Assembly (NCBI GenBank): GCA_009664345.1
Contig: CP043547.1
Coordinates: 1 to 64,000 of the forward strand
Length of the DNA: 64,000 nt
Source: Planctomycetales bacterium 10988
GTDB lineage: Bacteria; Planctomycetota; Planctomycetia; Pirellulales; Pb10988
Direction of reading: 5' to 3'
Shown here: one piece after another, positions 1-64,000 of the stretch
How the letters are laid out: each line of letters starts with the position of its first letter
How positions within the stretch are numbered: position 1 is the stretch's first letter
The notes under the pieces: generated by a model
What the model was told of the DNA's origin: nothing
Database searches by the model: none
The model's input: the letters and a program-made list of their open reading frames with translations, nothing else
Made by a program: the position numbers and the translations under genes

Positions 1-452
1 CGTAAAGCTTCTCTTAATTTATGGACTTACCGATAGAATTTCTTCCAAAGGATTGTTAAGATACAGACGGAATAAAATTCAATCCTTCAGTTCTGTGGTG
101 GGGGGAGTGATTGAATTTGAACTACCTCGGACTTGAGTAGAGTTTCGAAGAGTGCTCAAGTAGTGAGTAGAAAGCCGAGCCGCTAGCTTGCGGATTTCGC
201 TTTAAATGAAACGATCTCATCTTTTCTCTCTACAAAGTCGCTCACCGAGCTAGTATAGTAGTAATAGTTAACAAAGAATCTTTTGCGAAATTGCATGGAT
301 TTTGCTTGATCTTCATGATCTACCGGGCACCTTCAACCGTTTCATGGTTAGCTACAACTTGAAGTTGATACTGCCTTTAACGTCATTTTGAAATCTGCCG
401 AGCATCCATCCTTACGCTTCTCAAGGTTCCTGTATTTCGGAGAGTAGTTCAG
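1..452. other. Upstream non-coding stretch
   Basis: No convincing reading frame is visible on either strand. The stretch is fairly AT-rich and leads into the GTG start of the FHA gene, with a GGAGAG Shine-Dalgarno-like element at its end. No RNA gene or repeat was recognised. Confidence 0.5.
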
Positions 453-1967
453 GTGGACCCACCTAAAGAGCTAGAACTGGAACAACCCAAGCGCCGAGTG
501 GGACTTCCTTCTTGGTTAGCCCGTCGTAAGCCCCTCAACCCGAAGCTGATGGTTGTTGATGGACAGGCGACCAAAGGGGAGATCGATGTTCGGCTTCCGA
601 TGACGATAGGTCGCGAGCCTGGCATTAGCCTCGTGATCTCCCATCCTCTCGTCAGTCGGAAACATTGCGAATTGGCAGGGCGGGAGGATTATCTTCTGAT
701 CCGCGACCTCAATTCCGCCAATGGGACCTATGTCAATGGCAAACGCATCCACAAAGATGTTGTCTTGAAGCCCGGCGATAAATTGACTGTAGGCCCTTTG
801 ACCTTTGTGGTGGTTTATCAACAAAGTTCCAAAATGTCCTCGCGCCAGGTCTCTCAACGCATGGCGGAAAAAGCTCGAAAGATTGCACAAAATCGGGGAG
901 ACAATCCCGATTCTGTTAACGATGATGAGCCAACTCCGCAACCGATAGAAGCAAAGCAAACACCCGAAAAACCAAAGCAGCAACCGGTAGAGCAGCCTCA
1001 GAATTTTCCTGCTACCGCTTCAACAGAAGTCCATCAAGTTGGCCAGTCCTCCGCGAAAGCCACCCCGGCCAAACAAGCCAAAACCGTCGATGCCGATTCG
1101 CCAGACTATGCGTTCACCTCAGCCGCATTCCATGGATTAGAGGAAGCGGTAGCCTTACCGGATAGCTCCGCAAATGGTTCCGATAGCGATGCGAACGACG
1201 AAGGTTCTTCGTCTATGGATGACTTGGAAAACCTGGGCCTTTTCCTCTCGGAAGCCCAGCGACTGGCCTCGGACGAACGGAAAAAAGCCAAAGCGAAACA
1301 GGCTAAAGAAGAGAACAATCATCTTTCCGACGACGTCTCGGCTTTACTCGAAGAAGATATGGCCGCTCGGGAGAATGTCCCTCCTCGGGAAGGTGAAGCC
1401 GGTCAGACGATGCTAGCCGGTTCCCCGGAGACATCTTCGCGTTTGCTCGACGTGATGGTCACGGTCAAACAGACCGAAAACCACCTGTTTGACGATGAAG
1501 ACACCTCCGAAGAAGAATCTTCCCAGTCCCAAACCGGGGAACAAGCCTCGGATCAAAAGACGATTTGCCGCTTAATCGCTTGCATCGATCTTCTTCAACA
1601 AGGGATCACCGAGCAATATCACGAAGCCTCGGTCACCGCACAGCTCGTCAGCCGTCTCCAAATGGATCAACTCGATCTCATCCATGAAGATATGGACCGT
1701 TTGGCGATTGTAACGAAACTTCTCAAAGAGCAAATCAAAGCTTCCTACCCCAAAATTAAAGTCGACGACCGAGCTCAATTGGAACGCCGACTCCAAGAAG
1801 CTCTTGGCCCTAAACAATCCGGTCAAGATTCCCAACTGGATCGCGGGGTGGAAGACCTGCAACGATGGCTGGTGACTTCCGTCTCGGACTCCCGTGATCG
1901 TCAAGAACGAAAATGGCAACGCCTGCGTGAATATCTCGTTCAATTAGGCATCGACGTTCCATCTTAG
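453..1967 (+). CDS. FHA domain protein with acidic linker and helical C-terminus
   Basis: An FHA (forkhead-associated) phosphothreonine-binding domain covers about residues 31-122, with the diagnostic GR (53-54), SRKH (68-71) and NSANGTYVNG (87-96) motifs. Residues 130-370 are low-complexity, rich in Glu, Asp, Ser, Gln and Pro, probably disordered. The last ~130 residues look helical. No signal peptide or membrane segment, so it is probably cytoplasmic and may read Ser/Thr kinase signals; no kinase is adjacent. The start is GTG preceded by GGAGAG. The FHA domain is closely similar to that of the giant acidic protein starting at 14375, so the two look like paralogues. Specific partner unknown. 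Confidence 0.85.
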   Translation: MDPPKELELEQPKRRVGLPSWLARRKPLNPKLMVVDGQATKGEIDVRLPMTIGREPGISLVISHPLVSRKHCELAGREDYLLIRDLNSANGTYVNGKRIHKDVVLKPGDKLTVGPLTFVVVYQQSSKMSSRQVSQRMAEKARKIAQNRGDNPDSVNDDEPTPQPIEAKQTPEKPKQQPVEQPQNFPATASTEVHQVGQSSAKATPAKQAKTVDADSPDYAFTSAAFHGLEEAVALPDSSANGSDSDANDEGSSSMDDLENLGLFLSEAQRLASDERKKAKAKQAKEENNHLSDDVSALLEEDMAARENVPPREGEAGQTMLAGSPETSSRLLDVMVTVKQTENHLFDDEDTSEEESSQSQTGEQASDQKTICRLIACIDLLQQGITEQYHEASVTAQLVSRLQMDQLDLIHEDMDRLAIVTKLLKEQIKASYPKIKVDDRAQLERRLQEALGPKQSGQDSQLDRGVEDLQRWLVTSVSDSRDRQERKWQRLREYLVQLGIDVPS

Positions 1968-1979
1968 ACCTTGCCTTCC

Positions 1980-3341
1980 TTAGGCGATTGCTTCTTTTTC
2001 TAAAGTCTCCTCGGGGTCGCGAGGCTGCGTCGCGAAAGGCATCCCCAGGGTGATGACTCCAAAAATTCCGGCAAAGAGCAACAGCGAGAGATCGAAACTC
2101 CCTAAAAAGTCATAAACGACCCCCATCAAAAATGGCCCCAACGCACTTCCCGCCACACACGCAGACCAGTTGATTCCACGAATTTTCCCTAAGTGAATCC
2201 GGCCATAGTAGCGTGCCCAAACGGTATTTCCTACGGCCATGATCAGGCCCTGTGCTGCTCCAAAAACCCAGGCGAAACTATAAATCTGCAACTCGGTGGC
2301 TGCCCCCCACAACATGAATGTTCCCGCCGTCAAACCCGCCGCTCCGACAAACATGAGCCAATTCAACGGAGCCCGATCCGAAAGCCATCCTCCAATAAAC
2401 TGGGCAATCGCCATCGAAAGCGCCATCCAGAGAAACATCACTTCCCCCGTCTCTTCCGTAAATTGTCGCGATTCCAAGAAGGGAAAGATTTGAAAGATAA
2501 TGGCCGTGGCAATCATGGCCCAACCAGCATTCAGGGCCAACAGTCCCCAAAAGGCCCTGGTATGAAACGACTCCTGTAAAGTCCAATCGCGTGGAGTCTT
2601 TACTTTCTTTTGCGGTGAAGCCGCTTCGCGTTGATCGAGTAAATTTAAATAAGCATGACTGTCAGGAACTTCGTCCAACTCTTCCGGACGACTACGATAG
2701 AAAATCCATAAACAGGGTATCAAACCCAACCAAAGAATCCCGGTCCACGTTCGAAAGGCCCCTCTCCACTCTACATTGTCTATCAACCATAAATTAAACA
2801 TCGGGACCACGGCCATCGCACCCGCCATCCCTACATTCATTAAACCTGACACAAATCCCAACCGGCGATGAAACCACATGGCCAATGCATTTGAAGCCAA
2901 TAAAGAAAGTGCACCTTGCCCCCATAACCGCAGTTGTAGAAAAGCAAAGAAAAGAAGGATGCCACTATTCACAAAAGAAGTAAACAGACAACCTATCCCT
3001 AATAGAAAAACAACCGCTAACATCGTTGGACGAATTCCATAATGGTCCATACAAGGCCCAATCAACAACAATGGAAAACTTGCAATCATCGTTCCAAAGA
3101 GATAAGCCGTTGAAAGCTGTGTGGAGGTTAAATTCAATGCTTCCTGTAAAGAGGGATTAAAGGGAGAAATCCCAAAGGTTTGCCCCGGGCTCGTACAGAT
3201 ACTTGCCGCCATGGCTAAAAACAAAATGACCCAACCATAGAAAAAACGGGACTTTATCGCTGTTGAAGAGGGGATAGTCTCCGAAGTAGATTCAGTAGAT
3301 GGGTGCGTCTCTAGATTCTCCGTCTTCACTAATTCAATCAA
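1980..3341 (-). CDS. MFS transporter
   Basis: A polytopic inner-membrane protein of 453 residues with about 12 hydrophobic segments and a soluble N-terminal tail of ~30 residues, as in the major facilitator superfamily. The first half has the loop DHYGIRPT after TM2, resembling the MFS DxxGRR signature; the second half has GGWLSDR at the equivalent place. A hydrophilic loop (about residues 217-255) separates the halves. It probably moves a small organic solute (oxalate/formate or monocarboxylate-porter-like); the substrate cannot be read from sequence. The full frame starts at TTG directly against AGGAAGG; an in-frame GTG at 3329 has better spacing and may be the true start. It converges with the upstream FHA gene, 12 bases away. 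Confidence 0.88.
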   Translation of the reverse strand: MIELVKTENLETHPSTESTSETIPSSTAIKSRFFYGWVILFLAMAASICTSPGQTFGISPFNPSLQEALNLTSTQLSTAYLFGTMIASFPLLLIGPCMDHYGIRPTMLAVVFLLGIGCLFTSFVNSGILLFFAFLQLRLWGQGALSLLASNALAMWFHRRLGFVSGLMNVGMAGAMAVVPMFNLWLIDNVEWRGAFRTWTGILWLGLIPCLWIFYRSRPEELDEVPDSHAYLNLLDQREAASPQKKVKTPRDWTLQESFHTRAFWGLLALNAGWAMIATAIIFQIFPFLESRQFTEETGEVMFLWMALSMAIAQFIGGWLSDRAPLNWLMFVGAAGLTAGTFMLWGAATELQIYSFAWVFGAAQGLIMAVGNTVWARYYGRIHLGKIRGINWSACVAGSALGPFLMGVVYDFLGSFDLSLLLFAGIFGVITLGMPFATQPRDPEETLEKEAIA

Positions 3342-3821
3342 CCTTCCTGGATGTAGTAATCTATGGAAACACGCAAAGATATTTCCTCGTTATAAACTGT
3401 GAAAAGTGTTTAAATACCGCATACTAAAAACTGGTCAATCTATTTAAAAATATTCCTTTACTTTCCGCGACTTCTTGTAAAGATAAAAGAGAGTCAAGTT
3501 ACAATAGAGGGAAGACGTTTCGGAAGCTGTAGAAAAATTGTTTGTCAGATTTTTTTATAATTTTGAAGATCTAGTTTTCTTCCTTTTGCGTTTATCCATT
3601 CAGAAGCGGGAGTTGAAACATGACAAATCAACAGGCTTCCTATTTATTGGAACCAACACTTTCTTTTACTTATCCTTTCTGAATTACGTAACTTGTTAAA
3701 TTTAACAAATTATGTTTTTCGAGTGTGTGACATAAACAATATTTAACTATTCCCAAGTTTTACTTGAGAGTGACCACGAACTTCACCACTCAAAGACATT
3801 TCTTTCATATAGGTAATAATC
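3342..3821. other. AT-rich divergent intergenic region
   Basis: About 480 bases between the divergent MFS gene and the Pro-rich secreted protein. It is markedly AT-rich, has no supported frame, and holds one perfect 16-bp palindrome at 3693-3708. Promoters for both flanking genes are expected here but no clear -35/-10 pair could be assigned. Confidence 0.5.
3693..3708. promoter_or_regulatory. Perfect 16-bp palindrome, candidate operator
   Basis: TTGTTAAATTTAACAA reads identically on both strands and lies 114 bases before the ATG of the secreted protein, in the divergent promoter region. The symmetry fits a dimeric repressor site, but AT-rich DNA produces such palindromes by chance and no regulator is encoded next to it. 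Confidence 0.3.
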
Positions 3822-4589
3822 ATGACACTTCACACTTCTTCATTTGTCTCGGCGTTCATGTTGTTTGCTTTGTCGAGTGCCGGCTTCGCTCAATTGCGTC
3901 CGATGCCTTCGGCCCCAGTCAATCAACTTCCGCCGGTCCGGATGGCCCAACAACCGGAAACTTTTCAGGAAGAGTCTTACAACCCTTATTCCTACAATGC
4001 GAATGAATACGATTACGAGGCGAACCAACAACCCCGTTTAGCTCCGACAAACAATGCCGCTCCGGTCGATGAATACGGCTGGACCGTTCCGACGGAACCA
4101 ACTTCTTACGATCCAGAAACTCCGACTATGAAGTTGACCCCGGTTTCGCAACCGAGTTCGCCTACGACATCCAATCCATCGTATCGTCCAGCGACCTATC
4201 AACATCCGGCAACCAATGCAACGTATCAGTATGAAGCACCCAGCCCGGCGGTTCCGACTCAACCGACCTCGCCGAATCCTTATTATGGAGTACAAGCCAA
4301 TTATCCGGAAGTGACGCCGAATCGAGTAGTGCAACCCACGGGTTATACGCAACCTTATACCAGCTACCAACCGGTTACCCCGACGCTTCCCGCAACCCCG
4401 GCTCTGCCAAACGCTTGCTGCGACCCCTGCACGCCACAGGTGACCTATTCGCCGCCGGTTTGTGATCCATGTTCTCCGGTGGCTGCCCCGGTTGATCCGC
4501 ACTATGTTGGTCGAGGTCTCTTTGGCTCCCAAAAATTGTATATTGACGGGCAGCCAGTACGTAACTTCTTACGATTCTTGACTTTCTAG
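3822..4589 (+). CDS. Secreted Pro/Thr/Tyr/Gln-rich protein
   Basis: Unrecognised family. The first ~23 residues are a typical signal peptide (short polar start, hydrophobic core, cleavage near GFA-Q). The rest is rich in Pro, Thr, Tyr, Asn and Gln with loosely repeated YxP and QPT patterns, probably extended and disordered. Near the end are two CDPC-type cysteine clusters (CCDPC, CDPC) and then a short ordered-looking tail with LFGSQ and FLRFL. It resembles poorly characterised planctomycete cell-surface proteins; an envelope or matrix role is a guess. A strong Rho-independent terminator follows 46 bases after the stop, so it is probably a single-gene transcript. Confidence 0.7.
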   Translation: MTLHTSSFVSAFMLFALSSAGFAQLRPMPSAPVNQLPPVRMAQQPETFQEESYNPYSYNANEYDYEANQQPRLAPTNNAAPVDEYGWTVPTEPTSYDPETPTMKLTPVSQPSSPTTSNPSYRPATYQHPATNATYQYEAPSPAVPTQPTSPNPYYGVQANYPEVTPNRVVQPTGYTQPYTSYQPVTPTLPATPALPNACCDPCTPQVTYSPPVCDPCSPVAAPVDPHYVGRGLFGSQKLYIDGQPVRNFLRFLTF

Positions 4590-4635
4590 CGAAATTACAA
4601 TCGTTGACCTAGAACCAAATTGAAGCTCTTCCAAA

Positions 4636-4672
4636 GAAGCCAAGCCTTTCTCGGTTTGGCTTCTTTTCTTTT
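4636..4672 (+). terminator. Rho-independent terminator
   Basis: An 11-bp stem (4636-4646 with 4653-4663, one G-U pair) closes a six-base loop and is followed by a T-rich tract. It lies just after the secreted protein gene and ends its transcript. Confidence 0.85.
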
Positions 4673-4905
4673 TGAAGTGGACTTTACCGGGGCTTGAAAT
4701 CAAAGGGAGACAAAGGCTGAGCCTTGCGAAAACAGGGAAAAAGATCTAAGTTGAAGGTTATCTTCCCCCTACAATCTCTTTAGGAGCCGCAGCAGAAAGA
4801 TGCCTGAGTTTTGCACGTTGCGGTCGGTTGAAGAGATTGCTTACCTTCTTCAAACATTCGAAAACTCTCTGATGGACCCGTAGAGTTTTTTGGAGTGATA
4901 TCACG

Positions 4906-5625
4906 ATGAGTGACGACTTTGACATTGCGAGTCTTTCCGACTACCTTCATTTAGAGCAAGGAAAAGTCACGCGACTTGTTGAAAAAGGGCGAATCCCCGG
5001 CAGACGCGTTGGAGGCCAGTGGCGTTTTTCCCCCAGCGAAATTCATCGTTGGTTGGAAGAACAAGTTGGCGTTTCCGATGAAACGCAACTCGCTCGGTTT
5101 GAAACCGCCATGGAAGATACCCCGGCAGGTTATGAACCGATGTCGGAGGCTTTTTCGATCTGGGGAATGCTTCCACCAGAGCAAATGCGAATTCCCTTGA
5201 AAGGCCGATCGAAAGCCTCTGTCATTAAGGAAATGGTGGATTTGGCCACCGAAAGCGGAAAGTTATGGGACCCGGATCGGATGGAACGGGCAGTCCGCCA
5301 ACGGGAAGACCTGCATCCTACGGCTTTGGATAATGGAATTGCCTTGCTTCACCCTCGCAGGCCGCTGCCGGATGCGATCGAAGATACTTTTCTCTGTTGT
5401 GGCAAGTCGATGTCCGGCGTCCCATTCGGGGGAAGTGGACTCACTTCGCTCTTTTTCTTGATTTGCTCCACGGATGACCGAGTTCACTTGCGAATCCTGG
5501 CCCGACTCACACGAGTCTTGAATCAGCCGCATTGCATCGACAACCTTCTTGAACAAAACGATGCCTACGACTTTCGCCAGGTATTGAAAGAGCAGGAAGA
5601 AAAAATCGCTGGCGAACTGGATTGA
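4906..5625 (+). CDS. Excisionase-type HTH fused to PTS EIIA-like domain
   Basis: Two domains in 239 residues. Residues 6-52 match the excisionase/MerR-like helix-turn-helix used for DNA binding (DYLHLE, GRIPGRRVGGQWRF, EIHRWLEE). Residues 88-235 match the PTS EIIA type-2 (fructose/PtsN) phosphoacceptor domain, with the His in GIALLHPR (about H149) at the active-site position. EIIA domains of the nitrogen PTS are regulatory, so this may be a phosphorylation-controlled transcription or signalling factor. No EI or HPr gene is in the window. The stop overlaps the TTG of the next gene (ATTGA), suggesting co-translation. Start ATG lies in a weak SD context. Confidence 0.82.
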   Translation: MSDDFDIASLSDYLHLEQGKVTRLVEKGRIPGRRVGGQWRFSPSEIHRWLEEQVGVSDETQLARFETAMEDTPAGYEPMSEAFSIWGMLPPEQMRIPLKGRSKASVIKEMVDLATESGKLWDPDRMERAVRQREDLHPTALDNGIALLHPRRPLPDAIEDTFLCCGKSMSGVPFGGSGLTSLFFLICSTDDRVHLRILARLTRVLNQPHCIDNLLEQNDAYDFRQVLKEQEEKIAGELD

Positions 5626-6494
5626 GTTCAACAAAATTCTTACTATCCCCGAGTAACCCTTCCATGAACGCTTTTTCTTCCTTGGTGGTTTTGCAAAATC
5701 CGCAACGGGAAGAATTTGCCGATGCTCTGGGTATTTTACAAGATCATTCCCACGTCGAGATTGTTTCGCAACTTTCAGAGGGGAAGATTTCATCCGGCGA
5801 AAATCTATCCCCTGATTTCATCTTGCTTTGTCAAGAACACCCCAACGAATTCTCTAAGAATGAGATTGAATCTTGGCGGCAAGAGTTGCCACTTGCTCGA
5901 TGGGCGATTCTTTATGGAAGTTGGTGTGAAGGGGAATTGCGAACCGGGCATCCACCGGAGGGGATTAGCCGTTGGCCTTGGTATGAAGGAAAACCACGGC
6001 TGGAAATGATTTTTCAAGGCTGGCAACGAAATCAAATCACCGAACTTGACCGCCCCGTGACAGAGACGCCTCTCGAAAAATCGCTCCTTTACCAATCTTT
6101 TCAATACCGCAATTTTGGCGATTGGGCGATTCTCCACGATCAAGGGGTGCAAAACAATTGGCTGGTCGCCTGCTGCCGACAAGAAAAAATCTCCGCCATT
6201 TCCTTCGCCAACAAAGACTCTCAAGATTTTGAAACTTGGCTCAAATCACGAGCGACACCTCCAGGTATTCTCTGGGATACCGACCGGTTCGATGAAAGAA
6301 GCTTTGAGAGACTTAAGGACTGGCTCTCTCTGACTACCGAGCAACGTTTGATTGTCTTGAGTCATTTTCCCCGCTGGCAAGATCGTGAACGAATCCGCGA
6401 TTTTCCCAATGCTTCCCTATTAGGGAAACCGTTCGCTCTCGACTTGCTCTTTCATTGCATGAGCCGACCGGTCTATTCAAACCCCATCTCTTGA
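5622..6494 (+). CDS. Unknown protein coupled to the HTH-EIIA gene
   Basis: Not recognised. The 290-residue frame begins with TTG overlapping the upstream stop; an in-frame ATG at 5664 (residue 15) is an alternative. The first ~100 residues alternate short hydrophobic strands and helices (LVVLQNP, PDFILLCQEHP, WAILYGSWCEGE) in a way reminiscent of a receiver-like or flavodoxin fold, and the C-terminal part has a second such pattern (RLIVLSHFPRWQDR, ASLLGKPF). It has no signal peptide or membrane segment. The K-P motif near the end would fit a pseudo-receiver domain, but this is inference. Its 3' end overlaps the convergent kinase gene by 22 bases. Confidence 0.6.
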   Translation: MSSTKFLLSPSNPSMNAFSSLVVLQNPQREEFADALGILQDHSHVEIVSQLSEGKISSGENLSPDFILLCQEHPNEFSKNEIESWRQELPLARWAILYGSWCEGELRTGHPPEGISRWPWYEGKPRLEMIFQGWQRNQITELDRPVTETPLEKSLLYQSFQYRNFGDWAILHDQGVQNNWLVACCRQEKISAISFANKDSQDFETWLKSRATPPGILWDTDRFDERSFERLKDWLSLTTEQRLIVLSHFPRWQDRERIRDFPNASLLGKPFALDLLFHCMSRPVYSNPIS

Positions 6495-7246
6495 GCGAAT
6501 TGCCGTTGTAATTGAGGGAGGTCTTTCCAATTCTGCAAGAATCTGGCAGCGTCTCGCCGTTGTGATCTCCGAAAAGCCCGCTCCGAACGAAAAAACTTGG
6601 TGGCATCCAGATCGATAACCGAGAGTTCCTTCTTCCCCACCACCACGTTGATTCCTTTTAAATCCCCGTGATAACAGCGGGCCGCTTCCAACTTTCGCCA
6701 CAAGATGCCAAACGCCTGAACCAGTCGATCGGTCTCTTCCTTGCTGAGGGGGAAGTCCCGAATCTGATGCCAGAGCAGTTCACCAGGAAGATATTCATAA
6801 ATCAAATAGGATCGAAAACGCAAAGGACCGCGACGTTCTTCGAGAATGGCCAAAGGTTGCGGAGCCGGAACGCCTGCAGCCATCAGCCGATATCCCTGAA
6901 TCCAAGCCATTCGCGCCCGGGAAGTTTGCCAACAGTGCAGGGCTGTATGACGGGGAGATCGAAGATTATATCGCTTAATGACAAACTGCTTGCAATTCTC
7001 TTCCAATAGAGAAACCGTACAGCGATTGCCTCGCTTGAGGGCCACGTTCTCTTCGACCAACCGATCAGGCTCATTCCAAAATCGCTCCAACCACGCGGAA
7101 TCCGCAAGCTCACTAACGGCAACAAGCAAGCGACACCAGTCAGAACGGCCCCCATCCTTTGCGAAGTCTCCAGCTGTATGCGGCCCTTGCAAGCTAGATG
7201 GCAATACTATTGAAATTCGGTCGCTGGTCACAGAAGCGGGCATCAT
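6473..7246 (-). CDS. Kdo/InaA-family lipopolysaccharide-type kinase
   Basis: A small kinase fold of the Kdo kinase (KdkA)/WaaP/InaA family, which phosphorylates sugars of the lipopolysaccharide core at the inner membrane face. Visible are the likely ATP-binding Lys (VIKRY, residue ~91), the catalytic loop HGDLKGIN (193-200) and the metal-binding Asp in VIDLDA (~212). The frame is open to 7435, but that would overlap holB; two tandem ATGs at 7246 and 7243 follow GGAG and are better starts, with 7243 best spaced. It is divergent from holB. Substrate is inferred only from the family. Confidence 0.8.
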   Translation of the reverse strand: MMPASVTSDRISIVLPSSLQGPHTAGDFAKDGGRSDWCRLLVAVSELADSAWLERFWNEPDRLVEENVALKRGNRCTVSLLEENCKQFVIKRYNLRSPRHTALHCWQTSRARMAWIQGYRLMAAGVPAPQPLAILEERRGPLRFRSYLIYEYLPGELLWHQIRDFPLSKEETDRLVQAFGILWRKLEAARCYHGDLKGINVVVGKKELSVIDLDATKFFRSERAFRRSQRRDAARFLQNWKDLPQLQRQFAQEMGFE

Positions 7247-7408
7247 CACTCCAAGTCTCTTTATGAAAAGAAGTTCAATCCTATTTTTTGCCAGATGTTG
7301 TAACAGTTTACCTTCAATTAGCCTAGAGATTCTTTGCGGAGTCTGGCCGAGTTGGTTCGATACCTTTATTCTGAACGATACGTAGTTCAACAGAAACAAG
7401 GAGAGCAA

Positions 7409-8473
7409 ATGGCGTGGGGACCAATCCAAGGGCATGACAAAATCGTGGCGATGTTCCGTCGGGCAATCGAACGAAATCGGCTGGCGAGCACGTTTCTATT
7501 TGTGGGTCCAGAAGGCATCGGGAAAAGTCGGTTTGCCAAACGCTTTGCCCAAGCCCTTCTTTGCACAACACGCAGCGATGCCGAGTTGGAACCTTGCGGA
7601 ACCTGCCCCACCTGCAAACAAGTGCAATCGGGCAATCACCCTGATGTCACTTGGATTCAAAAGCCGGAAGAACGGAGCTTTCTGCCGGTCAGGCTTTTTT
7701 TAGGCGATGGCGAGCAACGCGGGAAAGAAGGGCTTTGCCACGAAATCAGCATGAAACCACAGTCAGGAAGCCGAAAGATTGCCGTCATCGAAGATGCCGA
7801 TTATCTCAACGCCGAAGGAGCAAACTCCCTGCTCAAGCTCTTGGAAGAACCGCCGCCACGCTCGGTTCTGATCCTGATTTGCACCTCCTTGGATCGACAA
7901 CTGCCAACGATCCGCTCTCGCTGTCAGGTGATCCGTTTTTCTCCACTTTCGGATGATGAAGTGGCTCAAGTCCTTCTCAATCAAGAACTTGTCGAAAATC
8001 AGAAAGACGCTCAATCCCTGGCGGAAAACTCCAAGGGGAGTGTCACTCAAGCCCTGGCAGGTCTCGATCAAGAGCTAACGGACTTCTCTCAGCAACTCGC
8101 CCAAGCTTGGTCTGATCCGCGTTTTTCCTCGGTAAAACTCGCTGCGGAAACCCTCTCTTTTGTCGATCAAGCCGGTAAGGAAAGCCGTCAGCGGCGGCTA
8201 CGGCTAAAAACCCTGGGAGAAAAGTCCATCGATTTCTTTCGAACCGTTCAACAAACCCAGCTAGGAGTTACTGCCAATTCTTCTTGGGAACCAACTGCTT
8301 CCAACATGCTCAAAAATTGGAGCGGTCAAGCAGAGTATTTTGCGGAAGAGGCGATCGAAGTGACGATTGAAATGATGCAACACGTTGATCGCAATGTGCA
8401 TCTTACGACGGCCATCGAAGGATGGTGGGATCAAATGGCCAAAACCCGCGAAAAATGTTTACAACAGGCTTGA
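7409..8473 (+). CDS. holB: DNA polymerase III subunit delta'
   Basis: The clamp-loader subunit delta', an AAA+ protein that helps load the beta clamp for replication. Residues 33-40 form a Walker A motif (GPEGIGKS), C52, C63, C66 and C69 form the clamp-loader zinc module, the Walker B/DEAD-like region reads VIEDADY, and LLKLLEEPP precedes the sensor-1 strand. A long C-terminal helical domain completes the ~354-residue protein, a normal length for HolB. Start chosen at 7409, where AAGGAG sits seven bases upstream; the frame is open further upstream but without conserved residues. DnaX/gamma is the alternative, but the length favours delta'. Confidence 0.9.
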   Translation: MAWGPIQGHDKIVAMFRRAIERNRLASTFLFVGPEGIGKSRFAKRFAQALLCTTRSDAELEPCGTCPTCKQVQSGNHPDVTWIQKPEERSFLPVRLFLGDGEQRGKEGLCHEISMKPQSGSRKIAVIEDADYLNAEGANSLLKLLEEPPPRSVLILICTSLDRQLPTIRSRCQVIRFSPLSDDEVAQVLLNQELVENQKDAQSLAENSKGSVTQALAGLDQELTDFSQQLAQAWSDPRFSSVKLAAETLSFVDQAGKESRQRRLRLKTLGEKSIDFFRTVQQTQLGVTANSSWEPTASNMLKNWSGQAEYFAEEAIEVTIEMMQHVDRNVHLTTAIEGWWDQMAKTREKCLQQA

Positions 8474-8525
8474 ATATCAACCGAAATGATTGATTAATAA
8501 TGACTTAGAAAAAAGTCAAAGAAAG

Positions 8526-8599
8526 AGCCAGCGGCGGGAGTCGAACCCGCAACCCCCGCATTACGAATGCGGTGCTCTGCCGATTGAAGCTACGCTGGC
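8526..8599 (-). tRNA. tRNA-Thr (anticodon CGU)
   Basis: Read on the minus strand, a 7-bp acceptor stem (GCCAGCG/CGCTGGC) encloses D, anticodon and T arms. The anticodon loop TTCGTAA gives CGT, decoding ACG threonine codons. The T arm GCGGG-TTCGACT-CCCGC is perfect. The discriminator base is U, usual for tRNA-Thr, and CCA is not encoded. Confidence 0.95.
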
Positions 8600-8749
8600 G
8601 GATGAAGGCAATCCTTTAGGAAACCCACAGATTAGAGACGAAAATCCCCACTGGGGTTCGGATTGATTTCAAAACCGTTCAAGAATTGTGACCGGAAATA
8701 CCTTTTTAATCAAGGTCCTTTCGTTGTATTTTTTCTAGAACCAGCAAAG

Positions 8750-8783
8750 AAAAAGGCCCCCGAAGTGGCTGACTTCGAAGGCC
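8750..8783 (-). terminator. Rho-independent terminator of the DUF3500 gene
   Basis: In the minus-strand transcript a 12-bp stem (8772-8783 with 8755-8766, two G-U pairs) closes a five-base loop and is followed by a run of five U. It lies 27 bases after the stop of the DUF3500-like gene. Confidence 0.85.
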
Positions 8784-8809
8784 CTAATGAACGCTCTCAT
8801 AGAAAATGC

Positions 8810-9868
8810 CTAGGCATTCAACTTCACATTGGGACTTTCGGACACATTGACCCAAACATGAACATGCGGGGCACCACGGAAATGCCAAACAAAGGACGGC
8901 CCTTCCAGCCGCCAGTTATCCCAAACCTTGTCCTCTCCTAAATCACCCGCTTTGGCAAACGAAAGGTAACAAGCATCCAACCCACCTTGCTTCTCTAAAC
9001 AAGCCCGGACATCTTGGCGATCTACCTTTCGATAAGGCTCAAGCAACTTCTTCAAAACTTTTTGAGCTTGTTCTTTTTGATCCGAAGAAAGTTCCGTAAT
9101 CGGAATTCCTAAGAACGTTCCATCTTTGCCTTGAAAATGAACTTGTTGCTCACGCGGAAGTCGTTGAATTAAAGCTTGTTCGCGTTGCTTTCCATCCAAC
9201 ATTTCATAAACTTTATTTGCTTCTAAAGCTTGCGGCCAATAAACATTGCCGGGATGGTCAGGTTCTTCATAAAAATCTTGGGCGGCATGCCCATAAAATA
9301 AAGGCCCACCGAACGCGACATGTTCGGTTGTATTACCATCGCATCGCATCGTTAAATGCCGACCAGTCATGACAAATTCAAACTTGTCTTCCATCGGCGT
9401 TCCGAAGATGGCAATGTTTTGATCATAACCATAGCCACCGGCATCATCTTCAAGTTGTTTATCAATGGAAGAAATCCAATCCGGGTGATACATTCCTTCA
9501 TAGATCGCGCGAATGATTTCTTGTTGATCTTTAGTAAAAAAGTTACCGGCAATTTCTGGCCGAGTGATATGCCAATTATTTTCTACTCGTGTACGCAACA
9601 AACCCAATTGGGGATGTTCATAATTCCAATCAAAACAAACCGCCCGTTTCTGTCGAGGGTTTAAACTTTCATAAAGTGTTTTTACTAAATGTTCAGGAGT
9701 CGAAGGCGTTTCTTCTTTGGCAACCGCCCAGATCGGAGCACAACCTAAAGTCGCAGTCGCACCGGCGGTTTGTAAAAATTGACGACGGGGAATCGTGAGT
9801 TCTGGCAGGGTATTCGCTTTCTTTTCCGGGCTTTGTGAGAGATTCATAGCTGGGGAATTCGGTGACAT
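8810..9868 (-). CDS. DUF3500-family Tat-exported protein
   Basis: A 352-residue protein with a twin-arginine-type leader (PRRQFLQTAG, about residues 27-36, then a short hydrophobic core), so it is probably folded before export. The mature part fits the DUF3500 family: the opening LNPRQK...FDWNYEHP block, the FEFVMTGRHLTMRCDGN strand, FGGPLFYGH and the closing SFVWHFRGAPHVHVWVN block. The function of DUF3500 proteins is not established; several His residues suggest metal binding. Start fixed by AAGGAG seven bases before ATG. Monocistronic, with its own terminator. Confidence 0.8.
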   Translation of the reverse strand: MSPNSPAMNLSQSPEKKANTLPELTIPRRQFLQTAGATATLGCAPIWAVAKEETPSTPEHLVKTLYESLNPRQKRAVCFDWNYEHPQLGLLRTRVENNWHITRPEIAGNFFTKDQQEIIRAIYEGMYHPDWISSIDKQLEDDAGGYGYDQNIAIFGTPMEDKFEFVMTGRHLTMRCDGNTTEHVAFGGPLFYGHAAQDFYEEPDHPGNVYWPQALEANKVYEMLDGKQREQALIQRLPREQQVHFQGKDGTFLGIPITELSSDQKEQAQKVLKKLLEPYRKVDRQDVRACLEKQGGLDACYLSFAKAGDLGEDKVWDNWRLEGPSFVWHFRGAPHVHVWVNVSESPNVKLNA

Positions 9869-10068
9869 TGGCTATCTCCTTGAACGAGCAGCGGCAAACA
9901 GAGGGTTTCTTCGTAGTCAGATTCTAGAGGGTCTCTCTCCTTTAGTGAATGAACACCAACAAAACGTTTAAAGTTTCGCTAAACTTTTTGAAGAAGATTG
10001 TTCTTTTCTAGAATGATACCGTGGCAAAAGCATTCATTAGAATTCCGTTCATCTAGATTCTAAAACGA

Positions 10069-10899
10069 TCACTTCTGACATTTTCCACAAAAAAATGTAG
10101 AACGCTGAGCTTGTACAATTCGTTCTATTTCTGCCTTCTTACAAAGTGGACAAATTTCACCAGCCTTAGCATAAACACGGTGATGATTTTGATAGGAACC
10201 ATTTTTATTTAACGCATTGCGATAAGTTCCATCGGAAAGTGTCGAACCTTCATAGAGAATCGCTTCGGTCAAGATTCCTTGCATTGCTTGATAAAGGCAT
10301 TTCCATTCCGCTTTAGTTATGGTTTGACAAACACGGCGAGGATGGATTTTGCTTAAATGTAAAATTTCAGCGGCATAAAGATTTCCAATGCCGGCGATGG
10401 CTTTCTGATCAAGTAAAGCGACTTTAATTTCACGGCTACTTTTTTGGAATCTTTGTGTCAATTCTTTTAACGAAACGGTCAACGCATCTGGCCCAAGGGT
10501 TCGATCAAAATGTTGTTGAAATTCTTCGCTTGTAAATAAAGTTACTCCACCTAGACCGCGTCGATCCCAATAAAGCAATTCCTTTGCTCCGGCATTTTTC
10601 AATTTAAATTTCAAACGCAAATGCGATTCGTTCGGCGGATCGGAGACAAGTAACAAGCCGGTCATCCTCGGCTCGATCACCAACAGATTATCGGAGCTGA
10701 GCGAAAGCACGACCCTTTTTCCCTTGCGTGAAATCCCTTCAATCGTCTTTCCTTCAATCCGTTGTTTTAATTTTGCGAGGTCGGGAACCAAGCGAATCGG
10801 CTTCAGCGGGAGATCACACAAAGTCAGTTGTTGGATTTTCCCGCCGACAACAGGTGCAATCCCGCGGCACATGGTCTCTACTTCCGGCAGTTCGGGCAT
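10069..10899 (-). CDS. mutM: Formamidopyrimidine-DNA glycosylase (Fpg/MutM)
   Basis: A bifunctional base-excision repair enzyme that removes 8-oxoguanine and formamidopyrimidines and cleaves the abasic site. The N-terminus MPELPEVE provides the catalytic Pro2 and Glu3. The helix-two-turn-helix contains DQKAIAGIGNLYAAEIL, and the C-terminal zinc finger has C250, C253, C271 and C274 with the conserved Arg at 266. Length 276 is typical. The start must be this ATG because Pro2 has to follow it directly; AAGGA lies just upstream. Nei/endonuclease VIII is excluded by the Fpg-type LPEVE start and conserved KxIAGIGN. Confidence 0.96.
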   Translation of the reverse strand: MPELPEVETMCRGIAPVVGGKIQQLTLCDLPLKPIRLVPDLAKLKQRIEGKTIEGISRKGKRVVLSLSSDNLLVIEPRMTGLLLVSDPPNESHLRLKFKLKNAGAKELLYWDRRGLGGVTLFTSEEFQQHFDRTLGPDALTVSLKELTQRFQKSSREIKVALLDQKAIAGIGNLYAAEILHLSKIHPRRVCQTITKAEWKCLYQAMQGILTEAILYEGSTLSDGTYRNALNKNGSYQNHHRVYAKAGEICPLCKKAEIERIVQAQRSTFFCGKCQK

Positions 10900-11208
10900 G
10901 TCGATCCTTTTCAGGGAGCATCAATGGATTCCTTTAATTATATCGAGATGAAAATCAAATGAACAGAGAAATGGAACAAGCTCCTTGACCAAAGTGAACC
11001 AAAGCGGGAGAATAAGTGTCAGTGGTCAAAGCCTAACAGAATCAGGTAAACCACCTGAAATAGCGACTCTCCATTTACTTTGGGCCACAAACTCTAAAAT
11101 TCTTCCCGATTCTTCGTTAAGATTCTCAGCGAAATGCAGGTTAACCTACCCTGATTGTTGTTCTTCCCGCGAAGTCTGATTTGTCCCCCCCTGGCGTTTA
11201 GGTAAATT
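10900..11208. other. Intergenic region before trpB
   Basis: 309 bases between divergent mutM and trpB. No supported gene. A TTGACC hexamer at about 10984 could be a -35 element for trpB, but the matching -10 is weak. No leader peptide with Trp codons or attenuator hairpin was recognised. Confidence 0.4.
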
Positions 11209-12411
11209 ATGTCCGCTACAAGTCAAGTTCCTGATCAGCATGGCCGCTTTGGCGATTTCGGAGGACGTTACGTTCCAGAAACTTTGGTTCATGCGCTTGA
11301 ACAATTGGACCTTGCCTATCGAGAAGCGATTCGCGATGCAGACTTTTTAAAGACCTTAGACGGCTTGTTGAAAGATTATGTCGGTCGACCTTCGCCGCTT
11401 TATTTCGCGGAGCGTTTGACGGAAGCCTGCGGCGGGGCACAAATTTATTTGAAGCGAGAAGATTTAAATCACACCGGGGCTCACAAGATCAACAACACCG
11501 TGGGCCAGGCATTGCTGACCAAACGAATGGGCAAACAGCGAGTCATTGCCGAAACCGGGGCAGGGCAACATGGTGTAGCGACCGCGACGGCATGTGCTCG
11601 ATTTGGCTTTGAATGCATTGTTTATATGGGTGAAGAAGATATTCGCCGGCAAAGCCTCAATGTTTTTAATATGAAGCGGATGGGAGCCGAAGTTCGCCCC
11701 GTGACGACCGGCTCACGAACCCTACGCGATGCCGTCAATGAAGCGATGCGGGACTGGATGAGTTCCGTGCAAGATACGCATTATATTCTCGGCTCGGTCG
11801 TTGGACCGCATCCCTTCCCGGCGATGGTGCGAGATTTTCAAGCCGTCATCGGTCGCGAAACGATTACGCAAGCCGAAGCTTCTTTTGGAAAACTTCCCGA
11901 TACCGTCGTGGCGTGCGTCGGTGGGGGAAGTAATGCCGCGGGGATGTTTTATCCCTTTGTGGATCATTCCGAAGTCGAACTCGTCGGCGTCGAAGCCGGG
12001 GGACGCTCGAACCTCTTGGGTGATCATGCGGCCCCGCTCACTTATGGACAGCCGGGCGTTTTGCATGGCAGCTTGAGTTATGTGATGCAAGACGAAGATG
12101 GCCAAACCGCCGATGTTCATTCGATTTCTGCCGGGCTTGATTACCCCGGCGTTGGCCCTGAGCATAGCTATTGGAAGCAAACCGGCCGAGTGAATTATAC
12201 CTCTTGCTCTGACAAAGAAGCCCTCGACGCTCACGGCAAGCTGGCTCAACTTGAAGGGATTTTGGCCGCAGTGGAATCCTCGCACGCCATTGCCAAAGCA
12301 ATGCAAATCGCCACAGAACGTTCGCCCGAAGAAAAGGTTGTTGTCTGTTTGTCGGGTCGTGGTGATAAAGATGTCTTTGAAATTGCCCGACTTCTAGAAG
12401 AAGAGATTTAA
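11209..12411 (+). CDS. trpB: Tryptophan synthase beta chain
   Basis: Catalyses the PLP-dependent condensation of indole with serine in the last step of tryptophan synthesis, as an alpha2beta2 complex with TrpA encoded next. The N-terminus has the TrpB signature [15 protein letters not shown]; the PLP Schiff-base lysine is K93 in AHKINN; the catalytic Glu is E115 in [10 protein letters not shown]; the phosphate-binding loop GGGSN is at 238-242. Length 400 is normal for the TrpB1 class. trpA follows after 76 bases on the same strand. No other trp gene is in the window, so the pathway genes are dispersed. Confidence 0.97.
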
Positions 12412-12487
12412 GCGTCAAAGATTCAATAACTCCCGGAATAAACGCCCCGCATCCGCCCCCCAGATCGATTCGAAAAGAAAGCCCTCC

Positions 12488-13285
12488 ATGTCTGCCATTG
12501 ATGATTTGTTTGGACGACTCCGTGCGGAAAACCAAAAGGCATTTATTCCCTTCATCACTGCTGGAGACCCGAATCTGGCGGTAACCAAGGCGATTCTGGA
12601 AGCCTTTGACGCACAAGGTTGCCATCTGGCGGAAATCGGCCTTCCTTACAGCGATCCGATTGCCGATGGCCCGACGATTCAGGCATCGTACACCAGGGCA
12701 CTCGCGGACAAGATCAAAGTGCCTGACATTTTCTCGATGCTCAGCGAAGTCAAATCGCTCTCGATGCCGCGGGTTTGCATGACGAGTTACTCGATTGTTC
12801 ATCGTTTGGGTGAGCAGAAGTTTCTGGAAATGTCCACGACTTCGGGGCTGGCCGGGGCAATCATTCCCGATCTTCCTTTGGAAGAATCCCCTCGCTTCGC
12901 CGGGCTTTGTAAAGAACACGATTTCAGCTTGATTCAACTCGTCACGCCGATGACCCCGCGTGATCGAGCCTTGCGAATTGCCGAAAATTCCAGCGGCTTT
13001 TTATATTTTGTGTCGGTGACGGGCATCACTGGGACACGGGATAGCTTGCCGGAAGACTTGCTACAAAATGTCGCTTGGATGAAAGAACAGACGTCCTTGC
13101 CGGTGTGCGTCGGTTTTGGCATCAGCCGCCCTGATCATGTTCGTGAGTTGCGGGATGTCGCCGATGGTTTGATTGTTGGCTCGGGCATCGTTCGCCACCT
13201 GGAAAGCTGTGATCCCGCAAATCCCGAGGAAACCATTCAAAAAGTCAGCAACTACGTCGGCGAAATGATCGCCGCTTTGAAGTAA
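12488..13285 (+). CDS. trpA: Tryptophan synthase alpha chain
   Basis: Cleaves indole-3-glycerol phosphate and channels indole to TrpB. The TIM-barrel signature AEIGLPYSDPIADGPTIQ holds the two catalytic acids, E49 and D60, at the same numbers as in the E. coli enzyme. The phosphate-binding region reads GFGISRPDHV and GSGIVRHL near residues 210 and 233. Length 265 is typical. ATG follows AAAGCCC with only a weak Shine-Dalgarno. Very probably cotranscribed with trpB. Confidence 0.97.
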   Translation: MSAIDDLFGRLRAENQKAFIPFITAGDPNLAVTKAILEAFDAQGCHLAEIGLPYSDPIADGPTIQASYTRALADKIKVPDIFSMLSEVKSLSMPRVCMTSYSIVHRLGEQKFLEMSTTSGLAGAIIPDLPLEESPRFAGLCKEHDFSLIQLVTPMTPRDRALRIAENSSGFLYFVSVTGITGTRDSLPEDLLQNVAWMKEQTSLPVCVGFGISRPDHVRELRDVADGLIVGSGIVRHLESCDPANPEETIQKVSNYVGEMIAALK

Positions 13286-13306
13286 CTTTGTTCTTGTAAG
13301 AGACTT

Positions 13307-13795
13307 CTATTCGATCCATTCAGAGGAAGCGACGTTTGGCAGTTCGGGAAAGTCCTCTCGTTCCCAAGACCAGGTTGGGTCGGCATTCAAGCATCTGCAG
13401 ATTTCCTCCAGGGTTAATAAACAACCGTGATCGTTCTCGACTACACACCTTGAAGCAAGTTCTCCGACCGATTCGGAAACCACTTGAAAACATCTTCTGG
13501 CTCGCTGAATCCCGCGATAAGTCACACTCAGTAGCGATTCACAATCGACCAGCAACTCTTTGTGGAAACGCGAAGGCTTTTCCCAGTAGTAAAACTCCTC
13601 CACCTCGAAACTTCCATTGAAGTAGTAGTGGAGAAGGATATAGCCATCTTCCTCCATCCGCTTGGCACAAAAATCATGATTCAGGGCGGGATGCAACTCC
13701 TCTGGAACAAGTTCCAACTTCTGAACCAAATCGCGAAGCAAGACTTCCCGGGCTAGCTCTGGCGGGAATAAAATTACAATATTGGGAGCGGACAT
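13307..13795 (-). CDS. Hypothetical protein
   Basis: Not recognised. A 162-residue soluble protein with no signal peptide or membrane segment. The first strand is IVILFPP; the middle is rich in aromatic and acidic residues (HYYFNGSFEVEEFYYWEKP) and there are several cysteines (residues ~44, 85, 102, 116, 125, 134). Its start is ATG with GAGG upstream. It converges with trpA, 21 bases away. A small house-keeping accessory or immunity-type protein are both possible; nothing supports either. Confidence 0.6.
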   Translation of the reverse strand: MSAPNIVILFPPELAREVLLRDLVQKLELVPEELHPALNHDFCAKRMEEDGYILLHYYFNGSFEVEEFYYWEKPSRFHKELLVDCESLLSVTYRGIQRARRCFQVVSESVGELASRCVVENDHGCLLTLEEICRCLNADPTWSWEREDFPELPNVASSEWIE

Positions 13796-14374
13796 GCCTC
13801 GTTACCTCCTCTGAGGCTAATCTTCTAGAATAAGCGAATGACTTAAACCGCTGATCTTCATTCTCTAGGCTATCCAGGTTTTGTCTCTCACTAAAACCCT
13901 TTTGATCGTTGTACTTGCTACGTTCTTCTTGATTGCTACGATCAAGCGGTGATTGGGTGGAATTTTGCTAGCAATTGGGGGAGTTTTTTTCTTAAACCTT
14001 GTGATGATAGCCGCTTCTGGTAAACTAAAGGCTAAGGAATTCCAGACTTCCTTCCGTGAAATTCAATATTATCTTCTGATTCATCTAATCCCCCCACGGT
14101 CGAGGTCGAGTTACGATTGTTCCAGGTCGACCTGCGAACGGAAAGGACCCAGCTTGCGAAGCGTCCTCTCAGTTGATGACGGAAGTTTCTTCGATCCCTT
14201 GATATCTCAAGCCGATTGTTCCGGACAAGATCAAGAAGTGGGGCGGTGTCGTTTATTGGCACGATTCTCCCCAGGGCAACTTGATTGGTCCTTAAAAAAT
14301 ATCTCTCAACTCCGCCTTTTCTGGCGAAGATCAACTCAAATAGACATGACTCATCGTGGAGGAGTTTAAGGCCG
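13796..14374. other. Long leader before the giant FHA gene
   Basis: About 580 bases. A 138-codon TTG-start frame at 13953-14369 was judged spurious (hydrophobic start, then irregular Ser/Arg/Cys composition). The end of the stretch carries GGAGGAG at 14358-14364, the ribosome-binding site for the FHA gene. Promoters are probably here but none could be assigned. Confidence 0.4.
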
Positions 14375-17300
14375 ATGCATGCCAAACTAATTGTCGTTGA
14401 AGGCAAAACCAATCGGCGTGAAATCGAATTAGAGCTTCCGATGTTTGTCGGAAGGCGTCGAGATTCTGATTTAGTCATCATGCACAAGACGGTCAGCCGT
14501 CAGCATTGCGAGCTTTATGAAGAAGGTGGGCAACTCATCGTCCGCGATAATAGCTCGGCCAATGGAACCTATATCAACAACCGCAAAATTAGCCAACAAA
14601 TCCTAAAACCCGGCGATAAGTTGAAAATCGGCCCGATTACATTCTTGGCCGAAATCAAAGAAAAAATCCGAAAAGAAGAAGCCGAAGACGATCCCTTCAC
14701 CGGATTCTTTGAGGATGACAATGCCCCCCCCGCGGAGGCTCATGCTCAAATCGCTACCGATTCGGGTCAGTTTACCAGCGACAAAGCTGAAACGATGCAG
14801 ATGGAGGACTTTGATTCTTCCGACGATGATCCTTGGGGAATCGGTCAGCTTGCCAAGAGCTACGCGGAGTCCCATGAGGATATCGACTACCCTGAGGAAG
14901 TCGAGGACGCGGAAGTCGAAGAAGAGAGCGGATTGCAAGCCCATCAATCCGGAGGCCCAGCCGACCCATCAAACGCTTCTTTTATCGAAGGCATGGAAGA
15001 CGCCGATCTCGTCTACCCTGAAGAGGTTGAAGACGATGATCCCGATTCCATCTTCGAACAATCCGATGCCCAAAACGACACGGAAGAAGCGGAGGATTTT
15101 CTCAACTTTCTCTCTGGAAAAGAGAAAGAAGACGAGCCCAAAGCCGCGGAGGCTCAAACCGCCCCGGTGGAAACCCCTGCGGAAGAGGAATTAGAGGAAT
15201 TTCCGCAAGACGATGCCTCCAGTGAAGAAGAGGATTTCGAAGAGGAGCCGGAGACTTCTTCCTTCCCGCTCTCGCAATTCCCCTCCATGGCAGCCACACC
15301 GGGTTCGATGGATTTCGCCGCTTCTTTAGCCTCCCAAGTCGGCATGGGCGATTCAGAAGAAGGCCAACTCGAAGAGGAACTCGATCAGCTAGAGGACGAG
15401 CTTTCTGAATCTTTCGAAGAACAAGATGACTACGCGGAAGGCTACTCCGATGACGAGATGGATTCCAAAAGTGAGGAAAACGCTGAGGAGGAAGAGCTAG
15501 ATACCTACCTGGATCTCACCGAACTCGATCCCAATCTACTTGAGGAAGGCCTCCCTGCTGAAGACTCCGAGGAATTGGAACCCTTCTTTGCCCCTCCCGA
15601 GGTGGATGTCGATAGCTCTCCTGATTCTGTCGAGTTTTTAGTGGAGCAATCCCGCTTTGATGAAGATTCCTTCGATTTAGAAACACAGTCAGAAGAGACG
15701 GACCACCTCTCTGGCGCGCAAAGTGGGGATTATTCCTCTTTGGGAATTGCGGAACTCGCCGCCGAAGAGGGACTTCTAGGCGAGAACGAGATGGACTTCG
15801 AAGGCTCCATTACCGCTCTCCCTTCCGATCAAGAGTTCGACTCGGAAACAGACGACGAAAACCCTTTTACTTCGGATACCTTCAAGAGCCTTTTGGGAGG
15901 TACGGACCAAGCGGAAGAAGAGTTGGGCGATGATTTTTATGAAGATGCCGAAGACGAAGAAGCAATCACCGCTACCGAAGACCTTCCCGAGGAAGAAGAG
16001 GAAACTTCCGCACAGGACCAAATCGCCAGCCTGATTCAAGACCTGAAACAACAAGGCCAGGACGAGAGCGAGGAAGAAGGTGACTTTTTTGCAGAAGATG
16101 CAGAAAACGAGAACGATCTCAGCTCAGCGATCAGCCTCGCCGAAGAACCGGAGATTGATTCGGAACTCCCCGAAGAGGCCGCTTCCTTCGACCTTGACAT
16201 TCCCCAAGAGGAGATCGCTGCGGTAGAACCGGATGAAGTCGCTGCTTACGATGAGGATTCTCCCGAGATGAGCGGACTCTTCGGAGAGCCGCTGGGCCAG
16301 TCGGAAAAGAAAGCGGAGTCCCTCGAACCCGAAGAGGAACCCTCGCTGGGGGAGTCCGAGGAAGCCTTCTACCAGAAGGAGACAACCCCGCCTGACGCTG
16401 AAGAACCAGAGGATTCTGAGGTTGTCGCTGAAGCGGTCGAGCAATTTTCGGAAGAGGAGATCGCCGAAGAGCTGGAGGAAAAGCCCTTTGACGAAATGGC
16501 CGAACTGGAGGCCGCCGCGGAAGAGATAGAGGAAACCACAGCCGAAGATTCGGATTCTGAGAATGAAGACAAAGGAGACCCGGAATCCGAAGAAGAGGAA
16601 GCAGTTGCGACGCTCTCAATCACGGAGGAACCCGAAGTAGAGGCCGAAACTCCCGAAGAAGTCGAGGAAGAGGTCCTCGATATCTCTTGGCCGGAAGGCT
16701 ACGGCGAAAGTTCTAAGCCATCGGAGGAAGACTCAGAAGAACCCAGCGAAGAGGTAGAGGTTTCAGCAGAAGAAGAAGTCCACGACGTAACGGCCGAAGA
16801 GGAACCAGCCGAAGCAACCATGGAAGAAAAGGAGGAGATCCTCGACATTTCCTGGCCTGTTGGTTACGGCGAGACATCTGAAACTACGCCCTCTGAATCT
16901 GAAGAAGCGGCGATAGACGAAACTCCTGTGGAAGAGCCTCTGTCCGAGGAAACGACCGAAGCAGAAGAATCCGTCATCCACGAGTTCGAAGTGGACTCTT
17001 CTTTGGTAGAATCTCTTGAGGAAGAAGTCGCCGAGGAAGAAGTCGCCGAGGAAGAAGTCGCCGAGGAAGAAGTCGCCGAGGAAGAAGTCGCCGAGGAAGA
17101 AGTCGCCGAGGAAGAAGTCGCCGAGGAAGAAGTCGCCGAGGAAGAAGTCGCCGAGGAAGAAGTCGCCGAGGAAGAAGTCGCCGAGGAAGAAGTCGCCGAG
17201 GAAGAAGTCGCCGAGGAAGAAGTCGCCGAGGAAGAAGTCGCCGAGGAAGAAGTCGCCGAGGAAGAAGTCGCCGAGGAAGAAGTCGCCGAGGAAGAAGTCG

Positions 17301-17599
17301 CCGAGGAAGAAGTCGCCGAGGAAGAAGTCGCCGAGGAAGAAGTCGCCGAGGAAGAAGTCGCCGAGGAAGAAGTCGCCGAGGAAGAAGTCGCCGAGGAAGA
17401 AGTCGCCGAGGAAGAAGTCGCCGAGGAAGAAGTCGCCGAGGAAGAAGTCGCCGAGGAAGAAGTCGCCGAGGAGAAGTCGCCGAGGAAGAAGTCGCCGAGG
17501 AAGAAGTCGCCGAGGAAGAAGTCGCCGAGGAAGAAGTCGCCGAGGAAGAAGTCGCCGAGGAAGAAGTCGCCGAGGAAGAAGTCGAAGCTGCTGAGGTAA
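14375..17599 (+). CDS. Giant FHA/acidic-repeat protein, 5' part (frameshifted)
   Basis: The N-terminus is an FHA phosphothreonine-binding domain (residues 1-94; GR at 26-27, SRQH at 41-44, NSSANGTYIN at 59-68). After it come about 780 residues dominated by Glu, Asp and Ser, with recurring blocks such as LDISWPxGYGE (twice), then 30 perfect EEEVA pentapeptides. One base is missing in the next repeat (near 17472), which throws the frame into EEK, seven SPRKK units and SKLLR before a stop at 17599. Restoring the base joins this frame exactly to the one ending at 19485, 1703 residues in all. Start chosen at 14375 behind GGAGGAG. Probably a cytoplasmic scaffold reading kinase signals; function unknown. 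Confidence 0.75.
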   Translation: MHAKLIVVEGKTNRREIELELPMFVGRRRDSDLVIMHKTVSRQHCELYEEGGQLIVRDNSSANGTYINNRKISQQILKPGDKLKIGPITFLAEIKEKIRKEEAEDDPFTGFFEDDNAPPAEAHAQIATDSGQFTSDKAETMQMEDFDSSDDDPWGIGQLAKSYAESHEDIDYPEEVEDAEVEEESGLQAHQSGGPADPSNASFIEGMEDADLVYPEEVEDDDPDSIFEQSDAQNDTEEAEDFLNFLSGKEKEDEPKAAEAQTAPVETPAEEELEEFPQDDASSEEEDFEEEPETSSFPLSQFPSMAATPGSMDFAASLASQVGMGDSEEGQLEEELDQLEDELSESFEEQDDYAEGYSDDEMDSKSEENAEEEELDTYLDLTELDPNLLEEGLPAEDSEELEPFFAPPEVDVDSSPDSVEFLVEQSRFDEDSFDLETQSEETDHLSGAQSGDYSSLGIAELAAEEGLLGENEMDFEGSITALPSDQEFDSETDDENPFTSDTFKSLLGGTDQAEEELGDDFYEDAEDEEAITATEDLPEEEEETSAQDQIASLIQDLKQQGQDESEEEGDFFAEDAENENDLSSAISLAEEPEIDSELPEEAASFDLDIPQEEIAAVEPDEVAAYDEDSPEMSGLFGEPLGQSEKKAESLEPEEEPSLGESEEAFYQKETTPPDAEEPEDSEVVAEAVEQFSEEEIAEELEEKPFDEMAELEAAAEEIEETTAEDSDSENEDKGDPESEEEEAVATLSITEEPEVEAETPEEVEEEVLDISWPEGYGESSKPSEEDSEEPSEEVEVSAEEEVHDVTAEEEPAEATMEEKEEILDISWPVGYGETSETTPSESEEAAIDETPVEEPLSEETTEAEESVIHEFEVDSSLVESLEEEVAEEEVAEEEVAEEEVAEEEVAEEEVAEEEVAEEEVAEEEVAEEEVAEEEVAEEEVAEEEVAEEEVAEEEVAEEEVAEEEVAEEEVAEEEVAEEEVAEEEVAEEEVAEEEVAEEEVAEEEVAEEEVAEEEVAEEEVAEEEVAEEEVAEEKSPRKKSPRKKSPRKKSPRKKSPRKKSPRKKSPRKKSKLLR
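17018..17586 (+). repeat. 15-bp tandem repeat array encoding EEEVA
   Basis: The unit GAGGAAGAAGTCGCC is repeated perfectly 30 times from 17018 to 17467. Unit 31 (17468-17481) has only 14 bases, lacking one A. Six more perfect units follow from 17482, then a partial unit ending in GTCGAA. In frame it encodes acidic Glu-Glu-Glu-Val-Ala; one base out of frame it encodes basic Ser-Pro-Arg-Lys-Lys. The absence of silent changes between copies implies recent expansion or ongoing homogenisation. Confidence 0.97.
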
Positions 17600-17820
17600 T
17601 CGAAGACACAGAACTTTCCGATGAGAAAGAACCCGAGGTAGAACAAGAATCCTCCGAAGAGCCCGAAGCGGAAGCCTCAACCTCCGAAGAACTGGAAGAG
17701 AAGGTTCTCGATGAAGAGGATGCTCCAACCCCCGAGGCAGTTGAGGAGGAACCTTCCGAACAAGAGCCTGAATCCTCTGAAGAAGACGAACCTGCGGCAG
17801 AAGAATCAGACGAAATCGAA

Positions 17821-19485
17821 GTGGAATCGAGCGTAGAAGCGGAAGAGGCGAAGGAAGAACTCGTCGAACCCATCCAAGAAAGTGACGAACTCCTCAAAGA
17901 CCAAGAATCGCGGGCGTTCTCGTCTTGGGTCTCTGAAGAGGGAGTTGACGAACTCTCCGAACTTTCAGGAGCGTTTCCACTTGATGCGTTCGAGCTGACG
18001 GAAGGTCCGGTGGCCTCCACACCTGATTCGTTTGATCATGATCTCCTTTCGGAGCAAAAGCCCGAGGACCTTTCCGCAAAGCTCGACACCGAAGACTCTG
18101 GCGAAGAAGTCGAAACTCTGGAAGCGATTGAAACCGACGAGGACGAAGAGACCAGTATCCCCACTCTGACGGAAGCAGCTGGCGACGAACCTCCGGAGGA
18201 TACCTCAACGCCTGAGATAACCGACTCGGATGGTGAGGAAGAAGAGGTAGAGGTTCTCGAAATCGCCTCTGAAGAGACTTCCAAGATCGAATCGGAATCG
18301 GAAGATAATCCTCTATTCAGTCAAAAATCCGAAGAAGAAGACGATCAAGATGAGGTAGAGGCCGAACTTGAAATCGCCGACGAAGCGGACGAGGAGGAAG
18401 AATTCCTCACCTTGGAAATCGCTGAATCCGATGACGAAGCGCTCGAACAGGTCGAAGAGCCGGAAGCCTCCACTCCGGAAACGGATAGCATCTTCGAATA
18501 TGAGAAAACGCTCAAAAATGCTGAGCCGATCGAAGATAGCTCCGGTTCCATCTTCTCCCATATCTCTGAACGTGATTCCGAAGACAGCTTCCTCGACTCC
18601 GAGGATTCAGCGGAGATGGATTTACCGTCCGAAAACCTTTCCGCCCTTGATGCTTCTTTGGAAGAAATTCAGCAAGACCGGGATGCCCATAAGAAAAAAT
18701 CTTCCGATCTGAGTACCTCCTCTAGCTCGATCGCTCCCGAATTTCTTTTCTCAGTTCCCAATTTCGATGCAGAAACAAGTTCTGAAGAAGATTCCAAAAC
18801 CGAAGAGGAAGACGAACCCGCTGTCTTTGGCAACGCATCATCCCTCAAAGAGGAAACTCTGTCAGCGGAGGAAGAAGATGACGACGAAATCTCTTCTGCC
18901 TTGGATATTCCCTACGAACAAGAAACTTCCAACGAACTCCCGGGGGCCATCGAAGGGGAGACTGATGATTCAGCAGGAGATATCTTCTCAGCCAGTGAAC
19001 ACCTCTCGGAACCGCTTAACTCCCTATCAGACATTATTGACGCCGAAATTCCTTCTGCGGAACCAGAAGAGGTAGAAGAAGCAAACGCCGAACTTCTCAC
19101 GGAATTGCCTAGCGACGAAGAAGTCTCGGACGAAGAAGTCTCGGACGAAGAAGTCTCGGACGAAGAAGTCTCGGACGAAGAAGTCTCGGACGAAGAAGTC
19201 TCGGACGAAGAAGTCTCGGACGAAGAAGTCTCGGACGAAGAAGTCTCGGACGAAGAAGTCACCGACGAAGAAGTCTCTGCAGAAGATACGGAATCGGACG
19301 ATGAAGAGGAGAAAGAAGAAACGAAAGCGGAGAGCGAAGAAGACGACCTTGATTATGAAGAGTCGCTCGCCTTTCGCGATCTGCCCGAAGGCCCAGAAGA
19401 AGAAATTCACCGGCTAGAAGATTTGGCGGACCTTCAATCGCCGGTCTCTGTAAACGAAGAAACTAAAGAGGAAGACGAAGATTAA
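17821..19485 (+). CDS. Giant FHA/acidic-repeat protein, 3' part
   Basis: Continuation of the same acidic protein after the frameshift. The frame is open from the repeat array itself (17482 onwards); GTG at 17821 is only the first recognised start codon and has no ribosome-binding site. Composition is again dominated by Glu, Asp and Ser, with no predicted globular domain, signal peptide or membrane segment, and a second pentapeptide array (SDEEV ten times, then TDEEV). It ends with a short acidic tail. On its own it would have no FHA domain; it makes sense only as the C-terminal half of the gene starting at 14375. A hairpin follows the stop. Confidence 0.65.
19111..19275 (+). repeat. Second 15-bp tandem array encoding SDEEV
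   Basis: Eleven 15-base units: one AGC-start variant, nine perfect copies of TCGGACGAAGAAGTC (19126-19260) and one ACC-start variant. It shares the core GAAGAAGTC with the larger array 1.5 kb upstream, so the two probably have a common origin. It stays in frame throughout. Confidence 0.95.
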
Positions 19486-19518
19486 AAGTTAAACATTTCT
19501 TCTGTCCGTCTTTCAACA

Positions 19519-19560
19519 AATAAACAGAAGGGGGAGTCATTTCCTCTTCTGTTTATTTAT
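19519..19560 (+). terminator. Probable terminator hairpin
   Basis: A 12-bp perfect stem (19519-19530 with 19546-19557), extendable with G-U pairs, lies 33 bases after the stop of the giant acidic protein. The following tract is only moderately T-rich, so termination efficiency is uncertain. Confidence 0.55.
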
Positions 19561-19639
19561 TGGCCCACATGAACTAAAGTAACGAACTTTCCATTCTATC
19601 ACTAAAGCTTGTGATCAAGTTTATGAGATGAAAGGAAAC

Positions 19640-20155
19640 TCATTCCCAAAATTTATTCCCATGAAAGTTGCTAAACTTCACCAGAAAGTCATTCAAGGAA
19701 TCAGCAGCAACATACCAATCATGACGTGGATCTAATGGCAATGCGATAAGAACTTTTCCGAAATCCTTTGATTGAAAATGGTTTCTGAGAATTAATAGTT
19801 CTTGATCCCCATAGAAGGTACCGACCACAAGATCACCCATTTCAGCATCTGAGCAACGCTCCTGTTGGAATTTCAGCGTTGCTGATTTACATTCTGCTGG
19901 AGATAAGATTTTTAGCCCCCATTGTCCATACGCTACATCCTTGAAAAGGTCAGCAGTTCGAGAGAACTTCCAAAATGCTTCTAGGTCCGAAGGAATTTCT
20001 CCAAAGTGTTGAATTTCTTCCGAACGGGCAGGGTTTTCAAATAAACAAACCAAAGGAAATGGAATCGGCTTTCCATCGTGGATTGCAAGAGAAGGCTTTG
20101 ACCACTGTATCTTTAAAGACTGGAGAATCGCCTGGAAATCGGGACCGTTTGCCAT
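19640..20155 (-). CDS. SUKH/SMI1-KNR4-like protein
   Basis: A soluble 171-residue protein whose pattern resembles the SUKH (SMI1/KNR4) superfamily: an early LPxDLxxFW-like block (IPSDLEAFWKFSR), a central WGLKILSPAE strand-turn, then a DLVVGTFYGDQELLILR strand pair and a closing WYVAADSLNDFL helix. SUKH proteins include immunity proteins against contact-dependent toxins and eukaryotic regulators. No toxin gene lies next to it, so an immunity role is unsupported. No strong Shine-Dalgarno precedes the ATG. Assignment is by fold pattern only. Confidence 0.55.
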   Translation of the reverse strand: MANGPDFQAILQSLKIQWSKPSLAIHDGKPIPFPLVCLFENPARSEEIQHFGEIPSDLEAFWKFSRTADLFKDVAYGQWGLKILSPAECKSATLKFQQERCSDAEMGDLVVGTFYGDQELLILRNHFQSKDFGKVLIALPLDPRHDWYVAADSLNDFLVKFSNFHGNKFWE

Positions 20156-20183
20156 TGTTACTATTTACCGACTTCAAATGAAA

Positions 20184-20675
20184 TTAAAACAAGGGGGGTT
20201 TTCCCAATTTTCTGCGGATGATTGCCCATTGTCCGGCGTGCATAGCCCAGTGTAGGGCTTCACCAGAAAAGATTGAACCGACTGTTTTTCCAAAGTAATG
20301 AAGGGCATCCGGTGAAGGCCCCATCAATTGTTCATCCGACAAACTCTTTAACAAGTTTAACGTCCCGGTTCGTTGAGAATTCATCCGTTTGATATATTCA
20401 TCTTTTAAATAAAATGCAGCAGGATCATTTTCGGAGGCTTTGTCTTTTGCATGTTTTTCTTGAAAATTCGCTGACAATTCCGGCATCGAACCGGGAGCAA
20501 GTTGACTAAAGTGATGATGTTCCCCAGTAATTAAATGCCCTAGCTGCCAAGCAATATGATTCGCTTTTTCTACCGGTCGCACCAAGAGGTCCTTGTCTGT
20601 CAGGTCCTCCAGATACATCTTCACAATCATCTCGGTGAGTTGAAAACTTTCTAACAGCTGTGCAGCAATACTCAT
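20184..20675 (-). CDS. DinB-family metalloenzyme-like protein
   Basis: A four-helix-bundle protein of the DinB/YfiT superfamily. Likely metal-binding His residues are in HIAWQLGHL (H47) and HWAMHAGQW (H142, H146), and residues 53-55 add HHH. Family members include thiol-dependent S-transferases (bacillithiol, mycothiol) and many uncharacterised proteins. Length 163 is typical. It lies 28 bases downstream of nothing obvious on the same strand, between patatin and the SUKH-like gene, all three transcribed leftward and possibly together. Substrate unknown. Confidence 0.8.
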   Translation of the reverse strand: MSIAAQLLESFQLTEMIVKMYLEDLTDKDLLVRPVEKANHIAWQLGHLITGEHHHFSQLAPGSMPELSANFQEKHAKDKASENDPAAFYLKDEYIKRMNSQRTGTLNLLKSLSDEQLMGPSPDALHYFGKTVGSIFSGEALHWAMHAGQWAIIRRKLGKPPLF

Positions 20676-20720
20676 GACTCTTTCTTTATCATGTCAAACA
20701 CCAATAAATTTTCTAAATCA

Positions 20721-21998
20721 TCAAGCGGCAAAGTTTTGACGGTTTTGTTTACTGGGCACCGCGACCGGCATTCCATTTTCTACACTTTCATCCTGCGCGA
20801 CAAGTTGGGTTTGCGGCGCTTTCGGACGGCGTTTAAAAATCGTTTTTAACAAGTTCGGCAGTTCAGAATCGTTGGAAGCTTTTGTAGAAGCTACCGTCTC
20901 TGTTGGTTTTTGTTTTTCTACTTCTTGCTTGGGCTGTTCTTGTTGTAAGTCAATCGACTCGGCTTCGCTTGGAAATGCCGGAACCGGAGCGGATATCGAC
21001 TTTTCTTCTTTTACAGCAGGTTGTGGATTTTCTTTGAGAAGATCGGCCAGTTGTTGTAACTTTTCTTCCCCACCGGAATGTTTGAGATAATCTTCCGCCG
21101 TAGCGACGAGTTCCTTTAAATTTCTTGGATCGGCATTATCCAAATCATCAAGCTTTGAATCGAGCCGACATTGAAAACGGAAATAACTATCCTCCGCTAA
21201 TAACTGTTTGGAAGTAAAATCAACCGCATCCCCGGCACCGTCAAACAGAACATCCAACACCGGCAAAGCCCATTGCACGCCACCCCACTCGAGGGCTTCT
21301 TCCACAGTAATGCGTCGCGTTGTTTGGCCTGTTCCAAACGAGGCAACAACGATGTCTTCCAAGACAACCGGACGACCGTTCGGCGGAAAAAGTCGGGTAT
21401 GACGAATCCCCTCAGCAATCGCACACGCCGTGGGATTATTAGCAACGACGCCTCCATCGATGAGCGGAATACGTTCCTTGGCCAGCTTCATAATATGTGC
21501 CGGAAAATAGGCCGGGGCCGAAGAGCTCGCTCGCACCACTTCCCACACGGGGAGATGCGTAAAGTTATCGAGGGTATTTTTGAAAAGAACCGCCTCTCGT
21601 TCGAAGGCATTATAGCTGACCACGATCGTCGGGCGAATCTTGAGATTGCCGAACGTTTCTTCTCGAAAAACACTTTTTAGAACGCGATTCAGGCCTAACC
21701 CATCGTAACGCGGCGCGCTGAGGCCTTCTTGAAACGTCCGTTGAACCCGTTCCCAAAATCGACTGGAAAAGGTCGGAAAGACCTCTTGGCCGCGTGTCAG
21801 ATACATATCGACAATGTCATCGGCAGGAATCCCAACCGAAACGCCACAGGCGAGGATGCTCCCAGTCGAAGTTCCGGCAATCAGATCGATGTGATCACGC
21901 AGACGACCGCCGAGTTTTTGCTCCAAACGACTCAACCAAATCGCGGTCATGACGCCACGAATGCCACCACCATCCAGCGCGATGATGCGATATGCCAT
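20721..21998 (-). CDS. Patatin-like phospholipase
   Basis: A patatin-fold lipid acyl hydrolase. The oxyanion-hole motif DGGGIRG is at residues 9-15, the nucleophile Ser44 sits in GTSTG, and the dyad Asp is D181 in LIDGGVVANNPT. The catalytic domain ends near residue 310; the last ~110 residues are Lys/Glu/Pro-rich and probably disordered. No signal peptide, so it acts inside the cell or is exported by another route. GAGGAG lies nine bases before the ATG. Some bacterial patatins are CBASS defence effectors (CapV), but no nucleotide cyclase gene is adjacent, so a lipid-turnover role is more likely. Confidence 0.9.
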   Translation of the reverse strand: MAYRIIALDGGGIRGVMTAIWLSRLEQKLGGRLRDHIDLIAGTSTGSILACGVSVGIPADDIVDMYLTRGQEVFPTFSSRFWERVQRTFQEGLSAPRYDGLGLNRVLKSVFREETFGNLKIRPTIVVSYNAFEREAVLFKNTLDNFTHLPVWEVVRASSSAPAYFPAHIMKLAKERIPLIDGGVVANNPTACAIAEGIRHTRLFPPNGRPVVLEDIVVASFGTGQTTRRITVEEALEWGGVQWALPVLDVLFDGAGDAVDFTSKQLLAEDSYFRFQCRLDSKLDDLDNADPRNLKELVATAEDYLKHSGGEEKLQQLADLLKENPQPAVKEEKSISAPVPAFPSEAESIDLQQEQPKQEVEKQKPTETVASTKASNDSELPNLLKTIFKRRPKAPQTQLVAQDESVENGMPVAVPSKQNRQNFAA

Positions 21999-22189
21999 TG
22001 GCCCTACTCCTCATAATTCCAGTTGGGGCACTTTTCCTTCTAAGAAATGAGCCATTCTCGCTTAGGTTTGAATGGCTGAGTACGCCAGAGAATGACGCTT
22101 TGGAAAAGAGAGTTTACAAAACCTCTATCGTCAGGAAGGACAGGCAGACTTTGACGATTTTAGGGAATGAACTTCGTAGCTTAGCAAAC

Positions 22190-23677
22190 TTAAATATCTT
22201 CGGAGAGATAGGGAAGGATCAAGGCCGATAATTCTTCCGCAAATTGTGGGCGAGTTTTGGTCAATCGGGGGATTTCTTTCTTCAGTTCTCGCCAGCGAAT
22301 ATCCCAAACCGAGCGGCGATAGTTTTCGAGAACGGCCAGGATTTCGCGAAATCGGATCGTCGGCGGAGAAGGGAGGACACGAATATCACCGGGGTTCCCT
22401 TTGCCGTGGTGTTGAATCGAGCGGACCAAATCAACATTTCGCGAGAAGATTAAACTTAAAACGAGATTATCAAGCCGCACCGTCACGCAACGTTGCGATC
22501 GGTCATACGTGACTTTTTGCAAACCGGAATAACCCGCTCCGCATGCGGAACCGATCGAAGTTCCGATGAGCGTCGGCAGCCCAATCAAGGTTCCGCCGGT
22601 TGCCACATCGAGGGCGAATCCGATCACCGTTCCCAGCCCCGCACCGGCAGCAACCGAACTGCCGTACTTCTTGAGATTCTCCTCGCTCAACCAATCGGCC
22701 TGATCGCGAACGGTGGATTTCCCGGAAACGCCGCTATTTTGCAGACGGTTTTCCGAATACCCCCACTCATTCAAGAGTTCAAGCTGGCTGCGATGCTCCC
22801 GGTCGCGTACTTCCAAGAGGAGTTCATCTTCAAGTTCGCTGGCAGCGGTAACACTTTCTTTTTTGGAAATACTCTTCTTTTTCTTGTCCAACTTTGCCAA
22901 ATCAAGCAAGAGGTCCGCCAAGGTATTTGCCGCATTTTGAAGCCGATCGCGTTCGCGGTTTCGTTTGCCATCAATAATGAGTTGAATGGCCCGTTCTTGC
23001 AGCGGATCGGAGATATGAACTTTGATCTTCTCCCAAAGCTTCAATTCGTGGACCAGATCGCGGCGGTGGGCATCGTAGACCGAGCCGAGAAAGAGAGAAT
23101 GACGACGAAACAATTTCTCCCAATCTTCCAGGAAGTTCTCTTTCGCCTCTTTTTGATCTGAAGATTTCGGCTTCGTGGAACGCTGATTGTTTGAGACAAA
23201 ATTATGGACGGGAATGACCGGACAACCGGAATGCGTCAGGAGTTGCACCTCGCAACGGTGGCGATCTTTGGGGCGTTCTTGAATGTCGATGATATAAAGG
23301 AGGAGATCGCTTTCGCTAATTTGCCGCCAGGCTCGCAGGTCGTGGACGGCCTCGGCTCCGAGGGATTCGGCGGCTTTGACAATGTCGGTGACTTCGTAAT
23401 CTTCATTCTCTTCTTCGAGCAGAATTTCCAAAATCTCCGAGGAAAGCTGAAAGCCCGGCGTATCGCAAAGCCGCAGGCATTCGGTGCCGACGGTGCGAAA
23501 CTTTTTCATTGTGACATTCTTCGTCACGCCTGCTTCGTCTTTAACCTCGCCGACATCTGCATCTTCGGAAAGGGTTCGCAAGATGCAGGTTTTCCCCTGA
23601 TTCGTGGGTCCAACTACACTAATCACCAGCGGTTGGAGTTGATCAAGCTCCTCGGGAGTAAACGTCTTCGGCTTCAA
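22190..23677 (-). CDS. Era-like GTPase with C-terminal DUF3482-like region
   Basis: A P-loop GTPase of the TrmE-Era group. G1 is GPTNQGKT (23-30), G3 is DTPG (72-75). The usual G4 NKxD is not obvious; the equivalent strand reads PVIPVHNF. The second half has a coiled-coil-like stretch and then a Gly-rich hydrophobic segment (about residues 340-385) of the kind seen in DUF3482 GTPases, suggesting membrane association. TTG start after AAGGAAGAGG. It lies 27 bases after the DUF2868-like gene, the same gene order known for DUF2868/DUF3482 pairs in Proteobacteria. The cellular role of the pair is not established. Confidence 0.78.
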   Translation of the reverse strand: MKPKTFTPEELDQLQPLVISVVGPTNQGKTCILRTLSEDADVGEVKDEAGVTKNVTMKKFRTVGTECLRLCDTPGFQLSSEILEILLEEENEDYEVTDIVKAAESLGAEAVHDLRAWRQISESDLLLYIIDIQERPKDRHRCEVQLLTHSGCPVIPVHNFVSNNQRSTKPKSSDQKEAKENFLEDWEKLFRRHSLFLGSVYDAHRRDLVHELKLWEKIKVHISDPLQERAIQLIIDGKRNRERDRLQNAANTLADLLLDLAKLDKKKKSISKKESVTAASELEDELLLEVRDREHRSQLELLNEWGYSENRLQNSGVSGKSTVRDQADWLSEENLKKYGSSVAAGAGLGTVIGFALDVATGGTLIGLPTLIGTSIGSACGAGYSGLQKVTYDRSQRCVTVRLDNLVLSLIFSRNVDLVRSIQHHGKGNPGDIRVLPSPPTIRFREILAVLENYRRSVWDIRWRELKKEIPRLTKTRPQFAEELSALILPYLSEDI

Positions 23678-23704
23678 CGGGTCTTCCTCTTCCTTAACCG
23701 TCGT

Positions 23705-26386
23705 TTAGATCAACTCTTCCAAACGACCCTGAATCAACTGTAAATCGCGCTCGATCTCGCTTGCCTCTTGCCATGCGTTCGGCTCGATCCCTTCGAGAAG
23801 CTTTTCCAAAGACATCGCAATCCGTTCTTCGTCGTTTCCTTGGAGTTCCAACACCAAGGTCCACAGGATCATCGCCTGGAAGGTCGCTTGCCGCCACTGA
23901 CTCGGGCCGGCTTCTTGTTCGATCTCGGCCGTGGAAGGTTCTCGCTTGCGGAAGGAGTCCCACGCTTGATGACATTGCTTGAGAACGCCGCCACCCCATT
24001 GCGAAATTCCCGCTCCAGCGACCGCCGTGGTGGGGATCAAGTAGGGCAGGGCGATCGCGGGAATCGAGAGGGCCGGCACCATCGGGAACGCGGCAAGGGC
24101 CCCGGCAATCGCCCCGCCGGTCATCCAACGGGCATCGAGTCCGCGAACGACTCGCTCCAAACCGTTCCAACCTTGGGTCATGCGATCCTTGGCAAATCGC
24201 CATCCTTCCTGCATCGGTTCGCTGGTTCCCTCTAACATTGCTTCGGCTAACCGGGCGGCTTCCTCCCGTTTTTGTTGATCCCAGGGGAGCTTTTCCGCCC
24301 ATTCCCAGAACTGCCGATCCTCTTTCTGATAGAGTTCGTCGATCTTTAAAGTGAGCTTCTTGGCCTCTTCTTCGTAAGCTTCAAGCTCGTCAATTTTCGC
24401 CATCTCTTGCAAAGAAGTCGTCATCAACTTCACCGCTTTGGCGAATTTCCCGGCTCGCTTGAGTTCATCGGAAGAGCCATTTCCCGATAAAAATCCTCGC
24501 AGCCAGCGACGAGAAGCGGCGGTCGCATGGTGGTGATCGAAGTCGGTTCGGACGGTCTCCTTAGAAAAGCGGCCATACTCGGCCATCTCGGTCCATTGTC
24601 GTTTTCGTCCTTCGATCCGCTCTAGCTCTCCATCGGTTCGTTGTCGATATTCTTCGCCTCCGGTCAGCAGCAAAAAGCGTTTGACCGAGTCTTGCAAATG
24701 GCTATCCAACTGCTCAAAGAATCGCTTGGTCGAAACCGTCGGTGTATTGGTCATCTCCGCCAAAATGACAAGATGCGTGAGACGATGTTTCAGCTCATCC
24801 AACCTCGCCCAGAGCTTTTTTCGAGAAGCCAGCGATTCAATCGGTCCGAACTCTTCAACCTCCTCGTTGAGCTGCAAGACATCATTCCAACCGGAAGGGG
24901 GTGCATCCATTTCAAGCCCAACAAGTAAATAATAGTCAGGCAATTTCGGTGGGGCTTTGGGGGTTGGCTCAATGGTTGTTTCAGATTCGACTTCAACACC
25001 CTCAGGGTCTACAACCTCGGCTTCCGTAGAATCAGAACCAGGAAGAAGATGGGCTTCGATCGGAATGGCACCATCGTTGGGAATTTGCTTCTGACCTTTG
25101 GTTCCAGGCTGATTGTTGGATTCGCGGTGCGTATATTCGCGGACTTTTGCTTTGAGTGCTTTGGTATTCGTTGACTCTGGATGGCGAACGGCTTCGGAAA
25201 TTTGTTTGATCAGGGTATGCGGAAGTGGTGGCGGCTTTGGACCTAGAATCTCTTTGAGATCTTTTTCAATTTTATCGCCTTTGCGTACGGGAGCTTCCGT
25301 TGTTTCGGTGGTCCAATCACGTGAATCCAGGCGTTTGAGAATCTCCTTGAAATACGGATCGGTCAGATCGGGCCGGAAATTTTCCTTACTTCTTTTCGCC
25401 TGCCAGCGGGCAATGAGCATGCAAATCAAACGCGGAATCACGGCATAGGCAACTAAAACCGCCAACACAAACCAAGCCCAACGGGCACGGACCTCCGGTT
25501 CGGTCGCAGGGTCTTTCCCGGCTGGCAGTTCCCCAGTCAACAGCCAATGGATTTCGGTTTCTTGCGGGATTTCGAGAAAGGGCTCTAGCGGAGCCCCGGC
25601 CCATTCCACCAGCGTTGTGGCGGAATTTTCCGAAAGCAGGGTCGTTCGCCATTGAAAATTATATTGCTCGAAAATCATCATCCCGAACAAGACGAACAAA
25701 ACGCCACCACTGAGAATCAGCCAAAACGTGTGGCTCCCCACAGCGGTAATCGCGTTCACTGGAGCGGATTGCTGCATTAAATAATCGAACAGTTCGCGAC
25801 CGACCGAAGTTTGACGGCCTTTGGAATTGGTGCGATTTCGGTCCTCCGGCAGCAGCCAGCGATCGAGACCTTGATTTCTCAGAAATTGAATTACCCAGCC
25901 AAATCCGGTTCCAAAACGAAAAATCTTCCGATGCACCCAAGACATTCCTGGCACATATTTCCACCAAGTCGGGGGAATGAGAACCAAAATGCCAGGGATC
26001 AGAAACAAGATTTGAATGAAAAGAAAGTAGAGAAATCCCCCCGCCAGATTGACTTCGCGGGCTGGCAACACTCGGGACGCCCAATATCCTGTTGCCATGA
26101 AGGCCATGAAGTAGGTGATCCCAAAGAGCAATTTTCCCGCCCAAAGTGCCCATTCGATTTTTTTCACGCTCAGAAGCGTATGTTTTTCAAGGAACGCTTC
26201 CGCGCGGAGAGCGAGGGCTTCTTCCGGGTTGGCGATTGTTCCATTCTTCCCTTTCGTCTTGGAAGCGACTTCAAGATCAATCTCGGAGTCGTTGTATTCC
26301 TGCGAATGGTCCGCGAGCCGCATCGCTTGAATGGCGAGAAGCTCCGCGAGTCCTAAATCCGTCTTTGATGAGGATTTCTGATCCAT
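23705..26386 (-). CDS. DUF2868-like membrane protein
   Basis: A large protein of about 893 residues. Four hydrophobic segments lie near residues 74-106, 116-142, 219-243 and 302-328, the last with RWAWFVLAVLVAYAVIPRLI as in DUF2868 proteins. The middle is a charged, Pro-rich linker, followed by helical regions and a final Gly/Ala/Pro-rich hydrophobic stretch near 765-805. The start is uncertain: ATG at 26386 has no clear Shine-Dalgarno, and the frame is open to a GTG at 26473. It is followed by the GTPase gene and probably forms a membrane complex with it. The substrate or signal is unknown. Confidence 0.75.
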   Translation of the reverse strand: MDQKSSSKTDLGLAELLAIQAMRLADHSQEYNDSEIDLEVASKTKGKNGTIANPEEALALRAEAFLEKHTLLSVKKIEWALWAGKLLFGITYFMAFMATGYWASRVLPAREVNLAGGFLYFLFIQILFLIPGILVLIPPTWWKYVPGMSWVHRKIFRFGTGFGWVIQFLRNQGLDRWLLPEDRNRTNSKGRQTSVGRELFDYLMQQSAPVNAITAVGSHTFWLILSGGVLFVLFGMMIFEQYNFQWRTTLLSENSATTLVEWAGAPLEPFLEIPQETEIHWLLTGELPAGKDPATEPEVRARWAWFVLAVLVAYAVIPRLICMLIARWQAKRSKENFRPDLTDPYFKEILKRLDSRDWTTETTEAPVRKGDKIEKDLKEILGPKPPPLPHTLIKQISEAVRHPESTNTKALKAKVREYTHRESNNQPGTKGQKQIPNDGAIPIEAHLLPGSDSTEAEVVDPEGVEVESETTIEPTPKAPPKLPDYYLLVGLEMDAPPSGWNDVLQLNEEVEEFGPIESLASRKKLWARLDELKHRLTHLVILAEMTNTPTVSTKRFFEQLDSHLQDSVKRFLLLTGGEEYRQRTDGELERIEGRKRQWTEMAEYGRFSKETVRTDFDHHHATAASRRWLRGFLSGNGSSDELKRAGKFAKAVKLMTTSLQEMAKIDELEAYEEEAKKLTLKIDELYQKEDRQFWEWAEKLPWDQQKREEAARLAEAMLEGTSEPMQEGWRFAKDRMTQGWNGLERVVRGLDARWMTGGAIAGALAAFPMVPALSIPAIALPYLIPTTAVAGAGISQWGGGVLKQCHQAWDSFRKREPSTAEIEQEAGPSQWRQATFQAMILWTLVLELQGNDEERIAMSLEKLLEGIEPNAWQEASEIERDLQLIQGRLEELI

Positions 26387-26656
26387 CAATGTACCAAAAC
26401 TAAGGATGCCCGACGTTTGCCACGGCGGGATTCGGGGGTGTTCAGCAACTCCCCCTGCGAAAAGTTGCCGCACCTTGTAGGAAGTCCTCTGTAGGATAGA
26501 CTTGCTTTTAGCCTAAACAGGTGCCTGACTTTCGTCGAGTGTCACCTAGAAACATTCGCAGAGCTTCCACAATTCTTTGATGAGAATCTTGGTTTTGCCC
26601 TGGAAATCTTCAAATCGTCTCGACCTGTCTACTTTTATTATAGAAAGAGTGTCTCG

Positions 26657-27118
26657 ATGAATCCTACTTTTTGGTTGATTAGTGGTGGAATCCTCGGACT
26701 GCTGGGAGTTGGATTGGGAGCCTTTGGGGCACATGGTTTGGAGAGTGAAACCTGGCATCAACGGCTGGGATGGGATTCGCCGGAGATGGTGCAAAAGAAC
26801 TTAGAAACTTTCGAAACCGCGGTTCGCTATCAAATGTATCATGTTCCGGCGTTGATCTTGGTCGGGCTTTGGGCGGCTTGGCGACCCTCACGATGGTTGA
26901 CCGCCAGCGGGATTTGCTTCCTCTTGGGAATATTGATCTTCAGCGGATTGTTATATGCCTTGGTCTTTTCCGGAGTGAAAATCTTAGGAGCGATCGTTCC
27001 CATCGGCGGAGTTCTGTTGATGGTAGGTTGGTTCTTGTTAAGTATTGCGGGATGCCAAACGAGTCCGCTTCCAGCCCCCGACAGCGAGGTGGATTTGGAA
27101 TACGAAAAAACCGCCTAA
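26657..27118 (+). CDS. DUF423 membrane protein
   Basis: A small inner-membrane protein of 153 residues with four hydrophobic segments. It carries DUF423 (YgdD) hallmarks: GLGAFGAHGL at residues 20-29, FETAVRYQMYH in the second block and the FSGLLYAL/GAIVPIGGVLLMVGW pair near the end. Human TMEM256 is a distant relative. Function is unknown. The C-terminal ~25 residues are polar. It sits between oppositely transcribed genes and appears to be monocistronic. The terminator of the sigma-factor gene on the other strand overlaps its last codons. Confidence 0.85.
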   Translation: MNPTFWLISGGILGLLGVGLGAFGAHGLESETWHQRLGWDSPEMVQKNLETFETAVRYQMYHVPALILVGLWAAWRPSRWLTASGICFLLGILIFSGLLYALVFSGVKILGAIVPIGGVLLMVGWFLLSIAGCQTSPLPAPDSEVDLEYEKTA

Positions 27119-27142
27119 ACACCAAAGGGTATCTAGACGGTT
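27105..27142 (-). terminator. Rho-independent terminator of the first ECF sigma gene
   Basis: In the minus-strand transcript a 9-bp stem (27134-27142 with 27109-27117, one G-U) is followed by a run of six U at 27105-27110. It lies ~60 bases after the sigma-factor stop and partly inside the end of the DUF423 gene. Confidence 0.7.
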
Positions 27143-27200
27143 GTTAAAATATCAAAGTTAAAAAATTTTAAACGTATATGGGTAAGCAACTTACCACGCA

Positions 27201-27752
27201 TTACACAGCCGCCATTTCGGCCAATTCCTCAGCCAAACGCTTTCGGGCGGTGTGCAAACGTCGCTTGATCGTTCCTACCGGCGAATCGAAGTGATGGCTC
27301 ATTTGCTCAATCGACTCACCGTGCATGTAGAACGCGACCAAGGTTTCCCGGTCCATCTTTCGCAGACGGGCCAAACCGGCTCGAACTTGCGAGCTTCGTT
27401 CGGAAGCCAACGCGGCATCGAGCGGAGTTTCGCGGTCCACGTAAGACGCTTCGAGCATCTCTGGCTCGCTGGAAACGGTCGACTTTCGTCGCTTGATGCA
27501 GTTGATCGCCATGCGAGCGGCCATCGAACGCAACCATCCAGCGAAGCAGATCGGCTCCTTCAACTGATGCAACTTGTTGAAAGCTTGAATGAAGACCTCT
27601 TGGGCCAATTCTTGAGCTTCCGCGTAGTTCCCCAATCGACGGAGGGCGATCGAGAAAATCGTCGACTCAAAATTTTGAGCCAACTGCCCGAAGGCCTGAG
27701 AGTCACCCTGACGAGCAAGCTCTACCAAACGAATCATTTCTTCTTTATCCAT
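27201..27752 (-). CDS. ECF-type RNA polymerase sigma factor
   Basis: A 183-residue extracytoplasmic-function sigma factor. Region 2 spans about residues 22-90, with the region 2.2-like NYAEAQELAQEVFIQAF and the promoter-melting stretch FAGWLRSMAARMAIN. Region 4 covers about 120-175, with the recognition helix in SIEQMSHHFDSPVGTIKRRLH. It lacks region 1 and 3, as expected. No anti-sigma gene directly adjoins it; the small frame upstream on the same strand (28049-28552) is separated by ~300 bases. Its own terminator follows. The regulon cannot be predicted. Confidence 0.92.
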   Translation of the reverse strand: MDKEEMIRLVELARQGDSQAFGQLAQNFESTIFSIALRRLGNYAEAQELAQEVFIQAFNKLHQLKEPICFAGWLRSMAARMAINCIKRRKSTVSSEPEMLEASYVDRETPLDAALASERSSQVRAGLARLRKMDRETLVAFYMHGESIEQMSHHFDSPVGTIKRRLHTARKRLAEELAEMAAV

Positions 27753-28048
27753 CCTTAACTCTCTCGCTCTCCAAATAGAAGGGGCGACAGCGTTACGAAG
27801 GATTCAATCCACGGAGTGTCAGACAGTTGATCCATCAACAATAGAAATCAAGAATCCAACATCTAACAAACGGAGTTTCCGCGAATGAATCACAGGCAAT
27901 CGCTGCGCTGCTTCGCAAGGAAACGCAGGGAGATCTATTGCTCTTTTGCTATATCTTCTACCAATTGAGACAATAGAACGCGCTTCGGCGAAGCCATTCA
28001 ATTTCCGCTGGACATTTAACAGTTCAAATTTTCACAACAACAAGGGTT
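27753..28048. other. Intergenic stretch upstream of the first ECF sigma gene
   Basis: About 300 bases without a supported gene. It holds a short perfect inverted repeat, GTTGAT-CC-ATCAAC, at 27826-27839, 74-87 bases upstream of the sigma-factor ATG, a possible regulator site of low confidence. Confidence 0.3.
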
Positions 28049-28552
28049 CTAGGTGGTGGCCGGCAAATGGACGGAATGATGTCCAGGTGCGACCTTGGTA
28101 ATGCTTTGGAGTCGATAGCCACAACGTTGACAATTGAGGCACAGCCAATTGCTGAGATTGCCCAAATTCAAGGTTGTTTGCCATAAACTTTGCATTACTG
28201 AACTCCTTACTACTCCTACCTTTACACTGATTACTCTCATCATTTCTGAGCCTTGATGGAGGCCGGATGGAGTCGTCGTGGTGGTCGGAGTGGTTGTTGT
28301 GACCTGCTTCGTCCGTTTCAAGGCATCCTTCAGCCGCTTCAAAAATTTGCATTTCTGAGAGGCAGCCTGCTTAAATGCCCTAAACACGGCCAAACTGGCC
28401 AGCGTAGCTCGGGAGGCTCCGAGCGATGGAGATGCTCCACATGCTATGGCTAGCGGGGGACATCCATCCATACGTTCATCCGCCATCACGATGCCGCTTA
28501 CCAGGTCGGAACCGGTTTCGTTCATCATGTAGGTGTGCAGATCTAAACGCAT
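28049..28552 (-). CDS. Possible small hypothetical protein
   Basis: Not recognised and uncertain. A 167-codon frame starting MRLDLHTYMMNETGSD, with GGGAG eight bases before the ATG. The N-terminal ~60 residues look protein-like and Ala-rich; a Thr run follows (VTTTTPTTTTTP), then a Ser/Val-rich part and a CLNCQRCGY motif with two CxxC-type pairs. Composition after residue 90 is less convincing. The true product may be shorter, or the frame may be fortuitous. It lies upstream of, and in the same direction as, the first ECF sigma gene. Confidence 0.4.
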   Translation of the reverse strand: MRLDLHTYMMNETGSDLVSGIVMADERMDGCPPLAIACGASPSLGASRATLASLAVFRAFKQAASQKCKFLKRLKDALKRTKQVTTTTPTTTTTPSGLHQGSEMMRVISVKVGVVRSSVMQSLWQTTLNLGNLSNWLCLNCQRCGYRLQSITKVAPGHHSVHLPATT

Positions 28553-29156
28553 CGTAGGACTCCCTCGCACTCACCGTGCGATGTTGGAGAGAAAGAAAAA
28601 GACAGTTTTAAAATACGAGACAAAGAAATAAAAAATATTCTTACTAGCTTTACAGTTCCTCCTTGGAGGACTGTGTTATTGTTCCCTCGTGAGGTTCGCT
28701 AATCAAGTCCAAATTGAGAATTATGAGAACAAATTTTCACTGACCCAAGAGGCGGCGAACCTCAAGCTGCCAAGAAACATTCGAAATCTCTTCTCAAACC
28801 CTTTATGATGAATACTTCCGAAGAAGCGTGATTTCCAACAAAAAGTGTAACTTTTCTAAACAAACCGTTCCTAAGGAACTTGACTCTTTAGACAGTAGTA
28901 CCTCCGGAAGGTTCGCCATTTCACAGAAAAAAAGAAACGAATTTCTTTCTTTTGTGCGAACCCTCTAGAATTCAAGGCTCACAAAAAATCATAACCAACT
29001 GAAATAAAATAACTTACACCTAACAGAGAAAAGAAAATCTTTTTGAAAAGAATTCTCCCTTTTAGCAAAATCGGCTGAACGAGACTAAAAAATTCTTTTT
29101 TTCTGAGTACATTTCGGGTTCGCTATGCATTCAAGAAGTAGAGAACCGGAGAACCT
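28553..29156. other. 604-base intergenic region with paired inverted repeats
   Basis: No supported gene. It is AT-rich and contains a hairpin at 28652-28674 (ACAGTTCCTCC/GGAGGACTGT, one bulge) and two separated inverted-repeat pairs built on GGTTCGC/GCGAACC (28693-28699 with 28755-28761; 28910-28916 with 28956-28962). It forms the leader of the second ECF sigma gene, whose start is preceded by GGAGAACCT. Confidence 0.45.
28691..28966. promoter_or_regulatory. Alternating GGTTCGC/GCGAACC motif array
   Basis: GAGGTTCGC at 28691-28699 faces GCGAACCTC at 28755-28763 (9-base arms). A second pair, GGTTCGC at 28910-28916 and GCGAACC at 28956-28962, encloses a purine/pyrimidine-rich imperfect stem. 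The same heptamer four times in alternating orientation within 280 bases could be operator sites or folded leader RNA ahead of the ECF sigma operon. Confidence 0.35.
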
Positions 29157-29681
29157 ATGTCCGAACCGTGGGACTTTGCCACCCTCATTCAACAACATCA
29201 AGCAGGCATCTGGCGTTACTTGCGGGTGCTGGGTTGTGGATTGAGCGAAGCGGAAGACCTCACGCAAGAAACGTTTCTCGCGGTTTTCCAAAAGCCCTTT
29301 GAAATCCAAAGTAAAGCGGCAACTAGGGCCTATCTTCGTAAGGTCGCCAAGAGTCAGTACTTGATGAGTTTGCGAAAGACAGGTCGTTCGATCTCCTTGG
29401 AAGAGTTGAACGAGCGAGAGGCCCTCTGGGATCAATGGTCTCCGGAAGATGAAGGCGATTTGATGTTGATTGCCTTGGAATCTTGCCTCAGCCAACTCCC
29501 AGAGCGAACGCAAAAGGCCCTCAAGTTGCAATATCACGAGCATTGCAGTCGGCAAGAGATCGCGGACACTTTGGAACTTAGCCCGGATGGGACCAAGAAT
29601 TTGTTGCAACGGGCAAAACAATCTTTGAAACAATGTATAGAGAGAAAATTACGTGTCTTCTCCGAAAGATCATCTTCTTAA
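29157..29681 (+). CDS. ECF-type RNA polymerase sigma factor
   Basis: A 174-residue ECF sigma factor. Region 2 spans residues ~8-75 with LSEAEDLTQETFLAVF and the AYLRKVAKSQYL melting helix; region 4 spans ~105-165 with LPERTQKALKLQYHEHCSRQEIADTLELS and a recognition helix ending in NLLQRAKQSL. The start ATG follows GGAGAACCT. Its 3' end overlaps the next gene by 29 bases in another frame, a strong sign of translational coupling. The partner encoded there has a cytoplasmic N-terminus and one membrane segment, so it may act as its anti-sigma factor. Confidence 0.93.
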   Translation: MSEPWDFATLIQQHQAGIWRYLRVLGCGLSEAEDLTQETFLAVFQKPFEIQSKAATRAYLRKVAKSQYLMSLRKTGRSISLEELNEREALWDQWSPEDEGDLMLIALESCLSQLPERTQKALKLQYHEHCSRQEIADTLELSPDGTKNLLQRAKQSLKQCIERKLRVFSERSSS

Positions 29682-31983
29682 TATCGGCCTTGAGGAAGTG
29701 CTCGGTGGGCAACAACCGCCCGACCTGACCGCACGCATCCTCGCCGCGGCAGCGCAGCGGCAGCCCGAAGGTGTATCTTCCGAGAAAGCAGTGGTCTCTT
29801 CAAATCACCGAGCGAATCTCCTTCCGCTGTCAGCCGATGTCGATGAACAAGTCATCTTGAATGGCTCTTCTCATTCGCTGACGAAGTCGCAAACCGTCTC
29901 TTCTCGACAGTTAACATTTAATTGGAAAACGACATTTTCCATCGCTGCCAGCATTCTATTTGTAGTCGGAGTTAGTTGGTGGTCCGTCCAATTTCAACGA
30001 AACTCCTCCGAACTTGTTACCAATTCAGAATCTTTACCGTTATTAGAAGGGGATCGAGTTTTTGACCCACGGCTTCAATCGGATGTCAGTTCCGAATCTT
30101 CTTCGGAAGATAAGATGGAAAACCATCGCTCGTCTGACCCCATGCTGTCCCCCTCTCCGAGCGAGTTGGTCCATTCGGAAACTTCCGGAAATCGTTCGAC
30201 TCCTACGGTCGATGACTTTTCCGATGACGAGACAGCGACCTCTCCCCCTTTTATAGCGAAGAACTCTCAGCAGCGTGATGCCTCCTCTCCCTTAGCATCA
30301 CCTGCTGAAGAGCCTTCGTTAGTCACTTCTAAGAAATCCCGTTCGCAGCAAAAACCCTCAGGGACCGAAGGTATCTACGCAAGTGCTTCCTTCAATGAAG
30401 ATGTTTTGCTGCAACGGGTCAATTTCGAAATTGAGCAGCGGTGGAAAGATGTCGATGTCTACCCGGCCCCACCTGCGGAAGATGCGGAGTGGTGCCGCCG
30501 GGTGTTTGTGGATGTGTTGGGAAGAATCCCTACGGCAGAAGAAATCAGCTATTTCACGGCAGACCCCTCGCCCGACAAGCGATTGCATTTGATCGATCGG
30601 CTTTTATATGCGGAGCCCTACGCCGAAGAATTCGCCCAGTATTGGGCGACGATTTGGTGCAATCAATTGATCGGTCGGGCGGGAGGTCGCCGAGCTAACG
30701 CTCAGGTCAATCGCGAGGCCCTCCATGAGTGGCTCGCAACGGCCTTTCACAATAATCTCCCTTATAATGAGTTGGTTTCCAAGTTGATCTCGGTTACTGG
30801 CAGCAATCAGCCGACAGCGCCGAACTATCAAGGAGCGACGAACTTTCTCTTGGCCCACTTGGAGCAAGATCAGGTTCCCGCCACCAACAAGGTTTCCGAA
30901 CTCTTTTTGGGAATGCAAATTGGCTGTACCCAATGCCATCATCATCCATTCAATGACTGGAAGCAAGAACATTTTTGGGGATTGAATGCCTTTTTTAAAC
31001 AAACCCAAGCCGTCGATGCGGTGGATGATCAAGGGCGAAAGTACACCAAGCTCGTCAATCGTGACTTCTCTGGACAAGGGGCGAACACGATCGACGCGGC
31101 AGAAATTTACTACGAACAACGAAACGGACTGTTGAAAGTTGCCTATCCGACGTTTCTCGATGGAACAAGAATCGATCCCAACGGGGCAGTCGATCAGATT
31201 GTCCGTCGGGATGCACTGGCAAAGCTTTTAACCGACCACCACCGATTCAGTCAGGCGTTTGTCAATCGTATGTGGAGCCATTTTCTCGGGGTTGGCTTCA
31301 CGCAACGCATCGAGGATTGGGGGCCGCATCAACCGCCTTCGCATCCTCAAGTTTTGCAAGAATTGGCAAACGCCTTCACCGAACAAGGCTATGATCAAAA
31401 GAAACTCATTCGCTGGATCGTCTCGACGGAGGCTTATGGGCTTTCCAGTCGCGTAACGCCTGGCAATGAAGCGGATCATCCAGAATCGGGAATCTATCCT
31501 CTCTTCAGTCGTTTTTATATTCGACAAATGGAGCCGGAGGTGCTTTACGATTCATTGTTAACTGCGACTTTGCCATCGTCGGTTTCTTCCGAGGTTTTGT
31601 TGCAAACACGTATAGAACATCAACAAACCCGACTCGATTGGGTGCAACAATTTGTTGTCACTTTCAATACAGAAGAAAACACCGAAGACAGTACCTTTGA
31701 CGGTTCGGTTTCCCAAGCCTTGATGATGATGAACGGTCCCTTTATGGAAGAGGCCACGGCCATGACTCCAGGGAGTTTTCTCCATCAATTGGCTTATCAA
31801 CCGGGCAAACCAACCGATAAATATAATCACTTGTTTTTAGCCGCTTTAGGTCGCCCGCCCGCTCGTAGTGAAATGAATTTTGCCCAGCGATTTCAACGCT
31901 CGCATGGTGGCGATCTTTTATCCGGCATGCAAGATGTGTGGTGGGTTTTATTAAATAGTAATGAGTTCATTATGAACCATTAA
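29653..31983 (+). CDS. DUF1549/DUF1553 protein with anti-sigma-like N-terminus
   Basis: A 776-residue protein. A short cytoplasmic segment containing LEEVLGGQQPPDLTARIL (14-30) precedes one membrane helix (about 93-113). A Ser-rich linker leads to DUF1549 (about 250-460), which holds a CTQCHHHP motif (425-432) resembling a haem- or metal-binding CxxCH, and DUF1553 (about 520-770, FVNRMWSHFLGVGF onward). These planctomycete families are exported and often linked to cytochrome-like modules; their enzymatic role is not established. GTG start inside the sigma-factor gene. The layout suggests sigma control by an outer sensor, which is inference. The DUF1501 gene follows. Confidence 0.82.
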   Translation: MSSPKDHLLNIGLEEVLGGQQPPDLTARILAAAAQRQPEGVSSEKAVVSSNHRANLLPLSADVDEQVILNGSSHSLTKSQTVSSRQLTFNWKTTFSIAASILFVVGVSWWSVQFQRNSSELVTNSESLPLLEGDRVFDPRLQSDVSSESSSEDKMENHRSSDPMLSPSPSELVHSETSGNRSTPTVDDFSDDETATSPPFIAKNSQQRDASSPLASPAEEPSLVTSKKSRSQQKPSGTEGIYASASFNEDVLLQRVNFEIEQRWKDVDVYPAPPAEDAEWCRRVFVDVLGRIPTAEEISYFTADPSPDKRLHLIDRLLYAEPYAEEFAQYWATIWCNQLIGRAGGRRANAQVNREALHEWLATAFHNNLPYNELVSKLISVTGSNQPTAPNYQGATNFLLAHLEQDQVPATNKVSELFLGMQIGCTQCHHHPFNDWKQEHFWGLNAFFKQTQAVDAVDDQGRKYTKLVNRDFSGQGANTIDAAEIYYEQRNGLLKVAYPTFLDGTRIDPNGAVDQIVRRDALAKLLTDHHRFSQAFVNRMWSHFLGVGFTQRIEDWGPHQPPSHPQVLQELANAFTEQGYDQKKLIRWIVSTEAYGLSSRVTPGNEADHPESGIYPLFSRFYIRQMEPEVLYDSLLTATLPSSVSSEVLLQTRIEHQQTRLDWVQQFVVTFNTEENTEDSTFDGSVSQALMMMNGPFMEEATAMTPGSFLHQLAYQPGKPTDKYNHLFLAALGRPPARSEMNFAQRFQRSHGGDLLSGMQDVWWVLLNSNEFIMNH

Positions 31984-32217
31984 AATTGGCTCAAGATTTT
32001 GAATTCCTTTTGATAAAACCTGATCATCAGAGATTCAATTTTTATCTTTTAAAATATGAAGTTAACTTTTTCGATCTACAGTATCCTCAGGCAAAAGTTT
32101 CTACATTCAGGTTTTCGTTTTTTATAAAAGTCTACCTGAATCCCTTACATCCTTCGTCCATTGCTCGCAGCACAGTTGCAGCGAGTCCGATGAGCTTCAT
32201 CAACGGGAGAATTTCAA

Positions 32218-33453
32218 ATGATGAATCGACGCCACTTTATGAAGCATGCCGCTGGTGCCTCCGCTTTGGCAGGTACCTCGATCAGCTTCACCCAATCCCT
32301 TTCAGCCCAAATTGACACGCTGAAGAAAAACCAAAAATCTGCCATCTTAATGTGGATGAGTGGCGGTCCGAGCACCATGGACATTTGGGACCTCAAACCG
32401 AATGCTCCCACTGGCGGGGCTTTCAAACCGATCTCGACCACCGGGGATATGCAAATTTGCGAACATATGCCCATGATGGCCAAGAATATGGACAAGGTTT
32501 CTTTGGTCCGCTCGATGAGCACCCGAGAAGCCGACCATGAACGTGGCCGTTATTATATGCATACCGGTTTTGTGCCGAATCCGAACGTCGCCCATCCTAG
32601 CTATGGTTCGGTTGTTTCTCATCAACTTGCCGATAAAGACGCCACTTTGCCGCCGTTTATCTCCGTCGGTGGAGGTTCGATCGGCCCTGGTTTCTTGGGA
32701 ATGTCCTATGCTCCGCTGGTTGTGAATTCGAACGGCCAAGTAAACAACATTCAAGGCTTGGTCGAACAAGACCGCTTGATGCAACGGATGCACATGTTGC
32801 GTGCCATCGAAGGTCGTTTCATCAACGAAAATCGCGGCGAACCCGCCAAGGATCACGCCAAGATTCTTGATAAAACCTTGGCCTTGATGACCAGCGAACA
32901 AATGAAAGCCTTCCGCGTGATGGAAGAAGACCCCAAGGTTCTCGAACGTTACGGGGATAATAATTTCGGTCGCGGCCTGTGCTTGGCTCGCCGTTTGGTG
33001 GAAGCCGGGGTTTCCTTTATCGAAGTGAATCTCGGTGGTTGGGATATGCACCAAAATATTTTCCCGACCTTGGAAACCCGCTTGCCAATGATGGATCAAG
33101 CGATGAGTGCCTTGATTGAAGATTTGAACCAACGTGGCATGATGGAAAATGTGGTCCTCATGTGGATGGGTGAATTCAGCCGTACTCCGCGTATTAATGC
33201 CACGGCTGGTCGCGATCACTGGGCTCGCAGCTGGACTGCCATGGTCGGTGGGGGCAAGATTCAAGGCGGTCGTGCCATCGGGGAATCCAATGAAGATGGA
33301 ACCGCGGTTGTTTCAGAACCCTATAGCTCTGAAGACCTGATGGCTTCGGTCTGTCATGCCATGGATATTTCCTTGCAAACGACCTTCACCAGTGGAAACG
33401 GTCGTCCGATGAAAATCGCCAATGGTGGTCGCCTCATCGAAGGACTTTTCTAA
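32218..33453 (+). CDS. DUF1501 family Tat-exported protein
   Basis: A 411-residue protein of the DUF1501 family, whose fold is related to alkaline phosphatase/sulfatase proteins. The N-terminus MMNRRHFMKHAAGASALAG is a twin-arginine leader (RRHFM). The opening WMSGGPSTMDIWDLKP and the later MWMGEFSRTPRINATAGRDHWA block are family hallmarks, with conserved Asp/His likely to bind metal. DUF1501 genes usually follow DUF1549/DUF1553 genes in planctomycetes, as here (234-base gap). GGGAG lies nine bases before the first ATG. Substrate unknown. A strong terminator lies ~150 bases downstream. Confidence 0.9.
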   Translation: MMNRRHFMKHAAGASALAGTSISFTQSLSAQIDTLKKNQKSAILMWMSGGPSTMDIWDLKPNAPTGGAFKPISTTGDMQICEHMPMMAKNMDKVSLVRSMSTREADHERGRYYMHTGFVPNPNVAHPSYGSVVSHQLADKDATLPPFISVGGGSIGPGFLGMSYAPLVVNSNGQVNNIQGLVEQDRLMQRMHMLRAIEGRFINENRGEPAKDHAKILDKTLALMTSEQMKAFRVMEEDPKVLERYGDNNFGRGLCLARRLVEAGVSFIEVNLGGWDMHQNIFPTLETRLPMMDQAMSALIEDLNQRGMMENVVLMWMGEFSRTPRINATAGRDHWARSWTAMVGGGKIQGGRAIGESNEDGTAVVSEPYSSEDLMASVCHAMDISLQTTFTSGNGRPMKIANGGRLIEGLF

Positions 33454-33819
33454 ACGCTGGACTTTTTAAAATAGCTTTCGAATGACGAGAGGGAGGCACA
33501 TCCAAAAAGTGTTCCTCCCTTTTTCATTTTTTCCTTGCAATTTCGTTTAATTTAACTTCTCTTGGAAGGAATAGAACAAGTCAAAAGGACTTCTCCCTTC
33601 GCTTGAAGTAGCCGCTAGGTTCCCCCCTGGCGGCTTTTTTTGTGGAAAGACTTTCCAAAGATAAAAAGTACTTTTTACGACCATTACGATTCCACTCTCT
33701 TCCCATCTCGACGACTCCCACCCTGAGCGATATGGTTAATTGTTGACATACAGCGTCTTTCTTCAGAACGAACGATCCAACCTAGCAATACCCAAATTCG
33801 CATAAAGCGGCAATCAGCG
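33454..33819. other. Intergenic region with terminator
   Basis: 366 bases between the DUF1501 gene and the GH38-like gene. A strong terminator occupies 33610-33641. No other structure or gene was recognised; the promoter of the next gene presumably lies in the last 170 bases. Confidence 0.5.
33610..33641 (+). terminator. Rho-independent terminator
   Basis: A 10-bp stem (33610-33619 with 33626-33635, one G-U pair) around a TTCCCC loop is followed by seven T. It ends the sigma/DUF1549/DUF1501 transcript. Confidence 0.9.
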
Positions 33820-36687
33820 ATGAAATATCAAGAGTTAGTTGTTTTACTTCCTTGCCACAGTTTGGAAGATTTCCCTTTATATCATGACGGTGAGGAAGCC
33901 GAAGGGTTGCTGGCGACCTGGACGGCCCTTTGGCATCCGCAGTTGATTTTAAGTGCCGGCAAGGTGCCGAATTGGTACCGTGCGGACGATCCCCCGGAAG
34001 AGATGAAAGATCGCCTGATCTTGGTTCCTTCGGTTTGTGAAAGTCAGTTGCAAGCCGGTTGGGCTGCCCGAGCCAAGAAAGAAGGGGCAATTGTCCTCCG
34101 CAAACAGAGCAAGAGGGCGATGCTGCTGGAAAAGGCCCTCGCGGAATTGGATGAAACGCCGGAGATTTCTTCCGCTTGGGTGGATGATTTTCTTGCCTTT
34201 GGATTTTGTTATTTACAAACCGAACTCCTCGTTCGACAGCTTCGACAATATGTCAGTTTGGACGAGGTTTATATTCAGGATGAAATCCTGTTGGCCATCA
34301 AGGCGGTCGTAGAAGGCGATGAAGAGAAAGGGAAGAAACACCTAACCAATGCCTTCAATACACTCTATGAATGCCGGGAACATTGCTACCCTTCGACGCT
34401 TTATCTAATTGACATCACGCTGACGGCCAAAAACTTCTTAGGAAAAGAACTTCAAGAAGAACTGAAAAGCACTCGCCGCACGAACTTGCTCTTTGAAGGG
34501 GAGCTGCTAAAAGACCTTGCCGCTGACTTTCCCGAATCACTGGAAGCCGTGCAACAAGCATTAGAGGAGAAACAAGTTGATTTGCTGGGCGGCGATTTTG
34601 CCGAACGCGATCTTCCTTTGCTTCCTCTGGAATCCACCTTGTGGGGGCTGAATAAAGGGCGGGCGGCTTTCCAAGAGGCCTTTGGGCAAACCCCTTCCAT
34701 TTATGCCCGGCGGCGATACGGACTTGATCCGCTCTTGCCTCAGGTATTAAACGGGCTTGGTTACGAAGGGGCCTTGCACTTCACCTTGGATGATGGGCGT
34801 TTTCCCAAACTCGACCAAAGCAAAAGCCGCTGGGAGGGCATTCACGCCAGCGGGATCGATTGCCTATCGAGAGTGCCGCTTGATGCGAGCGATGCGACCT
34901 CTTTTCTGAAGCTGCCGGAACGCTTGGCCGAGTCGATTGATTTAGACCATGTGGCCACGGTGACGTTTGCTCATTGGCCAGGTCAGGTGAGCGAATACTA
35001 TTTCGATTTGCAAAACTCCGTCAAGTATGCCCCGGTGCTGGGTGAGTACACGGACCTTGATTACTACTTCAAAAAGACCGAGGTTCCCGGCAGCTTAGGA
35101 CTTTATCCCCCCGATCAATATCGTTCTCCTTATTTAAAACAAGCGATCCGTCGCCGCAAGGCTGATCCGCTCACCAGTTATCGGCAGCATTATCAGCGTC
35201 AGGCAAAGTTGACCGAAGCCCAGACTTTGTTGACTCTCGCGGACCTTTTGGCGGGACAAATCGACGATACCGATGAACAGAACCAGCAGGTACAACTTGT
35301 CGATTTAACAGAACGATCCGCCGGGCCGTTCTTGGAAGAATTCGAAGCGAATCTTGATGAAAAGATTGAATCGCACCTGCAAAGTTCAGCGAAGAAATTC
35401 CTCAAGCACCTCCCACGTCGCGAAGAAACAGATACTCCAGGCGTTTATCTCATCAATCCGCATAGTTCCGCCCGTCGGCAAGGGATGATCATTCCCGGCT
35501 TTGCTCATGCTCCGGCTGCCGAAGGCCCCATCCGTGCCAGCCAGCTCCTTGAGCAAAAGAGCGAGGATGGCCGCCCTCAGGTGGCGGTAGTCGTGGACAT
35601 TCCAGCGATGGGATATGTTTGGATTCCGCAACCGAAGCAAGCTCCCCCGAAACAGTCGACGCCGAAGCCACTCGCGGAAGAGAATCTGTTACGGAATGAA
35701 TATTACGAGGTACATTTCGATGCCGTCACCGGAGCGATTCGGGCAGTGCATGATTATGTTCACCGTGGCATCCGACTTTCGCAGCAACTCGCCTTCCGCT
35801 TGCCGACCCCGCGACCCCGACCGGGCGATCCTTGGCAAGACCCCGGCGAGGCGGCTCAGTATTCCGTGATGAAAGCGGATCGAGTTCAAATCACCGAAAA
35901 TGGCCCAGCCTTGGGAGAAATCCAGAGCATCGGATCGTTGCTTGATCGAGAAGGAAAACAACTTGCGAAGTATGTGCAAACCACCCGAGTTTGGCGGGCC
36001 AGCCGGCTCCTTGAGATCGAAATTCATTTGGAACCGGAAGAAGTTCCCCGCGCCGACCCTTGGAATTCGTACTACTGTTCGCGATTTGCTTGGAGCGATT
36101 CCGCTTGTGATTATTATCGCGGAACGCCGGGAGGTTCCCAAGAAACGAAGGCCACGCAGCTGGAAGCCCCTTACTTTTTCGAAGCCCGTGGTGCTCAAGA
36201 TCGAACGCTGGTCGTCACCGAAGGGATGCCGTTTCATCTAAGAACCACGATGCGTACGCTGGATATGATTCTCTCGGTACGCGGGGATCGTGGTCAGGAT
36301 TTCCGCTGTCAGACAGGGCTCGATGTCGAACAGCCGATGCTTGCCGCAGGGCAGGCCCTTCATCCGGTGCTCCTCATTGAAGAAAACGGGCCTCCGCCGC
36401 TTGCGGGTCATACAAGTTGGTTCTTTCATCTGAATCGTAAAAATGTGCAGATCACCCACTGGGAACCACTGAAGCGAGACGGAAAACTGGCCGGGGTCAC
36501 CGTTCGTATGTTGGAAACCGAGGGCAGGGCGGCGGACCTCAAACTCCGGTGTTATCGTGATCCTCAAGCAGCACACCGCACGGATTATCTGGGAAATCGC
36601 CAGGAAGAATTGAAGCTTGAAGGAGATGTCGTCTCCGTTCCCCTGCAGGCGAGGGACTTTGCTCAAATCGAAATTGAATGGACCTAG
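33820..36687 (+). CDS. GH38-like glycoside hydrolase superfamily protein
   Basis: A cytoplasmic-looking 955-residue protein. The first ~430 residues resemble the catalytic region of family 38/57 glycoside hydrolases (LLPLESTLWGLNKGRAAFQ, PSIYARRRYGLDPLLPQVL, ALHFTLDDGRFP), and the second half resembles the beta-sandwich domains of alpha-mannosidases (NEYYEVHFDAVTGAIRAVHD). The early HxHxD metal motif of true GH38 enzymes is not intact; the nearest segment reads CHSLEDFPLYHDG. It may have altered chemistry or substrate. No signal peptide. No strong Shine-Dalgarno precedes the ATG. Activity cannot be assigned. Confidence 0.65.
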   Translation: MKYQELVVLLPCHSLEDFPLYHDGEEAEGLLATWTALWHPQLILSAGKVPNWYRADDPPEEMKDRLILVPSVCESQLQAGWAARAKKEGAIVLRKQSKRAMLLEKALAELDETPEISSAWVDDFLAFGFCYLQTELLVRQLRQYVSLDEVYIQDEILLAIKAVVEGDEEKGKKHLTNAFNTLYECREHCYPSTLYLIDITLTAKNFLGKELQEELKSTRRTNLLFEGELLKDLAADFPESLEAVQQALEEKQVDLLGGDFAERDLPLLPLESTLWGLNKGRAAFQEAFGQTPSIYARRRYGLDPLLPQVLNGLGYEGALHFTLDDGRFPKLDQSKSRWEGIHASGIDCLSRVPLDASDATSFLKLPERLAESIDLDHVATVTFAHWPGQVSEYYFDLQNSVKYAPVLGEYTDLDYYFKKTEVPGSLGLYPPDQYRSPYLKQAIRRRKADPLTSYRQHYQRQAKLTEAQTLLTLADLLAGQIDDTDEQNQQVQLVDLTERSAGPFLEEFEANLDEKIESHLQSSAKKFLKHLPRREETDTPGVYLINPHSSARRQGMIIPGFAHAPAAEGPIRASQLLEQKSEDGRPQVAVVVDIPAMGYVWIPQPKQAPPKQSTPKPLAEENLLRNEYYEVHFDAVTGAIRAVHDYVHRGIRLSQQLAFRLPTPRPRPGDPWQDPGEAAQYSVMKADRVQITENGPALGEIQSIGSLLDREGKQLAKYVQTTRVWRASRLLEIEIHLEPEEVPRADPWNSYYCSRFAWSDSACDYYRGTPGGSQETKATQLEAPYFFEARGAQDRTLVVTEGMPFHLRTTMRTLDMILSVRGDRGQDFRCQTGLDVEQPMLAAGQALHPVLLIEENGPPPLAGHTSWFFHLNRKNVQITHWEPLKRDGKLAGVTVRMLETEGRAADLKLRCYRDPQAAHRTDYLGNRQEELKLEGDVVSVPLQARDFAQIEIEWT

Positions 36688-36821
36688 GCACGGCGAGCGA
36701 GAGTTTTTTGCCGTTGGTCCTTCGCCTTCGGCACAAGACGTGTTAAAAATACGCCTTATGTTCATCACATATTTATGTTTATTTGCGACATTCGCTGACC
36801 TCGCTTTGACCGAAGAAACCG

Positions 36822-37490
36822 ATGATCATCACCATTGATGGCCCCGCCGGAGCGGGAAAAAGTAGTATTGCCCGCCAACTTGCCAAAACCCTCGGCTATC
36901 AGTATCTCGACACCGGGGCAATGTATCGTTCGATTGCCTTGGCAGGGATGCGGCATGGCGTCGATTGGCAGGATACCACTCAACTGGCCGAGGTCGCCAA
37001 ATCGGTTCAAATCGTCCTCGATGAAGATCGGGTCCTTCTCGATGGGGAAGATGTCTCCGACGAGATTCGGACCATGAAAGTAACTCGCCTGACGCGATTC
37101 GCTGCCGATAACCTTGCGGTTCGCCGTGAACTCGTTCAGCAGCAGCGGAAGATTGCCCACTATTGGAATGAGCGAGAAAGAGGGATTGTTTGCGAAGGTC
37201 GCGACCAAGGCACCGTGGCCTTTCCCGATGCCAGGTGTAAAATATTTCTGACCGCGACGGATGAAGTTCGGGCTGAGCGGAGGTGGCAAGAATTGCAAAC
37301 CCGTGGGGAAAGCAAAACCTTGCAAGAAGTCCTCGACGCCCAACGTCAACGCGATCGCGAAGATTCCTCCCGACCGGAAGGGGCCTTGCGTCCGGCGGAG
37401 GATGCCATCGAAGTGTGGACCGACCGCCTCACACCCGATGAAGTCCTCTCCCAACTCCAACAAATTGTTCAAAACTGTCAATGCCAGTAA
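36822..37490 (+). CDS. cmk: Cytidylate kinase
   Basis: Phosphorylates CMP and dCMP with ATP in pyrimidine nucleotide salvage. The P-loop GPAGAGKSS is at 7-15, and the CMP-kinase signature LDTGAMYRSIAL follows at about 30-41. The later EGRDQGTVAFPDA block corresponds to the EGRDIGTVVFPDA motif (Gln replacing Ile), and TRLTRFAADNLAVRRELVQQQR is the CMP-binding insert. Length 222 is standard. It starts at ATG 134 bases after the GH38-like gene, with a weak ribosome-binding site. plsC follows 118 bases later, a common neighbour of cmk in many bacteria. Confidence 0.95.
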   Translation: MIITIDGPAGAGKSSIARQLAKTLGYQYLDTGAMYRSIALAGMRHGVDWQDTTQLAEVAKSVQIVLDEDRVLLDGEDVSDEIRTMKVTRLTRFAADNLAVRRELVQQQRKIAHYWNERERGIVCEGRDQGTVAFPDARCKIFLTATDEVRAERRWQELQTRGESKTLQEVLDAQRQRDREDSSRPEGALRPAEDAIEVWTDRLTPDEVLSQLQQIVQNCQCQ

Positions 37491-37608
37491 GAAGCTCTGA
37501 CAAAACTGCTTTCAAAGTGTCTCGAACACTCAAACGTAAGCGTTTTTGCTTCAAAGAAGAGGTTTTTCCGAACCACGAAGTTTTCTTGAATAAAGTGATC
37601 GAGCTTTT

Positions 37609-38352
37609 ATGACCTATCGACGCCCTTTTCTTGCCCGAGCCTGGTACTCCATCGTGCGGTCCTTCACACGACTTTGCGGGGTGCTCCTTTACCGATTTCG
37701 AATCCATGGGCAGGAACATGTTCCGAAAACCGGCAGTTTTCTTGTCGTTTGCAATCACCAAAGCCACTTCGATCCGATCGTTGTTGGTTCAGGTTCGCCA
37801 CGGCAACTCCGCTTCATTGCCAGAAAATCTTTATCTAAGTCCATCTTCTTTCGCGTCCTTACCATCGGCTTCTCTCCGATTCCCATTCGACGGGGGAGTA
37901 GCGGACTCGATGGACTGAGAGAAGCCCAAAAAGTACTCGAAGCCGGCGAGCCGGTTGTCATCTTTCCCGAAGGAACGCGGACGCCGGATGGCCACATTCA
38001 TGGGTTCAAACCTGGCTTTGTCTCATTGGTCAAACGTGCCAAGGTGCCGCTGGTGCCTGCCGCGATTTATGGAGCGTATCGCATTTGGCCCCGCAATCAG
38101 AAGCTTTTCTCGCTTCGTGGTGCGATGGAACTTCGCTTCGGTCCAGGATTATCGGCTGAGGAAGTTGAAAACTATGATGATCGTGAATTGATCGCCGAAA
38201 TGGAAAAGCGAGTGAAGGCCCTGTTCGACGCCGCTCATGAAGAGCGGAAAGACGACAAGTGGCTTCCGTTCAATCATCCGGAAGACCCACCCGCCGACGA
38301 ACCGATGGTATCCGAATCAGAGGAAAGAAAAGAAGAAAAGGAAAAAGCTTAA
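37609..38352 (+). CDS. plsC: 1-acyl-sn-glycerol-3-phosphate acyltransferase
   Basis: Acylates lysophosphatidic acid in phospholipid synthesis at the inner membrane. The catalytic HX4D motif is NHQSHFDP (49-56) and the glycerol-phosphate-binding motif is FPEGTR (119-124). A hydrophobic segment near residues 45-60 and the basic N-terminus fit a monotopic membrane protein. The C-terminal ~30 residues are acidic and Lys-rich, beyond the usual family end. Its stop overlaps the 3' end of the convergent kinase gene by four bases. Confidence 0.9.
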   Translation: MTYRRPFLARAWYSIVRSFTRLCGVLLYRFRIHGQEHVPKTGSFLVVCNHQSHFDPIVVGSGSPRQLRFIARKSLSKSIFFRVLTIGFSPIPIRRGSSGLDGLREAQKVLEAGEPVVIFPEGTRTPDGHIHGFKPGFVSLVKRAKVPLVPAAIYGAYRIWPRNQKLFSLRGAMELRFGPGLSAEEVENYDDRELIAEMEKRVKALFDAAHEERKDDKWLPFNHPEDPPADEPMVSESEERKEEKEKA

Positions 38353-40661
38353 AGCAAATACCAACCTGCCGCCGCGCTGAGCGCGATGATGACCAGCAAG
38401 GTAACGGCTAGAATTGCCTGCATCCACCGATCCCGATAACCCATGCCTTGCCAGAGCGTGGAAACCTCCTCGGATCGTTCAATCGTGACGGTTTCGGATT
38501 GCATCAATTCCGGAGCAGCCTCCGCAAGAATGGTGGAAGGGACGAAATCCTGCTCTTTTTGCTTAAGCTTACGAACCGCTTTTGTATCATCCTGGGGCGA
38601 AGGAACCGAGGTTTCCTGCATGGCCAAAGAAGGCGAATCCTCGGTGACCGCAATCTCCTCCGGCTTCGGGATGGCCGTCGCTACCATGGGAGTAGGTTGT
38701 TCGTCACGACCGATCTTTTTCTTTTCTCCCCATTTCCGCACCCGTTTCTTCCCCGCTCCAAGTTTCGAAAAGGCCGAAGGGGAAGCAACTTTGATCGACT
38801 CGGTAACGCGAGCCAATTCCTTCACGAAAGAAATGGCATCTGGATAACGATCCCAAGGGTTGTCCGTTGTCGCTTGACGAATGATCTTCTCTTCGGCTTT
38901 GGAAAGTCCTTCGATCTTGGGAAGTGAAAACCTTTTGGCCAGCTTATCTCTCAGGCTATCTTTGGATGCTACGTTTGTCTCGGTCTCCGAAACAGGAATT
39001 TTTCCCGTTCTTAAATAGATGTAGCTCATCGCCAAAGCATACTGATCGCTCCACAGGCTGACGCGGCCATGACGCAATTCAGGAGCAATCCATAAGTTTT
39101 CCTGAGTTGCCTCCGACAAACAAGCGATCGTGGGCAAAGCAACATCGGCCTCTCCTCGCAAGGTCTGGGCGACACTAAAATTGCCCAAGCGAACTTGCTG
39201 AGAATAGAGCAACATATTGCCGGGATGAATTGCACAATGAATGACGGAGTACGGTTTGCCCGCTAAATAATGCTGAGGGGTATTGAGAAAATTGATCGCT
39301 TCCGCCATCTGCTCCATATAGCCCAGCAGTTCCTTGAGCGGAATCCCCATCTCGCCTTCTTTCTGACACTCTTCCAATCGTCCAAGTAACGTTTGATTCG
39401 CCAATTTTCCAACAATCACCAACCGAGCCGGCTTTTGATGAGTAGACTGCTCGGCAAACTGATCCGGAATCACCTGGTCAAAGGCATCCAACCGCCAACA
39501 AGCATGGGATTCGGTCAGGTAAGGATGTTCCATTCTTTGGACTAACGCCAAGGCACGCGGGTCAAGACGAACCGGCGTTCCCAACAAATTTCTAACTAAG
39601 AGGGCGACCCGTTTTCCGCCAGGAGCCGATCCTTCCCAAACTTCATCGCTCCCGTCGCGGAATAATTCACGAATCAGACGGTAGCCCGGAATCAATGCGG
39701 TTCCAGGTTTTAGCTGGGCCAAGGAAGTTTGTCGAGCATCCGACTCGGACATCGGTTGCGACACCCGCTGACTCAGCATCGCCTCGGGATCGAAGATATC
39801 TCGCAATTGCCGAATAAAGCTCACCGCGTTGGGATAGCGTTTTTGCGGGTCCATGGAAGTCGCCTTGCAGATGACTTCTTGCTCGGCTTGTGAAAGTTTG
39901 GAGAAATTCAGCTTGCCATGAAGGTGGGCCTCCATCGCGGCTTGCCGAGATCGCTTCGCAAAAGGAAGTTGTCCCGTTCGCAGTTCGACATAGGTAATCG
40001 CCAGGGAATATTGATCAGTCCATTGGCTGGGACGACCTTCGCGAATACATTCCGGAGCGGCATAGGCCGGCGAACCCGCGGCTTTCTCCGCTGGCTTTTC
40101 CACCAGGGCTTGGGCAAGTCCAAAGTCACAAACTTGCACGGCTCCCCCGACAAGGAGCAGATTTTGCGGCTTAATATCGCAGTGTTGAACGGCAGCAACC
40201 GATTCGCCGGGATTATGCTGTTCGGCATTCAAGAAGTCGATCGCTCTGGCAGCATCTTCGAGATACTGCACCAAATCCGCAGGGGGAATCCCAAAAAGTC
40301 CCTGTTGTTGACAGGTCTTGAGCTGATCTTCCAAGCTACGATCCCCTAGCCCCATGGCCAAGATCAACTCAACGGCTTCCTGAGTCGGATCGGTCGTCTG
40401 GTCGATGACTTTGCCGGAAAGGTCTCTAAGCCAGAAGGCCAACAAGGGGACAAGGTTCGGATGTCGCAAGGTTTTGACAAGTTGGATGGCGTTCCACTCT
40501 CGCAACCCCTGCTGCTGTTGCAAGGGAATGATCTTCATCGCCACCCGAGTTTCCCCCGGTGCGATCGCACGCCAGACTTCCCCGAATCCGCCACGCCCTA
40601 GAAATCGCTCCAAGGTATAGCCCAAGATCGGCGAATCTCCAACTTGATAGCCCTCCAACAT
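38349..40661 (-). CDS. Tandem Ser/Thr kinase-pseudokinase membrane protein
   Basis: Two Hanks-type kinase domains in ~770 residues. Domain 1 (about 14-295) is complete: glycine loop GRGGFG (22-27), VAMK lysine 43, HCDIKPQN (160-167), DFG (179-181), and APE. Domain 2 (about 325-625) is degenerate: the VAIK lysine is lost (VALLV), the catalytic loop reads HCAIHPGN (475-482) and DFG is replaced by GNF (493-495), yet APE and the DQY...TG tail are kept. A linker and one C-terminal membrane helix (about 742-768) follow. Start chosen at 40661, where AGAGG is five bases upstream; the frame is open to 40718. The second domain probably regulates or scaffolds. Confidence 0.9.
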   Translation of the reverse strand: MLEGYQVGDSPILGYTLERFLGRGGFGEVWRAIAPGETRVAMKIIPLQQQQGLREWNAIQLVKTLRHPNLVPLLAFWLRDLSGKVIDQTTDPTQEAVELILAMGLGDRSLEDQLKTCQQQGLFGIPPADLVQYLEDAARAIDFLNAEQHNPGESVAAVQHCDIKPQNLLLVGGAVQVCDFGLAQALVEKPAEKAAGSPAYAAPECIREGRPSQWTDQYSLAITYVELRTGQLPFAKRSRQAAMEAHLHGKLNFSKLSQAEQEVICKATSMDPQKRYPNAVSFIRQLRDIFDPEAMLSQRVSQPMSESDARQTSLAQLKPGTALIPGYRLIRELFRDGSDEVWEGSAPGGKRVALLVRNLLGTPVRLDPRALALVQRMEHPYLTESHACWRLDAFDQVIPDQFAEQSTHQKPARLVIVGKLANQTLLGRLEECQKEGEMGIPLKELLGYMEQMAEAINFLNTPQHYLAGKPYSVIHCAIHPGNMLLYSQQVRLGNFSVAQTLRGEADVALPTIACLSEATQENLWIAPELRHGRVSLWSDQYALAMSYIYLRTGKIPVSETETNVASKDSLRDKLAKRFSLPKIEGLSKAEEKIIRQATTDNPWDRYPDAISFVKELARVTESIKVASPSAFSKLGAGKKRVRKWGEKKKIGRDEQPTPMVATAIPKPEEIAVTEDSPSLAMQETSVPSPQDDTKAVRKLKQKEQDFVPSTILAEAAPELMQSETVTIERSEEVSTLWQGMGYRDRWMQAILAVTLLVIIALSAAAGWYLL

Positions 40662-40869
40662 AATCGCCTCTGGCAGCGAAGCCCCTGATGAACCCAGAAA
40701 AAACCATTGAATGAGCACCTATTGGCCCTCGGCGAACCCAGTCGGTTCTTTCTGGAAATGGATTCAATGAGATGAAAGTATCAGCTATGAATTGTAAATA
40801 GTTTTCAAAAACCCTGCAATCACGAAATTCTGTCTTATAACTTCCAAGAAAAAAATCGAATCCGTTGAG

Positions 40870-42723
40870 CTAGTCTTTGCGTTGATCGATCGAGGCTTTT
40901 ACTTGCCCTAAATAGGATGGTTTAAAAGTTTTATTTATTCGTTCGGTGCGTCCCATCCACCGATCAAAATTTTGAATCATTGTTGCATAAAGGACGACTC
41001 CTACCACTGCGTAGAAAAAGACACCCACAAATCCAGGAAGGATCAATTCAATATCATCCGGTCCATGCAGAAAAGAATTCCCGCCTACCGAAGGGATAAT
41101 CAACACATAAGGGACAAGACCAGATAGAAAAATAGCAGCAGAGTCTTCATCAAGCTCAATTAAACAAGGGAACAAACAAATTAAATAACCTCCACCAACA
41201 AACAAAGAAGTTCCCAACGAAACAAGTAAAGCTCGGTTCGACGTTTTAAAATAACAAGAACAAAAAATCCCCCAGGTGGTAAAAGTAAATGTTAACACGA
41301 GCCAAACAAAGAAAATTAAAGGAAGACGAATCACATAACTAGGAACCACGATCAAAATTAATCCATAGATCACTAAGGGAAGTAAAGTGATATGCCACAT
41401 AGCGACAATTGAACCGACAAGCTTCCCAAAGATAATCTCAGAACTTGTTAAAGAGGTGCTGAGAATCGTTAGCCAAGTATCTCGCTCTCGCTCGGAAGTA
41501 ACGGACGTTGCCGCTCGAGAAGTGACGAGTAATAGCCAAATCGTGATGAACAACACATTTAAATAAGCGAGTGTGGAACAGAAATCTCGAATGCGATATT
41601 CTGACATTCCATAAGTTGAAAAATTGTGTTCACTAAACAGATCATATTGCCAATAAAGAATCGGCCCTAAAATGACAACGGTAATCATTATGCGAACAAA
41701 GTAAATCCAAACTCTTTTTTTATCCGCAACTTCTGAAGTAAAGACTTCTTTCCACAACATCGCGGAATTCCCCACTCGGGGACGAATGCGATGCACACCT
41801 AACAATAGATAAAGTGGATTCAATCGCCGAAAAATATTCCACTTCGAATGACGAGCGTTCGCAACTCCAGCACCTGCTTCTCTGAGATGAATTCGACGAA
41901 CTTGAAAAATAGAAATGAGTACACAAAACAAGAATAAACAAGCCTGTACCGTTAAACAAGCCATGACTTGTGTGTAGAGAATCGACTGATATCCATTTAC
42001 GGCCCCTTCAAGTCGTCCTAATAAATAGAGAGGATTGGAAAAATAAACAACTTGTTCTATTGAGTCGAAGAAATTGACTTGAATTCCAATCTCTCTGAGC
42101 AGCTCTTTAAAGAGGATATATCCAATCGGCAAAGCTAAATAAATGATAATACTTAAATAACAACCTTGCGTTGCGGTGCGTGCCCGAATGGAGCTAACCG
42201 AGACAACCATTGATAGCCCGGAAACCATCAATAGCACGCTTAAGAGAATCGCCAGTAAATAAAGGAGATCAACAAATTGAATTCCTCCCATCAGCATCGC
42301 CAGTGAAAGAATGGGAAATCCACCGAACAGCAATTCCAAGATAATCAGAAAGCGGCTCCCCAGCTTTCCTAAAATAATTTCCCAATTGCTTAAATCGGTG
42401 GCAAAGAGATATTCGATCGTGCGGCGTTCTCGCTCCTCGGCGATCGTCCCTGCAAACATGGCCGGCCCCACCAAGAGGACCGTAAAAACTTCAAGCCAAG
42501 AAAAAGCAATAAAATATTGCGAGGCAAACTTGGCCGCTGCCGCCATGCTGGTTCCCGAGTAGTAGCGGTCCATCGACCAAGAGTAGACCCAAATCAAAAA
42601 CCCCAGCAGGAAGCTATAATTGATCACCCTCACAATAAAATGCCTGCGACGGCGGCTATTCGCTAATAAGTCGTACCAAAAAATTGGACTATTCAGCATC
42701 TGATTCGCGACCGAATGCCGCAC
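40870..42723 (-). CDS. ABC-2 type transporter permease
   Basis: A 617-residue inner-membrane protein made of two similar halves, each with about six hydrophobic segments and each with the ABC-2 coupling motif (AEERERRTIEYLFATDLS near residue 95; TSERERDTWLTILSTSLT near 410). Such fused permeases export lipids, drugs or surface polymers with an ATPase partner. No ATPase gene adjoins it. Start is uncertain: GTG at 42723 or ATG at 42699, neither with a good Shine-Dalgarno. It is divergent from the thioredoxin-fold gene. Substrate unknown. Confidence 0.85.
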   Translation of the reverse strand: MRHSVANQMLNSPIFWYDLLANSRRRRHFIVRVINYSFLLGFLIWVYSWSMDRYYSGTSMAAAAKFASQYFIAFSWLEVFTVLLVGPAMFAGTIAEERERRTIEYLFATDLSNWEIILGKLGSRFLIILELLFGGFPILSLAMLMGGIQFVDLLYLLAILLSVLLMVSGLSMVVSVSSIRARTATQGCYLSIIIYLALPIGYILFKELLREIGIQVNFFDSIEQVVYFSNPLYLLGRLEGAVNGYQSILYTQVMACLTVQACLFLFCVLISIFQVRRIHLREAGAGVANARHSKWNIFRRLNPLYLLLGVHRIRPRVGNSAMLWKEVFTSEVADKKRVWIYFVRIMITVVILGPILYWQYDLFSEHNFSTYGMSEYRIRDFCSTLAYLNVLFITIWLLLVTSRAATSVTSERERDTWLTILSTSLTSSEIIFGKLVGSIVAMWHITLLPLVIYGLILIVVPSYVIRLPLIFFVWLVLTFTFTTWGIFCSCYFKTSNRALLVSLGTSLFVGGGYLICLFPCLIELDEDSAAIFLSGLVPYVLIIPSVGGNSFLHGPDDIELILPGFVGVFFYAVVGVVLYATMIQNFDRWMGRTERINKTFKPSYLGQVKASIDQRKD

Positions 42724-43018
42724 TCCGTAGCTTAGGACAAACTCTTCTCATTCCGCTTGACGGCGGAGACATCCGCGATTCTGACACGCTTTTGTGCTAT
42801 GTCAAGCAATAGCTTGCTCCCTGTCCAGCTACGATTCCGGCAATTACAATAGAAGAACCGGAAGAATGAAGGTAGTACACGCTATCTTTATGAATCAGCT
42901 ACCCACTCGCCTCGACCTTTCACCGTTGTGACTTGGAACGCTGGGCGACCCCAGGAAGACCATCTGGTTGTTATTTCCTTTATTTCTTGAAATGAATCTC
43001 AAAAGTCGGGAGACCTCG

Positions 43019-44761
43019 ATGCTAAAAAACAAGAAACCCCTCTCACTGGGAGGGTTCCTACTCTTTTGGATGACTCTGGCGTTCGGCGGGACGCTACTCG
43101 CTCCGCAACCGGCACAAGCTTTTGAATGGGAAGGAACCTGGAAGCTCGTGATTACGAGTTTTCGTTCGGAAGATTTCGTCGTGCTGGAACTCAAGGCCCC
43201 GGAAAATGATCTGATCCCAGGGACGGTCGTGAACCAAGATGAGGAAGTTCCCGAGATCGGAATCAAAGAAATCAAGCTTGAAAAAGAGCATATTCACTTT
43301 CAATTCCTGATTGCCGGAGAAGAGGGTCTCGAATTTCTCGGCGTGATTCCGAAGGATGAACCGGATGCCAAGGCGGTTTTGGGTTCTTTTAAGACGAGTG
43401 ATGTCACTCTTTCCGCCCGGCTGGAACGATCCGATTCAAAGGAGATCAGTCCACCCGGCGAAGTAGAACCGGCCATCCAAGCCGTTTTGCCTTTGCAACG
43501 CGAAACCGACCTCGAAGCCAAGATCGATGCCTTGGAACAAATTATTAAGGATTACGACGGAAGTCCGGCACTGTATTTTGCTTACCGCTTTTTGTTGGAT
43601 GCCGGATTGGAATCGGAATGGGACGCCGACCGGATCGAAGAAGTCATCCAAGATTGGGAAGCCAACGCGGCTCCTTATGGTCCTCTCTGGCTCAATGAAA
43701 CGCGAACGCTGGCTTTGGAACATTTTTCCGCCATGCTTCAAGGAGAAGGGAAAAGCCCGTATGCCCCAATTGCCTTGCGTTTGGCGGAGCAGGTGAAAGC
43801 AAACCTGTCGGAGGACGACACTTCTCAGTTGGGTTCGGTGCTGTTGGTCCTGAGTAAGGCCGCTGAGATGGCAGATCAACCTGAGAAGGCGAAAGCGGCC
43901 ATGAATCAGTACCGGGAAGTCTCCAAGAAGCTTGATCAAGAATACAAGGAAAACGTTCCTCCGTTTGAGGTGACACAAGTCGATGGCCCTGAAGAGAACG
44001 AAGGCAAGATCGTCCTGGTGGAACTCTTTACCAGTGCTGGTTGTCCGCCGTGTGTCGGGATTGATGTCGCTTTCGATGGCCTGCTGGAAACGTATCCGAA
44101 CTCGATGATGATCGGCCTCCAATATCATCTCTTCTCCCCACCGCCGGACCCGTTGGCCACCCCGATTAGTCAAGAACGGGCACAATATTACGAAATCCCT
44201 GGTACCCCGACGATTAAATTCAATGGGGAAACGCCTTCGCAAATCTACGGTGGCGGCGGATTCGAACTCTCCTCACGATTTTATCGCACGATGAAACCGC
44301 TGATCAAACAAGCTGCGAAAGGCCAACCGACCGGGGAAGTGAAAGCGGAAATCGAAGTGAAGGAAGAGGGCAAGATTGTGATTACCGCGAACGCCCGTTT
44401 GCTCTCGGATGAAGAAGTCACCGGCGAGGCGAACTATTTCTTGCGAATGGCCTTGGTGGAAAAAGAAGTCCGCTATCCGGGAAGCAATGGCATTCGCTTC
44501 CATCATCAAGTCGTGCGGACGATGCCCGGCGGTTCCGAAGGGGTTTTGCTTGACGATGGTTCCATCGACAGCGAAGTTGAAGTTGATCTCAAACAGGTGA
44601 AAGTGCAACTTGACGACCTGCAACGAAAACTGGTTCCAGCGAGCGAATATATGGAACTCCCGGAACTCAACGAAGACCACCTTTACTTGGTTGCCTTCCT
44701 TCAAAACGATGCCACCCAAGAAGTCTTGGATGCCGTGATGGTCAAGGTTTTTACTAAATAG
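43019..44761 (+). CDS. Secreted protein with thioredoxin-like domain
   Basis: A 580-residue exported protein. The N-terminus has a Lys-rich start and a hydrophobic core ending at PAQA, a classic signal peptide. Residues ~20-130 are beta-rich; ~150-310 look helical, possibly TPR-like. A thioredoxin fold follows, with CPPC (C342, C345) in TSAGCPPC and a cis-Pro in GTPTIKFNG. The last ~150 residues are beta-rich. CPPC proteins of this group resemble DUF1223/TlpA-like redox proteins. It probably acts in the periplasm on disulfides. GGGAG is seven bases before the ATG. A strong terminator follows, so it is monocistronic. Confidence 0.82.
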   Translation: MLKNKKPLSLGGFLLFWMTLAFGGTLLAPQPAQAFEWEGTWKLVITSFRSEDFVVLELKAPENDLIPGTVVNQDEEVPEIGIKEIKLEKEHIHFQFLIAGEEGLEFLGVIPKDEPDAKAVLGSFKTSDVTLSARLERSDSKEISPPGEVEPAIQAVLPLQRETDLEAKIDALEQIIKDYDGSPALYFAYRFLLDAGLESEWDADRIEEVIQDWEANAAPYGPLWLNETRTLALEHFSAMLQGEGKSPYAPIALRLAEQVKANLSEDDTSQLGSVLLVLSKAAEMADQPEKAKAAMNQYREVSKKLDQEYKENVPPFEVTQVDGPEENEGKIVLVELFTSAGCPPCVGIDVAFDGLLETYPNSMMIGLQYHLFSPPPDPLATPISQERAQYYEIPGTPTIKFNGETPSQIYGGGGFELSSRFYRTMKPLIKQAAKGQPTGEVKAEIEVKEEGKIVITANARLLSDEEVTGEANYFLRMALVEKEVRYPGSNGIRFHHQVVRTMPGGSEGVLLDDGSIDSEVEVDLKQVKVQLDDLQRKLVPASEYMELPELNEDHLYLVAFLQNDATQEVLDAVMVKVFTK

Positions 44762-44793
44762 TAACGATTCGTTGCTCGACACATTTTTTATAG

Positions 44794-44833
44794 AAACTCC
44801 GGTCAAGTCCGAGCGATTTGACCGGAGTTTTTT
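44794..44833 (+). terminator. Rho-independent terminator
   Basis: A 13-bp perfect stem (44794-44806 with 44818-44830) around an 11-base loop runs into six T. It ends the thioredoxin-fold gene 32 bases after the stop. Confidence 0.92.
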
Positions 44834-44944
44834 GTTTCGCTTGAAACAGAACGGGGCACTTCAACCGTCTTTTACTTTTAAAAAGCCTCAAGCGATCCGT
44901 TCATTTTCCATAACACTAAAATCGATTGAGAAGTTTAACACAAA

Positions 44945-44981
44945 CAAAAAAAGACCCACGGCAGGAACCATGGGTCTTTGT
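44945..44981 (-). terminator. Rho-independent terminator of the VWA gene
   Basis: On the minus strand a 12-bp stem (44970-44981 with 44952-44963, one G-U) is followed by a U tract (seven consecutive A at 44948-44954 on the plus strand). It lies ~30 bases after the VWA protein stop. Confidence 0.85.
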
Positions 44982-45009
44982 GCATGTTAGATTGTTAAAT
45001 GCTTGTCGA

Positions 45010-47016
45010 TTAGAGATTCGGCAAGGATTTCAACAGGTCTTTACGGCGTGGGTCTTCAAACCATTCGATTAATTTCACCCCGTAACCTTGTTTGATTTCT
45101 TGCTGAGCACGAGCCGCCCAAGGAGTGCCTGGGTGTTCGGCAATCACTTGTTTGAAGAGCTGAGTCGCTCGCTCACGTTCTTCCGCATGTTTATCGCCAG
45201 TGAGAATTTTACCATTAAGGCGTAATTCCCAGTTGGTGGTTTTCATCTTTTTGTTGTTCGTTCCTTGCGGTTTATTCGTGATGGGGGAAGGATTCTTTTT
45301 GAACTCTTCCAGATAAACTCCGAACTCATAAAGACGGACGCGGTAAGCAATCAACTGTGCCAAAATCAAATCGTAGTTCGCTTGCCAACGCGGATTCGGT
45401 TCCTTGTCACGATACGATTTCAACTTTTCGATTTCTTGCTGAGCCTTTTCAAGATATTTAATATATTGAATGGCTTTCACTTGTTGTTGAGCGGCTTCTT
45501 GTGCAAACTCGTTGCGATCCAGGGAATATTGCCGTTTCATGACAATATACTTTTCTTTCTCTTTATCATAGGGATTGAGGTCTTCAATCACTTGATAAAT
45601 CCCGCTTCGCAAGACGCTCTTACGACGTTTTTCTTCATACTCGGCACGAGGGCCTAAATCCGGCAGATACGGCCGCATGGAATCGATGGCATATTTAAAG
45701 TCTTCGCTATCGACCAGATTCCCACGGACAAGGTTCGATTCTTTACTTGGTAGCAAGAAGAAAACCCCACCCGATTCACGACACATACGGACTTGGTCAT
45801 AGGGGCCAAAGCCACTGGGGTGAGCATCGTATCGACGCCAGAAACCGTTCGTTTGGAGTTGTTCCACCCCAGCGGATTCTGGACCACGGTTGATTCGACG
45901 CCAGAAACGAATCTTGGTTTCCGGTTCAACAATGCGAATGTGAGCGTAGGGATAACCGAAGACCGCTTCACGACCAAGGGCATAAATACGGCATCGGGCT
46001 TGTTTCGCAACATCGATCGCGTCTTCGACGTGTTGGCGGTTGTCTTCCAACTCCCCACTTTCATCCGAGACAAGGATCAAAGCCAGTTGGCGATTTCCTT
46101 GTTGAGCATACTTTTTATGTTCGGTAATCGCACGACCGACCGCTTGGCACATGACTTCTTTCCCGGAACGATCTACCGGAATCCGTTTCATCGCACTGCG
46201 AATATCCGCCAGTTCCGCCGTCGGAGCAGAAGTCAGCATGCGATAGGCTGCCCCATAGCTACAGACAGAAGTCAGGAGCGGATCGTCCTTGGCATTATTT
46301 GTTCCTTTACTTTGAAGGATGCCAAGTTCCTGGTAAACCTTTTCCACACGATTGGCGATTTCTTCTTGGTCGTCTTTCATACTTTCAGATTCATCGAAGA
46401 CCCAAATGACCAAGGTTGGGCCTTGGCTGAGGAGCATCATCAGTTCTTGTGTGATGCGATCCATGGCAGCCGAGTAGTTTTCCGTAGCAGCGACGGCTTC
46501 CCCAGGGACGCCGGCTCCAAGGTAGGTATTGCTCATATCTCCGGAGAAACTACCGAAATTCAAATCACCCATGGTGACCTTGGGGCCATCCATCGATTCG
46601 GTAACTTCTTCCATCATCGGCTCTTGAATTTCCATCGCTTCGCCGGCCATGGCCGCCGCGGAGGCAGCGGAGAACGTCGCCGAATTCAATTCCGTCGCGA
46701 TTTCCAGGCTCTCACTCAGTTCGACATTGACTTCATCGGCTTCGCGTTCCGGCAAAACGGTCAAGACATTGGTTTGTTGTTCAAGACCTGTCGAAAGCGT
46801 CCACAACGCCAATACAACAAGGACAAGCCCGTGGACAAGGGCCGATCCGCTAAAAGCACTTAATCCGCGAAACATCCCACCTTTTTTTGCTGGTACGCTG
46901 GGAGCGTTTTTTGGGTTTCCCGCAGCCGCCTGTGCCTTATTCGGTTGCGCAGGGCGAGCTTGAGCAATCCCCGCTTTGGCGGCTGGCTGTTTGACTTGGC
47001 TAGGTGATTTACTCAT
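45010..47016 (-). CDS. VWA-domain membrane protein
   Basis: A 668-residue protein with a basic, Ala/Gln/Pro-rich N-terminus, one membrane helix (about 53-75) and a von Willebrand factor A-type domain carrying the MIDAS motif DESES (208-212) with later conserved Asp-Glu (SDESGELEDN). The VWA core continues to about residue 380; the remaining part is helical and charged (coiled-coil-like, QQQVKAIQYIKYLEKAQQEIEKL). VWA proteins bind protein ligands through a metal ion; many planctomycete ones are anchored with the domain outside. Start chosen at 47016 behind AGGA; the frame is open to ATG 47055. Function unknown. Confidence 0.8.
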   Translation of the reverse strand: MSKSPSQVKQPAAKAGIAQARPAQPNKAQAAAGNPKNAPSVPAKKGGMFRGLSAFSGSALVHGLVLVVLALWTLSTGLEQQTNVLTVLPEREADEVNVELSESLEIATELNSATFSAASAAAMAGEAMEIQEPMMEEVTESMDGPKVTMGDLNFGSFSGDMSNTYLGAGVPGEAVAATENYSAAMDRITQELMMLLSQGPTLVIWVFDESESMKDDQEEIANRVEKVYQELGILQSKGTNNAKDDPLLTSVCSYGAAYRMLTSAPTAELADIRSAMKRIPVDRSGKEVMCQAVGRAITEHKKYAQQGNRQLALILVSDESGELEDNRQHVEDAIDVAKQARCRIYALGREAVFGYPYAHIRIVEPETKIRFWRRINRGPESAGVEQLQTNGFWRRYDAHPSGFGPYDQVRMCRESGGVFFLLPSKESNLVRGNLVDSEDFKYAIDSMRPYLPDLGPRAEYEEKRRKSVLRSGIYQVIEDLNPYDKEKEKYIVMKRQYSLDRNEFAQEAAQQQVKAIQYIKYLEKAQQEIEKLKSYRDKEPNPRWQANYDLILAQLIAYRVRLYEFGVYLEEFKKNPSPITNKPQGTNNKKMKTTNWELRLNGKILTGDKHAEERERATQLFKQVIAEHPGTPWAARAQQEIKQGYGVKLIEWFEDPRRKDLLKSLPNL

Positions 47017-47330
47017 AGATTGATAATCCTCAGAATCCGGTAACTGGGGCGACATGGCTAAGAAGCTTTGGACGGGTTGGGGACGAAGAATTGATCCAAA
47101 CGCTTCATCATTCTCTATTTTTTAACGATCATCATTGACTGTTTTATCGTTTTTTGAGCAACTCGGCAAACAATTTCCCTATGAATATTACGAAATATTC
47201 GTGGAAGAGATCGATTTATTTTCAAGATTCACTCAAGAGCGGCGAATTGTATCGATCATAACTAATAAAGCGCGAGCTGAACCGACGAAGCTCTTGATCG
47301 GCCTCACCTTATAGTAAACCATGTTTTCGT

Positions 47331-48074
47331 TTACTTCGCAATGATTTCTTGTGGAACATTCGCTAATAGCTGCTCAGCGGTCGCTTTGTCATAGCGCTGG
47401 AGCAATCTTTGCAGGCCGCGGAATCGGCCAGGGAGGGAGTCGGGGCCGTGCATGTCCATGGCGATTAATTTATAAAGGTCCGCTTCCAGCCAGCGATCGA
47501 CCCGCGATTGGGCTTGGTTGCCTTCTCCGCCACTGATGCTGTTCAGGTTTCCTTGGAGCCATACACCGGCATCTCGCAGATTGGCCAGAAGATCTTCTAA
47601 AGGAGGGTCAGGGAGGAGCATTCGTTCCGGATGGGCCAAAATCACCTGATAACCTTTTTCTTGAAAGAATTGGATCATCTGATGGATATCCGGGTCCCAT
47701 TCCGTATCCCAATAGTCGACCAGTACACAGCGACCATTTCCCAACGTTGGAACCCCATGCTCTTCCAGCCAGGGAAGGGATTGCAGATCGAGTCGAATTT
47801 CACCTCCGGGCCAGAGTTGATAATCGATCTCTCGTGTCTCTAGCTCACTTTGCAACCAACGAACATGATCCTGAATATTCAGCCAAGTGTTGCGAGGAAA
47901 GAGCGAAGGCCAAATATGAGGGGTGCAGATCGTGCCGACAAAGCCTTCCGCTTGCAGTCGTTCGATGCACTCCAAGGAATCTTCCAGGGACTGGCAACCA
48001 TCGTCGATTCCCGGCAAGAGATGGCTATGAATATCGATCCAACCGGAACGACTCCCGTTTAGTTCCTCATCCAT
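47331..48074 (-). CDS. CpsB/YwqE-type PHP tyrosine phosphatase
   Basis: A PHP-fold metallophosphatase of the CpsB/YwqE/Wzb-like group, which dephosphorylates tyrosine kinases controlling capsule or exopolysaccharide synthesis. Signature blocks are DIHSHLLPGIDDG (14-26), CTPHIWPS, PGGEIRLD, ILAHPERM and MDMHGPDS near the C-terminus, providing the His/Asp/Glu residues for metals. Length 247 is typical. ATG follows AAAGG. No tyrosine kinase or capsule gene is adjacent, so its partner is elsewhere. Located downstream of trkA on the same strand, 164 bases away. Confidence 0.9.
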   Translation of the reverse strand: MDEELNGSRSGWIDIHSHLLPGIDDGCQSLEDSLECIERLQAEGFVGTICTPHIWPSLFPRNTWLNIQDHVRWLQSELETREIDYQLWPGGEIRLDLQSLPWLEEHGVPTLGNGRCVLVDYWDTEWDPDIHQMIQFFQEKGYQVILAHPERMLLPDPPLEDLLANLRDAGVWLQGNLNSISGGEGNQAQSRVDRWLEADLYKLIAMDMHGPDSLPGRFRGLQRLLQRYDKATAEQLLANVPQEIIAK

Positions 48075-48238
48075 GATAACCTTTCTTGAATGGGTGATAT
48101 GTCCTCGCGTTGCGTTTGTCTACCACTCATCAAACCGATTGACTTGACAAGAGTAAACAAAGAGTAAATCTCATCTGACTTGGTTTTACGAAGATACCGT
48201 GAGATTCCTATAGTCATTGTATAGAGAGATGATGAAGA

Positions 48239-49609
48239 TCAAGAAAACAGTTGAATGGCGGAATCGACTTGTTTATCGGCAACGAGGCAGACGACCGTAT
48301 CCCCAGCTTGCAACCGCGTATCGGCTCCCGGCACCCGCGTAAGATCATTTCGCGTTACTGCCGCTAAGATACATCCTTCGGGAAGGTCAAGTTTCGCCAG
48401 AACATGTTGGGTCGCAGCAACTTCCGGCTTGACCTCTAGTTCCAAAATGGTGACCCCAGAACCTTCTTGCGGCCCATCCCCACCTAAACGGCGTCGATAG
48501 ACAACTGGCCCGGAAGTCAAATAACTGACGATTTGCTTGGCAACGACTTGGCGAGGAGACACCGCATGATCGATCCCCAGCTTCCCGAGGACATTGGCAT
48601 AATCGGGACGGCTGACGATTGCCATAATGTTTTTGGCCCCTAACTCCTTCGCTTCGACACAAGCCATGATGTTGTTTTCATCATCCCCTGTGCAAGCCAC
48701 GAAGACATCGGCACTTCCGACCCTTTCTTCTTCAAGGTTCTTTTGCAAAGTCGCATCGCTGTGAACAACAGTTGTATGTTTCAACTTAGCGGCTAGATCA
48801 TTGCACTTCTCTAGGTCGGCTTCCATCATCAAAACAGAGAAATATTTGCCTTCAAGCAATTTTGCCAAGTGATAGCCAGTTTCGCCTCCTCCGGCGATGA
48901 CAACCCCTTGCTTTTTGGGGGCCTTTCGCTGGAAACGATAGTAGGAATCCTCGATCTTTTCCGCATCCCCGATCAAGGTGATGTGATCGCCTACCTCCAA
49001 TTGATGATTGGCTTGGGCAATGAAAACATCTTCGCCTCGGCCGATCGAACCGATCAAAACCCCGCGAGGCAAAGCGAGTTCGCGAACGGATTTTCCAACG
49101 GCTTTACTTTTGGCTTCAACAATAAATTCTTGCACCTGCACATCGCCTTGGGCAAAGTTCTCGACCGCCACACTACCAGGATGACGGATATGTTGAGCGA
49201 ATTCGACGGCGGAAAGGTGTTCCAAGCTCAGCAACCGATCGAGACCGAAGTGGCGTTCGTAGTCAAACGTGCTGAGGTCACGAAAGACCGGGGCATACAC
49301 CCTGGCGATCGCCCGCTGACAACCCATCGCTTTTCCCAAGCTTCCGCCGATAATATTGACCTCATCCACTCCCGTCACCGCCAGGCATAAATCGGCAGAA
49401 AAGATATTGGCTTGGAAGAGAACACTTGCTTGGGCCGCGGACCCGGTGATGGTTTGAATATCGAGTTCTTCATTCAAACGCCGAAGTTGCTCGACGTCTG
49501 TATCAATCACCGTCACGGCATGGCGGGCAGGGGAAAGAGGCGTTTTTTCCGCCAAGATTTTCGCAATCCAACTTCCAACCGTACCCGCTCCAAAAATCAC
49601 CACGTTCAT
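48239..49609 (-). CDS. trkA: Trk potassium uptake NAD-binding protein
   Basis: The cytoplasmic regulatory subunit of Trk/Ktr K+ channels. It has two RCK modules: the first Rossmann domain starts with GAGTVG (7-12), the second with GGGETGYHLAK (about 239), and each is followed by an RCK-C domain (ELALPRGVLIGSIGRGEDVFIA; KLDLPEGCILAAVTRNDL). Length 456 is standard for TrkA. The ATG overlaps the stop of the ferredoxin gene (ATGA) and has no Shine-Dalgarno, so translation is probably coupled to it. No trkH/trkG gene is in the window. Confidence 0.93.
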   Translation of the reverse strand: MNVVIFGAGTVGSWIAKILAEKTPLSPARHAVTVIDTDVEQLRRLNEELDIQTITGSAAQASVLFQANIFSADLCLAVTGVDEVNIIGGSLGKAMGCQRAIARVYAPVFRDLSTFDYERHFGLDRLLSLEHLSAVEFAQHIRHPGSVAVENFAQGDVQVQEFIVEAKSKAVGKSVRELALPRGVLIGSIGRGEDVFIAQANHQLEVGDHITLIGDAEKIEDSYYRFQRKAPKKQGVVIAGGGETGYHLAKLLEGKYFSVLMMEADLEKCNDLAAKLKHTTVVHSDATLQKNLEEERVGSADVFVACTGDDENNIMACVEAKELGAKNIMAIVSRPDYANVLGKLGIDHAVSPRQVVAKQIVSYLTSGPVVYRRRLGGDGPQEGSGVTILELEVKPEVAATQHVLAKLDLPEGCILAAVTRNDLTRVPGADTRLQAGDTVVCLVADKQVDSAIQLFS

Positions 49610-50046
49610 TGAGGGGGGGTCTCCAGATCGGAAGAAGGGTTGCTGGAAGAGGAGGGTGACTGGGGATTCTCGATCGTATCAGGCTCGGAGTTCTCGGGTT
49701 TCTGGACCCCTTGGCCTTTGGTGTTGAGCATCTCATCTGGGATCAGGAGGTCTTCCAGAATCTTGCCTTTCCCCACGGTTTCATCCAAGATGCGTGGCAC
49801 ATCTTCCGGCTGAACTCCGCCATACCAAATCTCTTGGGGATAAATCACCACAGTGGGACCAAGTTCGCATTGATCGAGACAGCCGGCGGAATTCGCCCGG
49901 ACTTTTCCTTGGAGGCCGCGTTCGGTCAGCCCGGCTTTGAACAACCCGCGTAACGCCCCTTTTCCTTCTGGATCACAACAACCACGACGATGCCCCGGCG
50001 GTCGCTGATGACAGCAGACAAATAGATGATGGGTAAATCGGGCCAT
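49606..50046 (-). CDS. Thioredoxin-like [2Fe-2S] ferredoxin
   Basis: A thioredoxin-fold [2Fe-2S] ferredoxin of the Aquifex/shethna type. The cluster ligands are C11, C24, C56 and C60, with the spacing C-x12-C and C-x3-C (FVCCHQRPPGHRRGCCDPEG... AGCLDQCELGP) and the family signature VVIYPQEIWYGGVQPEDV. The C-terminal ~40 residues are an acidic, Ser/Pro-rich extension not in the basic family. Start ATG behind GGAGG. It overlaps trkA by four bases (ATGA), suggesting a redox-linked partnership, although this pairing is also seen without explanation in other planctomycetes from memory. Confidence 0.88.
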   Translation of the reverse strand: MARFTHHLFVCCHQRPPGHRRGCCDPEGKGALRGLFKAGLTERGLQGKVRANSAGCLDQCELGPTVVIYPQEIWYGGVQPEDVPRILDETVGKGKILEDLLIPDEMLNTKGQGVQKPENSEPDTIENPQSPSSSSNPSSDLETPPQ

Positions 50047-50254
50047 CGCCTCCGCTTTCTAGATTCGTGAGGAGCAATCCAGCCTAAAAGACGAGCTTCA
50101 AGGTGTCTCTCTGCGTAGTTTTCAGCACTTTGAAAACCACCGAACAGGAAAAAATCCCGCAAGGCTTTTGTCCTCACACTATAAGATTCCTCACGTCGAA
50201 GTCCAGAGGCAATGCACCAAGTCTTGCACAATCAACGGGTTAGCAATCGCGTTC

Positions 50255-52303
50255 TTATTGTGAATTGGGTGCCTCAAAGAAGCGGGCTTCGACTTGTCGT
50301 TTCCCTCGTTGAATGAACTCCTCCACCAAGGTCAGCCTCGTTTCGCGAATGCTGAGGTCCTCGGTGAGATAACGCTGACGGAGTTCGGAGAAGGTTTGTC
50401 GGAAGGCTTCGATCTTGGCCAGTTCCTCTTTCGAATAGGTTTCGCTTGCTTCCAAGGCATCCGAGGCAGGCCCCCGCACCGCAGTCCAAGCGAGGCGATA
50501 ATCCGCACTGGCACCATAAGCGATGGCATCGATTGCCTCGACGACCGCCACAGCTTTTGCCGCGGAAACCATGTCGATATCGGCCCTTACATTCGCGGTG
50601 GCAGCCAAAGCCTGGGCGAGCAACGGATTTCCTTGAGACATCTCCGCCAAACGCAATCGCAAGGATTGATAGAAGTCTTGCTTCGGAGAAATCGGACGTT
50701 CGATCAATTCCGAACCGAAATGGTCGAACACCGCTTGTTCAATCTCTTTCGAAGGATCGTAAAGCACCTCTCGCCGCAGAACTAAATCCATCTCGGTCGA
50801 AAAGATCGGCCCAGTCGGCGAAACGAAGTTTTCACCCAAGGTAAGTCCGAAACTTGCCAAGTTATCGCGAACCAAGGGGCTGATGACTCGTTCGGTAAAA
50901 GGAAAGAAACTCTCGCGAGGGGCGGTTGTCTCTTGTGAACAAAGCAGCAATAGCCCGGCACAATAGGTATGGATTTTTCGATCTGCCAAGGACTTTCCGA
51001 GATAATCGCTAACCCGCGAAGTCTGAAAGGCGAGGTCGAATTCCATCTCATTGCCGATGATCGAATTGGCGACCGAGGCCATCGTTCGAGCAACTTCCAG
51101 ATCAGGATGTCGCATCACACAATAAAAACGGACTTGTTTCAGATAACTGTCCAGCGAAGAAGCCGGAATGATTTTGCCCTTCTCCCGCATTTCGACGAGG
51201 ACCATTCGACGCTTGCCATCGGTGCCGACCTCTTCGGTAATGACGCCGACATGTGTAAACAGCCCCGGTGACAAATTGGTAAAGAGATTATAAGGCGAAG
51301 GATTCCGAATCAACAGCCAATCCCCAGGCTTTACCGAACCATTTCCGATCGGATAGGAATCGGTGGGAACACCCTCTTCTTTGCACTCTCCCAACCATTC
51401 CATCACTTCCAGAAAACGGGCTTGATCTTCTGTTGAAAAGGAATCGAGCGACAATCTTCCCAGCCAGGATTGAAGATGCTCGGCGGTATAATCCGGTCCA
51501 TAACGGCCATTGGGAACGCCAGGTCGCCGCGATTGCGGAATGCCTAAGGTTCGGATGGCTTCAGCGGCCAAGAGTTGCGTCTCAGGAGTTCCTTGCTGGA
51601 GATAAATCATTTCCCCTAAATAACTTACCGCCGTTTGCGAACCTGTGACTTCCGCTAATTGGATGACTTTTTGTTTCATTCCATTCGTAAGTGGTTCCAC
51701 GCCTTGGGGATTTTGCGGCTCAGGATCGACCAGGGTACTCGCCATCACTTCCGCTCCGGCTGGACTTTTCCAATAGAGCAAGGCGTTGATCAATTGCTCA
51801 CGCAGAGGAGCGTATCTGGCAAAAGAGAACGCCGTCAGCGAGACCCCTTGCATGACTTCAAAGTTGATTCGCCCCGAAAGATCGACCATCTCATTCAGCA
51901 GCAGAAGATAGTTGCGTAAACACCCTTCCTCTCCGGTCTCCTGAACGTAGCGAGTAAGGTTTTTGCGATGTGCAAGTAAATCGTCCCACCGACTGTCCAC
52001 CCGACCTTTGATCGAATGCAATTTCTCCAGCGTTTGAAAGAAATACCGAGGATGATGACGGCCTTCTCGCAGACTTTGCACCAAGTCCACGACCTCTTCT
52101 TCCAAGCGAATAGAGGCCCTCGTGAACTTTGATTGGTCCCAGCTTTGAAAGCCTGCTGGCTGTGAAGGAATCGTGCTTTCCCAATCCGTTTGCAACATGA
52201 GAGGGAGTGATTGGGAAGAGGCTTGTGAAGCAGAGAACGCTATTAACCCTCCGCAAATTCCGAATATGATTGCCACACACCGCATCGATTTTGCTCGTTT
52301 CAT
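50255..52303 (-). CDS. Exported YiiX-like permuted papain-fold peptidase
   Basis: A 682-residue exported protein. The N-terminus (MKRAKSMRCVAIIFGICGG...) is a signal peptide with cleavage around ASQASS. Residues 35-300 are helical. The C-half holds a permuted NlpC/P60-like domain (YebB/YiiX group): PGDWLLIRNP, the catalytic His in LFTHVGVIT (about 351) and the Cys in TYCAGLLLL (about 448). Such enzymes act on peptides, amides or lipids. The last ~200 residues are helical. ATG at 52303 has AAGGA eight bases upstream; a GTG six bases earlier is less likely. Substrate unknown. Confidence 0.78.
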   Translation of the reverse strand: MKRAKSMRCVAIIFGICGGLIAFSASQASSQSLPLMLQTDWESTIPSQPAGFQSWDQSKFTRASIRLEEEVVDLVQSLREGRHHPRYFFQTLEKLHSIKGRVDSRWDDLLAHRKNLTRYVQETGEEGCLRNYLLLLNEMVDLSGRINFEVMQGVSLTAFSFARYAPLREQLINALLYWKSPAGAEVMASTLVDPEPQNPQGVEPLTNGMKQKVIQLAEVTGSQTAVSYLGEMIYLQQGTPETQLLAAEAIRTLGIPQSRRPGVPNGRYGPDYTAEHLQSWLGRLSLDSFSTEDQARFLEVMEWLGECKEEGVPTDSYPIGNGSVKPGDWLLIRNPSPYNLFTNLSPGLFTHVGVITEEVGTDGKRRMVLVEMREKGKIIPASSLDSYLKQVRFYCVMRHPDLEVARTMASVANSIIGNEMEFDLAFQTSRVSDYLGKSLADRKIHTYCAGLLLLCSQETTAPRESFFPFTERVISPLVRDNLASFGLTLGENFVSPTGPIFSTEMDLVLRREVLYDPSKEIEQAVFDHFGSELIERPISPKQDFYQSLRLRLAEMSQGNPLLAQALAATANVRADIDMVSAAKAVAVVEAIDAIAYGASADYRLAWTAVRGPASDALEASETYSKEELAKIEAFRQTFSELRQRYLTEDLSIRETRLTLVEEFIQRGKRQVEARFFEAPNSQ

Positions 52304-52541
52304 CCTCACGATCCTTCTTTATTCGTAGCGTGGCCTTCCCGATGGAAGGAAATAAGATACCACGACTGAAAGATAGCTTATTATTTGCCAGAACCAAAAG
52401 AAATGAGGCTTCTTTGGTGATGCAGTTTCTTCCTATTGGCCATCCACAATTTAAAGCCCCCGCATTGCCGTCTGACAGGTGTGAATTAAAATATAACTCA
52501 AAGGCCGTCAGTCCCCGACTTGTTCCAGATAGAAGGACGCT

Positions 52542-53543
52542 TTGCAGATGATTGCTTGGCTTCGGTTCGGATTCCTTATTGGCTTGTTCTTCTTTTTTAT
52601 CCCCTCTTTCCTATCCGCCCAGCCTAGCTATCGTACGCAAGAAGTTTATCAAGCCCCTACCGATCGCGTTCAGGTGTGGCTTCCTTCCGGGGATGCGGTC
52701 ATTCGCGGATCGGTTGGAGAAGACGAAATCGTGATTACGACGACCAGCAGGGTGAGTGGAGCGATCGATTCGCTTACCTTCCGGGGAAAGGAATTCATTG
52801 ATAGTTATGACCACGGCAGGCAGCTCCAATCGGCCCTGAATCTCGATGCGGGCACGCCGATCGCGGTCGAAACGTACAATCCTACCGAAGCGGGTTCCCG
52901 TCGAGACGGCTTAGGCCCGCGTTCCAGTAGTCGGCTTCTGCATCTGATCAAAACGGAAAATAGCCTGCAAACCACCACACAGATGGCTTTCTGGGTTCCT
53001 CCTGGCGAATACACTCTCGGCCAGCTCGCCAAGAACGAGACCTTGCTCTCCAATTTCCTGGTGACGAAAAGCCTCACGATCGGCGATGGATTTCTAAAAA
53101 ATGTAATTCCTTATACAGTGACCTTTACCGTTCCGCTGGGCGAGTGGCATACCGAGGCCGTTTTCGAAGCCCTCACGGGATATATGCCCCCGGAATTCGA
53201 TCAATTTTGGAAATATTATCCAGACCAGGAAGCCTTGGCCCCACTCTCGCAAGAAACCGGAGAGCAAGCTTACCCCGTCGTCCTGGCAACCAAATCGGGT
53301 GACTATGCCATGGGGATTTACTCCCCGGATCAGCCCTCTCCCGGCTATGAACATATCGGCTATGGTAGGTTTCTTTTCGAAGAGGCCAAAGTGACGAAAT
53401 GGAATTGTGTCTTCCGATTCAAAGAACCTGTCACTGGAATCGAACCCGGCCCGTATACCTTTCGTATGTTCGTCATCGTAGGGGATTTAGAGATGGTCGA
53501 GGATTCGATGCGAAAGCTCCATCAACGCCACGAACTAGAGTAG
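52542..53543 (+). CDS. Secreted beta-rich hypothetical protein
   Basis: Not recognised. A 333-residue protein with a clear signal peptide (hydrophobic GFLIGLFFFFIPSFLSA, cleavage before QPS). The rest is predominantly beta with many aromatic residues and Gly-turns, consistent with a carbohydrate-binding or hydrolase-like beta-sandwich (WKYYPDQEALAPL, GDYAMGIYSPDQPSPGYEHIGYGRF). It starts at TTG 52542 with AGGA five bases upstream, or at ATG 52548. It is divergent from the permuted-papain gene. Confidence 0.65.
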   Translation: MQMIAWLRFGFLIGLFFFFIPSFLSAQPSYRTQEVYQAPTDRVQVWLPSGDAVIRGSVGEDEIVITTTSRVSGAIDSLTFRGKEFIDSYDHGRQLQSALNLDAGTPIAVETYNPTEAGSRRDGLGPRSSSRLLHLIKTENSLQTTTQMAFWVPPGEYTLGQLAKNETLLSNFLVTKSLTIGDGFLKNVIPYTVTFTVPLGEWHTEAVFEALTGYMPPEFDQFWKYYPDQEALAPLSQETGEQAYPVVLATKSGDYAMGIYSPDQPSPGYEHIGYGRFLFEEAKVTKWNCVFRFKEPVTGIEPGPYTFRMFVIVGDLEMVEDSMRKLHQRHELE

Positions 53544-53683
53544 ATTCCCCCCTATTGGCGGAAAAGGAAAAATTAAGACTTGAAAACCTATATTTATTAT
53601 ATACTATAGATTATAGAAAACGAAACTTTGGATTCTTCCTTAAAAACACCCAAGAAGATAAAACTTGCCTATCGAGCGAGCTT

Positions 53684-54328
53684 TTAAAGATCGCCAGAAC
53701 CTACACGACGACCTGAATTGACTTGATCGAGATGCCAGACTTGGTTGAGCGAGATCAACCGGATGCGTTCCTCGGTCCTGGCAAGTTGGCTAATGGAACA
53801 GTTTTGCAATGCAAAAGGATTGATTTCGGCAGGAATCTGTAACAGTGATTTGAACGCAGCAGTCAAAATGCCGCCATGAGCGATCACAGCAGCTTTCTGA
53901 AACTGAGAATAGTTTTCATAAATCGTTTCCATGGCTTTCCGTCCACGATCCATGAGTTGACGCCGACTTTCTCCCTGAGGAATGACGAAATCGGGCTCTT
54001 GGGCCTTCCAACGTTTTGCCTCTTCCGGATAACGTTCGGCAATTTCATCCCACCGAAGTCCTTGAAAGATTCCCGCGTTTAATTCTTGGAGGTCTTCAAT
54101 TTCGATGAACTCCGCAGAGGGAACCATCTCGGCAACGAAGCGAGCGGTTTCGGCTGCTCGCTTGAGCGGGCTTGTGAAGATCGCTTCGATTTCGACTGTT
54201 TGAAAAACCTCAGCGACCGCTTTGCCTTGCAATCGTCCTAATTCAGAGAGTGAAGGATTGAGCTGACCTTGGATTCGATGATCGGCATTGTACTCGCTTT
54301 CCCCATGCCGGACACAATAGAGATGCAT
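53684..54328 (-). CDS. Histidine phosphatase family protein
   Basis: A phosphoglycerate-mutase-like phosphatase of 214 residues. The catalytic RHGE is at 7-10 (CVRHGESEYN), the phosphate-pocket motif is FTSPLKRAAETA, and the second catalytic His is in VIAHGGILTAAF. Members include cobalamin phosphatase CobC, SixA-like and broad-specificity sugar phosphatases; the sequence shows features of the small phosphatases, not of the glycolytic mutases, which are longer. No signal peptide. No neighbour indicates a substrate. Confidence 0.9.
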   Translation of the reverse strand: MHLYCVRHGESEYNADHRIQGQLNPSLSELGRLQGKAVAEVFQTVEIEAIFTSPLKRAAETARFVAEMVPSAEFIEIEDLQELNAGIFQGLRWDEIAERYPEEAKRWKAQEPDFVIPQGESRRQLMDRGRKAMETIYENYSQFQKAAVIAHGGILTAAFKSLLQIPAEINPFALQNCSISQLARTEERIRLISLNQVWHLDQVNSGRRVGSGDL

Positions 54329-54973
54329 CGAACCACAACTTTCTACGAAAAGACAATAATGGAGAAAAATCAGCGGAGCTTTCAGTTGTAAATTAAACCG
54401 AAATCCCTCAAGGAGTTCAACGGGAGAACAAGACCAATTACCGAGAAAACAATCACAACTTTCAACTTACTTTTTAGGTGGCCTTTTTTTCTAGAAGAAA
54501 GGAAGGTATCTTGGACATCGTAACGAACTGAACGATCCCTCCCACCTAGTATCTTTGGATCGGAATATAAGAAGCGTTTCTCCCGCCTAAGACCCAAATG
54601 CTTGTTTCACATCACAATGAATTCCTTCTCCGTTTTGTGATGAATCACGCCTTGCAACTGGAAAAAATTCCGCCATTCATCGATACAAACACCATTTTTC
54701 CCCTGGAAATTGGGAAATAGAATCGTCCACGGTAATCGCTAGGATCGTATGGCCTAAAACTTGCTAGGACACTTAATGATAACCTTCCAATGATAACCTT
54801 ACCTAAGGCACACCATCAGAAGTGTCTCGATCAAAGAATGGAATCACAAGGGATGTCGATCCTCGGAGCTAAAAGGTTTCACTTGCAAAAATCTATCAAA
54901 TAGCGAGCAAACCATCCTCAACATTCCCGGTGCTTCCTTTTTAATAGACAATAAAAGGTAAACAAAAATAGCC
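54329..54973. other. 645-base intergenic region
   Basis: No supported gene; a 71-codon minus-strand frame at 54382-54597 was judged accidental. A tandem repeat of a 14-base unit (AATGATAACCTTCC / AATGATAACCTTAC, 54775-54802) lies 172 bases before the epimerase start and could be a regulator site. It ends with the epimerase leader. Confidence 0.4.
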
Positions 54974-56089
54974 ATGAACCAAACTGTACTCATCACAGGA
55001 GGGGCCGGATTTATCGGCTCCCATCTCTGCCAGGAATTGCTCGATCATGACTACAAGGTCCGTGCCTTGGACAATCTTCTGCCCGAGGTCCACGGTACCG
55101 AGAGAAGTCAAGAATCGCTCAATCCCGAGGTCGAATGGTTTCTGGGAGATATCCGAGACGAAGACTTGGTGAATCAAGCTCTGAATGGAGTTCAAATCGT
55201 CTGTCATTTGGCCTCGGTGGTCGGAGTCGGGCAGAGCATGATTAATATGTCTCAATTTTCGAAAATCAATACTTCAGGGAGTGCCAGCTTCTGTGAAATC
55301 TTGGTTCGAAAACCAATCGAACGACTGGTAATTGCCAGCAGTAATACCATTTACGGTGAAGGGATGTATCAGCATCCTCTTTTGAATTCCAAGGTAGCAG
55401 TTGAACGAAATCTAACCCAACTTCAAGAGAAGAAGTGGGAACTCCGGACCCACGAAGGAACGCTGTTAGAACCGATCGCTACCCCGGAAGAGAAATACCC
55501 AAACCCTCGCAATGTGTATGCATTGACCAAATACGATCAAGAACAATTGGCATTGATGTTGGGTGCCATTTACGAAATCCCTACCGTTGCATTACGGTTC
55601 TTCAATGTCTATGGACCTGCCGCAACTTCCAAAGACCCGTCCGGTGGTGTCCTGCGGAACTTTGCCTCACAGATCCTTACCGATCGTTCGCCACTGATTT
55701 ATGAAGATGGACATCAGCGACGAGACTTTGTGCATGTCCGAGATATCGTCCGCTCCTGCCGCTTGGCAATCGAAGCCGAAAACCTCGGCGATCGTGTCTT
55801 TAATATCGGAAGTGGACAAGGACGTTCCTTGCTTCAAGTCGCAAGACAATTGGCAAATCTTTTAGAGAAACCAGAGATCGAACCGGAAGTCACACAACGC
55901 TATCGTCATGGAGATATTCGACACTGCTTTGCGGATATTCAAAAAGCAAAACACTATCTAGGCTATCAACCCAGCATCGAATTTCAGGATGGTTTAAAAG
56001 ATTGGATTGATTGGTTCAAGCAACAAGACCCCGTTGACATTGAATTCTATCTACATCAAACATTAGATGAACGAGGGCTTCTTGTTTAA
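54974..56089 (+). CDS. NAD-dependent nucleotide-sugar epimerase/dehydratase
   Basis: An extended short-chain dehydrogenase/reductase of 371 residues. NAD binding is by GGAGFIG (9-15); the active-site pair is Y182-x3-K186 (VYALTK). VVGVGQSM, SNTIYGEGMY, ALRFFNVYGP, YEDGHQRRDFVHVRDIVR and NIGSGQGRS fit dTDP-L-rhamnose 4-epimerase/UDP-glucose 4-epimerase-like enzymes. The VVGVGQSM and RRDFVHVRD blocks fit the rhamnose-epimerase type best, but substrate cannot be fixed. Probably makes a precursor of a surface polysaccharide. AAAGG lies ~13 bases before the ATG. A possible small gene follows. Confidence 0.85.
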   Translation: MNQTVLITGGAGFIGSHLCQELLDHDYKVRALDNLLPEVHGTERSQESLNPEVEWFLGDIRDEDLVNQALNGVQIVCHLASVVGVGQSMINMSQFSKINTSGSASFCEILVRKPIERLVIASSNTIYGEGMYQHPLLNSKVAVERNLTQLQEKKWELRTHEGTLLEPIATPEEKYPNPRNVYALTKYDQEQLALMLGAIYEIPTVALRFFNVYGPAATSKDPSGGVLRNFASQILTDRSPLIYEDGHQRRDFVHVRDIVRSCRLAIEAENLGDRVFNIGSGQGRSLLQVARQLANLLEKPEIEPEVTQRYRHGDIRHCFADIQKAKHYLGYQPSIEFQDGLKDWIDWFKQQDPVDIEFYLHQTLDERGLLV

Positions 56090-56165
56090 AAGAAGAACGT
56101 TTCTCTTTCCTCCCCACAAACAACTCTTCAATTCCATTCTTTAAGCGGAAGGAGAACAATCACTT

Positions 56166-56360
56166 ACGTTCAACAATCTCCTTGTTAAATTTCAACAACA
56201 ACTTGCGACCAACGAAATTATTCCTTTTTCCGTTGGCTATTTAAAATTACTCGGAAGTTTAAAAACAGAAACAGGCGAACTGATCGGAACCGGTTCCCTG
56301 GAATTGTCTTTAAATAACTTTGGCACCGGCGCGGAATCAGCCCTGGACGAAGTTGATTAA
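56166..56360 (+). CDS. Possible small protein with ACG start
   Basis: A 64-codon frame that reads like protein (FNNLLVKFQQQL... FSVGYLKLLGSL ... GTGSLELSLNNFGTG) with balanced composition and a normal stop. It has no ATG, GTG or TTG start; AAGGAG lies 11 bases before an in-frame ACG that could be a rare start, or an ATG lost by mutation. It is on the epimerase strand, 77 bases downstream, and may be cotranscribed. If the start is lost it is a recent pseudogene; a sequencing error is also possible. Confidence 0.4.
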   Translation, partial: TFNNLLVKFQQQLATNEIIPFSVGYLKLLGSLKTETGELIGTGSLELSLNNFGTGAESALDEVD

Positions 56361-56390
56361 TCAAGTGTCAGATTTTTTTCTAACAGAAAT

Positions 56391-56876
56391 TTACTCTTCT
56401 TCGTTTTCTACATCGTTGGTTTCTTCTTGGGATTCTGCTTCCGGTTGGGAAGGATCGAGATATCCGACCGAACCATCAGTCACCACGGGTCCCCCTTCCG
56501 GTGTGAAGGGAACTTCCTTGGCATCACCCCAAAGATTTTCCAAGTCGTAATACTCCCGCATTTCATCGCTGAAGAGATGAATGACGACCGAGCCATAATC
56601 AAGCAGAATCCATTGGCTGGCATCATACCCTTCAATTCCCATCCGGCGATCACCGAGATCGTCTTCCAAGGCATGATCAATCTCTTCGCTCATGGCGTGC
56701 AATTGCCGGCGGCTGCTCCCAGTCGCAATCACGAAATAATCGAAAATGGCGGTTTGATTTCTCATATCGAGAATCAAAATATTCTGGCCACGGTTATCAT
56801 GGGCCACTTGAGCAGCGGTTTTGGCGAGTAATAAAGCACGTTCGGTCGCGGCTTGGGAGGAAGTCGTTTCAATAAT
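56391..56876 (-). CDS. rsfS: Ribosomal silencing factor RsfS
   Basis: RsfS (Iojap family) binds ribosomal protein L14 and blocks subunit joining under starvation. Core blocks are NILILDMRNQTAIFDYFVIATGSSRRQLHAMSEEI, RMGIEGYDASQWILLDYGSVVIHLF and REYYDLENLWGDAKEV. The nearest common start (GTG 56807) would delete the conserved first helix. Extending in frame to ATT at 56876 recovers it (RALLLAKTAAQVAHDNRGQN) and puts AAGGAG eight bases upstream. No ATG, GTG or TTG occurs between. The C-terminus has ~35 extra acidic residues. An ATT start would parallel infC. Confidence 0.85.
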   Translation of the reverse strand: MIETTSSQAATERALLLAKTAAQVAHDNRGQNILILDMRNQTAIFDYFVIATGSSRRQLHAMSEEIDHALEDDLGDRRMGIEGYDASQWILLDYGSVVIHLFSDEMREYYDLENLWGDAKEVPFTPEGGPVVTDGSVGYLDPSQPEAESQEETNDVENEEE

Positions 56877-57222
56877 GGCTCAATCTCCTTGAATGAATTG
56901 GATCGGGTGTTTTCTTCCTGAATAAGAGAAGTTTTCGCAATCACGGCAATTTCCCTTTTCTCATTCATCTATTTTAAACAGAAGCAAAATTATTGCCACT
57001 GGTTCGCTTTCAAGCTGGAAGAAGAAAAAAGAAAATCGCACTCCCCAAATGCAACTGAGTTGTAAAATGGCCTACAAGAGGGTATTCTATTAGTTTACGG
57101 CTTCTGCGAGAGACCCGCCATTGAATTCCAAGGGTCACTCCTGGAAATGCCGTAGTCTGGTCCGGAAGCCTCTCGGACTTCCCCCAACTAATTGTTATCT
57201 CCCGCTTCCAGGAGTTTCGTCT

Positions 57223-57936
57223 ATGTCGGATGTGGAAACGAGTTCCGCTTCCTCAGCGGAGTCCCCGATCTTAACGCTTGAGGACATCCAGATGAGTTAT
57301 CAGCAACCGAATGGCAATCGTCTTCCGGTGCTCGAAATTGAACAATTCCAGCTAAACCCCAGTGAGCAATGTGTCTTGATTGGGGAAAGTGGAAGTGGAA
57401 AGACGACGCTTTTGAATTTAATTTCGGGGATTCGCTTGCCGGATTCCGGCGTTGTTCGCATTCGCAATCTCGATATTACCCGGCTGAGTGAAGCGGGGCG
57501 GGACCGCTTTCGGGCGGATCATATCGGGGTCGTTTTTCAAACCTTCAACTTGATGCCGGGTTTTACGGGGTTGGAAAATGTCCTGCTGGCGATGCGTTTT
57601 GCCAGTGGGCGAGTCAATCACAAGCTTGCCGAGGAATTAATGGATCGGGTAGGGATGTCCCATCGCTTGCATCATGTTCCTGAAAAAATGAGTGTCGGGG
57701 AACAACAGAGAGTGGCGGTGGCCCGAGCCTTGGCGAATCACCCATCTTTGATTATTGCCGATGAACCGACTGCGAATGTCGATCGCAAAAATCAACAAGC
57801 GGTCGTCGATCTGATTCGAAACACCTGCGAAGAACGTTCGATTGCCCTGTTAATGGTTACCCATGCGGAGGAAGTTGCCAAACAATTTGACCGGGTGGAC
57901 TCTTTGGAAACTTTGAATGGGGCGGTGAAAGTATGA
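57223..57936 (+). CDS. ABC transporter ATP-binding protein (LolD/MacB type)
   Basis: An ATPase of 237 residues for an FtsX-like exporter or lipoprotein-release-type transporter. Walker A is GESGSGKT (55-62), the Q-loop Gln is 106 (VVFQTFNLMPGFTGLENV), the signature is SVGEQ (157-161) instead of SGGQ, and Walker B is IIADEPTA (177-184). The frame opens at 57121, but ATG 57223 has AGGAG eight bases upstream and starts with the usual short leader. It overlaps the permease gene by four bases (ATGA) and is the first gene of the operon ending at 62741. Confidence 0.93.
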   Translation: MSDVETSSASSAESPILTLEDIQMSYQQPNGNRLPVLEIEQFQLNPSEQCVLIGESGSGKTTLLNLISGIRLPDSGVVRIRNLDITRLSEAGRDRFRADHIGVVFQTFNLMPGFTGLENVLLAMRFASGRVNHKLAEELMDRVGMSHRLHHVPEKMSVGEQQRVAVARALANHPSLIIADEPTANVDRKNQQAVVDLIRNTCEERSIALLMVTHAEEVAKQFDRVDSLETLNGAVKV

Positions 57937-59288
57937 GTCTTTGGAAAATTGCTTGGCGAAGTATTCAACAACGCGGAATCGGCTCTATTTTGACGATTCT
58001 CTCTTTGAGTCTCACGGTGATGCTGGTAGTCGTGACCATTCTGGCTTATGGAGTTCTCGGCGACTATTTCAATCGTAACTCTCAGCTAGGATACAACTTA
58101 CTGATTGGTGCCAAAGGGAGCCGTTTGCAATTGGTGATGAATTCGGTCTATCACCTTGATCAGCCGATTGAAAATGTCCCTTGGGATTTTTACGAGAAAT
58201 TCACTACTAATGGCGACTGGGGAAAGAGCGAAGATATTCAGATTGAGCATGCCATTCCGCTTTGTTTGGGAGATTCTTACGAAGGCTTTCGCGTCGTCGG
58301 CACAACCCCGGAGATGTTCGACGATTTTTATTACAGCCAAGATCATAAGTATGAATTCGCTGATGGCCGGAACTTTAAGCAGAATCATTTTTATGAAGCG
58401 GTGATTGGCTCACTCGTTGCGGAACGCCTTGGTTTTAAAGCGGGCGATACTTTTGAACCGACGCATGGGGTTTCTGGAGACGGTATTGTTCACGATAGTT
58501 TTGAAATCGTCGGCATTCTCAAACCAACCGGCACGCCAAATGATCGGGCACTCTTTGTGAATATGGAAGGCTTTTTTCTTCTAGAGGGGCATGCCAAGCT
58601 CCCAGAGGACGAAGAAGAAACAGAGGCAGCCGACGAAGGCGAATCGGAAACATCCGAAACCGAAGAGGCACCAGTAGGACCTGAAGGGGAACCGATCTTA
58701 CAGCCGAATGGAGGAGTGCAACCGCCTCCTTTGCCCAAGTCTCAGCGGGAAGTCACCGCGATTTTATTGCGAGCACCGCTCTTTTCTGCGATTTCTTTAC
58801 AACATGAAATCAACAAAGGAAACGTCGCCCAAGCTGTTGCCCCGATGCGAGTGATTGGGAAGTTGATGGAAGAATATGTCAAACCCATGCGGACACTTTT
58901 GCTGGCGATGGCCATTTTTATTGTTGGAGTATCGAGCCTCAGTGTCTTGATTGGGATTTATAATTCGATGGCTCAACGTAAGCGGGAGATTGCCATCATG
59001 CGGGCCTTGGGGGCTCGCCGGGATTTAGTGATGGTGATCATTCTTTGCGAATCCCTGATTTTAAATCTTGCCGGGGGACTCTTTGGCTGGCTTCTCGGTC
59101 ATGGGCTTCTTCAAGCGATGAGTCCCTTGATTGAATCCTATACCGGGGTCATGACCGGCTTTTTTGATTTTCATCTAGCCGAACTCCTGTTGATTCCCGG
59201 CATGATTCTCTTGGCAACGATTGTGGGGATTATTCCAGCATTAACCGCTTATCGAACGGATGTCGCGGATTCGTTGCAGACCCGTTAA
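57933..59288 (+). CDS. FtsX-like ABC permease (MacB/LolC type)
   Basis: A 451-residue permease. One membrane helix (about 17-40) anchors a large periplasmic domain, and three more helices follow at about 330-355, 375-400 and 415-440, as in FtsX/MacB permeases. The coupling loop SMAQRKREIAIMRALGA (about 346) is typical. The periplasmic domain contains an acidic, Glu/Pro-rich insert at 218-260. It pairs with the preceding ATPase through ATGA overlap. LolC-like lipoprotein sorting, macrolide/peptide export or cell-wall signalling are all possible. Confidence 0.9.
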   Translation: MSLWKIAWRSIQQRGIGSILTILSLSLTVMLVVVTILAYGVLGDYFNRNSQLGYNLLIGAKGSRLQLVMNSVYHLDQPIENVPWDFYEKFTTNGDWGKSEDIQIEHAIPLCLGDSYEGFRVVGTTPEMFDDFYYSQDHKYEFADGRNFKQNHFYEAVIGSLVAERLGFKAGDTFEPTHGVSGDGIVHDSFEIVGILKPTGTPNDRALFVNMEGFFLLEGHAKLPEDEEETEAADEGESETSETEEAPVGPEGEPILQPNGGVQPPPLPKSQREVTAILLRAPLFSAISLQHEINKGNVAQAVAPMRVIGKLMEEYVKPMRTLLLAMAIFIVGVSSLSVLIGIYNSMAQRKREIAIMRALGARRDLVMVIILCESLILNLAGGLFGWLLGHGLLQAMSPLIESYTGVMTGFFDFHLAELLLIPGMILLATIVGIIPALTAYRTDVADSLQTR

Positions 59289-59442
59289 AGGAGGTCGATC
59301 AGAGAGGAACAAATTCTCGATCAACCGAACTTTTACCCTCTTAAATACGCATCAAGTAGAGTAAACTTATCGAAGTTACGAATGGCTAATAAAGAAAATC
59401 TGTCCCCACGATCAATGTCCGCAAGGCGAAAGTTGACTGTCT

Positions 59443-61314
59443 ATGATTGGCATTTTGGCAAAAAATCGCTCAACTTGTCTTTTTTCTCCTTTTTCGCAGA
59501 AGTGCAAGCTTCAACGCTTTCTACTCTTCGGATTGGGGATGCTTGCGATGTTGGGAAGTTTCCACCAACGTGCCTTGGCTTGTCCCTTTTGTGAAGCAAC
59601 GCAACCGACGCTCAGCGAAGAAGTTGCACAATCTCAGGTCGCCTGCCTTGCAGAGATTTTACCTACGAAACTTTCTTCGGAACCAACGATCGAACCGGAG
59701 GCCGAGGAAGGTCAGCTTGAACAACTCTCCGCCGATCAAGAGGAAGATTTCCCCGGCAGAAGAACCTTTCGTGTGCTGGAGATTCTCAAAGGGGACGGAA
59801 AAATCAAAGTAGGCGATGAGCTGCAACTTCTTTTCCTTTATGAAGTTGAGCCAAAAAGCAAGTTCTTGCTCGTTGCCAAAAAAGAACAAATCGCCGGTGA
59901 GTTTATCCCCTCGGCTTCTCCCAATGCGGGTGAAAGTGAAGAGCAAACGACAGCCGAGAGCGACCCGAGCGAGGAAACTTCAGAACCAACGGAAGACCCT
60001 GAGAAAGTAGGCGGCTACTGGTGGGAACCCGTTGCTCTGGGAGCAGGCGGGGCGGAATACATTCAAAAAGTGATGCAACTGAAAGTGGAAGGAAGCAAGC
60101 GGCTTTCCTTCTTCCTGGAGTATCTGGAAGACCCGAATACCCTGATCGCCAATGATGCTTACAACGAATTTGCGATCACCTCGTATGAGGATTTGAAAGG
60201 TCTCAAAGGCGAACTTGATGCCAACTTCTTAGTCGAGCGAGTCAAAGATTCGAAAACGAGGAGTGCCCTCCGCCGGTTGTATTGCACCATGTTGGGGGTT
60301 TGTGGAAGTGAAGAACAAGTTCCCGCCTTGGAAGATTTGTTGAAAAATCCTGAACAAGACAAAACCCTGCGGCTTACCCTCGATGCCTTGATCGCTTGCT
60401 ATTTGACATTAAAAGGAGAAGGCGGTCTGGAGTTGATCGAAAAGCATTATCTCTCCGCCGAAGAGGCTTCTTACTTACAGACCTATTCAGCGGTGATGGC
60501 TTTACGTTTCCATGGAGAAATGAAAGAGACGATCCCTCGCGATCGTTTGGCAAAGACATTGACCGCCTTGTTGGAACAACCCGAGTATGCCGACTTGGTC
60601 GTTCCTGACTTGGCACGCTGGGAATATTGGGAGGTCTTGCCGAAACTGGTCGAACTCTTCCGCCTGGAGAACGATCAAGCCGATTGGCTTCGCCCGGTGA
60701 TTATCAATTTCCTCCGGGTTTGCCCTTTGCCCAAGGCGAAAACCGCCCTGGCCGAGTTGAAGGAGATGGACCCGGAAGCCTACGACCGATCACTCTTTCA
60801 AATGCCGTTCATTGCGAGTGCCGACGAAAATCAAACCGAAGAAGCGTCCGAAAATTCCGCCGCTGCTGAAACGAAAGAGGCTTTGGAAGTAGACAACCAA
60901 ATGGCCGCCAATTCGGCACCGGAGACCACTTCGGAAGAAGCTCCCCAAGACGAAACGATCCCGGTTTTGGAGACAGAACCGCTTACGGAAGGGGAGACCA
61001 TCGTCGGAGAGGATGAATCGGAAAGTGACTCAGAATCTGAAAAATTAAGTGTCGAGGAACGGACTCAAGTTGAAGAAATTACTCTGGCTGCCGGCGATCT
61101 CTCTGCGGAAACTCCGTTGACCTCAGAGGCTCGGCCTTCGTTGACTTCCTCCCCTGGTGGAAGGCCCAAGTTACAAAAGAACCCGCTGGATTGGCTGGAT
61201 TGGAAATTATGGGGCATGGTGGCCTGTGTCTTAGCCTTAGTTGTCATTCGCTGGAAACTCCGCCGTGGGGCGGCCTCGCTTCGATCTTATCCAGTGAAAG
61301 AGGAGAAAAATTAA
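59443..61314 (+). CDS. Exported CPFC-motif membrane-anchored protein
   Basis: Not recognised by function. A 623-residue protein: a basic N-terminus and hydrophobic stretch (about 25-40) form a signal sequence, and a CPFC motif (47-50) lies at the start of the mature part. An OB-like or beta-rich region (RTFRVLEILKG... VGDELQLLFLYEV) follows, then helical repeats of roughly HEAT type (about 235-450). An acidic linker and a C-terminal membrane helix (about 594-612) with a basic tail complete it. The CPFC could bind metal, haem or form disulfides. It lies 154 bases after the ABC permease and abuts the next gene. Confidence 0.75.
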   Translation: MIGILAKNRSTCLFSPFSQKCKLQRFLLFGLGMLAMLGSFHQRALACPFCEATQPTLSEEVAQSQVACLAEILPTKLSSEPTIEPEAEEGQLEQLSADQEEDFPGRRTFRVLEILKGDGKIKVGDELQLLFLYEVEPKSKFLLVAKKEQIAGEFIPSASPNAGESEEQTTAESDPSEETSEPTEDPEKVGGYWWEPVALGAGGAEYIQKVMQLKVEGSKRLSFFLEYLEDPNTLIANDAYNEFAITSYEDLKGLKGELDANFLVERVKDSKTRSALRRLYCTMLGVCGSEEQVPALEDLLKNPEQDKTLRLTLDALIACYLTLKGEGGLELIEKHYLSAEEASYLQTYSAVMALRFHGEMKETIPRDRLAKTLTALLEQPEYADLVVPDLARWEYWEVLPKLVELFRLENDQADWLRPVIINFLRVCPLPKAKTALAELKEMDPEAYDRSLFQMPFIASADENQTEEASENSAAAETKEALEVDNQMAANSAPETTSEEAPQDETIPVLETEPLTEGETIVGEDESESDSESEKLSVEERTQVEEITLAAGDLSAETPLTSEARPSLTSSPGGRPKLQKNPLDWLDWKLWGMVACVLALVVIRWKLRRGAASLRSYPVKEEKN

Positions 61315-62043
61315 ATGTCGCGTTTATCCTACGAATCGGCGGGGCCTTCCAAGTTTTCAGGAGCGGTCGCCAGCCAAGATCAAGAAAATCTTGAATATCA
61401 AAACTATCGCGAACTGAATCCCACCGCAGTCGTTTCCCTGTTGTTCGGGGTCATCTCCATTGTGATGTTGATGTTCGTCCCGATCATCACCAGCCCGGCC
61501 TTATATGGAGTCGTTCCGATTTTGGGGCTGCTTCTGGGTGGATATTCTTGGTGGAAAATCCAACGTGATTCCCAAGAGATCGGCGGAAAACCCGTCGCTC
61601 TGGTGGGAATGGTTTGCTGTCTAGCTTCGCTCTCTTTGGGCTGGGGCTGGATGGGCTATGTCTATATGACTGAAGTTCCCGAAGGTTATTTACGTCTCTC
61701 TTATGCTGAACTTCAACCTGGTTACGAAGAAGAGGCGGAGATTCCGGCCACCGCGATCGCATACGACGAAAAGCCTGTTTTCATCAAAGGTTATGTTTAT
61801 CCCGACATGGCTCAAAGCCACGGATTACGACGTTTTGTCCTTTGTCGAGATAACGGCGAATGCTGCTTCGGCGGCCAACCGAAGCTGACCGACATGATTC
61901 AAGTCACGTTGAAAAACACGCAAACGCTCGATTATCACCCTGGAGTTTTTAAAGTCACCGGCCAATTCCGCGTGCAGCATGGATCGGCACTTCATGGCTT
62001 GGGACAGATTTATTATCACCTCGATGAGGCGGAGTTACATTAA
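61315..62043 (+). CDS. DUF4190-like membrane protein with ECCFG domain
   Basis: A 242-residue protein. Three hydrophobic segments in the first half (about 40-120) have a DUF4190-like layout (NPTAVVSLLFGVISIV..., GLLLGGYSWWKI..., VGMVCCLASLSLGW). The C-terminal ~100 residues face outward and carry FVLCRDNGECCFGGQPKLTDMIQV, with C183-C184 in ECCFG (182-186), like DUF3299. It begins right after the preceding stop, with GGAG upstream, and its stop overlaps the next start (TAATG). The domain is repeated in the next gene, so the two probably work together. Confidence 0.8.
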   Translation: MSRLSYESAGPSKFSGAVASQDQENLEYQNYRELNPTAVVSLLFGVISIVMLMFVPIITSPALYGVVPILGLLLGGYSWWKIQRDSQEIGGKPVALVGMVCCLASLSLGWGWMGYVYMTEVPEGYLRLSYAELQPGYEEEAEIPATAIAYDEKPVFIKGYVYPDMAQSHGLRRFVLCRDNGECCFGGQPKLTDMIQVTLKNTQTLDYHPGVFKVTGQFRVQHGSALHGLGQIYYHLDEAELH

Positions 62044-62741
62044 TGCAGAGGCATCAGACTACCTGGTGGAATGGACACCATCCCGGACGTCTCCCGATGA
62101 CTTTTCAACAAATCTTTTATGGCATCGTCGTGATCTGGCTGGCAATTACCTTGCTCGGATGCACGGGGGATGTGCTTTCGAGTTCTTCGGAATTCCCTTC
62201 GCTGGAGACTTTTCCCAATTCAACCGAAGCCCTCTCGGCTCCGAACTCGGCTGTAGAGGAAACTTCCACTACTTCGACAACAGACACTTCTCAACCCTCG
62301 GACACGGGGAAGAAGGGCGATGTCGATCGTTCCACTTCTCGAACAAAGCAAACCCGGCCATCCGGCGGAACGCAGAACATTACCTTTGATACGGTCATGT
62401 TTGAGATGGAGAAGAATGACGAATACTCTCCGGAATTACTGACGGATACCATTCGAAACTTGGACAATCGCCGGGTCGTAGTGCGGGGGTATATGCTGCC
62501 GACGTCGGTCTTCCAGCAAGAAGGAATCAAGCAGTTTGTGCTGGTTCGCGACAATCAAGAATGTTGCTTTGGCCCTGGGGCGATGCTTTACGATTGCATG
62601 ATTGTGAAGATGGCCGCCCAGGAAACGGCGACATTTAGTGTCTTTCCCATGGCGATAGAAGGCACCTTTCGCCTGCATGAATATCGTATCGGCAAACGGC
62701 TATATGGGATCTATCGTCTTGATGATGCCAAGATGCGATAG
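62043..62741 (+). CDS. DUF3299-like putative lipoprotein
   Basis: A 232-residue protein with a hydrophobic N-terminal segment ending in a lipobox LLGC (Cys40), so probably lipid-anchored. A Ser/Thr-rich linker (about 45-110) leads to a DUF3299-like domain: GYMLPTSVFQQEGIKQFVLVRDNQECCFGPGAMLYDCMIV, with C174-C175 in ECCFG (173-177), and a closing VFPMAIEGTFRLHEYRIG. The start overlaps the upstream stop (TAATG); an in-frame ATG at 62097 would give a shorter leader that fits the lipobox better. Last gene of the operon. Function of DUF3299 is not established. Confidence 0.82.
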   Translation: MQRHQTTWWNGHHPGRLPMTFQQIFYGIVVIWLAITLLGCTGDVLSSSSEFPSLETFPNSTEALSAPNSAVEETSTTSTTDTSQPSDTGKKGDVDRSTSRTKQTRPSGGTQNITFDTVMFEMEKNDEYSPELLTDTIRNLDNRRVVVRGYMLPTSVFQQEGIKQFVLVRDNQECCFGPGAMLYDCMIVKMAAQETATFSVFPMAIEGTFRLHEYRIGKRLYGIYRLDDAKMR

Positions 62742-63145
62742 GCTTCTTTTCGAAAGAAATTCGGCTTTCCGACATTTTCGAAAAATTGAGAAATTGATCT
62801 TGTCGCAACGATCCCTTTGTTTTAGTATTCGCCTTCCGTGGATCAAACGCTTCGCATCTATCTATTCACATCAGTGAAATTTGAGGCATTGCTTCTTTCA
62901 CCATTCATCGAAAGAACCCTCGTTTCACTCACCTCTTGTGCGGACGAAGCTATCGATCACCCACGGACCTGGTGGTTGTCAGGCGGTAAGCTGGCGGCAA
63001 CGACCCACTTCAATCGATCACTCGAACCTTAAATCGTTTTCGGAACGATTCATATCTCATTGAATTTGTCTCCTCTTTTCCATTTCTGCTTGTGTCGCTA
63101 AGCGGCTCAAGTGACAAGAAGAGACGTACCCGAAGGGGGAACATC
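62742..63145. other. Intergenic region after the ABC/ECCFG operon
   Basis: 404 bases without a supported gene; short plus-strand frames here have no ribosome-binding site or protein-like composition. It ends with AAGGGGGAACATC, the ribosome-binding site of the next gene. No clear terminator hairpin was found. Confidence 0.4.
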
Positions 63146-64000
63146 ATGGGCTTTCCATTTCATCAGTGGTTCCAAACAAAGACGGAAATCGCGGCACTGG
63201 GTTTGTTGGCTTGTTTAACGTGGTCTTCGCTGGAAGTTGCTCAGGCACAAACGGCCTCGTCACGTTCGCCGCGGACTCGCACAGGGACGCCTGACTTGGT
63301 AATTACCGATGGCGAAACCGTGAGCCATTCCACCCAACGCTCGGTGCAAACCACTCCGGTGGATGGTCCCAGTTCCAAATCTTCCAGTTCACAAAATAAC
63401 GGAAGCCACTATTTTTATTCGGCTTCTCAACGCACCTCTTCTAGTGGATGGCGTCGCTCTTCGCAAACGCCTCAGTTCGCAGCGGCCGTCCAATCTCAAC
63501 CTAGCCCTTGGAATGATGCGGAAGTCATTCCCAGTGGCGAAGTGGTTTGGGACGGACAACCTTATCAAGGCGTTGGTTATTCCGAAGCGGAGTTTGTCGG
63601 CTGTGATCCCGGTCGTGTTGGTTGCGATCCTTGCCAATCGACGGGTTGCGGCTGTGGAAGCTTTGGCTGTGATGAATGTCAAAACTGGATCGGCCCGAAC
63701 GATCAAGATGTGTACTGCGGCCGATCTTGCCAAAGCATCTGTGATGGTTGGCACTGGGCTCAGGACTTAACGCTCTTCAGTGGTTCGCATGGTTTCAAAG
63801 GCCCCTTGGATTTAGGTCGCAATGGAAACTTCGGAATTCACTACGGAATCAATTGGGCCTTTCCGTTCTGGCATCGATATGGAATCGGTGCCCAAGTCGG
63901 TGGGCGCGTGACTCATAGCAACTTTTCCGGCGATGGTCTTGTCATCAACGACGACGATCACCGCACCCAATACTTCAGCACGGTCGGTTTCTTTCGACGA
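63146..64000 (+). CDS. Cys-rich secreted protein, DUF6666-like (3' end missing)
   Basis: The frame runs off the end of the window after 285 codons. It starts at ATG behind AAGGGGG, with a signal peptide whose core is ALGLLACLTW, cleavage near AQA-Q. A Ser/Thr-rich linker leads to a cysteine cluster with CDPG, CDPC, CGCG, CDEC and CGRSC, then a beta-rich region (FSGSHGFKGPLDLGRNGNFGIHYG, GIGAQVGGRVTHSNFSGDG) typical of planctomycete outer-surface proteins of the DUF6666 type. A porin- or adhesin-like beta-barrel is possible. Function unknown. Confidence 0.7.
   Translation, partial: MGFPFHQWFQTKTEIAALGLLACLTWSSLEVAQAQTASSRSPRTRTGTPDLVITDGETVSHSTQRSVQTTPVDGPSSKSSSSQNNGSHYFYSASQRTSSSGWRRSSQTPQFAAAVQSQPSPWNDAEVIPSGEVVWDGQPYQGVGYSEAEFVGCDPGRVGCDPCQSTGCGCGSFGCDECQNWIGPNDQDVYCGRSCQSICDGWHWAQDLTLFSGSHGFKGPLDLGRNGNFGIHYGINWAFPFWHRYGIGAQVGGRVTHSNFSGDGLVINDDDHRTQYFSTVGFFRR

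What the first reader, a model, noticed from the sequence alone, without database searches (positions are those of the whole stretch)
14375..19485. One missing base splits a 1703-residue FHA/acidic-repeat gene and swaps its tail charge
In the 15-bp EEEVA array, repeat unit 31 (17468-17481) has 14 bases. The reading frame then changes from acidic EEEVA to basic SPRKK (seven copies, then SKLLR and a stop at 17599). Inserting one A restores a single open frame from 14375 to 19485, exactly divisible by three. Either this is an assembly/sequencing error, a recent mutation, or a length-variable switch between a long acidic protein and a short one with a basic SPRK-type tail, a motif known for DNA binding in some histones.
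Basis: partly seen in the sequence, partly recalled or inferred. Interest (0 to 1): 0.75.

Follow-up and report, generated by a model that had tools for sequence, protein, structure and literature searches.

The report
Frame break in acidic repeat gene
A long bacterial gene for a strongly acidic signalling-type protein is recorded with one base missing inside a 37-unit repeat, most likely an assembly slip or a very recent mutation, and the positively charged tail that results is an automatic by-product of reading such DNA out of frame.

Summary
In the 15-bp array at 17018-17586, 36 of 37 units are identical and unit 31 (17468-17481) has 14 bases. The frame from 14375 then runs into 7 SPRKK and a stop at 17599; the acidic frame stays open to 19485 with the same codon-position signature. 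This is one gene: an N-terminal FHA domain and a very long acidic tail, a build found in one open frame in 12 same-order relatives examined.

The switch reading is not supported. Units of 15 bp gain or lose copies in frame, the array has no run longer than 2 bases, and the other forward frames on both sides of the array also read strongly basic (+26 to +34 per 100 residues against -30 to -36 in frame). The SPRKK tail is mechanical.

The break is a residual consensus error in a hard-to-polish repeat, or a very recent mutation. In 1.264 Mb of the genome no second comparable break appeared among 27 candidates. Reads are needed to decide; no other genome of the family is held. Separately, relatives often carry this FHA gene beside tig-clpP-clpP with a C-terminal motif.

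The parts
14375..19485 (+). one FHA/acidic-tail gene, split in this assembly by a one-base shortfall in the 15-bp array
14375..14701 (+). N-terminal FHA domain region
   Evidence: Pfam PF00498, 69.6 bits against cut-off 20.7; nearest solved chains are FHA proteins such as GarA
14375..17599 (+). upstream open frame as recorded, 1074 residues, net charge -332 including a 41-residue end of net charge +24
17018..17586 (+). 15-bp tandem array coding EEEVA, 37 units (36 identical, one of 14 bases) plus a partial unit
17468..17481 (+). unit 31, 14 bases, where the frame changes
   Evidence: frame change placed at 17472/17473 by the coding model
17482..19485 (+). downstream acidic open frame, 667 residues, net charge -252; its first ATG/GTG/TTG is the GTG at 17821
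19114..19277 (+). second 15-bp array, coding DEEVS, 10.9 copies, frame unbroken

Best explanation
14375-19485 is a single gene for an FHA protein with a very long acidic, presumably disordered tail that grows by in-frame duplication of short units. The frame break in unit 31 is not programmed: it is a residual consensus error in the array (my estimate 0.55) or a very recent loss-of-frame mutation (0.38). By inference, not shown here, the intact protein binds phosphothreonine partners of Ser/Thr kinases through its FHA domain, with the tail as a long charged spacer or docking surface. The SPRKK end has no evolved role.
For: Frame, array and codon signature. FHA domain above cut-off. In 12 relatives examined (11 picked for long open frames, plus L054), FHA and an acidic tail form one open frame; whole proteins have 20-29% D+E and net charge -64 to -273 (L049 runs off its contig). 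Of the tandem-repeat rows in those loci, 19 of 19 inside the FHA frame have a period divisible by 3, against 3 of 9 outside it (counted by hand; some rows overlap). The window's break is the only 1 of 27 candidate frame changes in 1.264 Mb with no start codon for the downstream piece near the upstream stop. Frames +1 and +2 are basic on both sides of the array. PMC8442456 (passages only): 91% of assembly errors in its tests were indels, and after short-read polishing most remaining errors lay in genomic repeats. That a 569-bp array behaves like those repeats is inference.
Against: No second comparable break was found in 19% of the genome, with 69 of 114 planted deletions recovered, so a general quality problem is unlikely and only a repeat-specific error or a real mutation is left. 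A perfect 28-copy 7-bp array (L172) has no irregular unit. The commonest differences in PMC8442456 were homopolymer lengths, which this site is not, and it reports errors of long-read-only assemblies in repeat and non-repeat sequence alike. The window protein lacks the C-terminal motif and the tig neighbour of many relatives, so function cannot be carried over safely. A deletion common in the population would look the same.
Confidence: 0.9

Rival explanations
1. Residual consensus error of a long-read assembly inside the array; the organism has one intact gene.
For: A single-base deletion in the interior of a near-perfect 569-bp array, 105 bases from its nearer end, where short-read polishing is expected to be unreliable (PMC8442456, passages; extension to this array is inference). 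The other 36 units are perfect and 667 downstream codons are intact. The genome is one contig of 6.65 Mb, so long reads were probably used (inference).
Against: No other comparable break in 1.264 Mb; a perfect 28-copy array elsewhere is regular. Not a homopolymer, and one unit of 37 is hit, so not a systematic base-calling fault.
Confidence: 0.55
2. A real, very recent one-base deletion that truncates the protein (pseudogene in the making, or a strain-level loss).
For: The sampled assembly is otherwise clean. Tandem arrays are mutable (general knowledge). The downstream frame has not decayed, so the break would have to be recent.
Against: No read or sibling evidence; the same-family search returned only this genome. 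Copy-number slippage in a 15-bp array gives multiples of 15, not single bases.
Confidence: 0.38
3. A length-variable switch between a long acidic and a short basic-ended protein.
For: The unit lacks stops in all six frames, so a frame change inside the array always gives a basic stretch and then an early stop; one such state is recorded.
Against: Unit of 15 bp, no run longer than 2 bases; basic charge is automatic on both sides of the array; the longest 15-bp array inside the relatives' FHA frames examined has 5.1 copies.
Confidence: 0.04
4. Programmed recoding (ribosomal or transcriptional slippage) restores the long frame.
For: The downstream frame is kept open.
Against: No run longer than 2 bases in the array, so neither a polymerase slippage run nor the classic X XXY YYZ heptamer (recalled) occurs there.
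Confidence: 0.02

Closest known systems
FHA domain proteins (Pfam PF00498), e.g. GarA/OdhI type
   Same: N-terminal domain scores above the curated cut-off and aligns with GarA over the core including the SRxH and NGTY stretches.
   Different: The solved GarA chains have 115-186 residues; here the domain is followed by an acidic tail of about 1600 residues.
FHA plus long acidic tail proteins of same-order relatives (probably Pirellulales)
   Same: FHA region 42-54% identical in the 12 examined; one long acidic frame; short in-frame duplications.
   Different: Many relatives lie beside tig-clpP-clpP and end in an acidic FLxxLG motif; the window gene has neither. Its 15-bp array is much longer and purer.
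Simple-sequence contingency loci (phase variation; recalled, listings only)
   Same: Tandem repeat inside a coding frame; a frame change truncates the product.
   Different: Unit is 15 bp, so copy number does not move the frame.
SPKK-type basic extensions of sperm histones (PMC9903204, title and start of abstract in the listing)
   Same: Repeated SPRKK letters.
   Different: Here they arise by reading acidic-coding DNA out of step.

Membership tests
FHA domain family PF00498 | profile score over the curated cut-off | tested here: met
   69.6 bits against 20.7; 73.3 bits in the genome search
FHA domain family PF00498 | phosphothreonine-binding residues (GR, SRxH, NG; roles recalled) | tested here: met
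   GRR, SRQH and NGTY align with GarA; binding itself not tested
tig-linked FHA/acidic-tail group of the order | FHA followed by a long acidic tail in one frame | tested here: inconclusive
   FHA and acidic tail are there, but the frame is broken as recorded; the two pieces were read separately
tig-linked FHA/acidic-tail group of the order | tig-clpP-clpP neighbourhood | tested here: not met
   tig lies at 6136340 and none of the 17 FHA places is near it; 11 genes around the window's FHA gene have no match in 17 loci tested. One window gene 13 kb further on (32218-33450) resembles a gene near the FHA gene of L045 (not followed up)
tig-linked FHA/acidic-tail group of the order | C-terminal acidic FLxxLG motif | tested here: not met
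   nothing like it at the end; best downstream score 5.7 lies 160 residues from the end (shuffled 95% point 4.4), against 11.2-21.0 for the 13 instances that built the profile
Phase-variable contingency locus | copy change shifts the reading frame | tested here: not met
   unit 15 bp
Phase-variable contingency locus | variation within a population | not testable with these tools
   no reads, no sibling genome
Programmed frameshift site | slippery run at the site | tested here: not met
   longest run in the array 2 bases
Evolved basic DNA-binding tail (SPKK type) | basic stretch specific to the tail | tested here: not met
   shifted frames are basic on both sides of the array
Evolved basic DNA-binding tail (SPKK type) | conservation of the basic tail in siblings | not testable with these tools
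   no other genome of the family is held

The most novel reading that the evidence does not exclude
The deletion is real and segregates in the population, so that cells make either a long all-acidic FHA protein or a shorter one whose end carries seven SPRKK units that fold back on the acidic tail, or bind DNA in competition with it.
Probability: 0.03. Interest if true: 0.65.

Novelty: new member of a known kind. Interest (0 to 1): 0.2.

Why it matters
As a finding it is mainly a caution: a coding tandem array is an expected place for an assembly slip, and acidic GA-rich genes read basic in the other frames, so charge-swapped tails are no evidence of design. The gene itself points to a group of FHA proteins with giant acidic tails, linked in many relatives to trigger factor and ClpP, which deserves its own study; one full-text search found no paper that names FHA, trigger factor, ClpP and Planctomycet- together.

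Tried and rejected
Siblings, to see whether the deletion is fixed: the same-family search returned only the window's own genome. The array pattern with up to 3 mismatches was found in 3 of 396 genomes of the order, own included; the other two have 3 places in all. The genome-contig scan gave 29 loci, none closer than 53% identity to the FHA region.

Second copy of the array: none in the genome.

General assembly frameshifts, with a home-made frame model. First run (penalty 14, 400 kb each): 1 candidate in G000 and 2 in the comparison genome G016, sensitivity 36 of 77. Second run (penalty 12, 1.264 Mb, G000 only): 27 candidates, sensitivity 69 of 114 deletions planted in the first 39 of the 60 stretches. 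26 of 27 have a possible start codon near the upstream stop and so are compatible with overlapping or adjacent genes. I looked at translations of only 7 of those 26; three look like transposase pieces by eye, no family search was run on them, and for three of the 7 the script printed an empty upstream piece, so these were judged on the downstream piece and coordinates. Nine of the 60 stretches were placed at FHA loci on purpose and four directly after the window, so the sample is not random.

Other arrays in the sample: the two other perfect ones have 7-bp units (28 and 7 copies); the rest are diverged, and TRF reports indels of 1-5% in several of them, for instance L102 and L149, so irregular arrays as such are not unusual here.

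Synteny with relatives: no shared neighbour among 11 window genes tested. A tree of 36 FHA rows does not resolve the window gene's place. The C-terminal motif search in the window protein was negative; the regular expression was written after I had seen the C-termini, and the profile was scored on its own instances. Paper searches: FHA domain with Planctomycetes, 9 papers, listing only; tandem repeat and assembly errors, 1 paper, passages read; tandem repeats and phase variation, 10 papers, listing only; SPKK, 4 papers, listing only; FHA with trigger factor, ClpP and Planctomycet, 0 papers. No structure was predicted.

Full report
Observation. The window is the first 64 kb of a single-contig genome of 6,649,480 bases. 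At 17018 a 15-bp array begins: 30 identical units, one of 14 bases (17468-17481), six more identical units and a partial one (Tandem Repeats Finder 37.9 copies, 99%). The frame that starts at 14375 changes there from EEEVA to SPRKK and ends at 17599. The acidic frame resumes at 17482 and is open to 19485.

One gene. G+C by codon position is 0.68/0.35/0.54 for 14375-17017 and 0.69/0.34/0.49 from the array's end to 19485. A three-periodic coding model trained on this genome follows the gene across the break, 14375-17472 in one frame and 17473-19485 in another, with log-odds of 294 and 153. The downstream piece has no start codon near the upstream stop; its first ATG/GTG/TTG is the GTG at 17821.

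What the gene is. The first 109 residues hold an FHA domain (PF00498, 69.6 bits, cut-off 20.7) close to GarA-type domains in the PDB (best E 5.7e-12). The rest is acidic: net charge -354 up to unit 31 and -252 in the downstream piece. In the 57 genomes of the relatives search (own included, the others all 'same order'), 57 of 57 have a match to the FHA region. The best named hit is a Pirellulales MAG contig, 53% identical, so the order is inferred, not shown, to be Pirellulales. I fetched 11 longer relative loci picked for long open frames and used L054 as well; in these 12 the FHA domain and an acidic tail form one open frame, whole proteins 393-1707 residues long (L049 runs off its contig). 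Because of that choice they do not measure how often such genes break.

How the tail changes. Within the FHA frames of those relatives, 19 of 19 tandem-repeat rows have periods of 15, 18, 21 or 27; outside the frames 3 of 9 rows have a period divisible by 3 (counted by hand, overlapping rows included). The tail therefore seems to grow and shrink in whole codons, and the window's two arrays (15-bp units, 37 and about 11 copies) are extreme cases of that. Slippage by whole units in such an array does not change the frame.

The basic end. The 15-bp unit has no stop in any of six frames; forward it reads EEEVA, RKKSP or GRSRR. The second array gives DEEVS, TKKSR or RRSLG. On the two sides of the EEEVA array (the downstream side includes the DEEVS array) the gene reads -30 and -36 net charge per 100 residues in frame and +26 to +34 in the two other forward frames. 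Three ordinary genes of the window read about -4 in frame and +6 to +19 out of frame. Acidic codons GAA and GAG become Lys or Arg codons when shifted. The charge swap is thus automatic, and the 41-residue basic end (+24) leaves the truncated product at -332.

Error or mutation. I sampled 60 stretches of 20 kb plus the window, 1.264 Mb or 19% of the genome, nine of them placed on purpose at FHA loci and four beside the window. The model found 27 frame changes among 814 coding segments, with 69 of 114 planted deletions recovered. Only the window's break, 1 of 27, lacks a start codon for its second half near the upstream stop. Unprogrammed frame errors are therefore rare in the sample, which speaks against a general quality problem. 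An earlier, stricter run gave 1 candidate in 400 kb of this genome and 2 in 400 kb of G016. The break lies inside the largest near-perfect short-unit array of the sample, and according to PMC8442456 (passages) most errors that survive short-read polishing lie in repeats; but the same paper's commonest differences were homopolymer lengths, which this is not, and a perfect 28-copy 7-bp array in the sample is regular. A genuine recent deletion fits the same facts. No other genome of the family is held and no reads are at hand. I put 0.55 on error, 0.38 on mutation, 0.04 on a switch and 0.02 on recoding; these are judgements, not computed.

Switch and recoding. A contingency switch needs repeat units that move the frame, or a hypermutable run; the unit is 15 bp and the longest run in the array is 2. 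The same absence leaves no usual slippery site in the array.

Relation to the order's FHA group. In relatives the gene is often head-to-head with tig, which is followed by two clpP genes: 13 of the 29 short loci L010-L038 show tig within their flank of at most 1.5 kb; of the 12 longer loci (L042-L052, L054) 10 have tig and 8 have both clpP genes. L045 and L050 have none of them. The tail commonly ends in an acidic FLxxLG motif: 19 of 29 by a regular expression written after the C-termini had been seen (L010-L038 without L029, dropped for running off its contig, plus L054). L028, L030, L031, L033, L034, L036 and L037 fail it; L014, L016 and L020 also fail but look similar by eye. Several loci belong to the same family and are not independent. 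The window protein has neither the neighbour nor the motif at its end (its best internal score, 5.7, exceeds the 95% point of shuffles, 4.4, but lies 160 residues from the end, and the upstream piece scores 5.5 as well). A tree of the FHA region does not place it. It is a diverged paralog of this group at best; three other FHA genes with E below 1e-24 to it lie in the genome.

Verdict.

Noticed in passing
L042-L054 and L010-L038 (relatives): FHA genes with giant acidic tails sit head-to-head with trigger factor and two clpP genes in many same-order genomes (tig in 13 of 29 short loci and 10 of 12 longer ones), the tails often end in an acidic FLxxLG motif (19 of 29), and several carry internal WWPFGRK-like patches followed by lysines.
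   Followed up: partly
window 29157-31983: A sigma-factor-like gene and a large DUF1549-like gene (names by recall) overlap by 29 bases in different frames; an ordinary overlap that the frame model flags.
   Followed up: yes
L172 13734-13931: A perfect 7-bp array TATTCCC of 28 copies in the same genome.
   Followed up: no
L102 4038-4524: Imperfect 15/30-bp arrays, Cys-Cys-Glu-Pro type by eye, with some indels reported by TRF.
   Followed up: no
L091 3519-4357, L152 10057-10895, L183 760-1598: Three two-frame pairs of exactly the same segment lengths (377 and 462 bases); the L091 one reads like a transposase by eye. Probably copies of one insertion element; their sequences were not compared.
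   Followed up: no
L054 525-627: A 7-copy 15-bp array inside the open frame that holds trigger factor, next to the FHA gene, in a Pirellulales MAG.
   Followed up: no
window 32218-33450 and L045 6865-8286: A window gene 13 kb beyond the FHA gene resembles a gene near the FHA gene of relative L045; possibly chance.
   Followed up: no
window 453-1964: Another FHA gene of the same group (47% identical in the domain) lies 12 kb upstream; 17 FHA places in the genome in all.
   Followed up: partly
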